DNA of 48,679 bases from Chloroflexota bacterium. Its GTDB lineage: Bacteria > Chloroflexota > Limnocylindria > QHBO01. The number at the start of each line of letters is the position of its first letter. The first letter of the stretch is position 1. Under the pieces are notes generated by a model. It was not told the DNA's origin. It saw nothing but the letters and a program-made list of their open reading frames with translations, and ran no database searches. Below are positions 1 to 48,679 of this stretch, piece after piece. Where the stretch lies: the NCBI GenBank assembly GCA_013816405.1, contig JACDEL010000010.1:1-48679 (forward strand). Direction: 5' to 3'. A program made the position numbers and the translations under genes.

Positions 1-175
1 GGGTGAATGAGCGCACCTCGTCGGCGCCGCGCGGGCCGTACGGAGCGCGAGCGTTATCACCCAGGTAGAGGGTCGATTCGGCGGGGAGGCGGCGACGAAG
101 CTCGGCGAGGACGGTCAGACCGCCGACGCCGGAGTCGAACACACCGATCGGCCGAGGGTCGCTGCGCAGCCCCAC
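1..175 (-). CDS. murI: Glutamate racemase, 5' part only (cut by window edge)
   Basis: Reading the minus strand from a GTG at 175 gives the typical N-terminus of glutamate racemase: a [11 protein letters not shown] stretch followed by [12 protein letters not shown] and then [11 protein letters not shown]. The Asp and Ser of the FDSGVGG loop and the GD-x-AR-x-PYG segment belong to the active-site and substrate-binding region of the family. The enzyme converts L- to D-glutamate for peptidoglycan in the cytoplasm. Only about 58 codons are present; the catalytic cysteines lie beyond the left edge. The start is 8 bases after the stop of the CpaE-like gene, so it is probably the distal gene of that operon. 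An in-frame CTG slightly upstream is a less likely start. Confidence 0.85.
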
Positions 176-183
176 CGCGACGG

Positions 184-1329
184 TCAGCGGCGCGCGAGGA
201 CGCCGGCCCGTGCCGGCAGCCGCGCTGCGATCGAGGCGGCCATCGCCCGGATCCCCTGCGAGACCTGCGCATCGGGGTTCGCGAGGACGAAGGGGACGCC
301 CTCGTTGTTGGCGGCGATCACCAGCTTCCCGTCCGAGACGACCTCGTGATCGATCTGGCGATTGAGGACCTCCTCGACATCGGCCTTGCTGAAGCCACCG
401 GTCGAGTCCGATCGGTTCAGGACTGCCTCAATCTTGCTCGGTGCGTACCCGATCGTGGCAAATGCCTCGTCGGCCATGGCCAGCGCGCGAATCGCCATGC
501 TGTCGTAGGCCAGCACCTCGAGGATGAGGTCGGACGCATCGAGGAAGGCGAGCACGTCGTCGGACAGCGACGCGCGCGTGTCGACGATGATCACCTCGTA
601 GACCTGGCGGATGATCGAGAGCGCCTTCTCGATGTCGCGGACCGTCACCATCTCGGCCATCTCGATCCGGGGCGGCGCGAGCAGGACGTCGATACCGGAG
701 GGATCCTTCCACACCACCTCGGCCAGGTCCGTGTCACGGATGCGGTCGGTAGGCAGGTTCATGATCGAGGGCGCACCCGCCGGCGCGCGCAGCAGTCCGC
801 GCATGTCGCTGAACTGCAGCGACCCGTCGATCAGGCAGACCCGATGGTCGGCGCCAAGCGCCACGGCCAGGTTGAAGGCCAGGGTCGTCCGCCCCACGCC
901 GCCCTTGGGCGAGAAGAGGCTGATCATGATCGCGGCGTTGTGCCCGCCGGCGACGTTGCTCTGCTCGTGGACCTTGCGGACCATGGTCGTCAGGTCGAAC
1001 CCCGAGAACGGCATCTTGAGGACGGCGTCGATGCCCGCGGCGGGGTCCTCGGTGACGGGATTCTGCGGCACGGTCAGCACGATCACCGATACGTTGGGCT
1101 CGGTGCGGCGCACCTGCTCAGCGACCTGCGTGCCGGAGACCCGTCCCTGCAGCAGGGCGTCGACGATGAGGACGTCCGGTCGCAGCTCGGTGACCGCCGA
1201 GAGCGCCTGCTCTCCCGAGGTGATCACGTCGAGCATCTTGATCTGGGACTGGGCCTGCAGAAGCGACCGCATGTGCATCGCCACCTGCGGAACGTCCTCG
1301 ATCACCAGCAGCCGGATCTGCTCAGCCAA
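184..1329 (-). CDS. CpaE/TadZ-like ATPase with N-terminal receiver domain
   Basis: A 381-residue protein. Residues 1-125 form a response-regulator receiver-like domain (acidic pair E11-D12, D57 at the phospho-acceptor position, K105 at the conserved Lys position). Residues 135-375 form a ParA/MinD-type ATPase with a deviant Walker A KGGVGRTT (142-149) and a Walker B-like VIIVDTRAS. In the known family, CpaE/TadZ proteins place Tad pilus machinery at the cell pole. The start overlaps the end of the methyltransferase gene by 8 bases, and murI begins 8 bases downstream. No other tad genes are seen here. A second protein of the same architecture lies at 37508-38746, so the two are paralogues that could interact or act at different sites. 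Confidence 0.82.
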
Positions 1330-2167
1330 CCTTCACCTCGTGCGACGGGGCCGCCGCGAATTCGTACGCGACGACATAGATCCGGCGCCCGCTCTCCCGT
1401 CCAAGTGGCTCCAGCTCGTGCGAGCCGTAGCTCAACTCGACCACCATCCCCGCCTGCTTGACGAGTGCGGCAAGCGCCTCAGGAGATGGATACCAGAGCT
1501 GGTGACTTGCCGGAAGCCGCGCTATCGTACCATCGGGTTGTACTGCATCCGCGATCGTGGAGAAGGCGACGCGGAGCCCCTCGGGCGACTCTCGCCGGAT
1601 CAATTCGCTGCGTCGAACCACCTCGCGGCCGTCGATCTGACGCCGCCAGTCGACCGACAGCGGCATGTCACGGACGGGCATCTCCGCCGGTCCCAGGTCG
1701 TCGATGACGAGCCGCCCGCCCTTGGCCAGGACCGACCTGATGCCGCCCAGCAGTCGCAGCGCATCCTCCGGGCCGTCGAGGTGCGGGAGCACTCCCACCG
1801 CGACAGCCAGGTCAAAGCGCTCCCGAATGTTGAGGGTCGAGATGGCGCGCACGTCGCCCCGCATAACCGACAGCCGGCCATCCCTGGCCGCCCGGGCCAG
1901 CCCGTCATCCCCGGCGATGCGCGCCTCGGCGCGCCGCAGCAGCGCTGCCGACCCGTCGATCCCCAGGACACGAGGAGCCCCGCCATCGAGCAGGGCCTTG
2001 AAGAGCCGCCCCGAGCCGCAGCCGAGATCCAAAACGGGGCCGCCGGTGCGTCGGCTCAGCTCGCGATAGAAGGGCAGATCCTCGACCAGCTCGTCGTGCT
2101 CGAGGTCATACAGCTCTGCCAGCCGCTCCTCGTCCGCCGGCTGCGACCCGAAGATGTCGGCGCTCAC
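1322..2167 (-). CDS. Class I SAM-dependent methyltransferase
   Basis: A 281-residue protein with the Rossmann methyltransferase motif I V-L-D-L-G-C-G-S-G (residues 45-53), an acidic residue after strand 2 (GIDGS, ribose binding), a GDVRAI motif near 105 and a VGVLPHL post-motif near 125. The reading starts at a GTG at 2167, 13 bases after the stop of the preceding membrane-protein gene. It overlaps the CpaE-like gene by 8 bases, so the two are likely co-translated. Substrate cannot be told from sequence; an N-terminal YDLEHDE segment is common in small-molecule methyltransferases of this fold. Assignment to the superfamily is secure, function within it is open. Confidence 0.8.
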   Translation of the reverse strand: MSADIFGSQPADEERLAELYDLEHDELVEDLPFYRELSRRTGGPVLDLGCGSGRLFKALLDGGAPRVLGIDGSAALLRRAEARIAGDDGLARAARDGRLSVMRGDVRAISTLNIRERFDLAVAVGVLPHLDGPEDALRLLGGIRSVLAKGGRLVIDDLGPAEMPVRDMPLSVDWRRQIDGREVVRRSELIRRESPEGLRVAFSTIADAVQPDGTIARLPASHQLWYPSPEALAALVKQAGMVVELSYGSHELEPLGRESGRRIYVVAYEFAAAPSHEVKVG

Positions 2168-2180
2168 GCCACGACCTGAG

Positions 2181-2588
2181 CTAGGGAAGGTCGAAGCGAC
2201 GAAGAGCGATCCACTCCGTCGCGGCGGCGAGGCTGATCACGAAGAGCGCGACCGGGACCGAAAGGGCGCCACCCAGGCGCAGTCCGGCGACGGCCGCGAC
2301 CACGGCTCCCACCAGGACGCCTCGTCGTATGGCGCGTCCCCAGGCCCCGCGGTAGATGATCCGGCGCCGCACCGCGAACTCGGCGAGCAGGGCGAAGGGC
2401 GTGACTGCCACGCCCGCCGTCATCGCCGCAAGCGAAACCACCACCGCCCGATTGGTCCCGGCATCCGGACAGGGCTCGCCCGGCAGGTCTCCGGCGCACG
2501 CGTTCCCCGCAAAGGCCAGCAGCACCACGGTGCCGAGCACCGCCAGCAGCACCAGCGCGGCGACTGCGATGCGAGATCGGGAGGTCAT
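2181..2588 (-). CDS. Small multi-pass membrane protein, unknown function
   Basis: A 135-residue protein with about four hydrophobic segments: near residues 6-26, 48-68, 88-106 and 108-124. The stretch between the first two holds a cysteine pair (NACAGDLPGEPCPDAG), probably exposed outside the membrane and able to form a disulfide. Its start overlaps the stop of the large helicase-nuclease by 4 bases (ATGA type), so translation is probably coupled. I do not recognise the family. Confidence 0.65.
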   Translation of the reverse strand: MTSRSRIAVAALVLLAVLGTVVLLAFAGNACAGDLPGEPCPDAGTNRAVVVSLAAMTAGVAVTPFALLAEFAVRRRIIYRGAWGRAIRRGVLVGAVVAAVAGLRLGGALSVPVALFVISLAAATEWIALRRFDLP

Positions 2589-5500
2589 CGAATCGCGTCG
2601 GGGCAGATCTCACGGAATGGACAGTACCCGCAGCGGGTTGGAGACGGGTTCGCATCGAACCTGCCGGCGCGGATCCCATCGGCTGCTGTGGCGATCTGCA
2701 GCGCCGCGCCGGCCAGTCGCTTCGGGCTTGGCGAGCTGTGCCCCTCGATCCCCGACTCGAGGAAGTGGAGCACGAGGTCGCCCGGCGGACTCCCATGCTG
2801 CGCCTCCCATGCGGATCCGTAGATCGCCAGCTGGAGGGAATCGCGGGCGCGCCGCGACGCCGTGGCCGCATCGTGTACGTCGCTTGACTTGTAGTCGACG
2901 ATCGTGACCTGCCCGCTCGCGTCGGTATCCACGCGATCGTAGCGGCCACGGACGCGGTCGCGGCCTGACGGGACGGCGAATTCAAGCTCGACTGCCGTCG
3001 GGGTGGCGGGATCGGCCTGTTGCGCGTTCCAGAATCGCTCGAGGGTGTCGCGCGCCGCGTTCCGGCGAGCCTGTTCGTGGTCTCGAGTCAGGAAGCCGGT
3101 GGATTCCCAGGCGGCATCAAGCTCAGCATGGAGCTCCGCCAACGACATCGGCTGGCCGGCCATCTGACGCCGATGGAAGGCCTGCACGGCAGCGTGCAGC
3201 GCGCGTCCGTAGACCATCTGGTGCGACACGGGAGTGGGAATCCGAATGAGGTGGCCGAACCGGTACTTGGCCGGGCATTCGAGGTAGTCGCTGACCTGCC
3301 CGTAGCTCAGCGTCAGTGGCTTGTCGCCGAGGCTGGGCGGCGCCATGGTGGCGGGCTGTCGAACGGGGTGCTGGCTGCGCGCCAGGCGCTCGGCGACCGA
3401 CGGCCGCAGCGATTCGACCGGCGTGGCCGGCGCCAGGTCGAGCGCCTCGAGCACGAATTGGCTCATGCGCCGCGCGCTGCGTCCGCCGTAGTCCCGCGCC
3501 CAGGTGAGCACGAGCTCCTCCCTGGCGCGGGTCATGCCCACGTAGAAGAGCCGCCGCTCCTCGGCAAGGTGGTGGTCGCCCTCCGGCATCGCCTCCCGCA
3601 CCAGCTCGGCGGGAAACGGGAGCAGATCTCCGCGGGACCTTGTCGGGAAACGGTCATCGACCAGGCCCACCATGATCACTGTCAGGAATTCGAGCCCCTT
3701 GGCCCGATGGTAGGTCAGCACGTGGACAGCATCGCCATCGTCCGTCGCGACGTCGGCGGTCGAGGGGTCGTCTCCCGCCTCGATCAGCGTGTCGAGCTGA
3801 GCCACCAGGAACGGAAGGCGATCGTCGCGCAGCAGCGACGACTGCCGCCGCACGATCTCGAAGAAGCGTGCGACATTCGCGAGCCGCTCGTCGCCACTCT
3901 GGCGCGCCTCGGCGGCGAGGCGCCCGAGCCAGCCCGAGGAGGTGATGAAGTGGTAGAGGATCTCACCGGTGGTGCGCTCCGCGCTCATCCCGCGGTGTTG
4001 GTCGAGACTGGCAAGCAGCCGCGCGACGACCTCCAGCGGTCGCCGCCCGAACGGCGCCTGGCCGGGATCCGCGGCGGCCGAGCGGAACGCGGTCTCGAGG
4101 CTCGTGCGCCGTCTCGAGGCCGCGTTGAGGGCGAGCGTCACATCGCGCGGGTCGAGCCCGAACGTCTCCGAGGTGGCCAGGTCGTAGCAGCTGACCGAGT
4201 CCTCCGGATCGTTGACTGCCCGCAGGAAGCTGACCAGCAGACGAACCTCCGGCTGCCGGTACAGGCCGGCGGTCCCCGCGAAGCGCCACGGCACGCGCGC
4301 CATGTTCAGCGATCGCAAGATCGGGTCGGCGTCGCGATTGGTGCGGACCAAGATGGCGTGATCGCCCGCACGGCGGCCCGCCCGGAGCGAGGCGGCAATC
4401 CGCTCGGCAATAGAATCGGCCTCGTCGGATCCGGTGTCGAAGGCGAGCAGCTCGATGCTCGACTCATCCGCCCCGCTGCGGCGCCCGTAGGCCCGAGCCA
4501 CCAGCTGTTTGTCGATACCCTCGCGTGCCTCGAGCCGATCCGGGTCGTTGTGTTTGATGAGCCGATATGCGGCGTCCAGGATGGATTGCCGGCTCCGGAA
4601 GTTGTCCGTCAGCACGACGCTGGGCGCGGACGGGAAGGCCTGCCGGAAGCCGAGGATGTTCGAGACCGCGGCGCCGCGGAAGCGATAGATGCTCTGGTCA
4701 TCGTCACCCACCACGGTCAGGTTGGCGGTCGGCGATCCGGCCAGCAGCCTGACCAGCTCGAACTGAGCGTGATTCGTGTCCTGGAACTCGTCGACCAAGA
4801 TGTACCGATAGCGCTGCCGCTCCGCCTCCAGGATGGCCGGATGTTCGCGCAGCAGGCGGAGCGCCAGGCCCACCTGGTCCCCGAAGTCGATCCGGTCGGT
4901 GCGCCGCATCAGCTCCTCGTAGGCCGTGTAGCAGGCCGCCAGCTCGGCCTGCTGGCCCGCCGTCTCGCCGAGTGCCGCGTCATCAGGGGTCGCCGCGGCG
5001 GCGGCGGTCCACCGCGCGGCGAGGGCGCGGTATTCCGAGGGGGCGACATCCTCGTCCCTGGCTCGGCTGATGAGCGTCACCAGCGCATGCAGGAAGCGCG
5101 TCGGGTCCCCGAGCGGGCGGTATCGGTCCAGGGGGAGCTCGAACAGGTGCTCACGCAGGAAGATCACCTGCTCGGCTCGCGACAGGACGGTCGAACGGTC
5201 GGAGAGGCCGGCCCCCAGGCCGTGGTCGCGCAGGAGCCGATCTCCCCAGGCGTGGAACGTGCTGATGACGGTATCGGTGAATCCATACGGGACGAGACGG
5301 TCGACTCGTTCCGTCATCTCCAGCGCGGCCCGATCCGTGAAGGTGAGCGCAAGGATCTCCGACGGCTTCGCCCGCTTCTCCGCGATCAGCCAGGCGATGC
5401 GACGGGTGATGACCGTGGTCTTGCCGGTCCCGGCACCGGCCACGATCAGGAGTGGTCCGTCCCCGTGGGTCACTGCCTTGCGTTGGCGGGGCGTGAGGTC

Positions 5501-5641
5501 CGCCAGCAGGGGCGGCTGGATGCGCAGGTGCCGGCGTGTCGGGGCGCGCAGTGGGGCGACCAGCTCCTCGAAGATGGGGATCTGGTTCGGGGAAGGCACC
5601 ACCGCTGGCATCTCCCCGATGGTAGTCGCTGTGCCATTCAC
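2585..5641 (-). CDS. UvrD/AddA-type helicase fused to Fe-S PD-(D/E)XK nuclease
   Basis: A 1018-residue protein. The N-terminal two thirds are a superfamily 1A helicase: Walker A GAGTGKTT (about 69-76), motif II V-D-E-F-Q-D-T-N, motif III G-D-D-D-Q-S-I-Y-R-F-R-G-A, and a C-terminal V-H-V-L-T-Y-H-R-A-K-G-L-E-F motif V. The last 250 residues are a RecB-family nuclease: an L-E-C-P-A-K-Y-R-F segment, a Y-D-R-V-D-x-D with I-V-D-Y-K-S-S catalytic core, and a terminal C-x2-C-x5-C (C1004, C1007, C1013) which with the ECPAKY cysteine fits the 4Fe-4S staple of AddB-like nucleases. Likely role: ATP-dependent end resection in double-strand break repair. It starts at GTG; an ATG at residue 11 is an alternative. 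A single-chain arrangement differs from canonical two-subunit AddAB. Confidence 0.85.
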   Translation of the reverse strand: MNGTATTIGEMPAVVPSPNQIPIFEELVAPLRAPTRRHLRIQPPLLADLTPRQRKAVTHGDGPLLIVAGAGTGKTTVITRRIAWLIAEKRAKPSEILALTFTDRAALEMTERVDRLVPYGFTDTVISTFHAWGDRLLRDHGLGAGLSDRSTVLSRAEQVIFLREHLFELPLDRYRPLGDPTRFLHALVTLISRARDEDVAPSEYRALAARWTAAAAATPDDAALGETAGQQAELAACYTAYEELMRRTDRIDFGDQVGLALRLLREHPAILEAERQRYRYILVDEFQDTNHAQFELVRLLAGSPTANLTVVGDDDQSIYRFRGAAVSNILGFRQAFPSAPSVVLTDNFRSRQSILDAAYRLIKHNDPDRLEAREGIDKQLVARAYGRRSGADESSIELLAFDTGSDEADSIAERIAASLRAGRRAGDHAILVRTNRDADPILRSLNMARVPWRFAGTAGLYRQPEVRLLVSFLRAVNDPEDSVSCYDLATSETFGLDPRDVTLALNAASRRRTSLETAFRSAAADPGQAPFGRRPLEVVARLLASLDQHRGMSAERTTGEILYHFITSSGWLGRLAAEARQSGDERLANVARFFEIVRRQSSLLRDDRLPFLVAQLDTLIEAGDDPSTADVATDDGDAVHVLTYHRAKGLEFLTVIMVGLVDDRFPTRSRGDLLPFPAELVREAMPEGDHHLAEERRLFYVGMTRAREELVLTWARDYGGRSARRMSQFVLEALDLAPATPVESLRPSVAERLARSQHPVRQPATMAPPSLGDKPLTLSYGQVSDYLECPAKYRFGHLIRIPTPVSHQMVYGRALHAAVQAFHRRQMAGQPMSLAELHAELDAAWESTGFLTRDHEQARRNAARDTLERFWNAQQADPATPTAVELEFAVPSGRDRVRGRYDRVDTDASGQVTIVDYKSSDVHDAATASRRARDSLQLAIYGSAWEAQHGSPPGDLVLHFLESGIEGHSSPSPKRLAGAALQIATAADGIRAGRFDANPSPTRCGYCPFREICPDAIR

Positions 5642-5697
5642 CGGACCGTTATCGCCCGCTTATTCGACACCTCGCCTGTCGCGCCAGACGCGTGTCC

Positions 5698-5802
5698 TCA
5701 ATAGCCGGGAGCCGCGTTGCCACCGTTGATGCACGCGGCCAGCACGAAGGCCGACACGATCACCAGCCACGGCCAGGCCCGATGGAGCTGCGCTCGGATC
5801 AC
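5698..5802 (-). CDS. 34-residue micro-lipoprotein, coupled to upstream SelB-like gene
   Basis: A GTG at 5802-5800 is preceded by AAGGAGG with ideal spacing and overlaps the TGA of the SelB-like gene in a GTGA. The predicted 34-residue product has a short basic start, a hydrophobic run (WPWLVIVSAFVLAAC) and a lipobox VLAAC, so it could be processed at Cys24 to a lipid-anchored peptide of 11 residues ending NAAPGY. Its size and design resemble entericidin-type mini-lipoproteins, but no sequence homology is claimed. The strong ribosome binding site and the coupling argue that it is translated. The 56 bases between it and the helicase gene hold no clear feature. Confidence 0.55.
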   Translation of the reverse strand: MIRAQLHRAWPWLVIVSAFVLAACINGGNAAPGY

Positions 5803-6488
5803 TTGCCACCTCCTTGCTGCGTGGGAGTACGGGATCGGTTCCAGTGTCCCAGGATCGCCTCGGCGTGCCGGCGGGCAGTCCCCAGCTCGTCGCGGATCTC
5901 CCGGACCGATGCTGAGCCGTCGGCCGCCAGTTCGTCGAGCCGGCGCGAGATCTCCAGCCACCTTTCGCGGGGATAGTCGATTCGCTGGGCCACAGCCACG
6001 AGGTCGCCGGAAGCGCGCAGCTGATCGACGAGCCCCGGCGGGATCCCGAGCCGCGTCGCAACGGCGTCGGCAGGTTGCGGCGTCGCCCCTCCCTCAGCAA
6101 GGGTCGCCAGCAGCTGATCCACGCGTTGGCGCATGACCGTGTCAAGCGACGGGCCTCCCGCGGGCAGCTCGACCCGGTGGCCCGTCCGCAGCAGGGTCCC
6201 CGCGACGACCATCTCGTCCACGACCGACCGCAGGTCCCCGTCGCTCAGCGTCAGTGGCTGGCGGCCCCGGTGGCTGGACGCGCGGCCGGGCTCGCCGGCG
6301 CGCAGCTCCGCGACGAGCGTGTCGACTCGTACGTCACGGCGCAGGGGCGACCTCCGCTGGTGACGGCGCAATGCGGCGAGCAGGCGACGCTCCGCCAACT
6401 GTCGCTGGCCGGGGTCGATCGGTCCGTCGCCGACGGCGGTGATGGTCTCAGCCGGCGCTGGGAGCGGGGCGCCCGCCCTCGATGGCAA
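5799..6488 (-). CDS. Orphan SelB C-terminal winged-helix-like protein
   Basis: The C-terminal half resembles the tail of the selenocysteine elongation factor SelB: a G-D-L-V-A-V-A-x-R-I-D-Y-P-R-E segment followed by REIRDELGTARRHAEAILGHWNR, close to the family pattern of RD-x-LGTSRK-x-A-x-x-LLE-x-FDR. The GTPase domains and the usual final R-x-GD strand are absent. The start is uncertain: no ATG or GTG is available, only TTG at 6488 (used here, 41-base overlap with the DUF4446 gene, AGGAGG about 15 bases upstream) or TTG at 6398. It may be a real standalone nucleic-acid-binding protein or a relic. Its stop is fused to the start of the micro-lipoprotein. Confidence 0.5.
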   Translation of the reverse strand: MPSRAGAPLPAPAETITAVGDGPIDPGQRQLAERRLLAALRRHQRRSPLRRDVRVDTLVAELRAGEPGRASSHRGRQPLTLSDGDLRSVVDEMVVAGTLLRTGHRVELPAGGPSLDTVMRQRVDQLLATLAEGGATPQPADAVATRLGIPPGLVDQLRASGDLVAVAQRIDYPRERWLEISRRLDELAADGSASVREIRDELGTARRHAEAILGHWNRSRTPTQQGGGK

Positions 6489-6969
6489 TCCGAATCGCCT
6501 GCGCCTCCTCGTCGGAGAGCTGGTGCGTGGACTCGCCACTCTCGACCGGCTTGGCGAAGACACGCGTCTGTCCGCGCCCATGCAGGCTGCTCAGCACGAT
6601 CCCGTCGCGACGGTCGTCGAGCAGCGCGATCGCGAAGCTCTGGTCGGAGCCGGTGTCCTCGAATGGGTTGAAGCGCACGATCCCGACGTGCTGGAGGCTG
6701 CCGCGCGAGCGGACCTCGAGCGTCTCGTACAGGTCGTTCAGCTCCTCCATCTTGGTCCCGACCTCGATAACCTTCCCCAGGTGGCTATCGAGCAGCTGCT
6801 GGAGTGACCCACCCTGGCTGTCGCTGACGAGTGACCGGTACGAGCTGCTGGCCTGCCGGATGCGCCTGGAATGCATGATCGCGACGACCACAAGGCCGAT
6901 GATGACGACCCCCATGACGGCAAGGACGAGCGCCAGGTTGTCGAGGATGGTGCGGTTCAGGTCGGGCAC
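6448..6969 (-). CDS. DUF4446 family membrane protein
   Basis: A 173-residue protein with one N-terminal membrane helix (LVLAVMGVVIIGLVVVAIM), a coiled-coil-prone middle (GKVIEVGTKMEELNDLYETLE) and the family core with VGIVRFNPFED, a SFAIALLDD segment, GIVLSS and a FAKPVESGES-x-LSDEEAQAI ending. This core is diagnostic of DUF4446, whose function is unknown. The GTG at 6969 is chosen because it sits 9 bases after a TATGAT hexamer and leaves room for the divergent gene at 7027. A longer reading to 7101 would overlap that gene. Confidence 0.75.
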   Translation of the reverse strand: MPDLNRTILDNLALVLAVMGVVIIGLVVVAIMHSRRIRQASSSYRSLVSDSQGGSLQQLLDSHLGKVIEVGTKMEELNDLYETLEVRSRGSLQHVGIVRFNPFEDTGSDQSFAIALLDDRRDGIVLSSLHGRGQTRVFAKPVESGESTHQLSDEEAQAIRIAIEGGRPAPSAG

Positions 6970-6978
6970 AGGCGCGTT

Positions 6979-6984
6979 ATCATA
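6979..6984 (-). promoter_or_regulatory. Putative -10 element (TATGAT) for the DUF4446 operon
   Basis: TATGAT lies on the minus strand 9 bases before the GTG start, which would give a nearly leaderless transcript. No convincing -35 hexamer is seen. It lies in the divergent interval between this operon and the gene at 7027. Confidence 0.4.
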
Positions 6985-7026
6985 CCGCCCCCAATCGGCT
7001 CGACCGGGGCCTAGCACGGAGGATCG

Positions 7027-7395
7027 ATGGCTCGACGAGGCGGCAAGGCAGCCAATCGCCGCGACCGTCAGCGAAAGGCGCAGCGCCGGACGCTGCAGCA
7101 TCCTCCGGCCCCTCCGCGACCGACGACGACGGATGGCGTCTCGGAAGCCGTTGAGGCCGCGGCGGAGCGCCGGGTGGAGTCAGCCGCCGCACCGACGGCA
7201 GCGCCAGTTCGCACCAGCCGCGCCGATCCACGCTTCGCCGTGGGTGGCCCGTCCCGACTCTCTGAGCGAGCCGCCGACGAGTACCACTACGTGCGTCGCG
7301 ACCTGCGCAACATCGCCGTCCTGGTGGTGGTGATGGCCATCCTGCTGGGCGCCGCGGTGGTCGCCTTCAGCGTGCTGGGGATCGGCCCGAAGTAG
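7027..7395 (+). CDS. Small protein with basic N-terminus and C-terminal membrane helix
   Basis: A 122-residue protein starting at ATG after GGAGG with 5-base spacing. Residues 1-25 are rich in Arg/Lys (RRGGKAANRRDRQRKAQRR), the middle is low-complexity Pro/Ala/Thr, and residues 95-118 form one hydrophobic helix (NIAVLVVVMAILLGAAVVAFSVLGI). The layout predicts a tail-anchored inner-membrane protein with a cytosolic basic arm. Family not recognised. Confidence 0.6.
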   Translation: MARRGGKAANRRDRQRKAQRRTLQHPPAPPRPTTTDGVSEAVEAAAERRVESAAAPTAAPVRTSRADPRFAVGGPSRLSERAADEYHYVRRDLRNIAVLVVVMAILLGAAVVAFSVLGIGPK

Positions 7396-7424
7396 CCTCC
7401 GGTTAGAGGGCCAGCTCGATCTCC

Positions 7425-8327
7425 ATGAACGTCATCGACTGGCTCCTCGACTCTGACCCGGCCGTCCGCTGGCAGGCCATGCGCGACCTGCTCGATGCGC
7501 CGGCCGAGGAGGTCGCCGCCGAGCGCGCCCGCGTTGCCAGGGAAGGTTGGGGCGCGCAGGTGCTTGCGCTCCAGGAGGCCGACGGCCGTTGGCCACGCGC
7601 CGACACGGACCCTGAGTGGAGCGCGTTCCTCCACCTGCTGCTGCTCCTCGACCTGGGGCTGGATCCTGCGAGCAACCAGGCTGGGCGCGCGGTCGGGCTG
7701 GTGAGGGACAACCTCACCTGGCACTGGTGGGAGGACAAGCCCTTCTTCGAGGGCGAGGTTGAGCCATGCATCAACGGCCGCGTCGTGACGATCGGCGCGT
7801 ACTTCGGCCAGGAAGTCCAGGGACTCGTCGACCGACTCCTCGGCGAGCAGATGGAGGATGGTGGGTGGAACTGCGAGGCCGAGAACGGGTCCACGCGGGG
7901 TTCATTCCACACGACCATCTGCGTCCTCGAGGGACTGCTCGAGCATGATCGGGCGACGGGCGACCGGCCCGAGGTGGGCGCGGCGATCAGGCGGGGGCAG
8001 GAGTACCTGCTGGCGCGGCGGTTCTTCCACCGGCTCTCGACGGGAGGAGTCATCGATCCGGCCTTCGCCCAGTTCGCTTTCCCGACCTGCTACCACTACG
8101 ACGTTCTGCGCGCGCTCGGCCACATGCGGCTCGCCGGCGTCGTCCCGGACCAGCGGATGACCGAGGCGATCGCGCTGGTGGAGTCGAAGCGCGACGCCGA
8201 TGGCCGTTGGTCGCTCGAGCACTGGCACGAAGACAACGTCCTGATCCCCATGGAGGAACTCGGCATGCCGAGCCGATGGGTCACGCCCCGCGCGCTGCGC
8301 GTGCTTCGCTGGGCGAACGGCGGCTAG
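7425..8327 (+). CDS. Squalene-cyclase/prenyltransferase-fold (alpha-alpha toroid) protein
   Basis: A 300-residue protein built of helical repeats with glycine-tryptophan turns: LQEADGRWPR near residue 48, EDGGWNCEAENGS near 145 and KRDADGRWSLEHWHED near 255, the last two followed or preceded by CYHYDVLRAL-type helices. This is the QW-like pattern of the terpenoid cyclase/prenyltransferase alpha-alpha barrel. No DXDD catalytic motif of class II cyclases is seen, so cyclase activity is doubtful. Converges with rarA, the two stops overlapping by 4 bases. Substrate unknown. Confidence 0.65.
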   Translation: MNVIDWLLDSDPAVRWQAMRDLLDAPAEEVAAERARVAREGWGAQVLALQEADGRWPRADTDPEWSAFLHLLLLLDLGLDPASNQAGRAVGLVRDNLTWHWWEDKPFFEGEVEPCINGRVVTIGAYFGQEVQGLVDRLLGEQMEDGGWNCEAENGSTRGSFHTTICVLEGLLEHDRATGDRPEVGAAIRRGQEYLLARRFFHRLSTGGVIDPAFAQFAFPTCYHYDVLRALGHMRLAGVVPDQRMTEAIALVESKRDADGRWSLEHWHEDNVLIPMEELGMPSRWVTPRALRVLRWANGG

Positions 8328-9691
8328 GGGAAGGGCTTGTCGCCAGCCGGTCGCTGAGCCTTCCGGCTCTCGAGCCGTTGCCGCCGCAGGCGCTGCAAGC
8401 GCTCCCCGATCTGGATCTCCATCCCCTGGTCGCTGGGCTCGTAGAAGACGCGACCGGCGAGGGCATCGGGCAGGTACTGCTGCTCGACGTCGGCCGATTC
8501 GAAGTCGTGCGGGTAGAGGTAGCCCTTGCCGTAGTCATGCTCCTTCGCCAGCCTCCGGTGCGCGGCAGGGCGCAAATGCAGCGGGACCGGCAGGCGGCCC
8601 TTCTCCTCGACCTCGGCCAGCGCCGCGAAGTAGGCCGCCCCGGCTCGGTTCGACTTCGGGGCCGATGCAACGTAGGCCGCCGCCTGGGCGAGGGCGTACT
8701 GCGCCTCCGGGAGGCCGATCATCTCGGTCGCCTGCATCGCGGCAACCGCGATCTGCAGCGCGCGCGGGTCGGCGTTGCCGACGTCCTCGCTGGCCGCGAT
8801 CACGATCCGCCGCGCGATGAAGGTCGGATCCTCCCCCGCTGCGACCATGCTCGCGCACCAGTACAGCGCCGCGTCCGGATCATTGCCGCGCATGGACTTT
8901 ATGAAGGCCGATGCCGCCTCGTAATGCTGGTCCCCGACGCGGTCGTAGGCCAGCAGACGCTGCTGTGCCGCCTCCGCGATCGTCTCTCGGCTGATCGACT
9001 CGCCGTCGGCCGCTACCGCGGCAGCAGCCTCGACGATATTCAGCGCCTGGCGCGCGTCGCCGCTTGACAGCTCGAGGAGTGCGGTCATCGCATCGTCCGC
9101 AAGGGCGACCCGCCGGGCCAGCCCGCGCTCGTCGGCGATGGCGCGGACGACGATCTCGCGCACCTCATCAGGCCCCAACGGCTCGAGGCGGTAGACCCGC
9201 AGCCGTGACAGGAGCGGCGAGTTGATCTCGTAGTACGGGTTCTCTGTGGTCGCGCCGATCAGCACGATGGTGCCGTCCTCGACGTGCGGCAGGAGCGCAT
9301 CCTGCTGGCTCTTGTTGAACCGATGCAGCTCGTCGATGAACACGACGGTCATGACTCCGGCGGCACGTGCCTCTCTGGCCTCGGCGAACAGCTTGCGCAG
9401 GTCAGCGACTCCACTGGTCACCGCGCTGATCTGGTGCCAGGCACCTCCAGCCCGCTCTGCGAGCAGCCGGGCGAGGGTCGTCTTGCCGGAGCCGGGCGGC
9501 CCCCATAGCAGGATGCTGGTCAGGTATCCCGGCTTCACGACACGGGAGAGGGCACCGTGCTCACCAACCAGGTGTGCCTGGCCCACGAACTCGGACAGGT
9601 CGCGCGGGCGCATTCTGGCGGCGAGCGGTGCGTCGGTTGCCGGCTCCTCCCTGAACAGCGGGTCGGTGAGGTTCACGGGCATGAACAGCAT
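8324..9691 (-). CDS. rarA: Replication-associated recombination protein A (AAA+ ATPase)
   Basis: A 455-residue protein matching RarA/MgsA: an N-terminal PLAARMRPRDLSEFVGQ motif, Walker A GPPGSGKT (64-71), Walker B VVFIDELHRFNKSQQDALLP, sensor 1 LIGATTENPYYEI, and a C-terminal tetramerisation domain with SAFIKSMRGNDPDAALYW and ARRIVIAASEDVG. RarA acts at stalled replication forks together with single-strand-binding protein and clamp-loader functions. Length is normal. The gene lies just outside the accessory island; a diverged, truncated copy of its N-terminus is found at 20887-21234 on the far side of that island. Confidence 0.93.
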   Translation of the reverse strand: MLFMPVNLTDPLFREEPATDAPLAARMRPRDLSEFVGQAHLVGEHGALSRVVKPGYLTSILLWGPPGSGKTTLARLLAERAGGAWHQISAVTSGVADLRKLFAEAREARAAGVMTVVFIDELHRFNKSQQDALLPHVEDGTIVLIGATTENPYYEINSPLLSRLRVYRLEPLGPDEVREIVVRAIADERGLARRVALADDAMTALLELSSGDARQALNIVEAAAAVAADGESISRETIAEAAQQRLLAYDRVGDQHYEAASAFIKSMRGNDPDAALYWCASMVAAGEDPTFIARRIVIAASEDVGNADPRALQIAVAAMQATEMIGLPEAQYALAQAAAYVASAPKSNRAGAAYFAALAEVEEKGRLPVPLHLRPAAHRRLAKEHDYGKGYLYPHDFESADVEQQYLPDALAGRVFYEPSDQGMEIQIGERLQRLRRQRLESRKAQRPAGDKPFP

Positions 9692-9710
9692 GATGACTCA
9701 GTGAGGATCA

Positions 9711-9747
9711 GGCGGGTTCGCCTGCACGCTGCCGATCGCTGCGGTCC
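9711..9747 (+). repeat. Dispersed intergenic repeat, copy 1 (diverged)
   Basis: Contains GCCTGCACGCTGCCGATC followed by GCTGCGG. It differs from the consensus core GCCTGCACGCTACCGATC at one base. It lies between the start of rarA and the end of the cyclase gene. The 160 bases after it hold no gene; a piece reading GTCAACGTCGCCCGG at about 9816-9830 resembles the extension seen next to copy 3. Confidence 0.75.
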
Positions 9748-9908
9748 TGGAGCGGTTCGAGGGAATCGTCGACGAGTTGCTAGCCAGCCTACCCGTCGCC
9801 GTTGTGCGCCAGTCGTCAACGTCGCCCGGAGCTAGTCGAGCGAGCTCTGCTCGTTCGTGGGCCTACTCCCGGCTGGCGGGCTGACTGCGCGGGGCCCGGG
9901 GTCAGCGC

Positions 9909-10786
9909 TTACTCCTTGTCTTGGGGTAGCGGATCACGGCTCAGCTGGGCTTCGTAGATCTGACGGGGACCGCTGATACCCTTGAATTCTCGACTACCCC
10001 GGTCCATGAAGAACACATCTGCACCGGCCGCTAGCTCCCGCGTCGTTGCCGACACGAGCACTTGGCCAGGACCAGCGGTGTCCATGATCCGTGCCGCTAG
10101 GTGCACCCCAAGGCCGCGCAGATCGCCAGCTGTCAGCTCGACCTCGCCGCTGTGCAAGCCGGCCCAGATCTCGATACCAAGCCGGTGCGCTGCGGCTGAG
10201 ACTGCCAGCGCGCATGCGACTCCACGCGCAGGCCCATCGAACGTGGCGAGGAAGCCATCTCCGGTCATCTTCACCTCACGCCCGTGGTGCAGCTCCAGGA
10301 GGCTGCGCACGTCCTCGTGGTGCGTGGACAGGAGCTGCTTCCAAGCTCGGTCGCCGAGCCGTTCGGCTTCGGCTGTCGAGCCGACGATGTCGGTGAAGAG
10401 CATGGTGGTCAGCACCCGGTCGCCGGGCTCTGGCGGTTTCGCCCAGCCGGCAATGCCCTGGAAATCGATCGACACGTCCGGCTCATCGCCGAGCACCCAG
10501 GCATCATGGCCGGGCGCGATGTCGTAGACCTCGCCCGGCTCGACTTCCCTGACCTCTCCGTCTCGCGACTCGATGCCAAGATGCCCCGACACGAGGACCG
10601 AGACGTGGTGGAATTCGCAGCGCTCTGTTCCCACGATCGGCCTGACATGGACTGACATCGCCAGCCGGGTTCGAGCACCTCGCGGCCCAGGGTCAATGCC
10701 CCAACCGTCACCACGCTCGCATTGCCGTGCTCGAAGGCCACCAGCTCATCCGGCTGCAGGAAGTTCCTGATCTCGATGCCGGCCAT
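9909..10786 (-). pseudogene. Cupin-class III adenylate/guanylate cyclase fusion with one frameshift
   Basis: Two minus-strand frames join into one protein. The first, from ATG at 10786 (MAGIEIRNFLQPDELVAFE), runs to EPGWR. The second continues SVHVRPIVGTERC through a cupin core (PGEVYDIAPGHDAWVLGDEP) into a class III cyclase domain with metal-binding Asps in FTDIVGST and MTGDGFLATFD, and GVHLAARI. One missing base next to 10656 (TGG read as TG) restores W-S-V-H-V and a single chain of about 292 residues. Translation from an internal ATG at 10658 would give 249 residues with a clipped cupin. Likely role: cyclic nucleotide synthesis under small-molecule control. Either a true mutation or a sequencing indel. 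Confidence 0.75.
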
Positions 10787-10857
10787 CTACGGGAGTGTGG
10801 CGACGGCTATCGGTTCGCGTCAACAGGGCTGGGCGGGAAGGAAGCGGCAGGCTGATC

Positions 10858-10892
10858 GGCCGGGGTCGCCTGCACGCTACCGATCGCCGCGG
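10858..10892 (+). repeat. Dispersed intergenic repeat, copy 2
   Basis: GGCCGGGGTC followed by the core GCCTGCACGCTACCGATC and GCCGCGGG. It sits in the divergent gap between the cyclase and the FAD monooxygenase, about 40 bases before the latter's GTG start. Confidence 0.85.
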
Positions 10893-10930
10893 GCGCATTT
10901 CCGCTGGTGGCTGTGCTACCGTGGCGTCGC

Positions 10931-12032
10931 GTGGTCACGACGGCGGACGTTGCGATCGTGGGAGCCCGGATTGGCGGCTCAGTGACAGCGGCCCTCCTCG
11001 GTGAGGCCGGGTATCGAGTCCTGCTGATCGATGCAACAACGTTTCCCAGTGACACGATCTCAAACCCACTTCTTCCGAGGCGGCGGCTTCGGGTCAGTCC
11101 TCGTGCGGCTAGGACTGCTCGACGCGGTCCTCGCCCTTGGCCCGCCTCGCCTTACGCACCAGTACGACTTTCGCCGCAATGACCCGACCCCGGCGGTCGG
11201 TGGACCGCAAGACCCCGGAGAGCTCGGCTATTGCCTGTCCGTCCGCCGCCGGCCGCTGGATCATCTGCTCGTCGAGCGAGCGCGCGAGACCCCCGGCGTG
11301 GACGTCTGGGAGGGGGCGAATGCTCGCTCGGTGCTCCGGGACGGCGAGCGCGTCAGCGGATTGACCGTCGAGCGTGGTGGGGTCAGCCATGAGATTAGGG
11401 CGCAGGTTGTCATTGGTGCCGACGGGCGCGCCTCGGCGCTCGCTCGCGGGATCAACGCGCCCGTCGAACGGCGCGAGACGGCAGCTCGCGCGATGTACTA
11501 CCGGTACGTGCGTGGCTGGCGGGGTCCCGAGGGCTTCTGCAACGGCCCGGAGTTCTCGTTCCAAGGTGATGAGATCGTGTATGCATTTCCCAGCGATGAC
11601 GACCTAACCTGCATCGCGGTATCGGTCAACCTCGACGTGTTCACCACGTTCCGACGGGCACCCGAGGCAATGTTCGCCGAGCGGATCGCCGCCCATCCCG
11701 GGCTGGCAAGGCGCTACCAGGCATCGAGGCCGGAAGGCCGCATGCTCGGGTCGGGGCCGAAGGATGCGCTCGTCCGCACCCCGGCGGGTCTAGGCTGGGC
11801 GCTGGTCGAGGATGCCTCGCTAAACCAGGATCCATGGACGGGCCTCGGCATGGACAACGCCGGGTTACACGCGGTTTTCCTGGCGGAAGCCGTCGATGCA
11901 TGGCTGTCCGGCCGATCGGACGAAGACGATGCGTTCGCGCACTATCGCAGCCGGCGCGACGAGCACGCGATGCCGGGCTTCATCATGACCGCCGAGTTGG
12001 GGCGTGATCTGTCGGCGCTGCCAGGCGACTGA
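10931..12032 (+). pseudogene. FAD-dependent monooxygenase/oxidoreductase with one frameshift
   Basis: The protein starts at a GTG at 10931 with a Rossmann FAD-binding motif (VAIVGARIGGSVTAALLGEAGYRVLLID) and then loses frame at a run of three A at 11062-11064. Removing one A joins TTFPSDTIS to THFFRGGGFGSVLVRLGLL, and the new frame continues through VVIGADGRASALAR (the GD-like DG motif of FAD hydroxylases) and ALVEDASLNQDPWTGLGMDNA (in place of the usual GDA-x-H-x2-P-x-x-G-x-G) to 12032. About 366 residues result. The GDA motif is altered to EDA, so FAD binding may be modified. An N-terminally truncated product from an internal start would lack the dinucleotide fold. Confidence 0.75.
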
Positions 12033-12074
12033 TCTCCCACGAGGCGCACACGACCCCTGCACGCCGCTCACTGC

Positions 12075-12145
12075 GGGCCGGGGTCGCCTGCACGCTACCG
12101 ATCGCCGCGGCTGTCTCCACTCAAGCTCTGCGCGCCGTCAACGTC
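12075..12145 (+). repeat. Dispersed intergenic repeat, copy 3 (with extension)
   Basis: GGGCCGGGGTC, the core GCCTGCACGCTACCGATC and GCCGCGG. After it, CCACTCAAGCTCTGCGCGCCG closely matches the sequence after copy 5, so these two copies share a repeat unit of roughly 65 bases. Confidence 0.85.
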
Positions 12146-12284
12146 GCCCCGGCCAAGACTGACATTCCACCCGCGGGCTCCTTTGGCCTGTCGGTGGGCT
12201 GGTTAGCGGCGATGGGCGGCCGCATACTCCACCGATTCGCGGTTGAGTGCGGACCGCCTCGTCATTGGGAAAGGAGAGGTTGGG

Positions 12285-12644
12285 ATGTCGTTGCTTCAGG
12301 AGCAGGGCTTCAATGTCAAGCGCGGTAAGGAGGAAGCGTTCCAGAAATGGACCACGGATAACGACGCTGCGCTAAAGAAGAGCACGACTCCGGGCGTCGA
12401 GTACCTCGGCACCTATGTCGTCGCCATGTCCTCGGAGAAGCACGCCGGCGAGTACCGGTTCCTCCTCCGGCTCGAGTCGTTCGCCGCCTTCGATGCCTCC
12501 CATGAAGCAGTCCGCGACGAGAAGAGCGAATGGGGCCGGCTGAATCGAGAAGCGACCGCGTTCCTGGATCTGCCCATCGGTGCGGAGTTCAGCTCCTCGG
12601 TCTATCGTCCATTGATTGAATCTGTAATCTGGGACGTGAGCTGA
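12285..12644 (+). CDS. Uncharacterised 119-residue protein
   Basis: ATG at 12285 is preceded by AAAGGAGAGG with good spacing; an upstream GTG/ATG at 12243 lacks such a site. The product (MSLLQEQGFNVKRGKEEAF...) alternates short strands and helices: FNVKRGKEEAFQKW, YLGTYVVAMSS, EYRFLLRLESFAAFDASHEAV. This suggests a ferredoxin-like alpha/beta barrel as in small dimeric monooxygenase-like proteins, but no family is assigned. It is flanked on both sides by copies of the dispersed repeat and has no operon partner. Confidence 0.6.
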   Translation: MSLLQEQGFNVKRGKEEAFQKWTTDNDAALKKSTTPGVEYLGTYVVAMSSEKHAGEYRFLLRLESFAAFDASHEAVRDEKSEWGRLNREATAFLDLPIGAEFSSSVYRPLIESVIWDVS

Positions 12645-12719
12645 AGGTTTGGCTGGTGGGTTGGCTGGGGAGGCCAGCCGCTCACGGTCCTTTCTGATCG
12701 GAATCGTGCCCCCGCTCTA

Positions 12720-12760
12720 GGGCCGGGGTCGGCTGCACGCTACCGACCGCCGGGCCGTCG
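12720..12760 (+). repeat. Dispersed intergenic repeat, copy 4 (diverged)
   Basis: GGGCCGGGGTC followed by GGCTGCACGCTACCGACC and GCCGGGCCG. It has a few differences from the consensus. It lies 75 bases after the 119-residue gene and 67 bases before the end of the opposite-strand gene. Confidence 0.75.
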
Positions 12761-12827
12761 CCGCTCGCCTCGAATTATGGGCAGGCCGACATCCATCAGC
12801 TATCGGTCTCTGACCGCCAATGCCAGC

Positions 12828-13434
12828 CTAGACAGCCTCGGGCTCGACAGGCGCCCGCAGAGACAGCACGAGGTGGAGTGCATCGGTCGCACTCGCGAGG
12901 CGCCTGCCGATACACGACACGAGGAGGGCCTCGTCGTACACCGGCGGGATCGCCACCTTTCGGTCGAGCTCTGCCATGACTCCTGCGAGCCACGCGAAGT
13001 TCTCTCCGATCGTTGCATCGCCATCTAGTTCACGCGCAGCCAGGATGGCCGGCCTGAGAGCTACCCACCAGACCTCGCAGACGTTCCCCATCTGCTCCCA
13101 CCAGGTGGCGGCTGACGTGCTGGGTCCGGACGAGGAGCCCGACAGTCTCCCAGTAGTCGAGCATGATGACGGTGACGCCCTGCGGCAACTTCGCTGGGTC
13201 CGTTCCGTCGCGCAGCAGGCGCAGCAGCTCCACGCGGCAGCGCAACAACCGTTCAGAACCCCACTCCTGGATCATCGAGCGGAGCTGCTCGAAAGCACTC
13301 GCACTCGCCTGAAGCCGGAGCTGGCGGTAGAGACCAAGCAGTGAGACCGCAACGACGACGAGTTGGAGCATGGTCCAGAACCACTCCGACCCCGGACCGA
13401 TGAATGCCATGCCGTCGGTGTTGATGAATTGCAC
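12828..13434 (-). pseudogene. Single-span membrane protein, unknown family, with one frameshift
   Basis: From GTG at 13434, after GGAGGGAGCGGAC, the frame reads QFINTDGMAFIGPGSEWFWTML, then a hydrophobic helix (LQLVVVAVSLLGLYRQLRLQ) and a helical domain to TQHVSRHLV. Another frame then continues EQMGNVCEVWWVALRPAILAAREL through DALHLVLSLRAPVEPEAV. The frames join if one G is removed from the GGG near 13097-13104, giving about 200 residues. Topology: short outside N-terminus, one helix, cytosolic helical domain. The product is not assigned to a named family. It could be a true pseudogene or a homopolymer error. Confidence 0.6.
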
Positions 13435-13512
13435 GTCCGCTCCCTCCGCTACTTTGCGAGGTAGACACAATGCTGAGCACGCGCGGCCGGCACAAGAGCA
13501 GCGCGATTCAAT

Positions 13513-13575
13513 GCGGCCGGCGTCGCCTGCACGCTACCGATCGCCGCGGCCGGTGCCGCTCGAGCTCTTCGCGCC
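13513..13575 (+). repeat. Dispersed intergenic repeat, copy 5 (with extension)
   Basis: GCGGCCGGCGTC, the core GCCTGCACGCTACCGATC, then GCCGCGGCCGG. The two ends CGGCCGGCG and CGCCGCGGCCG are imperfect inverted repeats, so the copy could fold into a hairpin. It is followed by CCGCTCGAGCTCTTCGCGCCG, matching the extension of copy 3. Confidence 0.85.
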
Positions 13576-13686
13576 GCTTATCGGCGAACTGCGCGGACCA
13601 AGAGGATCAGCACCACTAGCAGGCCATCGGCGACGCACAGGTCCCCTACGGAATTGTCGACTGCACCCGCTCGAGACTCTCGTTCC

Positions 13687-13823
13687 CTAATCGCAGGAGA
13701 CGTCGTGTACAACGACTCCGCCAGAGTTGAAGTGTGCGTTCCAAGGCGGCATCTCCAGCCCGCCAATCACGACCTCGGTCTTCCGGTGGCGGACGCGCCA
13801 GTGTCAAGTAGTCCCAAGGTCAT
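13687..13823 (-). pseudogene. Possible retropepsin-like aspartyl protease remnant
   Basis: On the minus strand an ATG at 13823 opens MTLGLLDTGASATG, containing the D-T-G-A-S hallmark of clan AA aspartyl proteases, and stops soon after. A neighbouring frame then reads KTEVVIGGLEMPPWNAHF followed by NSGGVVVHDVSCD to a TAG at 13687. The combination suggests a short protease gene reduced by deletion and frameshift. The evidence is a single motif plus composition, so the call is tentative. Confidence 0.25.
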
Positions 13824-14173
13824 CTGGGGGTCGGTCCGCGGCGTCCTGACGTCTGATTAGGTCGTCAATCACACGACGCAGTCGGTGCCTCCATCGGAAG
13901 CCCTACCGGGACGAGAAGCTCGTCAAGCTCGAGCCGCAACTGGGCTAGCAGGCCACGCGGTTTGCGCTCGTAGGCGCCACGTACTCATCCTGCTTGGCAG
14001 CTACCGGCCGGCGATGTAATACAGGCGGAGTCCATCCGCCGTCCGCGCAAGTCCCGGCCCACTTTCGCAACCAGACCTGGTGATCGGCGGCATTTAGACC
14101 CCCCAATGAATGTGTCGGACGAAGGTACGATCACGCGAGCCAACACACTGACCGGTGTAAGGAGGACGATCCC

Positions 14174-14854
14174 CTGCGCATCCTGGTTGTCGAGGATGAA
14201 GCGGCCATCGCCGGCGCAGTCAAGACGGCGCTGGCAGCCGATGGTCATGCTGCGGACGTCGTTGGCGATGGGCGGCACGCCCTCGAATGGGCCGATACAT
14301 ACGCCTACGACCTCGTGATCCTCGACGTTATCCTCCCCGGCCTCGACGGCTTCGCGACGTGTTCGACGCTGCGGAACACCGGATTCTCGGCGCCGATCCT
14401 CATGCTCACCGCGCTCGACGAGGTCCGGGATCGCGTCAACGGGCTCGATCGCGGCGCCGACGACTACCTCGCCAAGCCCTTCAGCATGGACGAGCTTCGA
14501 GCGCGAGTACGTGCGCTCGGACGTCGCCGGTCCGATGACCGAGCACCTCGCACGCAGGTCGGCGACCTAGAGATGGAAGCGGCGACGCTCGGCGTGTGGC
14601 GCGGCGGCCGGAAGATCCGGCTCACCGCGCGCGAGTTCGCGCTCCTCGAGCTCCTCGCTCGTCATCCCGGCCAGGTCTTCGCGCGCGAACGTCTCATCGA
14701 CTCGCTCTGGGGCGCGGACTACGCTCCAGAGTCGAACATCGTCGAGGTCTACATCCGGGCCCTGCGACGAAAGGTTGACGAAGGGCGTCGTGATGGGCTG
14801 ATTGAGACGGTTCGCGGCTCTGGCTACCGCATCAGAGCGCCGGAGGCAACCTGA
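14174..14854 (+). CDS. OmpR/PhoB-family response regulator (apparent CTG start)
   Basis: A full-length 226-residue regulator is obtained only if translation starts at CTG 14174, which follows AAGGAGG by 8 bases; no ATG, GTG or TTG is in frame nearby upstream. The receiver domain has E7-D8 acidic residues, phospho-acceptor D51 (DLVILDVILPG) and K in DDYLAKPF. The C-terminal winged helix has LTAREFALLELLARHPGQVFARERLID and NIVEVYIRALRRKVD. An internal GTG at 14315 would remove half of the receiver. The gene overlaps the sensor kinase and leads a six-gene operon ending in an ABC exporter, which it probably regulates. Confidence 0.8.
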   Translation: MRILVVEDEAAIAGAVKTALAADGHAADVVGDGRHALEWADTYAYDLVILDVILPGLDGFATCSTLRNTGFSAPILMLTALDEVRDRVNGLDRGADDYLAKPFSMDELRARVRALGRRRSDDRAPRTQVGDLEMEAATLGVWRGGRKIRLTAREFALLELLARHPGQVFARERLIDSLWGADYAPESNIVEVYIRALRRKVDEGRRDGLIETVRGSGYRIRAPEAT

Positions 14855-15819
14855 TGTTCGACCGGACGCGGCTTCGCCTGACGCTGCTCTACATCTTGCT
14901 GTTCGCCTTCGTACTTGCCGTCTTCAGCCTTGTCTTCTACATCGGCGTCGCAACCGCCCTGGGACCAACCTTCGACATCGGCCCCGAGCTCACAAACGCA
15001 CAGGTCGCGGAGATCGCGTACCAGGCCACGGTTGATCGACTTCGCCTTGCGCTGATCGGGGCAGACCTCGTTGCGATCATCTTGGTCGGCGCCGCCGCGT
15101 GGATCCTGGCGTCGCGCACGCTGCGCCCGATCGCCGAGGCGCATGCTCGCCAGCGTCGCTTCGTCGCTGACGCCTCCCACGAGATGCGGACCCCATTGGC
15201 AGCCATCCGCGCATCCGCGGAGGGAGGGCTGGCAGGCCCCGTGTCCGCTGAGCACCTGCAGGCCGCGCTGGCTATGGTCGTGGAGTCTGCCGACAGGTTG
15301 TCGCAATTGACCAATGACCTGCTGCTCCTGGCGCGGGCCGACGAGCTACCGTCCGGCAAGCCGACCGCGCCGATCGACCTCTCTGTCGTCGTCGCCGAAG
15401 CGGTCGAGGCGCACGCGGCCGCCAGCCCCGCAGTGCCGAGTGCGCGGATGACCCTCGACCCAGACCTGCAGGTGACGGCCGATCCCGCCGAAGTCGGCCG
15501 GATCGTCGCCAACCTGCTCGACAACGCATTCCGGTATGGCGGGTCGGTGGCAATGCCACCGCGCGTCGTAACTCGCGCAATCGACAATGACGCGGTGGTG
15601 GAGATCGTTGATTCTGGTCCTGGCATCGCGGCCGCGGACCTCGAGCGGATCTTCGATCCGTTCCATCGCTTGCATGCCGATGCCGGTACACCGCAGGGCA
15701 GCGGACTAGGGCTCTCGATCGCACGAAGCCTCGCCCGACGCAACGGCTGTCGCCTGACGGTGGCTAGCCGTCCAGGCGAGGGATCCACGTTCCGCCTTTC
15801 GCTACCACGCTTCAGGTGA
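14854..15819 (+). CDS. Sensor histidine kinase
   Basis: A 321-residue kinase that begins inside the stop of the regulator (TGATG). Two membrane helices (about 8-32 and 65-87) enclose a short 30-residue outside loop, so it probably senses membrane events or a partner protein rather than binding a ligand itself. H-box RRFVADASHEMRTPLAAIRAS with H109, N-box NLLDNAFRYG, G1 DSGPGI, F-box IFDPFHR and G2 GSGLGLSIA are all intact. The short loop resembles intramembrane-sensing kinases that work with ABC exporters. Confidence 0.9.
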   Translation: MFDRTRLRLTLLYILLFAFVLAVFSLVFYIGVATALGPTFDIGPELTNAQVAEIAYQATVDRLRLALIGADLVAIILVGAAAWILASRTLRPIAEAHARQRRFVADASHEMRTPLAAIRASAEGGLAGPVSAEHLQAALAMVVESADRLSQLTNDLLLLARADELPSGKPTAPIDLSVVVAEAVEAHAAASPAVPSARMTLDPDLQVTADPAEVGRIVANLLDNAFRYGGSVAMPPRVVTRAIDNDAVVEIVDSGPGIAAADLERIFDPFHRLHADAGTPQGSGLGLSIARSLARRNGCRLTVASRPGEGSTFRLSLPRFR

Positions 15820-15892
15820 CGTTCATCTCGATCGGCAATACCTCGGGGTGACACGCCGGCAGTCGCCGGCAGCACGCGAGGTTCCGCAGTTG

Positions 15893-16525
15893 ATGCACGT
15901 TTCCAACCACGTCGATCGGCTTCGCCCAGTATTCCTGATCGTGGCCGCCGGGCTCCTGGCGACCGCCTGCAGCAGCACCGGTTCGTCGTCTCCGGGCGCA
16001 AGCGCGGTCGGTTCCACTGGTGAGAATCCAAGCGAGTCTCCGGTGCCCGAAGCGAGTGGCGGAGCGATCAGTGGCGACGTCCCGGACAACGCCGTCTTCC
16101 TCACCTACCACGGTACGAATCCGACCTTCTCGATCCAGCATGTCGAGGGGTGGCAGGTCACCCCGCAGCCGGACGGGGTCGTGATCCGCGACAAGGACAG
16201 CAGCGAAACCGTTGCCATCGTGGGCGCCCAGGCGGACGTCGCCGGATACGTCACCTCCACTGACCTGCCGGCTCTGCAGGCGCAAGCTGGCTTCCAGCTC
16301 GTCAAGCGCGACACCGTGCAAATCGGAAGCTCAACCTACGTTCACCTCGTGATCCATGCGACGTCGCCACCGGACACGGTTACCGGCAAGCAGGTGCCCT
16401 TGACGGTTGACCGCTATTACGTGCCGGGTGCGGCGGGCTTGGCGGTCGTCAGCCTCGCTACCCCGGACGGCGTCGACAATGTCGATGCCTTCCTCCGGAT
16501 GATCACCAGCTTCGCGTGGTCGTGA
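15893..16525 (+). CDS. Secreted lipoprotein in exporter operon
   Basis: A 210-residue protein. The N-terminal signal (RPVFLIVAAGLLATAC) ends in a lipobox with Cys26, followed by a Ser/Gly/Pro-rich linker and a beta-rich domain (VFLTYHGTNPTFSIQHVEGWQV, VVIRDKDSSETVAIVGAQ, YVHLVIHAT). The domain resembles PsbP-like/serum-opacity-type folds with a GWQV segment seen in bacterial lipoproteins, but no family is fixed. Start at ATG 15893; a GTG at 15848 is possible but would add residues before the signal. It lies between the kinase and the ABC genes and overlaps the next gene by 4 bases, so it may serve as a periplasmic/extracellular partner of the exporter. Confidence 0.75.
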   Translation: MHVSNHVDRLRPVFLIVAAGLLATACSSTGSSSPGASAVGSTGENPSESPVPEASGGAISGDVPDNAVFLTYHGTNPTFSIQHVEGWQVTPQPDGVVIRDKDSSETVAIVGAQADVAGYVTSTDLPALQAQAGFQLVKRDTVQIGSSTYVHLVIHATSPPDTVTGKQVPLTVDRYYVPGAAGLAVVSLATPDGVDNVDAFLRMITSFAWS

Positions 16526-17244
16526 GCGTCGCCGTCCCGGCTGAAGCTCCGGGCCAGGCGGGTACGGCGATCATTCAGCTCGTCGACGTCATCCGGGTCT
16601 ACCGCGAAGGAGACGTCGAAACAACTGCCCTGCGTGGGATCGACCTCGAGATTGCCCCCGGCGAGTTCGTAGCGATCATGGGTCGATCCGGATCCGGCAA
16701 GTCGACGCTACTGCAGCTGCTGGCCGGATCCGACCGTCCGACGGCGGGCCACGTCATCGTCGCCGGCATCGACCTGTCACGCGCGGACGAGGACGAGCGG
16801 GCGAGGCTCCGCGGCGCCCATGTCGGGATCGTCTTTCAGAGCCAGAACCTCGTCCCGTTTCTCGCTCTGGAAGAGAATATCCAGCTGAGTGCCGAACTGG
16901 CCGGTCGACCCGTCGACGCTGCCGGTGCGCGGGCGATCCTCGCGCGCGTGGGGCTCGAGGGTCGTGAGCGCCACCGCCCGGCCCAGCTGTCCGGTGGCGA
17001 GCAACAGCGTGCCGCACTTGCGGCTGTCCTCGTCACCAGGGCGCCGATCCTGCTCGCCGACGAGATCACCGGCGAGCTCGACTCGACGAGCGCGGAGCGC
17101 CTCCTGGATCTATTGGTCGAGGTGCATCGCGCAGCGAAGATGACGCTGGTGCTGGCCACCCACGATCCTGAAGTGGCCGCGCGGGCCGACCGGCTGGTCG
17201 AACTGCGCGACGGTCGAGTCGTTGCCGATCGGAGGCTGCTGTGA
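16522..17244 (+). CDS. ABC transporter ATP-binding protein (LolD/MacB type), first of two
   Basis: A 240-residue ATPase with Walker A GRSGSGKS (near residues 54-61), Q-loop VFQSQNLVPF, signature LSGGEQQRAALA, Walker B ILLADEITGEL and the H-loop ATHD. Start is taken at the GTG overlapping the lipoprotein stop (GTGA); a GTG 6 bases earlier is possible. In Walker B the usual EPTG reads EITG, a small deviation shared by some active family members. It probably energises the FtsX-like permease encoded downstream. Confidence 0.88.
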   Translation: MSVAVPAEAPGQAGTAIIQLVDVIRVYREGDVETTALRGIDLEIAPGEFVAIMGRSGSGKSTLLQLLAGSDRPTAGHVIVAGIDLSRADEDERARLRGAHVGIVFQSQNLVPFLALEENIQLSAELAGRPVDAAGARAILARVGLEGRERHRPAQLSGGEQQRAALAAVLVTRAPILLADEITGELDSTSAERLLDLLVEVHRAAKMTLVLATHDPEVAARADRLVELRDGRVVADRRLL

Positions 17245-17927
17245 GGGTGATCTCGTGTCGCGGAGTGACGCGGCGCTATCACGGGCGCGGTGTCGAGCCA
17301 GTGGTGGCGGTCGCCGATGTCGACCTCGAGATCGAGGAGGCGAGCTTCGTCGCCATCGAAGGACCATCGGGTTCGGGCAAGACGACCCTGCTTGGCCTGA
17401 TCGCGGGTCTCGAGCCGCCTGACGCGGGGGAGATCATCATGCTCGGGCACGACCTGTCGCGCCTCACCGCCGCAGAACGGGCGCGGCTTCGCCAGCAGCG
17501 CATCGGCATTGTCTTTCAGTCGTTCGGCCTGATCGCCAGCCTGCGGGCCGGCGACAACGTGGCACTTCCACTGGCCCTGGCGGGGGTGCCCGAGCGCCAG
17601 CGAGAAGACAGGGCGCGATCCGCCCTCGCAGAGGTCGGGCTGGAATCGGCCTTTGCAGCTCGGATCGACGAGCTATCGGGCGGCGAACGGCAGCGCGTTG
17701 GCATCGCCCGGGCGGTCGTGATCGATCCCGCAATCATCCTCGCCGACGAGCCAACCGGGAGCCTCGACGAAGAGAACGGAGCGGGCGTGCTGCAGTTGCT
17801 CACCGACGCCGTTCAGCAGCGTAAGGCCAGCCTGGTGCTGGTGACCCATGACCCGACTAGCGCGGCTCTTGCGGATCGGCACTATCGCATGCGCGACGGA
17901 CACCTGACAGCGGCGGTGCCGGCATGA
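17241..17927 (+). CDS. ABC transporter ATP-binding protein (LolD/MacB type), second of two
   Basis: A 228-residue ATPase with Walker [10 protein letters not shown]-loop [11 protein letters not shown], signature [13 protein letters not shown], Walker [13 protein letters not shown] and H-loop VTHD. The GTG start overlaps the previous gene by 4 bases, and its stop overlaps the permease start (ATGA). Two different ATPases in front of one large permease suggest either a heterodimeric motor or two systems sharing one permease. Confidence 0.9.
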
Positions 17928-20641
17928 CCCTATTTCGTCATGCCCTGCGCCTCATCGTTCGGGAGCCACGCCGATCGCTCGCCGCCATCGTCGGCGTGGT
18001 CATCGCATCCGCGCTGACCACCAGCGTCCTCCTTTTCGGCGCTGCGTCGGGCAGCACCGTCACGCGCCGAGCGCTCGCCGATCTGCCGGTTGACGGCCAG
18101 GTCGTGCTGACCGGCCCCGCCCACAGCGCCGGCTCGGAGGCGATCCTCAACGTCGATCCCGCCGTCAAGACCGTTTCGCTCTTCGACCTCGCCCATTTTG
18201 AGAGCGCCGCGACGAACAAGGCGGGGACGGCGACACAGACGAGCACCGGAGTGCTGCTCGGAATCGATCCGTCCTACACCGCGGCTACCGGCCTGTTTGC
18301 CCTCTCCTCGGGGACGGTTGCGCCCGGCCAGATCGTTATCAGCCGCGACCTCGCGTCCAACCTGGGTGCCGTCCCGGGCGACACCATCGCCTTCGCGCTT
18401 CCGGGCGCCGCATCGGTCAGGCTGCAGGTGTCCGGCATTGTCTCGATTGTGGGAGCCGATCTCGTCCTCGGCCCGATCGACGCGGCCCACAGGGCTGCCG
18501 GAGCGAACCCACCTGTCAACGTGGCCGTGATCGGTCGCGCGGACCTCGAGGCCATGGTGCTGCCGAAGATCCCCGCAACTGCGACCGCGACGGACCCCTC
18601 GTCGGCCGGGTCAAATCCCGCGGGGTTGCCTGTCTTCGCCGCAGAGCCTGCCGTGCGACGGGAGCTCCACGTCCAGCTCGACCATGCGCAGCTCCCCGGC
18701 GACCCCATCGCGGCACAGACGTGGCTCGACACGGTCCGCCGCCGGATCGAGCGCGAGGGGGCGGGAAGCTTCCTGTGGGTCGACGATGCGGGTGCCTCGC
18801 TTGAGCCGCTCGCCGCGGATCTGGCCTGGGGCCAGATCCTGTTCATCTTCCTTGCCTTGCCCGGCATCCTGCTGGCACTCGCCCTGTCCCGACTGGCAGC
18901 CGACGCGACCGCCGACACGACTCGCCGGCACGCCGCCCTGCTGCGAGCGCGCGGCGCCACCGGGCGGCGGCTTTTCAAGGTGTTCGCGGGTGCCACCTTG
19001 CTGGTGGCCCTGGGGGGGTCGGCACTGGGCGTGGCCATCGGCGCAGTCGTCGGGGTCACCCTGTCCGGCACGGATCTGGCGTCCGCCGGCCTGTCCGCCG
19101 CGCTGCTCGGCGGTGGGATCGTCTCCGTCGGCCTGACCACCCTCCTGGCGACGACCGCCGCCATCCTGCCCTTGCGAGCCCAGCTCGCGGAGGAGGTCGC
19201 GTCCGGTCGCCAGGAGCTCCAGCAGAGCCGCGCGCCGTTGTGGCAGCGGCTCTTCCTGGACATCCTTGCGATCGGCGCCGGCGCCGTGGTCTACGTCCTG
19301 GTCGGCAGATCCGGGATCCATCCGGTGCTCAACGCTGAAGGGAATCCGACCGTCACCCTGGCCTTGACGTCGTTCTTGGCGCCACTCCTGTTCTGGGTCG
19401 GCGGGACGCTACTACTGCTACGCGCCACCAGCTGGAGCTTGCGGCGCAGCGGGCGCATCGCCAAGGTACTAGGATGCCTGCTCGGTCCCGGCGGCGATCT
19501 CGCGGGTCGATCGCTGGTTGCCCGAGCGACGGCGGCGTCTCGAGCGATCGTCGTCCTGGCCCTGGCAGTTGGCTTCGCGACGAGCGTCCTCATCTTTGAC
19601 GCGACCTATCGCCAGCAGCAACGTGTCGACGCCCAGCTCAGCCTTGGCGCCGATCTCAAAGCCACTCCCAGCCAGTCCGCGACCGCGTCGGCAGTGAAGC
19701 AGTTGGCGGGGCCGGGAGTTGCCCGAGCCACGCCGTTTGTCGATCGGGTCGTCTACGTGGGGCCGGAGGCACAGGACCTCCTCGCGATCGACGCGGCTGC
19801 GCTTCCTGCGGTTGCGCCCCTGGCGGATTCGTTCTTTGCAGGCTCGACCGCCGCTGATGCCATGAACGCCTTGCGCGCTCGTCCTGACGCGATTCTCGTG
19901 TCGGCTGAGACAGCCAAGGATTACAGCATCGTGCCGGGCGACAAGATTCTAGTCCGCGTACCGGACGCCACCGGCACCCTGCAGACAGTGACGTTCACCA
20001 TGGCCGGCATCGCGCTCGAGTTCCCAACCGCGCCGAAGGATGCCTTCCTGGTGGCGAATCTGTCGTACGTCGCGGCGCAGACAGGCAACGATGGGATCAC
20101 GTTCGTGCTGGCTCGCGCGGATGGCGATATCAATGCGGCGTCGGCGCGCCTCGCGCGTCGCCTGGGCGGAACGTGGCAGGTCACCGACCTCGGCGCCACG
20201 ACAGCCCGGCTGGCCAACAGCATCACCTCGGTTGATCTGTCGAGCCTCGTGTCGCTCGACATCGCCTTCGCGGTGCTCATCGCAGGCGTCGGCGTCGCCC
20301 TCTTCCTCCTTGCCGGCCTGGCCGAGCGACGTCGCGAGCTCGCGACCCTGATCGCGATCGGGGCGGAGCCCGGGCAGGTCAGAGCCTCGATGATCGGGGA
20401 GGCATTCTTCATTGGCGCCGCCGGCATCGTCACCGGCCTGTTGACCGGCGGACTGGTAGGGATGGCGCTATTGCAGGTCCTCGCCGGTGTGTTCGATCCT
20501 CCGGCTGATAGTCCTGCGGTCCCGCTGGCACTCATCGGCGCAATGACAACGACAATCGTGGCCGTCACCTATGCCGCTCTCCTGGTTGCTGATCGTGGCC
20601 TGTCAAGACTCAGCGTGGTGGCTGCGCTGCGGGAGCAATGA
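17924..20641 (+). CDS. FtsX/MacB-type ABC transporter permease
   Basis: A 905-residue protein with an N-terminal membrane helix, a large outside domain, a block of helices near residues 300-420, further helices near 445-540, a second outside domain, and a final trio of helices near 780-900. This is the duplicated FtsX layout of type VII exporters, which use mechanical motion at the outer membrane face rather than moving substrate through the bilayer. Substrates may be lipoproteins, antimicrobial peptides or glycolipids. It is the last gene of the operon; no terminator hairpin with a T-run is evident after it. Confidence 0.85.
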   Translation: MTLFRHALRLIVREPRRSLAAIVGVVIASALTTSVLLFGAASGSTVTRRALADLPVDGQVVLTGPAHSAGSEAILNVDPAVKTVSLFDLAHFESAATNKAGTATQTSTGVLLGIDPSYTAATGLFALSSGTVAPGQIVISRDLASNLGAVPGDTIAFALPGAASVRLQVSGIVSIVGADLVLGPIDAAHRAAGANPPVNVAVIGRADLEAMVLPKIPATATATDPSSAGSNPAGLPVFAAEPAVRRELHVQLDHAQLPGDPIAAQTWLDTVRRRIEREGAGSFLWVDDAGASLEPLAADLAWGQILFIFLALPGILLALALSRLAADATADTTRRHAALLRARGATGRRLFKVFAGATLLVALGGSALGVAIGAVVGVTLSGTDLASAGLSAALLGGGIVSVGLTTLLATTAAILPLRAQLAEEVASGRQELQQSRAPLWQRLFLDILAIGAGAVVYVLVGRSGIHPVLNAEGNPTVTLALTSFLAPLLFWVGGTLLLLRATSWSLRRSGRIAKVLGCLLGPGGDLAGRSLVARATAASRAIVVLALAVGFATSVLIFDATYRQQQRVDAQLSLGADLKATPSQSATASAVKQLAGPGVARATPFVDRVVYVGPEAQDLLAIDAAALPAVAPLADSFFAGSTAADAMNALRARPDAILVSAETAKDYSIVPGDKILVRVPDATGTLQTVTFTMAGIALEFPTAPKDAFLVANLSYVAAQTGNDGITFVLARADGDINAASARLARRLGGTWQVTDLGATTARLANSITSVDLSSLVSLDIAFAVLIAGVGVALFLLAGLAERRRELATLIAIGAEPGQVRASMIGEAFFIGAAGIVTGLLTGGLVGMALLQVLAGVFDPPADSPAVPLALIGAMTTTIVAVTYAALLVADRGLSRLSVVAALREQ

Positions 20642-20843
20642 CTCATCTCCGCTCAGGCCGCCCGGATCAATTGGGGTAGGGTCACCGGGTGCTGACCTTC
20701 CCGATGGCCAACTCCAATCCCCTGCTCTGGTTCTTCGGAGGTCCAGTTGAGCGCTTCATTGCAGGCTGGGCACTCGCAACGGCCATCCAACTTTGGTTGC
20801 GACCAAGGCCCATCAAATAGGGGGCACGGGACTTCGGGCGAGA

Positions 20844-20885
20844 GGGCCGGGGTCGCCTGCACGCTACCGATCGCCGCGGCCGTCC
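20844..20885 (+). repeat. Dispersed intergenic repeat, copy 6
   Basis: GGGCCGGGGTC, the core GCCTGCACGCTACCGATC and GCCGCGGCCG. It ends 1-2 bases before the stop codon of the truncated rarA fragment, so it marks the junction of the island. The 200 bases before it, after the permease, hold only a weak Cys-containing frame on the minus strand. Confidence 0.85.
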
Positions 20886-20886
20886 A

Positions 20887-21234
20887 CTAGGCTGAGGCGA
20901 GCAGGGCTTCCATCTCGTGCAGGACCAAGCCGGGCTGCTCCAGCCACGCAATATGGCCGATGCCTGTGCCGCCTGACCGATCCGCCAGCAGCCGGGCCAG
21001 GGTCGTCTTGCCGGAGCCGGGCGGCCCCCACAGCACCATGCTCGGCGCGTACCCCGGCTGCACGACCTTGGACAGTGCGCCCTCGGGCCCGACCATGGGC
21101 TCCTGGCCGACGAACTCCTCGAGCGTCCGCGGCCGCATGCGGGCGGCGAGCGGCGCATCGCTTTCGGCGCCCTCGGCGAAGAGCGGCTCGGTGACGGAGG
21201 TCGGTGGCCCGCTAGATGGAGGCCTACGGGGCAT
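20887..21234 (-). pseudogene. Truncated rarA N-terminus fused to an alpha/beta-hydrolase-like tail
   Basis: Residues 13-90 match the start of RarA: SDAPLAARMRPRTLEEFVGQ, GALSKVVQPGY and Walker A WGPPGSGKTTLARLLADRSGG. The sequence then changes to GTGIGHIAWLEQPGLVLHEM plus EALLASA, which looks like the C-terminal end of an alpha/beta hydrolase (catalytic-His region GHIxWLEQP). The RarA part is clearly diverged from the intact gene at 8324-9691 (many substitutions), so it is not a recent duplication. The stop codon directly abuts repeat copy 6. The encoded 115 residues lack Walker B and could not be an active ATPase. Confidence 0.75.
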
Positions 21235-21255
21235 CGGTCAGTTCCATCGGCCGAT

Positions 21256-21261
21256 TATGAT
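21256..21261 (+). promoter_or_regulatory. Putative -10 element (TATGAT) of a leaderless aminotransferase transcript
   Basis: TATGAT ends 7 bases before ATG 21269, so transcription would begin at or next to the start codon. No ribosome binding site is present in front of that ATG, which agrees with leaderless initiation. Confidence 0.45.
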
Positions 21262-21268
21262 GCCGGCC

Positions 21269-22429
21269 ATGGAACAGAATCTGCGCGTCCCCGGGCCTAC
21301 CCCCCTTCCGAGGGAGGCGCTCGAAGCCCAATCGGTGCCGATGATCGATCACCGCGGAACCGAGTTCGGGGAGCTGCTCCGCGAGATCAGCGCCGGCCTG
21401 GCCGAGCTGATCGGTACGCGCGGAGAGGTGCTGCTGCTGACCGGCTCTGGCTCCGGGGCGCTGGAGGCAGCCGTCGTCAATACGCTCTCGCCGGGTGACC
21501 GGGTGCTCGCCGTGACCATCGGCTCATTCGGCGACCGGTTTGCCAAGATCGCCTCGGCCTTCGGGGCAGAGGTCGAGCGCTTCGAGATCCCGTGGGGCGA
21601 GGCCGCCGACCCGCAGGCCATCGCGCAGCACCTCGCGACGAATCCGGCGTACCGGGCGGTGCTGCTCACGCACAACGAGACCTCCACGGGGGTCACCAAC
21701 CCGCTCCGCGAGCTGGTCGAGGCTGTCCACAACGCGCCGGGAGATCCGTTGGTGCTGGTCGACGGCATCAGCGGACTGGGCGCGATGCCGTTCGAGATGG
21801 ACGCCTGGGCGATCGACATGGTGGTGAGCGCCAGCCAGAAGGCCTGGATGGGGTCGCCGGGGATCGCCATTGCCGCGCTCGGAGAGCGGGCGTGGACGGC
21901 CAATGAGTCCGCACGCATGCCACGGGCCTATTGGGACCTGGCCGAGGCGCGCAAGTGGGCCGAGAAGGGTCAGACCCCGTGGACCCCGGCGGTGAGCGTC
22001 CTGTTCGGCCTGCGGGTCGGCGTTCGCCGCCTGCTGGACGAGGGTCGGGAGCAGACCTGGGCCAGGCATGCCGCCATTGCCGCGGCCGTGCACGCCGGCC
22101 TGGAGGCACTCGACCTGCGACTCGTGGCCGCCCCGGGGGATCGGTCCAGCACCGTCACCGCCGCCTGGCTGCCCGATGGCCTCGAGTGGGCGCCATTCAA
22201 CGCCGCCATGCGTGCCAAGGGGCTGATCGTGGCGGGCGGCCAGGGGGCATGGGCCGGCCGCATCCTGCGATTCGGCCACATGGGCGGAGTGGGCATTGAC
22301 GAGATGATGGACGCGGTCCGCACCATGGGCGAGACGCTTGCCGAGCATGGCCGCCAGACCGATCCGCCCGCGGCGGTGCGTGCCATGCGTGAAGTCTTCG
22401 AGGCGAGGCAACCGGCCCCGGTCGGCTGA
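21269..22429 (+). CDS. Class V aminotransferase (alanine-glyoxylate/serine-pyruvate type)
   Basis: A 386-residue PLP enzyme with the family opening RVPGPTPLPREALEAQSVPMIDHRG, a GSGSGALEAAVVN phosphate-binding turn, LVDGISGLGAMPFEMD (Asp contacting the PLP ring) and the Schiff-base lysine K191 in SASQKAWMGSPG. A C-terminal RFGHMGGVGIDEMMDAV matches the substrate-carboxylate region. It may interconvert alanine/glyoxylate or serine/pyruvate; some relatives act on phosphonates or hydrogenase cofactors, so the substrate is not certain. Start at ATG 21269, with ATG 21260 in frame as an alternative. It converges with the transglutaminase gene. Confidence 0.88.
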   Translation: MEQNLRVPGPTPLPREALEAQSVPMIDHRGTEFGELLREISAGLAELIGTRGEVLLLTGSGSGALEAAVVNTLSPGDRVLAVTIGSFGDRFAKIASAFGAEVERFEIPWGEAADPQAIAQHLATNPAYRAVLLTHNETSTGVTNPLRELVEAVHNAPGDPLVLVDGISGLGAMPFEMDAWAIDMVVSASQKAWMGSPGIAIAALGERAWTANESARMPRAYWDLAEARKWAEKGQTPWTPAVSVLFGLRVGVRRLLDEGREQTWARHAAIAAAVHAGLEALDLRLVAAPGDRSSTVTAAWLPDGLEWAPFNAAMRAKGLIVAGGQGAWAGRILRFGHMGGVGIDEMMDAVRTMGETLAEHGRQTDPPAAVRAMREVFEARQPAPVG

Positions 22430-22430
22430 G

Positions 22431-24725
22431 CTAGCTGGCGCCCCCCAGGAGCGAACGGAGCCGCCTGCGCAGCGTCAGCCACAGGAGCGGCAGCTGCAGC
22501 CGGCTCCAGGCACGCTCGATGCGTGCGATGACCTCCGACGACATGGACCGGCCGGAGTAGCTCTGCCAGACCTTGCCGTCGGCGATGTCGTGGATCTCGA
22601 CGCGGCGCCCCGGGATCTGCCGCTCCAGCCAGCCGGCGTATTCGTAGACGGTCTCCGAAGGTCGCTGCGCGACGCCGGCGCGATCCGCGGCGAAGGCGAG
22701 GCGTTGCCACTGCCGATCGCCGGGCGCCAGGAACCGGAACCGATGGCGACCGCGGAGCAGCCGCCACCCGGCGAAGGCCAGCAGCAGGATCAGCAGCACG
22801 ACGAAAATCCACCCGTTGTTGATGCGTGAAGCGTCGGTCGGGCGCTGGCCTCCCGGAGCAAACCCACCGTCGACCGGCTCGAACGATGGGAGACTCGAAA
22901 TGGTGCCAGTGTTCTCGTCCTCCGGGATGCGCCGCCCCGGATCGATCTGGCCGTTGGCCGGGGGAGGCGGCGGGACGACGCCCGTACCTGGCGCCCGCAG
23001 CACCGGCGCAATCGACTTGGTGGCCTCAAAGATCTGCCAGCCGTAGCCCGGGAAGAAGATCTCCGCCCAGGCGTGAGCGTTCTTGTCGCGGACCTGGTAG
23101 ACGCCCGGCTCGCTCCGCTCTCCCGGCGCGTAGCCGACCGCCACGCGCGCCGGCAGTCCCAACGTCCGCGCCATGACCGCCATGGTTGTGGCGAAGTACT
23201 CGCAGTAGCCGACCTGCCCATCGGGGTCGAACAGGAAGAAGTCGACCAGGTCCCGGTTCGGGTCCGACGGGAGCGCTGCCACGGTCTTGTAGGTGAAGCG
23301 CGAATCGGTCCGCAGGTAGTCGGCCAGGGCCCTGGCCTCGTGGTACGGGTCCGTGGCGCCGGCGGCGTTGACCACGCGGCGGGCCTCGTCGGCCGTGCGC
23401 TGCGTCGCTGCGGCGGTGCCGGCATAGGTGGCCAAGATCTCGGGTGGGTAGTCCGTCCCCGCCCCCACCAGCATCGCCTCGGTTGCGGTCGAGATGGCCG
23501 CGGTGATCTGGTAGCCCTTGCCCTCCTCCAGGACCACGCCGGACTGCAATGCGCCGAGCAGCGGCAGGCCGTTGGGCTCGTGAACCACGAGCGGGGCGAA
23601 GGCAGTCGTCGGGTAGCCGGGGGTGAACACGTTGCGCCCGGCGCTGCGCTGCACCTCGACCGTGACCGTCTCGATCGTGAATGAGGTCGGCGCCAGCGGA
23701 CGTTCAGGACTGTAGCCGGGGAAGATCCGGTCGCCGGCGGCGACCCGCCGGTTCGGGCCGTCGCTGCTGGACCAGCCGTGCCCGGTGTAGATGTCATAGG
23801 TGACGGTGCGCATGTAGTAGCCGCGCGTCGAGCCCACCGTCATGACGGGATCGTCTCTGCTGGACCAGCTACCGGCAACCCGGAAGGAGGAGCCGAACGA
23901 GGTCCCCTTGATGCGGGAGTCGGTGCCGGCGAGGCCGCCGAAGGCCCCCTCGAACTGGTTGCGTACATCCGACCACAGGCCGTCGAGATTGCTCCACACG
24001 CTGGTCAGCGGGGCCGCCACGGCGACGGTGGTCAGCACCCAGGCCAGGGCGATGCTGCCGGCGATGAACGTCACGCCGCTGCGCATGATCTGCCCCGGCA
24101 CATCCAGGTTCTCCTTGAGACGTCGGATGCGCCAGCTCTCCTCGCGATTGACGAGTGCGATGCGGAGCCACAGCAGCAGCGCGGCCAGCGAGAAGAGCAC
24201 GAGGTAGAGGAACAGGTCCGTGAACGTGGCGGACATGTTCGCGATGAGGGTGACGCCCACCAGCAGGATGCTGTCGAGGACCCGATGGTGCCGATACAGC
24301 GCGTACGCGGCGATGAAGGCGGTCACCCACATCAGCACACCGAGCCCGATGGCGTAGGGCGAAAGCTGGGGAGCGAAGCCACCGTCGACGATGATCCGGG
24401 TCCAGTCCAGCGCGTCACCGCGCAGCAGGATCAGCCGGCCCGCCTGGTCCAGCTGTGGGTGGTACTCGGCGCCGATCGTGAACAGCACGAGTCCGGCTCC
24501 CACAAACGCGGCGACGGGGAGCGTGACAGCGACGCTCAGTCGGGTCAGCCCGAGCAACGCCCCGAGCAGCGCGGCCACGACCGCGACCGGGAGCAAGTAG
24601 TCCATGTGGTTGACCCACGCCGCCCGCTGCAGGGACCACACGAGCGTGAGCAGCATCACGAGCAGGAGGGCCATGCTGGCCCAGCCCTCGCGAGGCCGCA
24701 GGAAGCGACGCAGCGGCTCAGGCAC
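22431..24725 (-). CDS. Membrane transglutaminase-like protein (DUF3488/TgpA type)
   Basis: A 764-residue protein starting at a GTG that overlaps the DUF58 stop. Several membrane helices fill the first 220 residues; an outside domain with a transglutaminase core follows: Cys in QVGYCEYFATTMAVMARTLG, then AVGYAPGE, and His in KNAHAWAEIFFPGYGWQIFEAT. A last membrane helix (WIFVVLLILLLAFAGWRLL) leads into a cytosolic DUF4129-like tail. The third catalytic position reads FEAT rather than DPT. With the MoxR ATPase and DUF58 protein it forms a widespread three-gene unit of unknown exact role, probably in cell-envelope maintenance. Confidence 0.88.
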   Translation of the reverse strand: MPEPLRRFLRPREGWASMALLLVMLLTLVWSLQRAAWVNHMDYLLPVAVVAALLGALLGLTRLSVAVTLPVAAFVGAGLVLFTIGAEYHPQLDQAGRLILLRGDALDWTRIIVDGGFAPQLSPYAIGLGVLMWVTAFIAAYALYRHHRVLDSILLVGVTLIANMSATFTDLFLYLVLFSLAALLLWLRIALVNREESWRIRRLKENLDVPGQIMRSGVTFIAGSIALAWVLTTVAVAAPLTSVWSNLDGLWSDVRNQFEGAFGGLAGTDSRIKGTSFGSSFRVAGSWSSRDDPVMTVGSTRGYYMRTVTYDIYTGHGWSSSDGPNRRVAAGDRIFPGYSPERPLAPTSFTIETVTVEVQRSAGRNVFTPGYPTTAFAPLVVHEPNGLPLLGALQSGVVLEEGKGYQITAAISTATEAMLVGAGTDYPPEILATYAGTAAATQRTADEARRVVNAAGATDPYHEARALADYLRTDSRFTYKTVAALPSDPNRDLVDFFLFDPDGQVGYCEYFATTMAVMARTLGLPARVAVGYAPGERSEPGVYQVRDKNAHAWAEIFFPGYGWQIFEATKSIAPVLRAPGTGVVPPPPPANGQIDPGRRIPEDENTGTISSLPSFEPVDGGFAPGGQRPTDASRINNGWIFVVLLILLLAFAGWRLLRGRHRFRFLAPGDRQWQRLAFAADRAGVAQRPSETVYEYAGWLERQIPGRRVEIHDIADGKVWQSYSGRSMSSEVIARIERAWSRLQLPLLWLTLRRRLRSLLGGAS

Positions 24726-25974
24726 GGGTGCGCTCCCGAATGGCCGGCGAGCGGGCCCCGATCGCTCGGCGCCCGAGCACGTTGGACAGGTCGTCTCCCG
24801 CCCGCAGGAGGTGGTGCGCGATGTCGTACTCGGCCAGGGCGTGCCGTATCGCCGCAAGCTCGGCACGGCTCTCGTCGTCATCCCTTCCCGCGAAGCTGAA
24901 GCGATCGAGCAGCACCACGATCGTGCCGATCCCTCGTCGCCGCAGAGCGGCCAGTGCTCGCACCCACTCGCGATCCGTTGAGCCGGTGACGATGCAGAGG
25001 GTCATGCCCCGCCGCAGCTGCGGGAGCGTCGAGACCACCATCTCGGCGAGTGGCTGCGAGCCATCGGCCTGCACGTTGGCAAGCAGGTTCAGGATCTTCT
25101 GCTCCACCCTCGTGCCCCGATCCGGGTTGAGGTGCTGCTGACGTCGCGAGCTGACGGTGATCCCCACCGAGCGGTTCTCGGCCAGGGTGTGGACCGCGAT
25201 CGAGGCGGCCGCGCTCACCGCCGTCTCGACCGACGACGACTCGGCTGGCCCGGCATGCGCGGCGCGCTGCAGGTCGAGCAGCAGCCAAAGGTCGGCGGCC
25301 TGCTCGAGGTCGAATTCCTTCACGATCAGCTCCCCGTGCCGCACGGAGCTGAGCCAGTGGATGCGGTTGATCGCGTCCCCATACACGTAAGGACGCACCG
25401 TGCTGACCAAAGGTGTCGCAGCCTCGTAGCGGCGCCGCGAGGGAGTGGTCCCGTCAACCGGCGAGGGGGGCAGGCGCCAGTGCGGCAGTGGATGGACGCG
25501 CGGGAAGACCATGATCCAGGTCGGCCGTCCCACCACCATCTCGCTGGAGAAGAGCCCGAACGGGTCACCGGTTCGAACGCGCAGCGCGCCCAGCCGGTAG
25601 CTGCCGCGACGCAGGAGCACCACCTTGGCGAGCCACTGCCGGCTCCCCCCGGCCTTCACCCCCACCACGCGGCCCGGCAATGGCGCGGGCAGGGTCGACT
25701 CGTTGGCAACCTCGACCCATGGCTTCGTCCAGCCGCTGTCGTTGTCGACCCGGTAGACCGCCTCGAGGGTGTCACCCACCTGGCTTCGCGGGTTGAGCAC
25801 GTGGTAGCCGGCGCGCAGCCCGCGCAGGCCGCGGCGGGCATACCAGCGCGAGGCGAGCAGCAGGGTCGCGAGGAGGTAGACCAGGAAGAAGAGGAAGTTG
25901 ATCCCGGTGCTGAACGCGGCAACGACCAGCGCCGTGCCGAAGAAGACGACCCGGAGCTGCCGTGACAGGCCCAT
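24718..25974 (-). CDS. DUF58 domain membrane protein
   Basis: A 418-residue protein with two N-terminal membrane helices (FFGTALVVAAFSTGINFLFFLVYLLATLLL), a beta-rich segment (YRVDNDSGWTKPWVEVANESTLP; GDPFGLF) and a von Willebrand A-like DUF58 core including YVYGDAINRIHWLSSVRHGELIVKEFD. In this family the core is thought to be a MIDAS-like adaptor acting with MoxR ATPases. It starts 8 bases after the moxR stop and its own stop overlaps the transglutaminase start. Confidence 0.88.
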   Translation of the reverse strand: MGLSRQLRVVFFGTALVVAAFSTGINFLFFLVYLLATLLLASRWYARRGLRGLRAGYHVLNPRSQVGDTLEAVYRVDNDSGWTKPWVEVANESTLPAPLPGRVVGVKAGGSRQWLAKVVLLRRGSYRLGALRVRTGDPFGLFSSEMVVGRPTWIMVFPRVHPLPHWRLPPSPVDGTTPSRRRYEAATPLVSTVRPYVYGDAINRIHWLSSVRHGELIVKEFDLEQAADLWLLLDLQRAAHAGPAESSSVETAVSAAASIAVHTLAENRSVGITVSSRRQQHLNPDRGTRVEQKILNLLANVQADGSQPLAEMVVSTLPQLRRGMTLCIVTGSTDREWVRALAALRRRGIGTIVVLLDRFSFAGRDDDESRAELAAIRHALAEYDIAHHLLRAGDDLSNVLGRRAIGARSPAIRERTRA

Positions 25975-25982
25975 GACAGTGC

Positions 25983-26948
25983 CTAGCGCGTGCCTGCGGT
26001 CGCGCTGCTGGTGGCTTCTGCGATCGGGACCTGGCCCAGGATCTCGCGAACGATGCCGTCCGGGTCAACCTCGCGCAGCGATGCCTGGCTCTTCACGATC
26101 AGCCGATGCCCAAGGACCGCCACGGCCAGGTGCTTGATGTCGTCGGGGATCACGTAGTCGCGCCCGTCGAGGGATGCCAGCGCCTGCCCGGCTCGGTACA
26201 GGTTGATGGAGCCGCGTGGCGAGGCACCGAGGTAGACGTCCGCATGCTCCCGGGTGGCGCCGGTCAGCCGCACGATGTACTCGGCAACTGCTTGGTCGAC
26301 GTAGATCTCCTTGACCGCCGCCTGCATCTCCCGCAGCTCTTCGAGGTCCATGACCTGCTGCAGCTCGTCGATCGGGTGCTTCCGCTTCTGCTCGTCCAGG
26401 ATGACGATCTCCTCCATCGCCTTCGGATAGCCGAGGCGCAGGCGAATCATGAAGCGGTCCAGCTGCGCCTCCGGCAGTGCGAAGGTGCCCTCGTATTCGA
26501 TCGGGTTCTGGGTGGCGATCACCAGGAACGGGGTGGGCATCAGGTGGCTGACGCCGTCGATCGTCGCCTGGCGCTCCTCCATGCATTCCAGCAGGGCGCT
26601 CTGGGTCTTCGGCGTGGCCCGGTTGATCTCATCGGCCAGCACCACCTGGGCCATGATCGGTCCAGGTCGGAACTCGAACTCCTGCGTCTTCTGGTTGAAG
26701 ATCGAGAGGCCCGTGACGTCCGACGGCAGGAGGTCCGGCGTGAACTGGATGCGACGGAATGTGCAGCCGATGCTTCGGCTGAGCGCCTTGGCCAGCATCG
26801 TCTTGCCGACGCCTGGCACATCCTCGATCAGGATGTGCCCCTCGCACAGCAGCGCCACCAGCGCCATCCGCACTTCCGCGTGCTTGCCGACGATGACGCG
26901 CTCGACATTGGCGACCACGCGCTCCGCCGACTCCTTGACACTCTTCAC
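25983..26948 (-). CDS. MoxR-family AAA+ ATPase
   Basis: A 321-residue ATPase beginning at GTG 26948 after GGGGAG; longer readings to 27002 have no ribosome binding site. Walker [10 protein letters not shown] (about 42-50), Walker [27 protein letters not shown], sensor 1 [26 protein letters not shown], and the lid-domain [18 protein letters not shown] are intact. MoxR ATPases work as chaperones that remodel or activate partner proteins carrying VWA/DUF58 domains. First gene of the moxR-DUF58-transglutaminase unit. Confidence 0.92.
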
Positions 26949-27042
26949 CGCGGAGACTCCCCTTGATGCGAGCCAGCGGGCGTGTCCGCCCGCGCCGAAC
27001 AATACCCCAGCGCGCCGTCCACCGGGGCATTGGCGCCTGGGT

Positions 27043-28590
27043 TCAGCCGCCGGTGCCGACGAGCTTCAGCCACTCGGCCATCACCGCCCCGCCGATCGGA
27101 GCGGCGTGCCCCGAGCCGCTTCCGCCTCCCTCGACGATGACCGCGACCGCGATCGAGGCCAGGGCGGCGTCCTGGGCGGGAGCGAAGCCGATGAACCACG
27201 AATGCGGCTTGAGGCCGGGACCGCGTTCCGCCGTACCGGTCTTGCCGGCCGTTTGAACCCCGGAGACGCCGAAGCGCGTCACGTCACCTGCCCCCGCGTA
27301 GAGCTTTCCGATCGGTCCGAGGACCGCGTCGATCATCGCCCGCCGGACCTGATCCGCAACGCCCGACGAGATCGCCGGGTTGCCCCGTCCGCCGCCGTAC
27401 GACTCGAGCACGCTGTCGGTTGGCCCGGCGGCCGGCGTTGCCGCGTGGCTGCGCAGGTCGCGCACCACGTACGGCTGGGGAACGGCACCGTGGTTGGCGA
27501 TGGTCGCGGCCATTAGGGCCATCTGCATCGGCGTGACGGAGACAGCTGCCTGCCCGAAGGCGGCGCTGGCGAGCTCCACCTCGTCCCGGAACGGAGCGCA
27601 GCCGCCATCGGCCCGTGCCGAGACATATGAAGGGTCGATTGGCAGGCCGCGGACATCCGAGCCGATGCGCAGCGCCTGGCAGAAGCCGAAGCGACGCGCA
27701 TAGTCGAGGTAGCGCGCGGCGCCGAGCTCCAGGCCGACGTGCGCGAAGTAGATGTTGCTGGACACCTGCAGAGCCGGCGACAGATCCCACAGCGCCGGTG
27801 CCACCGGCGCAAGGTCGTGCTCGCGGATCGTGAAGCCATTCACCACGAACCCTTCCACCTCCTCCCGGGGCTGATCCGTGAAGGTGGTCTGCGGCGTGAT
27901 CGCACCGGCGTCGAGGGCGGCCGACGCTGTCAGCACCTTCATGATCGAGCCCGGCGTGTAATGGCCCTGCCGGCTCCGATCCAGGAACGGATTGTCGGCA
28001 GCGCCTGCCACCGCGTCGAAGGCCGCCTGCGCCGTGGCCGGGTCACCGGAGAAGCCGGTCGCGTCGTAGGTGGGGTTGGAGACCATCGCCAGCACCGCCC
28101 CGGTGCGCGGGTCGATCGCCACGACCGCTCCGCGGTCGGCACCCAGCTGCGCGGCGGCGAAGTCCTGCAGGCGCTGGTCGATCGTGAGTGTCAGGTCGTG
28201 GGGCTCAGGCTGGCGGGCGAGGATGTCGTTCAGCAGGTCACGCAACGGATTCGGGTCAGTGCGGCCGGTGAGGACGTCATCCCAGGCCCGCTCCACGCCC
28301 GTCGCCCCGAAACGCAGGCTGGCGTACCCCAGCAGGTGCGTGAAGACTGGATCGGTATAGGTGCGCCGGCTGATCCCGTCCGTAACCACGCTCGACGCGA
28401 GCATGCGTCCCTGCGAGTCGAAGACCGAGCCGCGGGGCAGGCTGCGGCGCGTCGCGATGACCTGCGGGTTGTCCTGCCGCGTGGCGAGCGCCTGGGCGTC
28501 GAGCACCTGCCACCACACGAGCGCGCCTGAGACGCTGGCGAAGGCGAGCAGGAGGTACACGGACAGGCGACGGACGTTGGTTGCGATCAT
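27043..28590 (-). CDS. pbpA: Class B penicillin-binding protein (PbpA-like transpeptidase)
   Basis: A 515-residue protein with one N-terminal membrane anchor ([19 protein letters not shown]). Transpeptidase motifs are S215-I-M-K218, S277-S-N and K-T-G-T in [11 protein letters not shown]. The short N-terminal module with [21 protein letters not shown] fits actinobacterial PbpA-type proteins. It cross-links peptidoglycan outside the membrane with its cognate glycosyltransferase RodA/FtsW, whose gene overlaps it by 4 bases. No PASTA domains are present. Confidence 0.9.
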
Positions 28591-29927
28591 TGCCCGCGTC
28601 CCTCGATCTGCGCATCGACGACAGAGCGGTGGCTGATCGCCAGCAGCAGGCCGACGATCACGAAGCAGGCGAGCAGGCTGGAGCCCCCGTAGCTGACGAA
28701 TGGGAAGGTGATGCCGGTTAACGGCACCAGCTTCACGTTGCCCGCGGCGATGATCAGGGTCTGCAGGCCCAGGCTGACGGTCAGGCCCACCGCCAGCATG
28801 GCGCTGAAGTCGTCACGCGCGAGCATCGCCGTGCGGAGGCCGCGGAAGACGAGGCACATCACCAGCGCCAGCAGGGCGAAGGCACCGATCAGCCCCAGCT
28901 CCTCGGCCACTGCCGCGAAGATGAAGTCGGTGGGCAGCGCCGGGATGGGAAGGTGCCCGGAGATCGTTGGCAGCCCCTGGCCAAGCCCCTCCCCGAAGAG
29001 GCCGCCGCGACCGAAGGCGTAGAGGGCCTGCACGGTCTGATAGCCCCGGTCGCTGGGGTCGACGAACGGGTCGATCCAGTTGTCGACCCGGATCCGGACA
29101 TGGCCGAACAGGTTGTAGGCGACGAAGGAGCCGGCGATGAAGAGGAGGATCCCCAGCAGGACATAGCTGCGCCGGCCGGTCGCCACGAAGAGCATCGTCA
29201 GAAAGATCCCCATGAAGAGAAGCGCCGTGCCCAGGTCGCGGCTGACGACGACGACGAGCATCACGATCACGAAGATCGCAATCATCGGCAGCAGGTAGGG
29301 CAGCGGCGGGACGCTGAATGGGCCGATGCGCGCGCTGGCGCCCGCCAGCAGGGTCCGCTTCTCGGCCAGGTAGCCGGCGATGAAGATGACGAGCACCACC
29401 TTGATCGCCTCGCCGGGCTGGAAGCCGATCGGTCCCAGGAAGATCCATAGCCGCGCGCCGTTCACCTCGCGGCCGAACAGGAAGGTGATCACCAGCAGCA
29501 GGGTCCCCGCCAGCGCCCAGGTGTACTTGTAGTGCCGCAGCACGCCATCGTCCCGAAACCGGCCGGCCAGCAGGACCATCGCGCTGACGCCGACCCCGAA
29601 CCAGAGCAGCTGCGTGGTCGCCATCCCGAACCGGACGCCGAAGGCATCGGTGCCCAGCAGCTCCTGCGGGAGGCGATTCAGCATCACGATCCCGATCCCC
29701 CCCATCGTCGCCACGCAGGGCAGCAGCAGCTCATCACCGCGGTTGCCGACCAGGCGCAGCGCCAGGTGTGCGCCAAGCATCAGGCCGACATAGCCGATCG
29801 CCACAGCCATCGGTCCGGGATCGAGCGTGCTCGTCTGGGCGATGTGGGTGACGGCAAAGCCAAGCGGAACCAGGATCACCAGTGGCAGAAGGAGGCGCAG
29901 CTCCAGCGGACGCGGGACGGCGTGCAT
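28587..29927 (-). CDS. rodA: FtsW/RodA/SpoVE family peptidoglycan glycosyltransferase
   Basis: A 446-residue polytopic protein with about ten or more hydrophobic segments. Diagnostic pieces are GVNGARLWI-like REVNGARLWIFLGPIGFQPGEAIKVVLVIF, and the C-terminal FIFAAVAEELGLIGAF and GNVKLVPLTGITFPFVSYGGSSLLA. The SEDS family polymerises lipid II. The first helix-rich part is longer than in E. coli RodA, as in actinobacterial members. It shares overlaps with both the FHA gene (TGATG) and the PBP gene, giving one transcription unit. Confidence 0.93.
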   Translation of the reverse strand: MHAVPRPLELRLLLPLVILVPLGFAVTHIAQTSTLDPGPMAVAIGYVGLMLGAHLALRLVGNRGDELLLPCVATMGGIGIVMLNRLPQELLGTDAFGVRFGMATTQLLWFGVGVSAMVLLAGRFRDDGVLRHYKYTWALAGTLLLVITFLFGREVNGARLWIFLGPIGFQPGEAIKVVLVIFIAGYLAEKRTLLAGASARIGPFSVPPLPYLLPMIAIFVIVMLVVVVSRDLGTALLFMGIFLTMLFVATGRRSYVLLGILLFIAGSFVAYNLFGHVRIRVDNWIDPFVDPSDRGYQTVQALYAFGRGGLFGEGLGQGLPTISGHLPIPALPTDFIFAAVAEELGLIGAFALLALVMCLVFRGLRTAMLARDDFSAMLAVGLTVSLGLQTLIIAAGNVKLVPLTGITFPFVSYGGSSLLACFVIVGLLLAISHRSVVDAQIEGRGQ

Positions 29928-30370
29928 CAGCGCTCCAGGCGCATCCGGACCCGACCGATCGTCAGCTCGTCGCCGAACGAGAGCGCCACCGGCCGATCGA
30001 TACGATGGCCGTTTACATACGTCCCGTTGGTGCTTCCCTGGTCCTCGATGAACCAGCTCCGCCCACGGAAGGTCAGCATCGCGTGCAGGCCGCTCACGAA
30101 GTCGTCGTCGATGAAGATGGTGCTGTTGACTTCGCGGCCGATGGAGTTGATCGGTCCCAGGGCGATCGCGCTGCCGAGCGCCGGTTCGTCGGCGGGCGAC
30201 TCGACGACCGACAGCCTCCCGATCCCCGACTGGCTTGCCATCTGGGTAACCTCGGCGCTGCGCAGGTCGCGCAGCAGGGCGCGCGAGAAGCCGATGAGGA
30301 TGAGGTAGAGGAGGGCAAGGAAGCCGAGCTGGAGGACGAGGAGCAGGATCCGGAGGACCTCACCGGTCAT
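29927..30370 (-). CDS. fhaB: FHA domain protein with N-terminal membrane helix (FhaB-like)
   Basis: A 147-residue protein. Residues 5-25 form a membrane helix (LRILLLVLQLGFLALLYLILIGF) and residues 65-145 an FHA domain with the phosphothreonine-binding pattern: SIGREVNSTIFIDDDFVSGLHAML and EDQGSTNGTYVNGHRI. FhaB/FipA in mycobacteria links FtsZ/FtsQ and the septal machinery to Ser/Thr kinases. Both its start and its stop overlap neighbours by the TGATG arrangement. Confidence 0.85.
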   Translation of the reverse strand: MTGEVLRILLLVLQLGFLALLYLILIGFSRALLRDLRSAEVTQMASQSGIGRLSVVESPADEPALGSAIALGPINSIGREVNSTIFIDDDFVSGLHAMLTFRGRSWFIEDQGSTNGTYVNGHRIDRPVALSFGDELTIGRVRMRLER

Positions 30371-31125
30371 CAGCCAACCTGGAATTCGATCTCGGTGCTG
30401 CCGATCTGGATCCTGTCGCCCGGCCCCAGCGCCACCTCGCTCACGGGCTGCCCGTTGATCCACGAGCCGTTGCGGCTGCCCAGGTCGGCCAGGCTGTATG
30501 CGCCGTGCTGGAGCTTGAGCTGGCAGTGGTGGCGGCTCACCTCCGGGTCGTCGACGATCACGTCGTTGTCGCTGGCGCGGCCGATGCCGATCAGCGCTCC
30601 ACCCAGGTCGAAGCGGACGCGCGGGGCACCGTTGGTGTGGACGAGCAGAAAGGCGCGTGAAGCCGAATCGGGGGTCGCCGGCGCGCTGCCCGATCGCGCC
30701 AGCACCATCGTCTGGTCCGATGGCTGCGCGGGCATCGTCTCGGGGATCGGCTCACCCGCCACGTCCACGACGTTCGCCGCTACGCGCACATCGCCGCGTG
30801 GCACGGCCGGATCGGCGACGAGGGTGACGGTGGGTCGGGCCACCAGCTGGTAGTGCTCGCGGCGAGCGCGCGACGCAGCGCCATGCGCGAGATCGTCCTC
30901 GAGGGACCCGCGGTACGGCTCGAACTCCGCGAAGTCGGCCGGGTGCAGATGCAGGTCATACCGGTTCGGGACGATGATCCCGGCCGCACTGAACGCCTTG
31001 CCGGTGTCCATCGCCCGCTCGATTCGCTTCGTGAGCAACACCGGCTGGAGGGTCGCACCGAGCCGTCCGGCCGGCGCCTCGAAGAGCCGCTCGAGGAAGG
31101 ACTCGACCCGCGCGATGATGCCCAT
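30370..31125 (-). CDS. fhaA: DUF3662-FHA protein (FhaA-like)
   Basis: A 251-residue protein with an N-terminal DUF3662 domain (MGIIARVESFLERLFEAPAG, IVPNRYDLHLHPADFAEF) and a C-terminal FHA domain (GIGRASDNDVIVDDPEVSRHHCQ, ADLGSRNGSWINGQPV). In actinobacteria FhaA binds phosphorylated MviN/MurJ to control lipid II export. Its linker is shorter than in mycobacterial FhaA. First gene of the fhaA-fhaB-rodA-pbpA unit; the Ser/Thr phosphatase and kinases that usually follow in actinobacteria are absent here. Confidence 0.88.
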   Translation of the reverse strand: MGIIARVESFLERLFEAPAGRLGATLQPVLLTKRIERAMDTGKAFSAAGIIVPNRYDLHLHPADFAEFEPYRGSLEDDLAHGAASRARREHYQLVARPTVTLVADPAVPRGDVRVAANVVDVAGEPIPETMPAQPSDQTMVLARSGSAPATPDSASRAFLLVHTNGAPRVRFDLGGALIGIGRASDNDVIVDDPEVSRHHCQLKLQHGAYSLADLGSRNGSWINGQPVSEVALGPGDRIQIGSTEIEFQVG

Positions 31126-31237
31126 CGCCCGATCCTAGCACGGGCTGAGACCAGCTCCAGCGAGCGTGAGGAACGGGGTACCAACGGCGCGCGCGAAGGT
31201 ACCAAAGCGTCCGTGGGGACGAGCGGGCACCTCTCGG

Positions 31238-31243
31238 TATACT
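31238..31243 (+). promoter_or_regulatory. Putative -10 element (TATACT) upstream of zinc-ribbon gene
   Basis: TATACT lies about 46 bases before the ATG at 31290. About 60 bases further upstream, GGTACCAA occurs twice (31179 and 31199 region) as a direct repeat 20 bases apart, a possible binding site that recalls the GGTACCAA/TTGGTACC palindrome near 40.9 kb. Confidence 0.4.
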
Positions 31244-31289
31244 CGAGACCCTGTAGTTGTTCACCGAACCGGATGCCGATTTGACCACG

Positions 31290-32306
31290 ATGCTCGACAC
31301 GCTGACCGAATCCTTCTGCGAGCGCTGCGGAACTCGCTACGAGTTCGGCGCGCCCAAGAAGCTCACGTCGATCCGCAAGACGCGCGGGGTGATCTCCGGG
31401 CTCAAGAACTACATCATGAGCCAGGACTCCCTGTCCGACTCCGTCAACGACGCCATGCGCTCCCAGGCGGAGGGGCTGGCGGCCAGGCAGCTGGATGCCT
31501 TCCACACGTCGTTCAGCTTCTGCATCAACTGCCGGCAATACACGTGCGTCAACTGCTGGAACAGCGCCGCCGGGCTGTGCCAGAGCTGCGAGCCCCTCAC
31601 CGACGTCGCGCCAACCGCGCACTGGTCGGCCGACATGGAGGCTGCGACCGCGTGGCCGGCCAGCGACCTAACCGAGCCACTCCAGCTCACGAGCCTGGAG
31701 ATGGCGGAGCCCACGATCGTGGACCCGCAGCCCAAGCCTGTGGTGGTGGAGGCCGAGCCGGAGCCGGAGCCTGTGGTGGTGGAGGCCGAGCCGGAGCCCG
31801 AGCCGATGGTCGTCGAAGCCGAGCCCGAGCCGGAGCCCGAACCGATGGTCGTCGAAGCCGAGCCCGAGCCGGAGCCCGAGCCGATGGTCGTCGAAGCCGA
31901 GGCCGCGCCGGAGCCCGCGCCACCGCCGATCAAGCCCCTACGGCCGATCGCTGACACCTTCGTCCACATTCCGCGCCCAGCTCCCGAGCCCCGCGATGCC
32001 GCGGCGCTCGCCGCCGACAGCGACGCGCTTGCCGCCCGGCGCGCGAAACTCGACGTGCTGGGGCTGGGCGATCCGGGAGAAGGCCCTGTCGGTCCGGAGC
32101 GAAAGGTGCTCCCCTACCGGTCCAGTGGGGCCGCGACACCGGTCGCCCGCCTCGCCGGCGGCGCGTTCTGGGATGCCTCGGCTCGCGAGGTCGCGAGCGC
32201 CATCAGCCAGGTTGGCGTGCGCAGCTGCGCCCAGTGCGAGCTGTCATTGTCGGCAACGGCGCGCTTCTGCCGCCGTTGCGGCCACCCCCAGGCCCAGTCG
32301 GCCTAG
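31290..32306 (+). CDS. Multi-zinc-ribbon protein with Glu-Pro repeat linker
   Basis: A 338-residue protein. It has an N-terminal C-x2-C (FCERCGTRYEFG), a cysteine-rich cluster near residue 80-102 (CINCRQYTCVNCWNSAAGLC followed by QSC), a 60-residue acidic linker of repeated VVEAEPEPEP units, and a C-terminal zinc ribbon CAQC...CRRCG. Four cysteine pairs or more predict several bound Zn ions. The rigid Glu-Pro linker would hold the two metal-binding ends apart. Start at ATG 31290 lacks a clear Shine-Dalgarno; TTG 31257 is an alternative. Function unknown; a scaffold or membrane-adjacent regulator is possible. Confidence 0.65.
   Translation: MLDTLTESFCERCGTRYEFGAPKKLTSIRKTRGVISGLKNYIMSQDSLSDSVNDAMRSQAEGLAARQLDAFHTSFSFCINCRQYTCVNCWNSAAGLCQSCEPLTDVAPTAHWSADMEAATAWPASDLTEPLQLTSLEMAEPTIVDPQPKPVVVEAEPEPEPVVVEAEPEPEPMVVEAEPEPEPEPMVVEAEPEPEPEPMVVEAEAAPEPAPPPIKPLRPIADTFVHIPRPAPEPRDAAALAADSDALAARRAKLDVLGLGDPGEGPVGPERKVLPYRSSGAATPVARLAGGAFWDASAREVASAISQVGVRSCAQCELSLSATARFCRRCGHPQAQSA
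31740..31925 (+). repeat. In-frame tandem repeat encoding VVEAEPEPEP units
   Basis: Four to five units of about 30-42 bases, built on GTGGTGGAGGCCGAG and GAGCCGGAGCCC, encode the Glu-Pro linker of the zinc-ribbon protein. Unit number could vary between strains by replication slippage. Confidence 0.8.
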
Positions 32307-32641
32307 TCGCTCCCGCCCTCACTCTTGCCGGGGCCGTCGCCGGTCTTGGGGGCCGAGCCCTTGTCCCCGGCGCCGCCATCGGCCGACGACGGAACCGCCG
32401 CGCCCGCCTCTCCCGATCCGGTAGAGCCAGACCGGCCCGAGCCTGCGACGCTGCCCGAGGATGCGGAGCGCGAATCGGTCTTGTAGAACCCACCCCCCTT
32501 GAAGATGATCCCGGTGGGGTGGAAGACCCGTCGGAGCTGGCCGCCGCAACGCTCACACTCGGTCGGGCCATCCTCGAGCATCGAGTGGACCACCTCGGTG
32601 ATGAAGCCGCAGCTGCGGCACTGGTAGTCGTAGGTTGGCAC
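32303..32641 (-). CDS. FmdB-family zinc-ribbon protein
   Basis: A 112-residue protein. From GTG 32641 it reads PTYDYQCRSCGFITEVVH, then CERCGGQLRRVFHPTGIIFKGGGFYKTD, the standard FmdB zinc ribbon with two CxxC pairs and the terminal FKGGGFYKTD motif. The remaining half is a low-complexity Ser/Gly tail. FmdB proteins are small regulators of unclear mechanism. It lies 13 bases after the 244-residue gene and its stop overlaps that of the converging multi-zinc-ribbon gene. Confidence 0.82.
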   Translation of the reverse strand: MPTYDYQCRSCGFITEVVHSMLEDGPTECERCGGQLRRVFHPTGIIFKGGGFYKTDSRSASSGSVAGSGRSGSTGSGEAGAAVPSSADGGAGDKGSAPKTGDGPGKSEGGSD

Positions 32642-32654
32642 GGCGAACCGAGGC

Positions 32655-33389
32655 TCAGGCCTCGCGGCCAACCTTGCGCATCCCGCACTTCGGACAGTAG
32701 AACGCGTCTGTGCCCGATTCGAATCCGCAGTGCGCGCAGACCGAGCCGCCGCGCTCGGGACCGGTCGCCGCGCGTGTGGCGGCAGCCGCCGCCCCGAGGC
32801 TGTGGCCGGTTGCTCGAACCTGTTGGTACAGCGAGCTCAGCAGGCGGCGCGCCGTGCGCTCGGTGTCCCCGCGCTGGCCCTTCCCCCCCCAACCGACGAC
32901 AGCCCGCACGATCAGGTCGCCGGAGATCTCGTCCCAGTGGCTTGCCAGCCCGCCCACGATCGCGGCGTAGTCGGGGTAGCCGCTCGTGTCGGTCTCGCCC
33001 TGGAGCAGCGCGACGGCGAGGCTGTCGACCGTCATGTCGACGGCATCGGTCGATTCGAGCACGTAGAGGGCATGCAGAGCGACCGGGCTGACCGTCGAGC
33101 GCGCAGCAATCCACTGCTGAAGCTCAGGAAGTCGCTCGATGGAGGGGGCGGCATCGGCCAGCTCGTGGCTGACCGGGTCGAGCACCTCGACCGGCCCCTC
33201 CGCCAGCGGCTCCACGACCGATGGCAGCATGGTCTTCATGCGCGGGTCCGCAGGGAGGCGCAGGCCATCGCTGCTCCTCGCCAGGAAGGCCAGCTTGAGG
33301 CTGTACTCCTGGGCCGTGATCTCCTCGATGAAGGGGGTCGGCGGAGGTGGAGGCGCGACCTCCTTGTTGCGTCGGCGGAGGAAGGACAT
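32655..33389 (-). CDS. Uncharacterised helical protein with C-terminal zinc ribbon
   Basis: A 244-residue protein beginning MSFLRRRNKEV with a proline stretch, then predicted helices (EITAQEYSLKLAFLARSSDG; ALHALYVLESTDAVDMTVDSLAVALLQ) and a C-terminal zinc ribbon CAHCGFESGTDAFYCPKCG. No family recognised. Three zinc-ribbon genes lie side by side here (31.3-33.4 kb), which suggests related roles. It starts 45 bases after the valS stop and may be transcribed with it. Confidence 0.6.
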   Translation of the reverse strand: MSFLRRRNKEVAPPPPPTPFIEEITAQEYSLKLAFLARSSDGLRLPADPRMKTMLPSVVEPLAEGPVEVLDPVSHELADAAPSIERLPELQQWIAARSTVSPVALHALYVLESTDAVDMTVDSLAVALLQGETDTSGYPDYAAIVGGLASHWDEISGDLIVRAVVGWGGKGQRGDTERTARRLLSSLYQQVRATGHSLGAAAAATRAATGPERGGSVCAHCGFESGTDAFYCPKCGMRKVGREA

Positions 33390-33433
33390 CGACCGATTCT
33401 AGCAGCGGAGCCCGCGGACTCCCCATGCACGCA

Positions 33434-36109
33434 TCAGCCGCCGGTCAGCAACCGGAGCTGCGCTTCCAGATCGGCGAGTCGCGATCGCTCTCGCTTGACC
33501 ACCTCGGCCGGGGCACGCGACGCAAAGTCACCGGCCAGGAGGGCCTGCAGGCGTTCGATTCCGCGCTGGAGATGCGCCTCGTTGGCCGCCTTGCGGGAAG
33601 CGCCGTCGGCCGACTCCGAGGGCTCGCCCCCGAACCACGCCGCGGCTCCCGCGGTCGAGGCGACGAGCTCGGGAGGGTCCCGGTCGTCGCCCGGCGCGCG
33701 CAACTCGATCGGTTCCACCCGAGCCAGGGCGGCAAGGTAGTCGATCCCGCGCTCGATGCCGGACCGCGCGGCGACATCTGCCGGCACGACCGTCAGCGGC
33801 AGCCGAGCACCGGCGAGCGCCCCGGACTCCGTGCGCAGGTTGCGGACGCCCCTGATCAGGTCGATCAGGACCGCCATCTCCGATTCCGCTTCCATGTCGC
33901 GCTCATCGACCTCCGGCCAACGGGCCGTGATGAGCAGGTCCGTCCGAGCCGCCGCTCCCCCGTCGAATGCCGCCAGGCGCGACCAGATCTCCTCCGTCAC
34001 GAACGGGACGATCGGATGGAGGAGCTGCAGCATCGTCGCCAGCGCCTCGCTCGTCGTCCGCCATGCTCGTGCCTTCTCGCGGTCGCCAATATCTGGGCGG
34101 CGCAGGTCGACCTTGGCCATCTCCAGATACCAGTCGCAATAGTCGGTCCAGGCGAACTCGTGCGCGGAGGCCGCGTATGCCGAAAGCTCGAGATCGTCGA
34201 GCTGGCGGGTGGCGCGCTCGGTCGCCTCTGCCAGCCGTGAACGGATCCATCGCTCGGCCAGGGTGGGCTCACCCTCCGATGCAGCGAGCGGCTCCGGACG
34301 CGAGCCGAGGACGAATCGCGCCGCGTTCCACAGCTTGTTGGTGAAGTTGCGCGCCCCCTCCAACTTTCCCTCGGTCAGCCGCTGGTCCGCGCCAGGGGAG
34401 GTGCCCACCGTCAGCGCGAAGCGGAGCGCATCGGCCCCGATCTCCTCGATCAGCTCGAGCGGATCCGCCGTGTTGCCCTTGGTCTTGCTCATCTTGATGC
34501 CGCCGGTGGCGCGCACGAGCCCGTGCAGGTAGACCGTGTGGAACGGCTCGGTATCGGTCAGGAAGAGGCCCAGCATCATCATGCGGGCGACCCAGAAGAA
34601 GATGATGTCGTACCCCGTCTCCATCACCGACGTCGGATAGAAGCGACGCATGTCCGGCGTGTCGTCCGGCCAGCCGAGCGTGCTGAATGGCCACAGGCCG
34701 CTGCTGAACCAGGTGTCGAAGATGTCGGTCTCCTGGGTCAGCTCGGCGGCCGGCCTGCCACAGGTGGCACAAGCGTCCGGACCCGCCTCCAGGTCGCTGA
34801 CGGTGATGTGCCAGTCCGGGCAGTACCAGGCCGGGATCCGATGGCCCCACCACAGCTGCCGCCCCACCGCCCAGTCCCGGATGTTCTCCATCCAGTGCGC
34901 ATAGACCTTGGTGAAATGCTCCGGCACGATCCGCGTCCGACCTTCGCGCACCGACGCGAGGGCCCGCTTCGCGAGCGGCGCAGTGCGGACGAACCACTGG
35001 ACCGACAGGCGCGGCTCGATGACCGTCCCGCAGCGCTCGCAGTGTCCGACCACCATGGCGTGCGGCCGCTCCTCCTCCAGGTCGCCCATTTCGCGCAGCT
35101 GCTCGACGATCCGTGACCGCGCCTCGTAGCGATCCAGGCCCTTGAACGGGCCGCCCTGCTGGTTGATGCGGGCCGCCTCGTCGAGGACGTTGATCGCCGG
35201 CAGCGCGTGGCGCCGGCCCAGCTCGTAGTCGTCGGGGTCGTGGGCCGGCGTGATCTTGACCGCCCCGGTCCCGAAGTCGCGCTCGACGACCTCGTCCGCG
35301 ATGATCGGCAGGCGGCGCCCGAGGAATGGCAGGATCGCCTCGCGGCCGACCAGCTCGCGGTAGCGCTCGTCCTCGGGATGAACGGCCACGGCCACGTCAC
35401 CGAGCAGCGTCTCCGGGCGGGTGGTGGCGACCGAGATCCATCGGTCAGGATCGGGTGAGCCGTCTTCGCGGCCCAGGTGGTAACGAATCGTCCAGAGTGT
35501 GCCGGTCTCTTCCTTCGGCACCTTCTCGAGGTCGGAGACGGTCGTGCCGCAGCGCGGGCACCAGTTGACGAGCGCCTCGCCGCGGTAGACGAGGTCGGCA
35601 TCGTGGAGCCGCTTGAACGCCGTTCGCACGGCGCGGGCGCTCATGGGGTCCATCGTGAACCGGTTGCGGGTCCAGTCGGCGGAGGCGCCAAGGCGACGCA
35701 TCTGGAGCCCGATGACGTCGCGCGTCTCGTCCATGAAGCGCCACATGCGCTCGAGATAGCGCTCGCGACCCAGCGACTCGCGCGTCTCCCCTTCGGCGGC
35801 GATGACCTTGTCGAGCACGAACTGCGCTGCGATGCTGGCGTGGTCGACTCCCGGCAGCCACAGGGTGTCGTCGCCGCGCATGCGGTGGTAGCGGATCAGC
35901 ATGTCCTCGAGGGTCACGAACAGCGCGTGGCCCACGTGCAGCGAGCCGGTCACGTTCGGGGGCGGCATCGTGATCACGAAGCGCCCTGCCCCGGCCGGTG
36001 GCTCGGCGGACGGCGTGAAGGCGCCACCTGCCAGCCATCGCTCGTAGATCGCGGGCTCGACCTCGGCCGCGTCATAGCGCGGCGGAAGCTCGAGTCGCGG
36101 CGTCGTCAT
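33434..36109 (-). CDS. valS: Valyl-tRNA synthetase
   Basis: An 891-residue class I synthetase. HVGH (58-61, the HIGH motif) lies in PPPNVTGSLHVGHALF; WLPGVDHASIAAQ follows; the editing domain carries WISVATTRPETLLGDVAVAV; the KMSKS motif reads KMSKTKGN. The C-terminal part has the anticodon-binding helices and a short coiled coil (REKAN... ending SRLADLEAQLRLL). WLPGVDHA and HASIA are typical of ValS as opposed to IleS. Start ATG 36109 has GGAGG 9 bases upstream. Regulated by the T-box leader directly upstream. Confidence 0.95.
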   Translation of the reverse strand: MTTPRLELPPRYDAAEVEPAIYERWLAGGAFTPSAEPPAGAGRFVITMPPPNVTGSLHVGHALFVTLEDMLIRYHRMRGDDTLWLPGVDHASIAAQFVLDKVIAAEGETRESLGRERYLERMWRFMDETRDVIGLQMRRLGASADWTRNRFTMDPMSARAVRTAFKRLHDADLVYRGEALVNWCPRCGTTVSDLEKVPKEETGTLWTIRYHLGREDGSPDPDRWISVATTRPETLLGDVAVAVHPEDERYRELVGREAILPFLGRRLPIIADEVVERDFGTGAVKITPAHDPDDYELGRRHALPAINVLDEAARINQQGGPFKGLDRYEARSRIVEQLREMGDLEEERPHAMVVGHCERCGTVIEPRLSVQWFVRTAPLAKRALASVREGRTRIVPEHFTKVYAHWMENIRDWAVGRQLWWGHRIPAWYCPDWHITVSDLEAGPDACATCGRPAAELTQETDIFDTWFSSGLWPFSTLGWPDDTPDMRRFYPTSVMETGYDIIFFWVARMMMLGLFLTDTEPFHTVYLHGLVRATGGIKMSKTKGNTADPLELIEEIGADALRFALTVGTSPGADQRLTEGKLEGARNFTNKLWNAARFVLGSRPEPLAASEGEPTLAERWIRSRLAEATERATRQLDDLELSAYAASAHEFAWTDYCDWYLEMAKVDLRRPDIGDREKARAWRTTSEALATMLQLLHPIVPFVTEEIWSRLAAFDGGAAARTDLLITARWPEVDERDMEAESEMAVLIDLIRGVRNLRTESGALAGARLPLTVVPADVAARSGIERGIDYLAALARVEPIELRAPGDDRDPPELVASTAGAAAWFGGEPSESADGASRKAANEAHLQRGIERLQALLAGDFASRAPAEVVKRERSRLADLEAQLRLLTGG

Positions 36110-36127
36110 CGGTCTGTGCCTCCGTGG

Positions 36128-36161
36128 CAACAACAAACCCGTTCGTCGAAGGACGAACGGG
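36128..36161 (-). terminator. T-box intrinsic terminator before valS
   Basis: A perfect 10-base-pair stem, CCCGTTCGTC with GACGAACGGG and a four-base loop, followed on the minus strand by TTTGTTGTT. It overlaps the T-box sequence, so it would compete with the antiterminator. Confidence 0.85.
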
Positions 36162-36345
36162 TCGTGGTACCACCTTCATTCGGCGACATCGGCCGATCCG
36201 ATGGCGCCCTCGTTACCGCGGTATCGGGCGGAACCCGGCCGGCTCGCGTGCGACCTTCGCCCTCTCGTGCCGAGACGGGCTTGCAGCCTGTGGCCCGCCA
36301 TCTCTCACGGTCGTAGGAGGGGTACTCCTCACGGTCAGCGCCGTG
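36128..36345 (-). promoter_or_regulatory. T-box riboswitch of valS
   Basis: The minus-strand leader contains the conserved T-box sequence AAGGTGGTACCACG (36176-36163) immediately before a terminator hairpin, a stem-loop AGGAG-TACCC-CTCCT near 36329-36315, and a GAGAGATGG...CAAGCCCG segment as in other T-box leaders. It should sense uncharged tRNA-Val by pairing the specifier with the anticodon and the T-box bulge with the NCCA end. The specifier codon could not be fixed by eye; GTA and GTG triplets occur in suitable positions. Confidence 0.85.
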
Positions 36346-36371
36346 CCTCGGAGTCTACCACGAGGCCGATA

Positions 36372-37511
36372 TCAGGCCTTGGAGCCCACCGTGACGCGCA
36401 GCTGGCCGTTGGAGGTGACGAACTGGGCCGAATCCTCGAAGCTCTGGATCGCGGCGGACAGGTCGAATCCCTCGCGATGGGCGGCGGTGAAGATGAACTC
36501 GCCGGAGGTGCCCAGGCCCAGCGAGACCCTATTGACGCCATTCACCCCCTCGAGTGACTGCTTGAACGAGGTGATGGCGCCGAAGCTGGTCAGCCCGATG
36601 ACGACAACCTGGGTGCTCTCTTCGACAACGGGTTCAACTGGTGCGACAGGCTCGGGCTCGACGGACGCAGCAGCCTCAGCACCTTCAGCCTCGGCGGCCG
36701 GTGCGTCAGACGCCGGCTTGGCCTCGAGGACATCCTTGTCGTCGCCGTAGGGCCTGGATGCGGTCTCCGGGTCGACCGTCAGGGCGGGGGCCTGCCTGGG
36801 CTCACCCATGACGTCGGGAGCCTTCCCTGGCTTGCGTACCGCGGCGAGCGACGCGGACGGCGATGGCGACGGGGCGGTCTCACCGGCCGCTGGTACGGCG
36901 ACATCGGTCAGCGAAGGCGCCTGGGGAATGCGCTTCAGGGTCGAGGCCAGCGCTGCCGGGTCGTGGATGTCATTCAGCTGCGCGAAGAAGGAGTTCATCT
37001 CCGCCTCGAATGCGTCGACGCGTGCCTCAACCGCGGTCATGGCGCCTTCGCTGGCGGCCACGTTGGCGACGAGCTGGCCCTCAAGGGTTGCATTCCGTGC
37101 CGAAACCTTGGTGGCGGCTTGGTCGCGAATCCGCTGAATCTCACCGTGCTCCCAGTTTCCGATGCTCTTCAGGTCGGCGTTGGCGAGCTCGTGGAGCTCT
37201 GCTGCGCGTTGCTCGGTCTCGGAATGGATGCCTGCTGAACGCTCGGAGACGCCGGCGCGGAGCTGAGCCAGGGCGTCATCACGCGTCTGCTCCGCGATCT
37301 TGCGCATGGCATCCGTGAGGCTCTGCAGGAACGGCACGGCGGGCTCTCGGCCAGAGTCATTCATCGCTGGGGTGGAGTCTGCCACGACGGGAGCCTCTTC
37401 ACCATCCTGCGACGCAGGCCTCGTGCCATTGACCGGGTCCGTGCCCGGGCTCATCTCTGGCCGCTCGGCCAGCCCGGCGAAGGCGGTCTCTTCCGCGGAC
37501 ATCTCGGTCAC
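36372..37511 (-). CDS. Coiled-coil protein with C-terminal ferredoxin-like domain
   Basis: A 379-residue protein: an acidic disordered start, a long helical region (about 60-190; SLTDAMRKIAEQTRDDALAQ, AAELHELANADLKSIGN, VDAFEAEMNSFFAQLNDIHD) predicted as coiled coil, a Pro/Ala-rich acidic linker, and a C-terminal beta-alpha-beta domain (QVVVIGLTSFGAITSFKQSL, VSLGLGTSGEFIFTAAH). Its start overlaps the stop of the CpaE-like gene by 4 bases, so the products probably work together, perhaps as a polar scaffold and its ATPase. Family not named. Confidence 0.65.
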   Translation of the reverse strand: MTEMSAEETAFAGLAERPEMSPGTDPVNGTRPASQDGEEAPVVADSTPAMNDSGREPAVPFLQSLTDAMRKIAEQTRDDALAQLRAGVSERSAGIHSETEQRAAELHELANADLKSIGNWEHGEIQRIRDQAATKVSARNATLEGQLVANVAASEGAMTAVEARVDAFEAEMNSFFAQLNDIHDPAALASTLKRIPQAPSLTDVAVPAAGETAPSPSPSASLAAVRKPGKAPDVMGEPRQAPALTVDPETASRPYGDDKDVLEAKPASDAPAAEAEGAEAAASVEPEPVAPVEPVVEESTQVVVIGLTSFGAITSFKQSLEGVNGVNRVSLGLGTSGEFIFTAAHREGFDLSAAIQSFEDSAQFVTSNGQLRVTVGSKA

Positions 37512-38746
37512 CGCCCAACTGCCTTTCCGGCCTCATTCGCCGAAGAGACCAGCGCCGACCACCACGACCGGCGACGCGCGGGCGCCTCCAGGGCCACTGG
37601 GCGGGTCAGCAGGCGGGCGACGTTGTACAGGTCAGTGGACATCTGCTCCTTGGGGTACTTGATGATGATCGGTGTCCCCTCGTTCGCCGCGGCGATCGCC
37701 TTGGGGCCATTCGAGACCACGGTGGCGCTGATGCGCGTTCCCAGGGTCTTGGCGATGTCCTCCACGGAGATGCCATGGTTGGAGCGGTTGACGATCACCT
37801 TCACCATGTCGGCGAGTCCGACCTCGCGAGCAAGGCCCAGGAACTGCGAGGCGTTGCGCAATGGACCAACCTCAGGGGTGACCACCAGGAAGATCTCGCG
37901 CGACGCGGCCAGCATGGCCATCGTGCGATCGTCGTAGCTCGGGTGGCAGTCGATGATCACCCAGCTGTGGTGGGTTCGCGCCCAGCGCACGGCGGCAACC
38001 AGCAGATCGGTGCTGATGCGCTCGGACTCGCTCGGCTCGGTTCCCCAGGTCAAGACCCGGACGCCACTAGCCTCGTGGGTCGTGACGGTCTGCTCAAAGG
38101 CATCGTTGGTCCATTCCTCGGGCGGGGAGTCCGCCAGGTGCGCCAATCCGCCGTGATACGGCGCGTTGAGAACGGCGGTCACGTTGCCAACGCCGACATC
38201 GGCATCCATCAGGCAGACGCTGTCGCCGGTCTGCTGCCGGATGGCGACCGCGAGGTTGACGGCGATCATGGTCTTGCCGACGCCGCCCTTGGGTGCGAAC
38301 AGGCTCACCACGGTCCCCTCGCCGACGGTCTCGATCTCGGCGCCATCGGCGGTGGTCGTGGGCAGTCCGCCGGGCACCTCGCGGCCGCTGTGGATCAGCA
38401 TCGCTTGGAGGCGATAGACAAGCGCCTCCGGGGGGATCGGCTTGCGCGCATATTCATCGCGGCTCACGCCGGGGTTCGCGTCCACCGCCCACTCGGGGAT
38501 GTCGTTGGTGAAGAGGAGGATGGTGGGCACGCGCTGCGTGGAGTGCAGGAAGGCGAACAGCTCCTCGTCGCCAGGCTGGCTACGATCGCAGTCGATGACG
38601 GCGAGGTCGATCCGGCCGTCGCCGGAGAGCCAGGCAAGGGCCTCCTCCCGGTCGGCCGCGACCGCCTCGAATCCGGCGTCGGTCATGGCGTCCTCGTAAG
38701 AGGAGCTCCACCCATCCAGGGCGAGCAGGACGCTGGGTCGGTTCAT
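37508..38746 (-). CDS. CpaE/TadZ-like ATPase with receiver-like domain, second copy
   Basis: A 412-residue protein starting at ATG 38746 (MNRPSVLLALDG); an upstream in-frame reading to 38815 has an unlikely N-terminus. Receiver-like fold in residues 1-120 (D52 in LAVIDCDRS, K102 in ARKPIPPEAL), then a MinD/ParA ATPase with intact Walker A PKGGVGKT (152-159), LMDADVGVGNVTAVL and VIIDCHPSYDDRTM. It has a full GKT motif where the copy at 184-1329 has GRT. Coupled by overlap to the coiled-coil protein. Confidence 0.82.
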   Translation of the reverse strand: MNRPSVLLALDGWSSSYEDAMTDAGFEAVAADREEALAWLSGDGRIDLAVIDCDRSQPGDEELFAFLHSTQRVPTILLFTNDIPEWAVDANPGVSRDEYARKPIPPEALVYRLQAMLIHSGREVPGGLPTTTADGAEIETVGEGTVVSLFAPKGGVGKTMIAVNLAVAIRQQTGDSVCLMDADVGVGNVTAVLNAPYHGGLAHLADSPPEEWTNDAFEQTVTTHEASGVRVLTWGTEPSESERISTDLLVAAVRWARTHHSWVIIDCHPSYDDRTMAMLAASREIFLVVTPEVGPLRNASQFLGLAREVGLADMVKVIVNRSNHGISVEDIAKTLGTRISATVVSNGPKAIAAANEGTPIIIKYPKEQMSTDLYNVARLLTRPVALEAPARRRSWWSALVSSANEAGKAVGR

Positions 38747-38862
38747 GTGCAGTGCCTCTGGGTGTGGTGCGGTGACGAGTGGCACCACAATCCGGCGAGC
38801 GGGCACTCCGGGCAATGGGACCTCGGCGCCATCGCTGCCCGCCGAAGGTACGGGGGAGGCCC

Positions 38863-40158
<1,296 letters not shown>

Positions 40159-40216
40159 TGGTTCGAGCATAGCACGCGCTTTCGAGCGCGCCGGCCATAG
40201 ACCGATGGTCCCCGGG

Positions 40217-40222
40217 TAGGAT
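40217..40222 (+). promoter_or_regulatory. Putative -10 element (TAGGAT) of leaderless ogt
   Basis: TAGGAT ends 6 bases before the GTG start at 40229, so transcription would start at the start codon. No Shine-Dalgarno sequence is present. Confidence 0.4.
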
Positions 40223-40228
40223 CGCCAG

Positions 40229-40717
40229 GTGGATCGCTCGACCGTCTCCCATGCGCCTATCGACTCACCGATTGGGAGGCTGTGGGTTGCCGTCTCATCT
40301 CGCGGCCTGGTCGCGGTGACGCGGGGCGAGGATCCCTCCCCCGATACCGACCTTTCGATCCTGGATCCGGATGCTGTGGCCCCTGTCCTTGCCGAGCTCG
40401 AGGCCTATTTCACGGGACAGCGGCGGACCTTCGAGACGCCGCTCGACCTGCGAGGAGCTGGCACGTTCGACGCCGCCACGTGGACGGCAGCGCGACACAT
40501 CCCGTACGGCGAGACCGTCTCGTACGGTGAGCTGGCCGCCATGGCCGGCCGCCCTCGCGCGGCGCGTGCTGCCGGCAACGCCATGGCCCGATGTCCGTTC
40601 TTCCCGGTCGTGCCGTGCCATCGGGTCATCCATGCCGACGGTTCGATCGGCGGCTGGGGAGCGGACACCTGGGTCAAGCGCTGGCTGCTCGACCTGGAGC
40701 GCGGCGGCGCTACATAA
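40229..40717 (+). CDS. ogt: Methylated-DNA-protein-cysteine methyltransferase
   Basis: A 162-residue protein with the active-site P-C130-H-R-V motif, the helix-turn-helix [30 protein letters not shown] and the recognition loop [10 protein letters not shown]. It removes O6-methylguanine (and O4-methylthymine) by transferring the methyl group to its own Cys. The recruited N-terminal domain is short, as in Ogt proteins. It interrupts the usual tig-clpP-clpX order in opposite orientation. Confidence 0.92.
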
Positions 40718-41139
40718 GGCGGCTGTCCATCATTACAACCACTTCTGGTGCATGCGCCGGGAACTGCCCGTACGGCGGCGATTCACAACTCCTCGTTGTG
40801 CCAGCGCACGGAAACGGTTGTTCCGGCGCGCATGCACAACTGCTGCTTGTGAGCCGCGAGACAGAGGAAGGGGCAGCGAGCCTGGAACGCTGAGCGGTAC
40901 CAACCCCATTGGTACCAACGCACGCGATGGCTCGCAAACACACGCGAAGGCCCGCAAACGCACCGCTTTACCAATGTCATTGGTGCACGCTGGTCCATGG
41001 ACGCTTGCGGCGCCTTTTCACCAACCACGTTGGTAAACCGCCGCGACAGTTAGAGAAGTGCCACCGAACCTAGGTTGGGGGGGACCGCGCGTGGCCCAGC
41101 CGCGTAGCGAAGCCGCAAGGCCCAGTGTGGGCCTGGCCT
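40718..41139. other. Palindrome-rich spacer between converging ogt and clpP
   Basis: No gene is convincing in this 422-base interval. It contains six short inverted repeats in a row: ACCA-CTTC-TGGT (40738-40749), CACAAC-N5-GTTGTG (40784-40800), CACAAC-N5-CTTGTG (40835-40851), GGTACCAA-N5-TTGGTACC (40896-40916), ACCAA-N5-TTGGT (40970-40984) and ACCAA-N5-TTGGT (41020-41034). The last three share the arm pair ACCAA/TTGGT with a 5-base centre. Between them is a direct repeat, CGCAAACACACGCGAAGGCC then CGCAAACGCAC. None is followed by a T-run typical of terminators. Confidence 0.6.
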
Positions 41140-41811
41140 TCAGCGTTCCTTCTTGGCCTTGTCCGCCGCGGCAGCTTCCTTGGCGGTCGGCACGGTGCCG
41201 CCAGCCGCCTGGGTCATGCTGATCAGCGACTCGGTCGAGCCGACGAATACCTCGTCGATCAGCCCGTAGGCCTTGGCCTCGTCGGCGCCCATGTAGAAGT
41301 CGCGCTCGGAGTCGCTCTTCACCTTCGCCGGCGTCTGCCCGGTGTGCGCAGCCAGGATTCCAGTGAGCCGCTCGGTGAGGTGCATCACCTCGCGCATCTG
41401 GATCTCGACGTCCGGGGTGTTGCCGCGGAAGCCGGCGGAGCCCTGGTGAATCATGATTCGGCTGTTCGGCAGGGCGAAGCGCTTTCCCTTGGCACCGGCA
41501 GCCAGGAGCACCGAGGCCATGCTCGCCGCCTGGCCGATGCAGATGGTGCTGACCGGGGCCTTGAGGTACTGCATCGTGTCGTAGATGGCGAGGCCGCTGG
41601 TCACCACGCCGCCCGGCGAGTTGACGTACAGGCTGATGTCCTTGGTCGGATCCTCGCTCTCCAGGAAGAGGAGCTGGGCGATGACCAGGTTCGCGATGTG
41701 ATCCTCGATCGGCTCGCCCAGGAAGATGATCCGTTCCTTGAGCAGCCGCGAGTAGATGTCGAAGGCCCGCTCACCCCGAGCGCTCGACTCGATGACCATC
41801 GGGACCAGCAT
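41140..41811 (-). CDS. clpP: ATP-dependent Clp protease proteolytic subunit
   Basis: A 223-residue serine protease with catalytic S97 (GQAASMAS), H122 (RIMIHQ) and D171 (SERDFYMG). The C-terminus carries an extra 20-residue charged tail ([12 protein letters not shown]). It assembles as a tetradecameric chamber served by ClpX. It follows the trigger factor gene after a 4-base gap, as in the common tig-clpP-clpX order. Confidence 0.95.
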
Positions 41812-41815
41812 GCGT

Positions 41816-43162
41816 CTACTCCGTGGTGTCGTCTTGGTCGGAAGCCGATGTCCCGGCCGGGACTGCGTCCGTGCCCAGCGCGCGGTCGATCAGCGTGTCG
41901 ACAAGTGTACGGTTGCGCAGCGTCATGCGCAGGTAGGAGCGGCCACGGCGCGAGGTGAGGTACTCCCGCAGACGCGGCTCATCGGGATAGCGCGCGAGTT
42001 GGTCCGCGATCTCTTCCTCGACCTGCTCCGTCGTCGCGTCGATCCCCTCCTTCTCCGCGATGGCGCTCAGGACGAGTAGCGACTTCACGCGACGAGTGGC
42101 CGGCTCGCGCAGTTCCGTGGCCAGCTCCTCTGGCGACTGGCGCGCCATCTCCAGGTACCTGTCCATCGCGATCTGCTGCGCGGCCAGCCGGTTGCGCAGC
42201 TCGTCGCGCATGATCTCGATCTCGTTGGCGATCATCACCTCGGGCAGCTCGACACCTGCGTTGGCGGTGGCGAAGTCGATGATTCGGTCCGCTAGGTGGT
42301 GCCGAGCCTCATCGGCCCCGCGACTCGCCAGGGCGTCCCGGATCTCGGCGCGCAGTTCATCGACGGTGGAGAGCTCCCCGACGCTCTTCGCGAACTCGTC
42401 GTCCAACTCGGGAAGGATCCGCTCGCGAAGGTCGAGGAGGGACACCTCGAAGTGCGCGTGCTTTCCCTGGAGCTCCTCGACCCGGTAGTCATCGGGGAAG
42501 TCGATCTCGAAGCCCTTGGTCTCGTCAATGGTCATGCCGACGAGGTTCTCCTCCCAGCCGGGGATCATCCGCTCCTCGCCGATCACCAGCGGCAGCCGGT
42601 CGGCCGAGCCGCCCTCGAACGGCTCCCCGTCGATGGTGCCCACAAACTTGACGGAGGCGATATCGCCCGTGGCCGCGCCCCGGCTGTCGACCGGTCGCAG
42701 CGTGCCCTGCTGCTCACGTAGGTCGGTGATGACGGCCTCCACCTGCTCATCGGTCACCTCGACCGGCTCGAGCCCGAACGGGTAGTCGGTATACGAGCCC
42801 AGGGTCACCTCGGGCCGGACCGCCACGGTGGCGGTGAACTTGACCGGCGCGCCCTCCGCCACGGTGCCGCTGTCGAGGTCCACCTCGGGCTGGTCGATCG
42901 GAACGATGGAAATCTGGTCCAGTGCCGCGTCGTAGCTCTCGTTGACGAGGTGGTCGACCGCCTCGGCGATCACGGAGGCTCGCCCCACGAAGCGATCGAT
43001 GACGTGGCGCGGCGCCTTCCCGGGCCGGAAGCCCGGCACCTTGGTCCGCTCTGCGACGTGGCGGTAGGCGGTTGCGAAGTGCCGGTCCACCTCGGTCGGC
43101 GAGACCTCGATTTCGAGGACCATCCGAGATCCGGACTCAGGGCGGGAAGAGACGGTGACCAA
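41816..43162 (-). CDS. tig: Trigger factor (ribosome-associated chaperone and prolyl isomerase)
   Basis: A 448-residue protein if started at TTG 43162, which has AGGAG 5 bases upstream; an ATG at 43183 lies on the last base pairs of tRNA-Leu and lacks its own ribosome binding site. The N-terminal ribosome-binding domain has the signature [15 protein letters not shown], followed by an FKBP-like domain ([32 protein letters not shown]) and a helical C-terminal arm. A Ser/Asp-rich tail ends the protein. The gene is probably co-transcribed with the tRNA just upstream. Confidence 0.92.
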
Positions 43163-43182
43163 GGCTGCTCCTGCTGCTGACA

Positions 43183-43266
43183 TGGTGGGCGAGGCGAGAT
43201 TCGAACTCGCACGTCTTGCGACACCAGCTCCTAAAGCTGGCGCGTCTGCCGTTCCGCCACTCGCCC
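43183..43266 (-). tRNA. tRNA-Leu (anticodon UAG), CCA encoded
   Basis: The acceptor stem GGGCGAG pairs with CTCGCCC; the anticodon arm is CCAGC-TTTAGGA-GCTGG with anticodon TAG; a long variable arm (TGTCGCAAGACGT) marks class II; the T arm is GCGAG-TTCGAAT-CTCGC; a discriminator A and encoded CCA follow. It lies directly beside the integrase, but its 5' end, not its 3' end, faces the element. Confidence 0.95.
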
Positions 43267-43289
43267 GATGTTTTGTGCTTGTGAGGCGC

Positions 43290-43318
43290 GTATTACTCGG
43301 TGATGGCCACTTGCACAA
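43290..43318 (-). promoter_or_regulatory. Promoter of tRNA-Leu (and probably tig-clpP)
   Basis: Minus-strand TTGTGC (43318-43313), a 17-base spacer and TAATAC (43295-43290) form a near-consensus sigma-70 promoter ending about 23 bases before the tRNA 5' end. Confidence 0.65.
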
Positions 43319-43337
43319 CGCATCAGACGCGTATAAC
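43311..43337 (+). promoter_or_regulatory. Putative integrase promoter overlapping the tRNA promoter
   Basis: TTGCAC (43311-43316), a short 15-base spacer and TATAAC (43332-43337) precede the integrase ATG by about 40 bases. Its -35 overlaps that of the opposing tRNA promoter in the palindrome-like TTGCACAA. Confidence 0.45.
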
Positions 43338-43377
43338 CTGTGCGGTGTCTTACGACCGCATTGGAGGGCATACCAGC

Positions 43378-44316
43378 ATGGCTAGGACCACCACCGAGGC
43401 CGCCATTGTAGGCGGGCCGACCATCGCCAGCACCCGCGACTTCTGGGTGCTCCACCTCAAGAGCGAAGGCCGCGCCGAGCGAACCATCAGCACGTATCTC
43501 AACGCCTTGCGTCGGCTCGACTCCTTCCTCGCCGACCGTGGCATGCCGCGCGAGCTGCGCGCCATCCGGCGCGAACACGTCGAGGCTTGGATCGCCGACA
43601 TGCTCCAGCGCAACCAGGCGGGCACGGTGTCGATCGCCTTCCGGTCGATGCGCCCCTTCTTCAAGTGGCTGGTCGACGAGGACGAGATCGAGCGCAACCC
43701 GATGGAGAAGATGAAGGCACCCGTTCCCCCGCTCAATCCACCATCGGTCCTCAATGACGAGGAGATCGCCCGACTGCTGGCCACCTCCAAAGGGACTGAC
43801 TTCATCAGCCGCAGGGACCTCGCCATCCTGAGCCTGATGCTCGACACCGGCATCCGTCGCGGTGAGGTGGCCGGCATGCGCGTCGACGACCTGAACCTCG
43901 CCCAGATGGTGGCCTTCATTGAGGCCTCCACCTCGAAGTCGCGGCGCGGGCGGGCGGTCGCGTTCGGTCCGACCACCGGCAAGGCCATCACCCGCTACCT
44001 GCGCCACCCGAAGGCGCCGCGTGTTCGCCTGGAGCCTCTGTGGCGCGCCAGGACGGGGCTGCCGCTAACCGGGAACGAGATCTATCACACCATCCGCCGT
44101 CGAGCCGCACAGGCGGGCATCCGGGTCCACCCCCATCAGCTCCGCCACACCTGGGCCAGCCGCATGCTGGGCAGCGGTCACTCCGAGGGTGACGTCATGG
44201 CGCTCGGAGGCTGGTCGAGCCGCGACATGCTGAACCGTTACGGCGCCAGCGCTGCCAGCGACCGGGCCATCGCCGCCTACCGCTCCCCCATCGAGTCGCT
44301 GAAGGCGCGGCGATGA
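43378..44316 (+). CDS. Tyrosine recombinase (integrase)
   Basis: A 312-residue integrase starting at ATG 43378 after GGAGG. The N-terminal SAM-like core-binding domain has TRDFWVLHLKSEGRAERTISTYLNAL. The catalytic domain has R160 (TGIRRGE), H253-x2-R256 (HPHQLRHTW), W279 (GGWSS) and nucleophile Y288 (DMLNRYGA). Length and motifs fit phage and island integrases of the XerC-like group. Probably catalyses integration beside or within tRNA-Leu. Its stop overlaps the next gene by ATGA. Confidence 0.93.
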   Translation: MARTTTEAAIVGGPTIASTRDFWVLHLKSEGRAERTISTYLNALRRLDSFLADRGMPRELRAIRREHVEAWIADMLQRNQAGTVSIAFRSMRPFFKWLVDEDEIERNPMEKMKAPVPPLNPPSVLNDEEIARLLATSKGTDFISRRDLAILSLMLDTGIRRGEVAGMRVDDLNLAQMVAFIEASTSKSRRGRAVAFGPTTGKAITRYLRHPKAPRVRLEPLWRARTGLPLTGNEIYHTIRRRAAQAGIRVHPHQLRHTWASRMLGSGHSEGDVMALGGWSSRDMLNRYGASAASDRAIAAYRSPIESLKARR

Positions 44317-44663
44317 AGGCGACAGAATGGCGCGCGCGGCGCACCGCGAACGGCAACGTCATATGCGGCCGGATGGTCGATGGCCAGCATCATTGCCAAG
44401 GCCAAATCGGTGCGGTGTGGGGCAGCTTCTTCTACTTCCTGCCCGGCATCGAAGAGGAGCCCGGCCGCCCCGGCTGGTGGAGACCTACCGCCCGATCGGC
44501 GCGACGGATTAGCGAGGGCCGGATGCCGCGTTGGCACCGTACCGTTTCGTCCTCCGACACTGGCGAGCGAATGCTCACGTGGAAGACCCCCTCGTTGCCC
44601 GCGCGCTATCCCTGCCCTCGCTGTCATTGCATAGCGGTGATCGACAGCGCTGTGCTACAGTAA
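44313..44663 (+). CDS. Element-borne small protein with zinc-ribbon-like C-terminus
   Basis: A 116-residue protein coupled to the integrase (ATGA). It has an early Cys-containing strand (NGNVICGRMVDGQHHCQGQIG) and a late CPRCHCIAV motif, so it may bind Zn. The middle (FFYFLPGIEEEPGRPGWWRP) is rich in aromatics. Many phage genomes carry a comparable small gene after the integrase, sometimes an excisionase, but no helix-turn-helix is visible here. Confidence 0.6.
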   Translation: MKATEWRARRTANGNVICGRMVDGQHHCQGQIGAVWGSFFYFLPGIEEEPGRPGWWRPTARSARRISEGRMPRWHRTVSSSDTGERMLTWKTPSLPARYPCPRCHCIAVIDSAVLQ

Positions 44664-44779
44664 GGAGCAACTGAAGAGCTGCCGGCGGCACACGCCGGAG
44701 TAGGTACGGAGCACGGCCCGACGGCCTGCCCCCTCGCTGTGAGAGCCAGGGACGGGGCAAGGCGAAAGGGACGTGCTCT
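44664..44779 (+). other. Structured leader before the second gene block of the element
   Basis: A hairpin CCGGCG-gcaca-CGCCGG (44682-44698) is followed by a longer one with arms TGCCCC and GGGGCA (about 44728-44761). A TACAGT hexamer near 44655 could be a -10 element. This could be a regulatory or terminator/antiterminator leader. Confidence 0.35.
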
Positions 44780-45034
44780 TTGGCATCTACCGACCGATCG
44801 CTTATCGCCAGGATCGCCGCCCATGAACGGTGGGCGCGCGAGCCTGATCGCAGCGCCGCCACTGCCGCGGCACGACAAGCCAACGCTGATCGCTACCTGA
44901 ACGCGGTTCGCGTGTTGCATCCGAGCCTGGCCGAGGGCGAGCTGCTGATCCGCGCGGCGAACCTTCGGTCAGCTGACTTCGCCAGGATGGCGCGGGCGCG
45001 GTGGGGCAAAAAGGCGGCCAGCGATGCCACCTAA
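44780..45034 (+). CDS. Small helical protein typical of phage-like elements
   Basis: An 84-residue protein beginning at TTG: IARIAAHERWAREPDRSAATAAARQA then RYLNAVRVLHPSLAEGELLIRAA and a basic end. The AHxRWA-x-x-PDRxAATA pattern is common in unnamed proteins of actinobacterial prophages and plasmids. DNA or RNA binding by the basic end is possible. The start lacks a strong ribosome binding site. Confidence 0.6.
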   Translation: MASTDRSLIARIAAHERWAREPDRSAATAAARQANADRYLNAVRVLHPSLAEGELLIRAANLRSADFARMARARWGKKAASDAT

Positions 45035-45121
45035 TGCCGAAAGGCGCCTCCCTGAAGGAAGCGCCTCCCAGACCCAGATGCGCACTGATCCTACACCCGT
45101 TGTTGCATCGTCGGTGGCATC

Positions 45122-46351
45122 GTGAGCTCCTACGACGCGGCCATCATCGACACGGCCATGATCGACCACCCGGACCTGCTTGAGCTGCCGCGCGGCGTAA
45201 GCTACCTCCACGTTGAGGCGCTTGTCTGGAGCAGGCTGCACCACACCGACGGCGAGATCCCGCGGCACATGCCCCGCCACTTCAGCGATGAGCCCGACGT
45301 GGAGGCCGCTGTGGCTGCCCTGGTCGCGGCCGGACGCTGGGAGATCACCCCGACCGGCTGGCGGATCGTTGACTTCCTGGACAGTCAGATGAGCGCCGAG
45401 CGGGTCGCGGAGAAGCGAGCCCTATCCCGCCAACGCTGGGACCGATTCATAGCTGGTGGAGGTCAACGCGTTAGCAAACGCGCTAGCAACGATTCTGACC
45501 TGACCCGACCTGACCTGACCCGAAAGGGGAGGAAGGGAGGTAGGGGCGCGGACGGATCGCGCGGAGCGCGCCCGGAGGGCGCTACCGCGCTCCCGCCGCG
45601 AGCAGGGAGAATCCCAACCGCTGACACGGAAGTCCTGGCCGGTATCCACGACGGCAAGCTGTGCGCCAGCTGCACCCTGCCCTTCTTAGAAGGTGGGGTC
45701 CACGCCGTGAAGGCTGAGGCCAGTGGCCGGTTCAAGTACTTCATGGTTCATGACGGCGGTTGTCCGATGCTCCCCGAATCCATCTCCGACGATGGCGAGT
45801 ATCGACGCGGCTGGTCGATATGCGACCTGTGCAGCTCCATGATGCCGGAGGTCCTGGTCACTGCTCCGACCGAGGGCGGCAGCCGCTTTTGTCTCGATGG
45901 TGACCCGCGCGGTTGTGGTGGGCAAGCGGCTTTCGTGCCGATCCCCGCGAAACCCTCAGCCTCACCCGGCTCCCTCGTGTTCAGCGATGAGGACGATGGA
46001 TCTACAGGTGGCGGCGGTTGCCTGATCTGCCACAAGTTCGTGGACATGCACGAGGGCATCAGTGGGCCGCATGGGCTGACACACCCCGACTGTGCCGAGC
46101 AGGCCAACCGCGAGCTGATCGCCGATCCGACCGCTCCCGCCATCGTCAAGAAGGCGGCGTCCAAGGCGCTCGAACACATGGGCCTCGAGCCTGCCAGCGC
46201 GAGCAGTATCCCGTGCAACAACTTCCGCGACCACCAGAGCAAGCATCGGCGCGTTGGCGAAGGTTGGACGTGCGACGCGTGCATCCCGGTGGTAGCCGCT
46301 GAGGCGCCGTCGCACCCACGGCCACGTCTGGTCGAGCAGGCGTCGGCATGA
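45122..46351 (+). CDS. Phage replication-initiator-like protein with zinc-binding C-terminal modules
   Basis: A 409-residue protein. Residues 1-95 look like the winged-helix start of phage replisome-organiser proteins (HPDLLELPRGVSYLHVEALV; DVEAAVAALVAAGRWEITPTGWRIVDF). A charged linker contains DLTRPDLTRKGRKGG, encoded by short direct repeats. The C-terminal half has three cysteine groups (CASCTLPF, CDLCSSMMP...CLDGDPRGCGG, CLICHKF...C, and CDACIP) typical of Zn modules. Start GTG 45122. Probably acts in element replication; the repeats inside it could serve as origin sequence. Confidence 0.6.
   Translation: MSSYDAAIIDTAMIDHPDLLELPRGVSYLHVEALVWSRLHHTDGEIPRHMPRHFSDEPDVEAAVAALVAAGRWEITPTGWRIVDFLDSQMSAERVAEKRALSRQRWDRFIAGGGQRVSKRASNDSDLTRPDLTRKGRKGGRGADGSRGARPEGATALPPRAGRIPTADTEVLAGIHDGKLCASCTLPFLEGGVHAVKAEASGRFKYFMVHDGGCPMLPESISDDGEYRRGWSICDLCSSMMPEVLVTAPTEGGSRFCLDGDPRGCGGQAAFVPIPAKPSASPGSLVFSDEDDGSTGGGGCLICHKFVDMHEGISGPHGLTHPDCAEQANRELIADPTAPAIVKKAASKALEHMGLEPASASSIPCNNFRDHQSKHRRVGEGWTCDACIPVVAAEAPSHPRPRLVEQASA
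45465..45522 (+). repeat. Iteron-like direct repeats inside the replication-like gene
   Basis: Two adjacent 12-base units, AACGCGTTAGCA and AACGCGCTAGCA (45465-45488), are followed by five pentamers TGACC/CGACC (45496-45520). Such clusters often lie at phage or plasmid origins within initiator genes. They encode the linker of the protein. Confidence 0.55.
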
Positions 46352-46557
46352 GCCGTCGTCGCCGTCGCCATCCGCACCGCGTCCGCTGGCGCCCGCGCAA
46401 GCGCAACGAGCGCAGGGAACCGCTGGCCCGGGTAGGGGTCGAGGTGGGTATGCCATCGCAAACTAGCCGCGCCGAGCGCCCCGGATACCCGTGTCTACCG
46501 CGCTCAAAGTATCTCTGTCCGATCTCTGAATCAAAAGGGCACCCCGATGACCGCTAA
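46348..46557 (+). CDS. Tiny Arg-rich protein
   Basis: A 69-residue frame beginning SRRRRRHPHRVRWRPRKRNE with ATGA overlap to the preceding gene, and overlapping the start of the small terminase by 11 bases. The strong basic charge suggests nucleic-acid binding. The context supports it, but no homology is recognised and it could be a chance frame. Confidence 0.4.
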   Translation: MSRRRRRHPHRVRWRPRKRNERREPLARVGVEVGMPSQTSRAERPGYPCLPRSKYLCPISESKGHPDDR

Positions 46558-46879
46558 TCCGAAGCACCTGACCCTGCCGGCCCGTCGCCTGTACGACGCG
46601 GTCCTGGAGCTGTACGAGTTGGCCGAGCACGATCGCGCCGTGCTGGTCAAAAGCCTAGAAGCCTGGGACCGAAGCGAAGAGGCGCGCGAGCTGATCGCCG
46701 CCGATGGCCTGCTCGTCACGAGCCGACTCGGGGAGCTGAAGGCGCATCCCGCCATCGCCATCGAACGCGACTCACGCCATGCCTTCCTGGCCGGTTTGAA
46801 GCAGTTGGGCCTCGACTACGAGCCGACGCCCGCCCAGGCCCGCACCGCCGCGGCACGCAAGGCACGGTGGTCGGCATGA
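46547..46879 (+). CDS. P27-family phage terminase small subunit
   Basis: A 110-residue protein matching the P27-type TerS pattern: LPARRLYDAVLELYELAEHD, LEAWDRSEEARELIAADGLLVT, then LKAHPAIAIERDSRHAFLAGLKQLGLD. It recognises the DNA packaging site for the large terminase. A large terminase would normally follow, but two small unknown genes and a protease come next. Confidence 0.8.
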   Translation: MTANPKHLTLPARRLYDAVLELYELAEHDRAVLVKSLEAWDRSEEARELIAADGLLVTSRLGELKAHPAIAIERDSRHAFLAGLKQLGLDYEPTPAQARTAAARKARWSA

Positions 46880-47265
46880 ACCGCCGAAGGCGTGCGATTC
46901 ATGCGTCAACCGCCGTCGCCGACTGGCAGCGTGAAGCCCACTTCCAGACCGATGGCTCAATTCGTACCGGCCTCGGGATCAGGCCCGAGGGTTGGTGGCG
47001 GTACGAGTCCGATCGGCCCGACCTGGCCGACGACGCCACCCTCGATGTGTATGTTCACCTGCGCGAAGCGAAGCACCTGGAGCGCGCTGCAGAGCGGCTC
47101 CGCTACCTGGCACAGCATCACCAACTCACCACCGACGAGCTGAAGGCGATCGCGGACGGCACGGGGGCGTGCTTCGAGTGGCGCCAGGCCGTGCTGGCCG
47201 GCCAACTACCGTCGCCCTGGATGGCGACGCTATCGAGTGGGCGCAGGTCGCGCTTACCTACCTGA
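46876..47265 (+). CDS. Element protein of unknown function
   Basis: A 129-residue protein coupled to the small terminase by ATGA. It begins with a basic stretch (NRRRRAIHAST), followed by a Trp-containing segment (GWWRYESDRPDLADD) and helices (LREAKHLERAAERLRYLAQH, TTDELKAIADG). It occupies the usual position of the large terminase but is far too short and lacks Walker motifs. Function unknown. Confidence 0.6.
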   Translation: MNRRRRAIHASTAVADWQREAHFQTDGSIRTGLGIRPEGWWRYESDRPDLADDATLDVYVHLREAKHLERAAERLRYLAQHHQLTTDELKAIADGTGACFEWRQAVLAGQLPSPWMATLSSGRRSRLPT

Positions 47266-47333
47266 AAAGGAGCCCTTCCCCTGGCAGACACGTTCCCCAC
47301 CACCTTCCGTCCTAACGAAAAAAGGAGATCCCG

Positions 47334-47798
47334 ATGACCACTTCACGACCCCTCGCATGGCCCGACGACCCCGACTCCGCAGAGGCGGGCAAGGCGGCAA
47401 TGCTCGACGCGGAGCGCCGTCTGCACCTGCGGATGATGGGCGATTCGCATTACCGCAATCGGCAGCCGACCGAGGGCGATCTGCTCGAATACTCGCGCAT
47501 GGACAGCGAAGAGGCCCAGGCGAGATCGGCGTACCGCAGCGTCGAGGGACAGATGATCGCATTGTCGAACTCGCCCGGCGAAGGCGCCCGCCTGGCCGGG
47601 CCGACATTCACCTTCCGCGCCGAGCAGGCCGATCTCGTCGGGAAGCTTGGTCGCGCCACGGTCGCTCACGAAGAGGAGTACGGGCGCCTGGCGGCCGAGC
47701 GGTTGAGGTTAATGGACCTCGAGGCCGACGTCCGGACCCGGAACAACCAGAGGCGCGCCGAGATGGCCCGCGTCCAGAATTTGCGGGGCGCGCCATGA
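47334..47798 (+). CDS. Helical element protein of unknown function
   Basis: A 154-residue protein after AAAAAAGGAG with ATG at 47334. It is almost wholly helical with coiled-coil potential (SAEAGKAAMLDAERRLHLR; HEEEYGRLAAERLRLMDLEADV). Stop overlaps the prohead protease start (ATGA). It may be a scaffold or head assembly factor given its position, but this is inference. Confidence 0.6.
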   Translation: MTTSRPLAWPDDPDSAEAGKAAMLDAERRLHLRMMGDSHYRNRQPTEGDLLEYSRMDSEEAQARSAYRSVEGQMIALSNSPGEGARLAGPTFTFRAEQADLVGKLGRATVAHEEEYGRLAAERLRLMDLEADVRTRNNQRRAEMARVQNLRGAP

Positions 47799-48310
47799 CC
47801 CTGCTTCCACCTCCCGAGATGGTGCGGCCCTTCGATGGCATGAGCAGCGCCGGGGTCCTGGCCGCCGCCGGCGGTCCTGCTGCCCTTCGGTGGGCCGTCA
47901 AGTCGGCCGGTGCCGACGCGGTGTGCGGGCTTGCGATCCCTTTCTTCGGTCGCGACTCGTATGGCGAGTACTTCACGCCGGAGACGGCCTTCGGCCTGGT
48001 GCTCGGCGTGCCCTTGCTTTGGGAACATGGACAGGATCCGCAAATCAAGTCGACCGTCTTGGGCGAGGTCAGCGACGCCGTCAAGCTCGATGACGAGGGC
48101 CTCTGGGTCGAAGTTCAGATGCGCAAACACCACGCCTACGTCGAGCGCATAAAGCGTCTGCTAGCCGCGGGCAAGCTGTCGTTCTCAAGCGCCGCGTTGG
48201 CGGGGCTGTGGCGCAAAGAGGAGGGCGGGCGCGTCGCCGACTGGCCTCTCGCCGAGGTCTCCCTCACCCAGACGCCGGCCAACGCGCGTGCCACGGTCTA
48301 CCGGCCGTGA
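47795..48310 (+). CDS. HK97-type prohead protease
   Basis: A 171-residue protein following the family pattern: CGLAIPFFGRDSYGEYFTPE, then VPLLWEHGQDP with the catalytic His, DEGLWVEVQMRKHHAYVERI, and KLSFSSAALAGLW with the catalytic Ser, then WPLAEVSLTQTPANARA. It matures phage heads by cleaving the capsid scaffold. Start is the ATG overlapping the previous gene; longer frames upstream run through other genes. A major capsid gene would be expected to the right. Confidence 0.88.
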   Translation: MTLLPPPEMVRPFDGMSSAGVLAAAGGPAALRWAVKSAGADAVCGLAIPFFGRDSYGEYFTPETAFGLVLGVPLLWEHGQDPQIKSTVLGEVSDAVKLDDEGLWVEVQMRKHHAYVERIKRLLAAGKLSFSSAALAGLWRKEEGGRVADWPLAEVSLTQTPANARATVYRP

Positions 48311-48416
48311 TTGATCCAGGCGGCGGCCCACGGCGTTGGATTCCCGGCGCCTGATTGCCCCCTGGGCCGGTGTGGGTTCTCCGCTGCGCCGGCCCAGGGT
48401 TCTAGGAACGACGCAC

Positions 48417-48608
48417 ATGACAGAGGTAAGGACCGCCGCTGATCGCGCCAGCGGGACGATCAAGAGCGTCCAGGGCACCATCGCCGGGCTCCAGGCATCG
48501 GCCATGTCGCGTGCCGAGTTCGCCCGCCTGCTGCGCGATGGTCCGCGGGACACCCCGGAGAAGCGCCGCGCCCGCGAGCGTTGGCTCGACAAGGTGTCCC
48601 CGCGATGA
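48417..48608 (+). CDS. Small element protein after the protease
   Basis: A 63-residue protein starting at ATG 48417 (MTEVRTAADRASGTIKSVQG), helical, with a charged C-terminus (DTPEKRRARERWLDK). The 100 bases between it and the protease gene hold no feature. Possible capsid decoration or scaffold-related role is speculative. Confidence 0.5.
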   Translation: MTEVRTAADRASGTIKSVQGTIAGLQASAMSRAEFARLLRDGPRDTPEKRRARERWLDKVSPR

Positions 48609-48614
48609 GATCAG

Positions 48615-48650
48615 CCGGGCGGGGCGCGTTCCCCCCGCGCCTTCGCCCGG
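48615..48650 (+). other. Strong GC-rich hairpin after the last small gene
   Basis: Outer arms CCGGGCG and CGCCCGG enclose inner arms GGCGCG and CGCGCC with a loop of TTCCCCC. It has no T-run after it, so it may be an RNA-processing or translation element or a Rho-independent-like pause site rather than a standard terminator. Confidence 0.45.
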
Positions 48651-48679
48651 TGCCGAACCTAAAGCGCGACGCGGAGTAG

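Follow-up and report, generated by a model that had tools for sequence, protein, structure and literature searches.

The right end of the window (the whole 48,679-nucleotide stretch of a Chloroflexota contig that was analysed) holds the left part of a 9.2-kb integrative element that carries a small terminase (TerS) and a prohead protease. We consider it moderately likely that this element is, or until recently was, a PICI-like phage satellite that redirects packaging. It was previously noted that the two genes are separated by two short unknown genes, with no large terminase or portal between them, and this arrangement was borne out by Pfam, PHROG and codon scores. The same note took the region for a compact integrative element with a reduced phage set. 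Indeed, an integrase, a Rep-like gene, TerS and the protease were found, and a second attachment site closes the element. The satellite reading is supported by both attachment sites, TerS and protease matches above the Pfam cut-offs, coding frames, stand-alone proteases that recur elsewhere, and TerS islands in two other genomes. Against it stand the lack of a helper with a specific link, a full gene order that was seen once, and a second protease copy in the same genome that is a fragment.

Attachment sites and the contig join

The host draft genome (G000) comprises 2.5 Mb in 102 contigs and is 95% complete. Contig C73 carries the element region at its right end and stops at window position 48679, so that the view to the right was blocked for the earlier note. 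To find the second attachment site, the genome was searched with the tRNA region. An exact copy of the 41-bp core was found on contig C87 (positions 3841-3881 of its reverse complement). The core corresponds to the 5′ half of tRNA-Leu (43227-43266), from the anticodon loop to the 5′ end. Beyond attR, the DNA shared 85% identity with the sequence to the right of this tRNA site in G002, a near-complete genome of a relative in the genus. The matching cores and the G002-like flank beyond attR indicate that C73 and C87 are the two ends of one insertion, which measures 9207 bp with both cores included. The element thus has discrete attachment sites, with an exact core at each end and orthologous chromosome outside.

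Since the core is the 5′ half of the tRNA, the DNA adjoining the 5′ end of the working tRNA is element DNA, and the element thus supplies both the 5′ half and the upstream region of the gene. On the same strand, the tRNA-Leu gene is followed by those for trigger factor, clpP and clpX.

C73 ends in 127 bases that are also the exact start of reverse-complemented C87. The same 127-mer also ends reverse-complemented C33, and with two incoming contigs the assembly graph is ambiguous at this point. On sequence alone, a segment could have been lost at such a branching k-mer. An unbinned, capsid-bearing segment between C73 and C87 would make the element a larger prophage or a capsid-forming satellite. 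We regard this as improbable. The large terminase and portal are already absent from their normal place, the unbroken stretch upstream of the protease, which argues against the loss of a complete head module. In addition, C73 and C87 bear matching att sites, the only Phage_capsid match of the bin is on another contig (C3), and two further proteases, on contig C54 of the same genome and in G005, are also not followed by a capsid gene.

C33 itself appears to carry a second island (L007/L008, about 22900-28428 of the reverse complement), which seems to start at a truncated tRNA of which only the 3′ half is present, about 130 kb from the window site in the G002 order. The inner end of this island carries the 127-mer of the window end, hence the two islands share recombined DNA. 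The draft contains 14 Phage_integrase matches, which suggests many integrated islands in this genome. We also observed a short repeat, GGCGATCGGTAGCGTGCAGGCGACC, that recurs in island and intergenic DNA of G000 and G002 (C87, C33, C54 and the G002 island L025), often with GACGTTGACGGCGCGAG upstream of it. It is perhaps a promoter-like or mobile repeat.

Genes of the element

Table 1. Positions in the window of the tRNA gene, attachment core, element genes and contig overlap
Feature	Position	Strand	Remarks
tRNA-Leu, anticodon tag	43183..43266	-	ARAGORN; Rfam tRNA 58 bits
attL core, 41 bp	43227..43267	.	exact copy at G000:C87 8963-9003 (attR)
Tyrosine integrase, 312 aa	43378..44316	+	Phage_integrase E 2.2e-28; PHROG 1; 63% identical to the same-site G002 integrase
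116-aa ORF, doubtful gene	44313..44663	+	no family match; codon score below zero
84-aa gene	44780..45034	+	conserved in the G002 island (66%)
Rep-like replication initiation protein, 409 aa	45122..46351	+	PHROG 2447 E 6e-12; 52% identical over 168 aa to a G126 gene
Small terminase (TerS), P27/Terminase_4 type, 110 aa	46547..46879	+	Pfam; PHROG 83; codon score 0.41
p6, 132 aa	46867..47265	+	overlaps the TerS end; codon score favours the frame
p7, 154 aa	47334..47798	+	predicted all-helical; strong Shine-Dalgarno; ATGA overlap with the protease
Stand-alone HK97-type prohead protease (Peptidase_S78), 171 aa	47795..48310	+	Pfam; PHROG 80; His78, Ser131, Glu154 kept
63-aa gene	48417..48608	+	codon score 0.32; 3′ end repeated at the C33 end
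Contig-end overlap, 127 bases	48553..48679	.	joins reverse-complemented C87; shared with C33; 3.7 kb more of C87 to attR

Codon scores trained on the host genes in the window favoured the named frame for every gene but the 116-aa ORF, and the named frame scored best for the integrase, TerS, p6, p7, the protease and the 63-aa gene. TerS matched Pfam Terminase_4 (E 7.5e-8; 33.1 bits against a cut-off of 24.7) and the terminase small subunit family PHROG 83 (E 1.3e-7). It also matched NCBIfam P27 with an E of 2.9e-10, yet below the NCBIfam cut-off. For p6 and p7, no Pfam or PHROG match was obtained at E 1.

In the unbroken sequence from 46547 to 48310, these two short genes alone lie between TerS and the protease, and the 63-aa gene alone lies between the protease and the cargo. 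In the C87 part, coding-like ORFs were found for a cupin (E 4e-11), for three small proteins and, on the minus strand, for a protein of 174 aa. The cargo of this right-hand 3.7 kb is thus small and not of phage type, and no phage structural gene could be recognised there. Three cargo proteins compared with defence models gave no match. Apart from the integrase and the Rep-like protein, no coding ORF of the joined element has the size of a large terminase, a portal or a usual major capsid protein. No excisionase, phage-type repressor or AlpA-like gene was recognised in the element by Pfam and PHROG searches.

Terminase_6N and TerL_ATPase profiles found no match in the genome. These negatives say little, because a 499-aa large-terminase-like ORF on contig C3 has no Pfam match either.

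An ordinary tailed prophage would carry a large terminase and portal between TerS and the protease, and capsid and tail genes after it. No large terminase, portal, capsid or tail gene was found in the assembled element, subject to the C73-C87 join. The earlier note had named a large terminase, portal and full tail module to the right as the finding that would turn the element into an ordinary prophage. We looked for such a module in the joined element and found attR instead. The lack of these genes, together with the second attachment site, speaks against an ordinary prophage, provided that nothing is missing at the branching join.

The stand-alone prohead protease and p7

The protease matched Peptidase_S78 (E 8.7e-6; 26.4 bits against a cut-off of 21) and PHROG 80 (E 3.2e-7). 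His78, Ser131 and Glu154 were invariant across 30 aligned homologues and, judged by the family, are the predicted catalytic residues. The AlphaFold model was confident over roughly residues 35-165. Its top match among solved structures was the T4 capsid assembly protease gp21, with a match probability of 0.96 but an E of only 0.05.

Stand-alone proteases with no capsid-sized phage-type gene behind them were found three times: in the element (171 aa), on C54 (169 aa) and in G005 (174 aa), a Chloroflexota MAG of the same family (JAPSGM010000025.1) in which the upstream part is cut by the contig end. Outside G000, G005 has the only relative of the solitary form. The C54 copy consists of the protease and part of p7 and is thus a fragment; the C-terminal 43 aa of p7 are 67% identical there. 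Both copies in G000 stop at the same place, right after the catalytic domain, and the G005 protein is similar. The C73-C54 pair showed an omega of 0.44 and in-frame indels, which is compatible with function having been kept for at least some of the divergence, although a single pair does not tell where that divergence took place.

Phage relatives of the protease looked different. An alignment-based scan of IMG/VR yielded 51 relatives. Those with ORFs uncut by contig ends were 195-1063 aa long and continued in a long C-terminal extension or were soon followed by a long ORF. Upstream, they mostly had long ORFs, as in portal/terminase modules, a head-module call that is based on ORF size and position and not on a capsid model. 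In six other Chloroflexota genomes outside the class, the protease match lay within open frames of 298-803 aa. Within the class, G126 has a complete terminase-portal-protease-capsid order, judged by ORF size. Single-protein scans found no close relatives of the protease in genomes and viral contigs, or of Rep and TerS in viral contigs, and no relatives of the protease were found in plasmid records.

These data bear on a serious rival to the satellite reading, namely that the element is a decayed tailed prophage in tRNA-Leu. In that case, deletions would have removed the large terminase, portal, capsid and tail of the prophage, with integrase, Rep, TerS and protease left as remnants next to acquired cargo. 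Integrase, Rep and TerS are all phage-type, in phage relatives the protease belongs to complete head modules, C54 has no more than a fragment, and the full gene order was found in a single case. However, all main frames are intact and have host-like codon usage, the active-site residues are kept, and omega between the C73 and C54 copies is 0.44. Moreover, independent random deletions would not readily give the same protease end on C73 and C54 and a similar form in G005, and TerS islands without a capsid recur in the class. We therefore consider decay rather unlikely, if still to be taken seriously.

Head proteases normally work inside their own prohead, which makes the protease the odd part of the element. 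It may process the prohead of a helper, it may disturb helper maturation, or it may be a relic. The p7 gene overlaps the protease start by four bases, and its product was predicted, at modest confidence, to be all-helical. These features would suit a scaffold-like partner of the protease. No confident fold match was obtained that would make p7 a known scaffold.

Related islands, candidate helper and known satellites

TerS homologues were found in islands of two other genomes of the class. In G091, the island has a tyrosine integrase. In G126 (L057; G126:C16, 4881-12696), a stretch of 8 kb holds TerS together with a serine recombinase and an HNH gene and, 3 kb further on, a DarG antitoxin (E 3e-82). 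No capsid or large terminase was found among the surrounding ORFs of either island. The G126 island is a possible satellite with defence cargo.

Other islands share the integration site. G002 carries a 12-kb island (L025; G002:C4:440000-459999) at the same tRNA-Leu, with a different gene at the Rep position and other cargo, including a kelch-like repeat protein. It gave no TerS or protease match. In G035, from another family of the class, a related integrase lies beside the same half-site, again with no TerS. Judged by these sequences, the integrase family is linked to this tRNA-Leu site. The islands look like modular integrative elements that can carry various loads, among them the TerS-protease block.

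The islands also raise the idea that the element is a non-phage genomic island, not carried in particles, that took up TerS and protease for some other purpose, for example to interfere with incoming phages. The other cargo at tRNA-Leu in G002 and G035 and the antitoxin of the G126 island point in this direction. Nevertheless, a block that combines integrase, Rep-like gene and TerS is what an element needs to be replicated and packaged, and no defence model matched the three cargo proteins compared. We thus find this idea very improbable.

The earlier note had suggested a look for helper prophages with related heads, and none was found. Contig C3 of the same bin (L035, L036 and L126; 36,955 bp; no overlapping contig ends found) carries the gene set of a tailed phage, with the large-terminase-like ORF, Phage_portal, an S78 protease, Phage_capsid and an extended tail module. 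The putative TerS of C3 is unrelated to that of the element, and the two share no 15-mer (about 2 expected by chance). C3 may be a helper or a bystander, and shows no specific link to the element.

Among known systems, SaPI-type PICIs with their own TerS (PMC6092414, PMC10690885) are similar in having a site-specific integrase, a replication gene, TerS and a size of about 9 kb, and in lacking a large terminase, portal and tail. In contrast to them, the element has no recognised master repressor, excisionase or capsid-size gene. It adds a stand-alone prohead protease and a Chloroflexota host. PICIs are further characterised (PMC6092414) by a unique attachment site, genes exclusive to PICIs, phage-dependent induction through a master repressor and a conserved organisation of the replication origin. 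The element has a specific site, the tRNA-Leu half-site that the related integrases of G002 and G035 also use. With capsid-forming PICIs, as far as the definition quoted in PMC10690885 goes, it shares the head maturation protease and TerS, but not the major capsid, portal, connectors and large terminase. The phiRv1/phiRv2-like elements (PMC3986857) are similar in integrase, tRNA site (phiRv2) and size (9.3 and 10.8 kb), and their relative phiBN42_1 also has a prohead protease. In phiBN42_1, however, a major capsid gene follows the protease (PMC3986857). Since the assembled element has no capsid gene, it is not phiRv1-like. Hence, of the earlier proposal, the satellite life style stands as the best explanation, whereas the likeness to phiRv1/phiRv2 and to capsid-carrying satellites does not. 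PICMI satellites of Vibrionaceae (PMC10803314) are likewise minimal, with integrase and replication gene and no capsid genes. They lie beside fis and measure about 6 kb, and the text of that paper mentions neither a terminase nor a protease, both of which the element has.

By analogy with these systems, the element probably spreads in particles borrowed from a helper phage. Upon helper infection or induction, the integrase would excise the element, and the Rep-like protein would drive its replication. The element's TerS would then join the large terminase of the helper and steer packaging to satellite DNA in helper heads. These steps follow the established biology of PICIs with their own TerS (PMC6092414, PMC10690885), and a review takes terminase genes to suggest mobilisation by phages (PMC11389934). 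The coupled p7-protease pair might act on the helper prohead, either by processing an altered assembly product or by disturbing head maturation.

More doubtful is the further proposal of a Chloroflexota satellite family that has its own TerS, a helical protein and a stand-alone protease but no capsid, and that uses proteolysis, instead of a capsid or a known size-determining gene, to re-process or re-size the helper prohead. A satellite with a prohead protease and without a capsid would be a head-hijacking layout not found in the satellite papers searched. A two-term full-text search of the literature found no phage satellites described in Chloroflexota, a phylum known mostly from uncultured members. 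What is new would lie in the host phylum and in a layout of TerS plus protease with no capsid, and the TerS and att site of the element could be of use in the search for helper phages of uncultured hosts.
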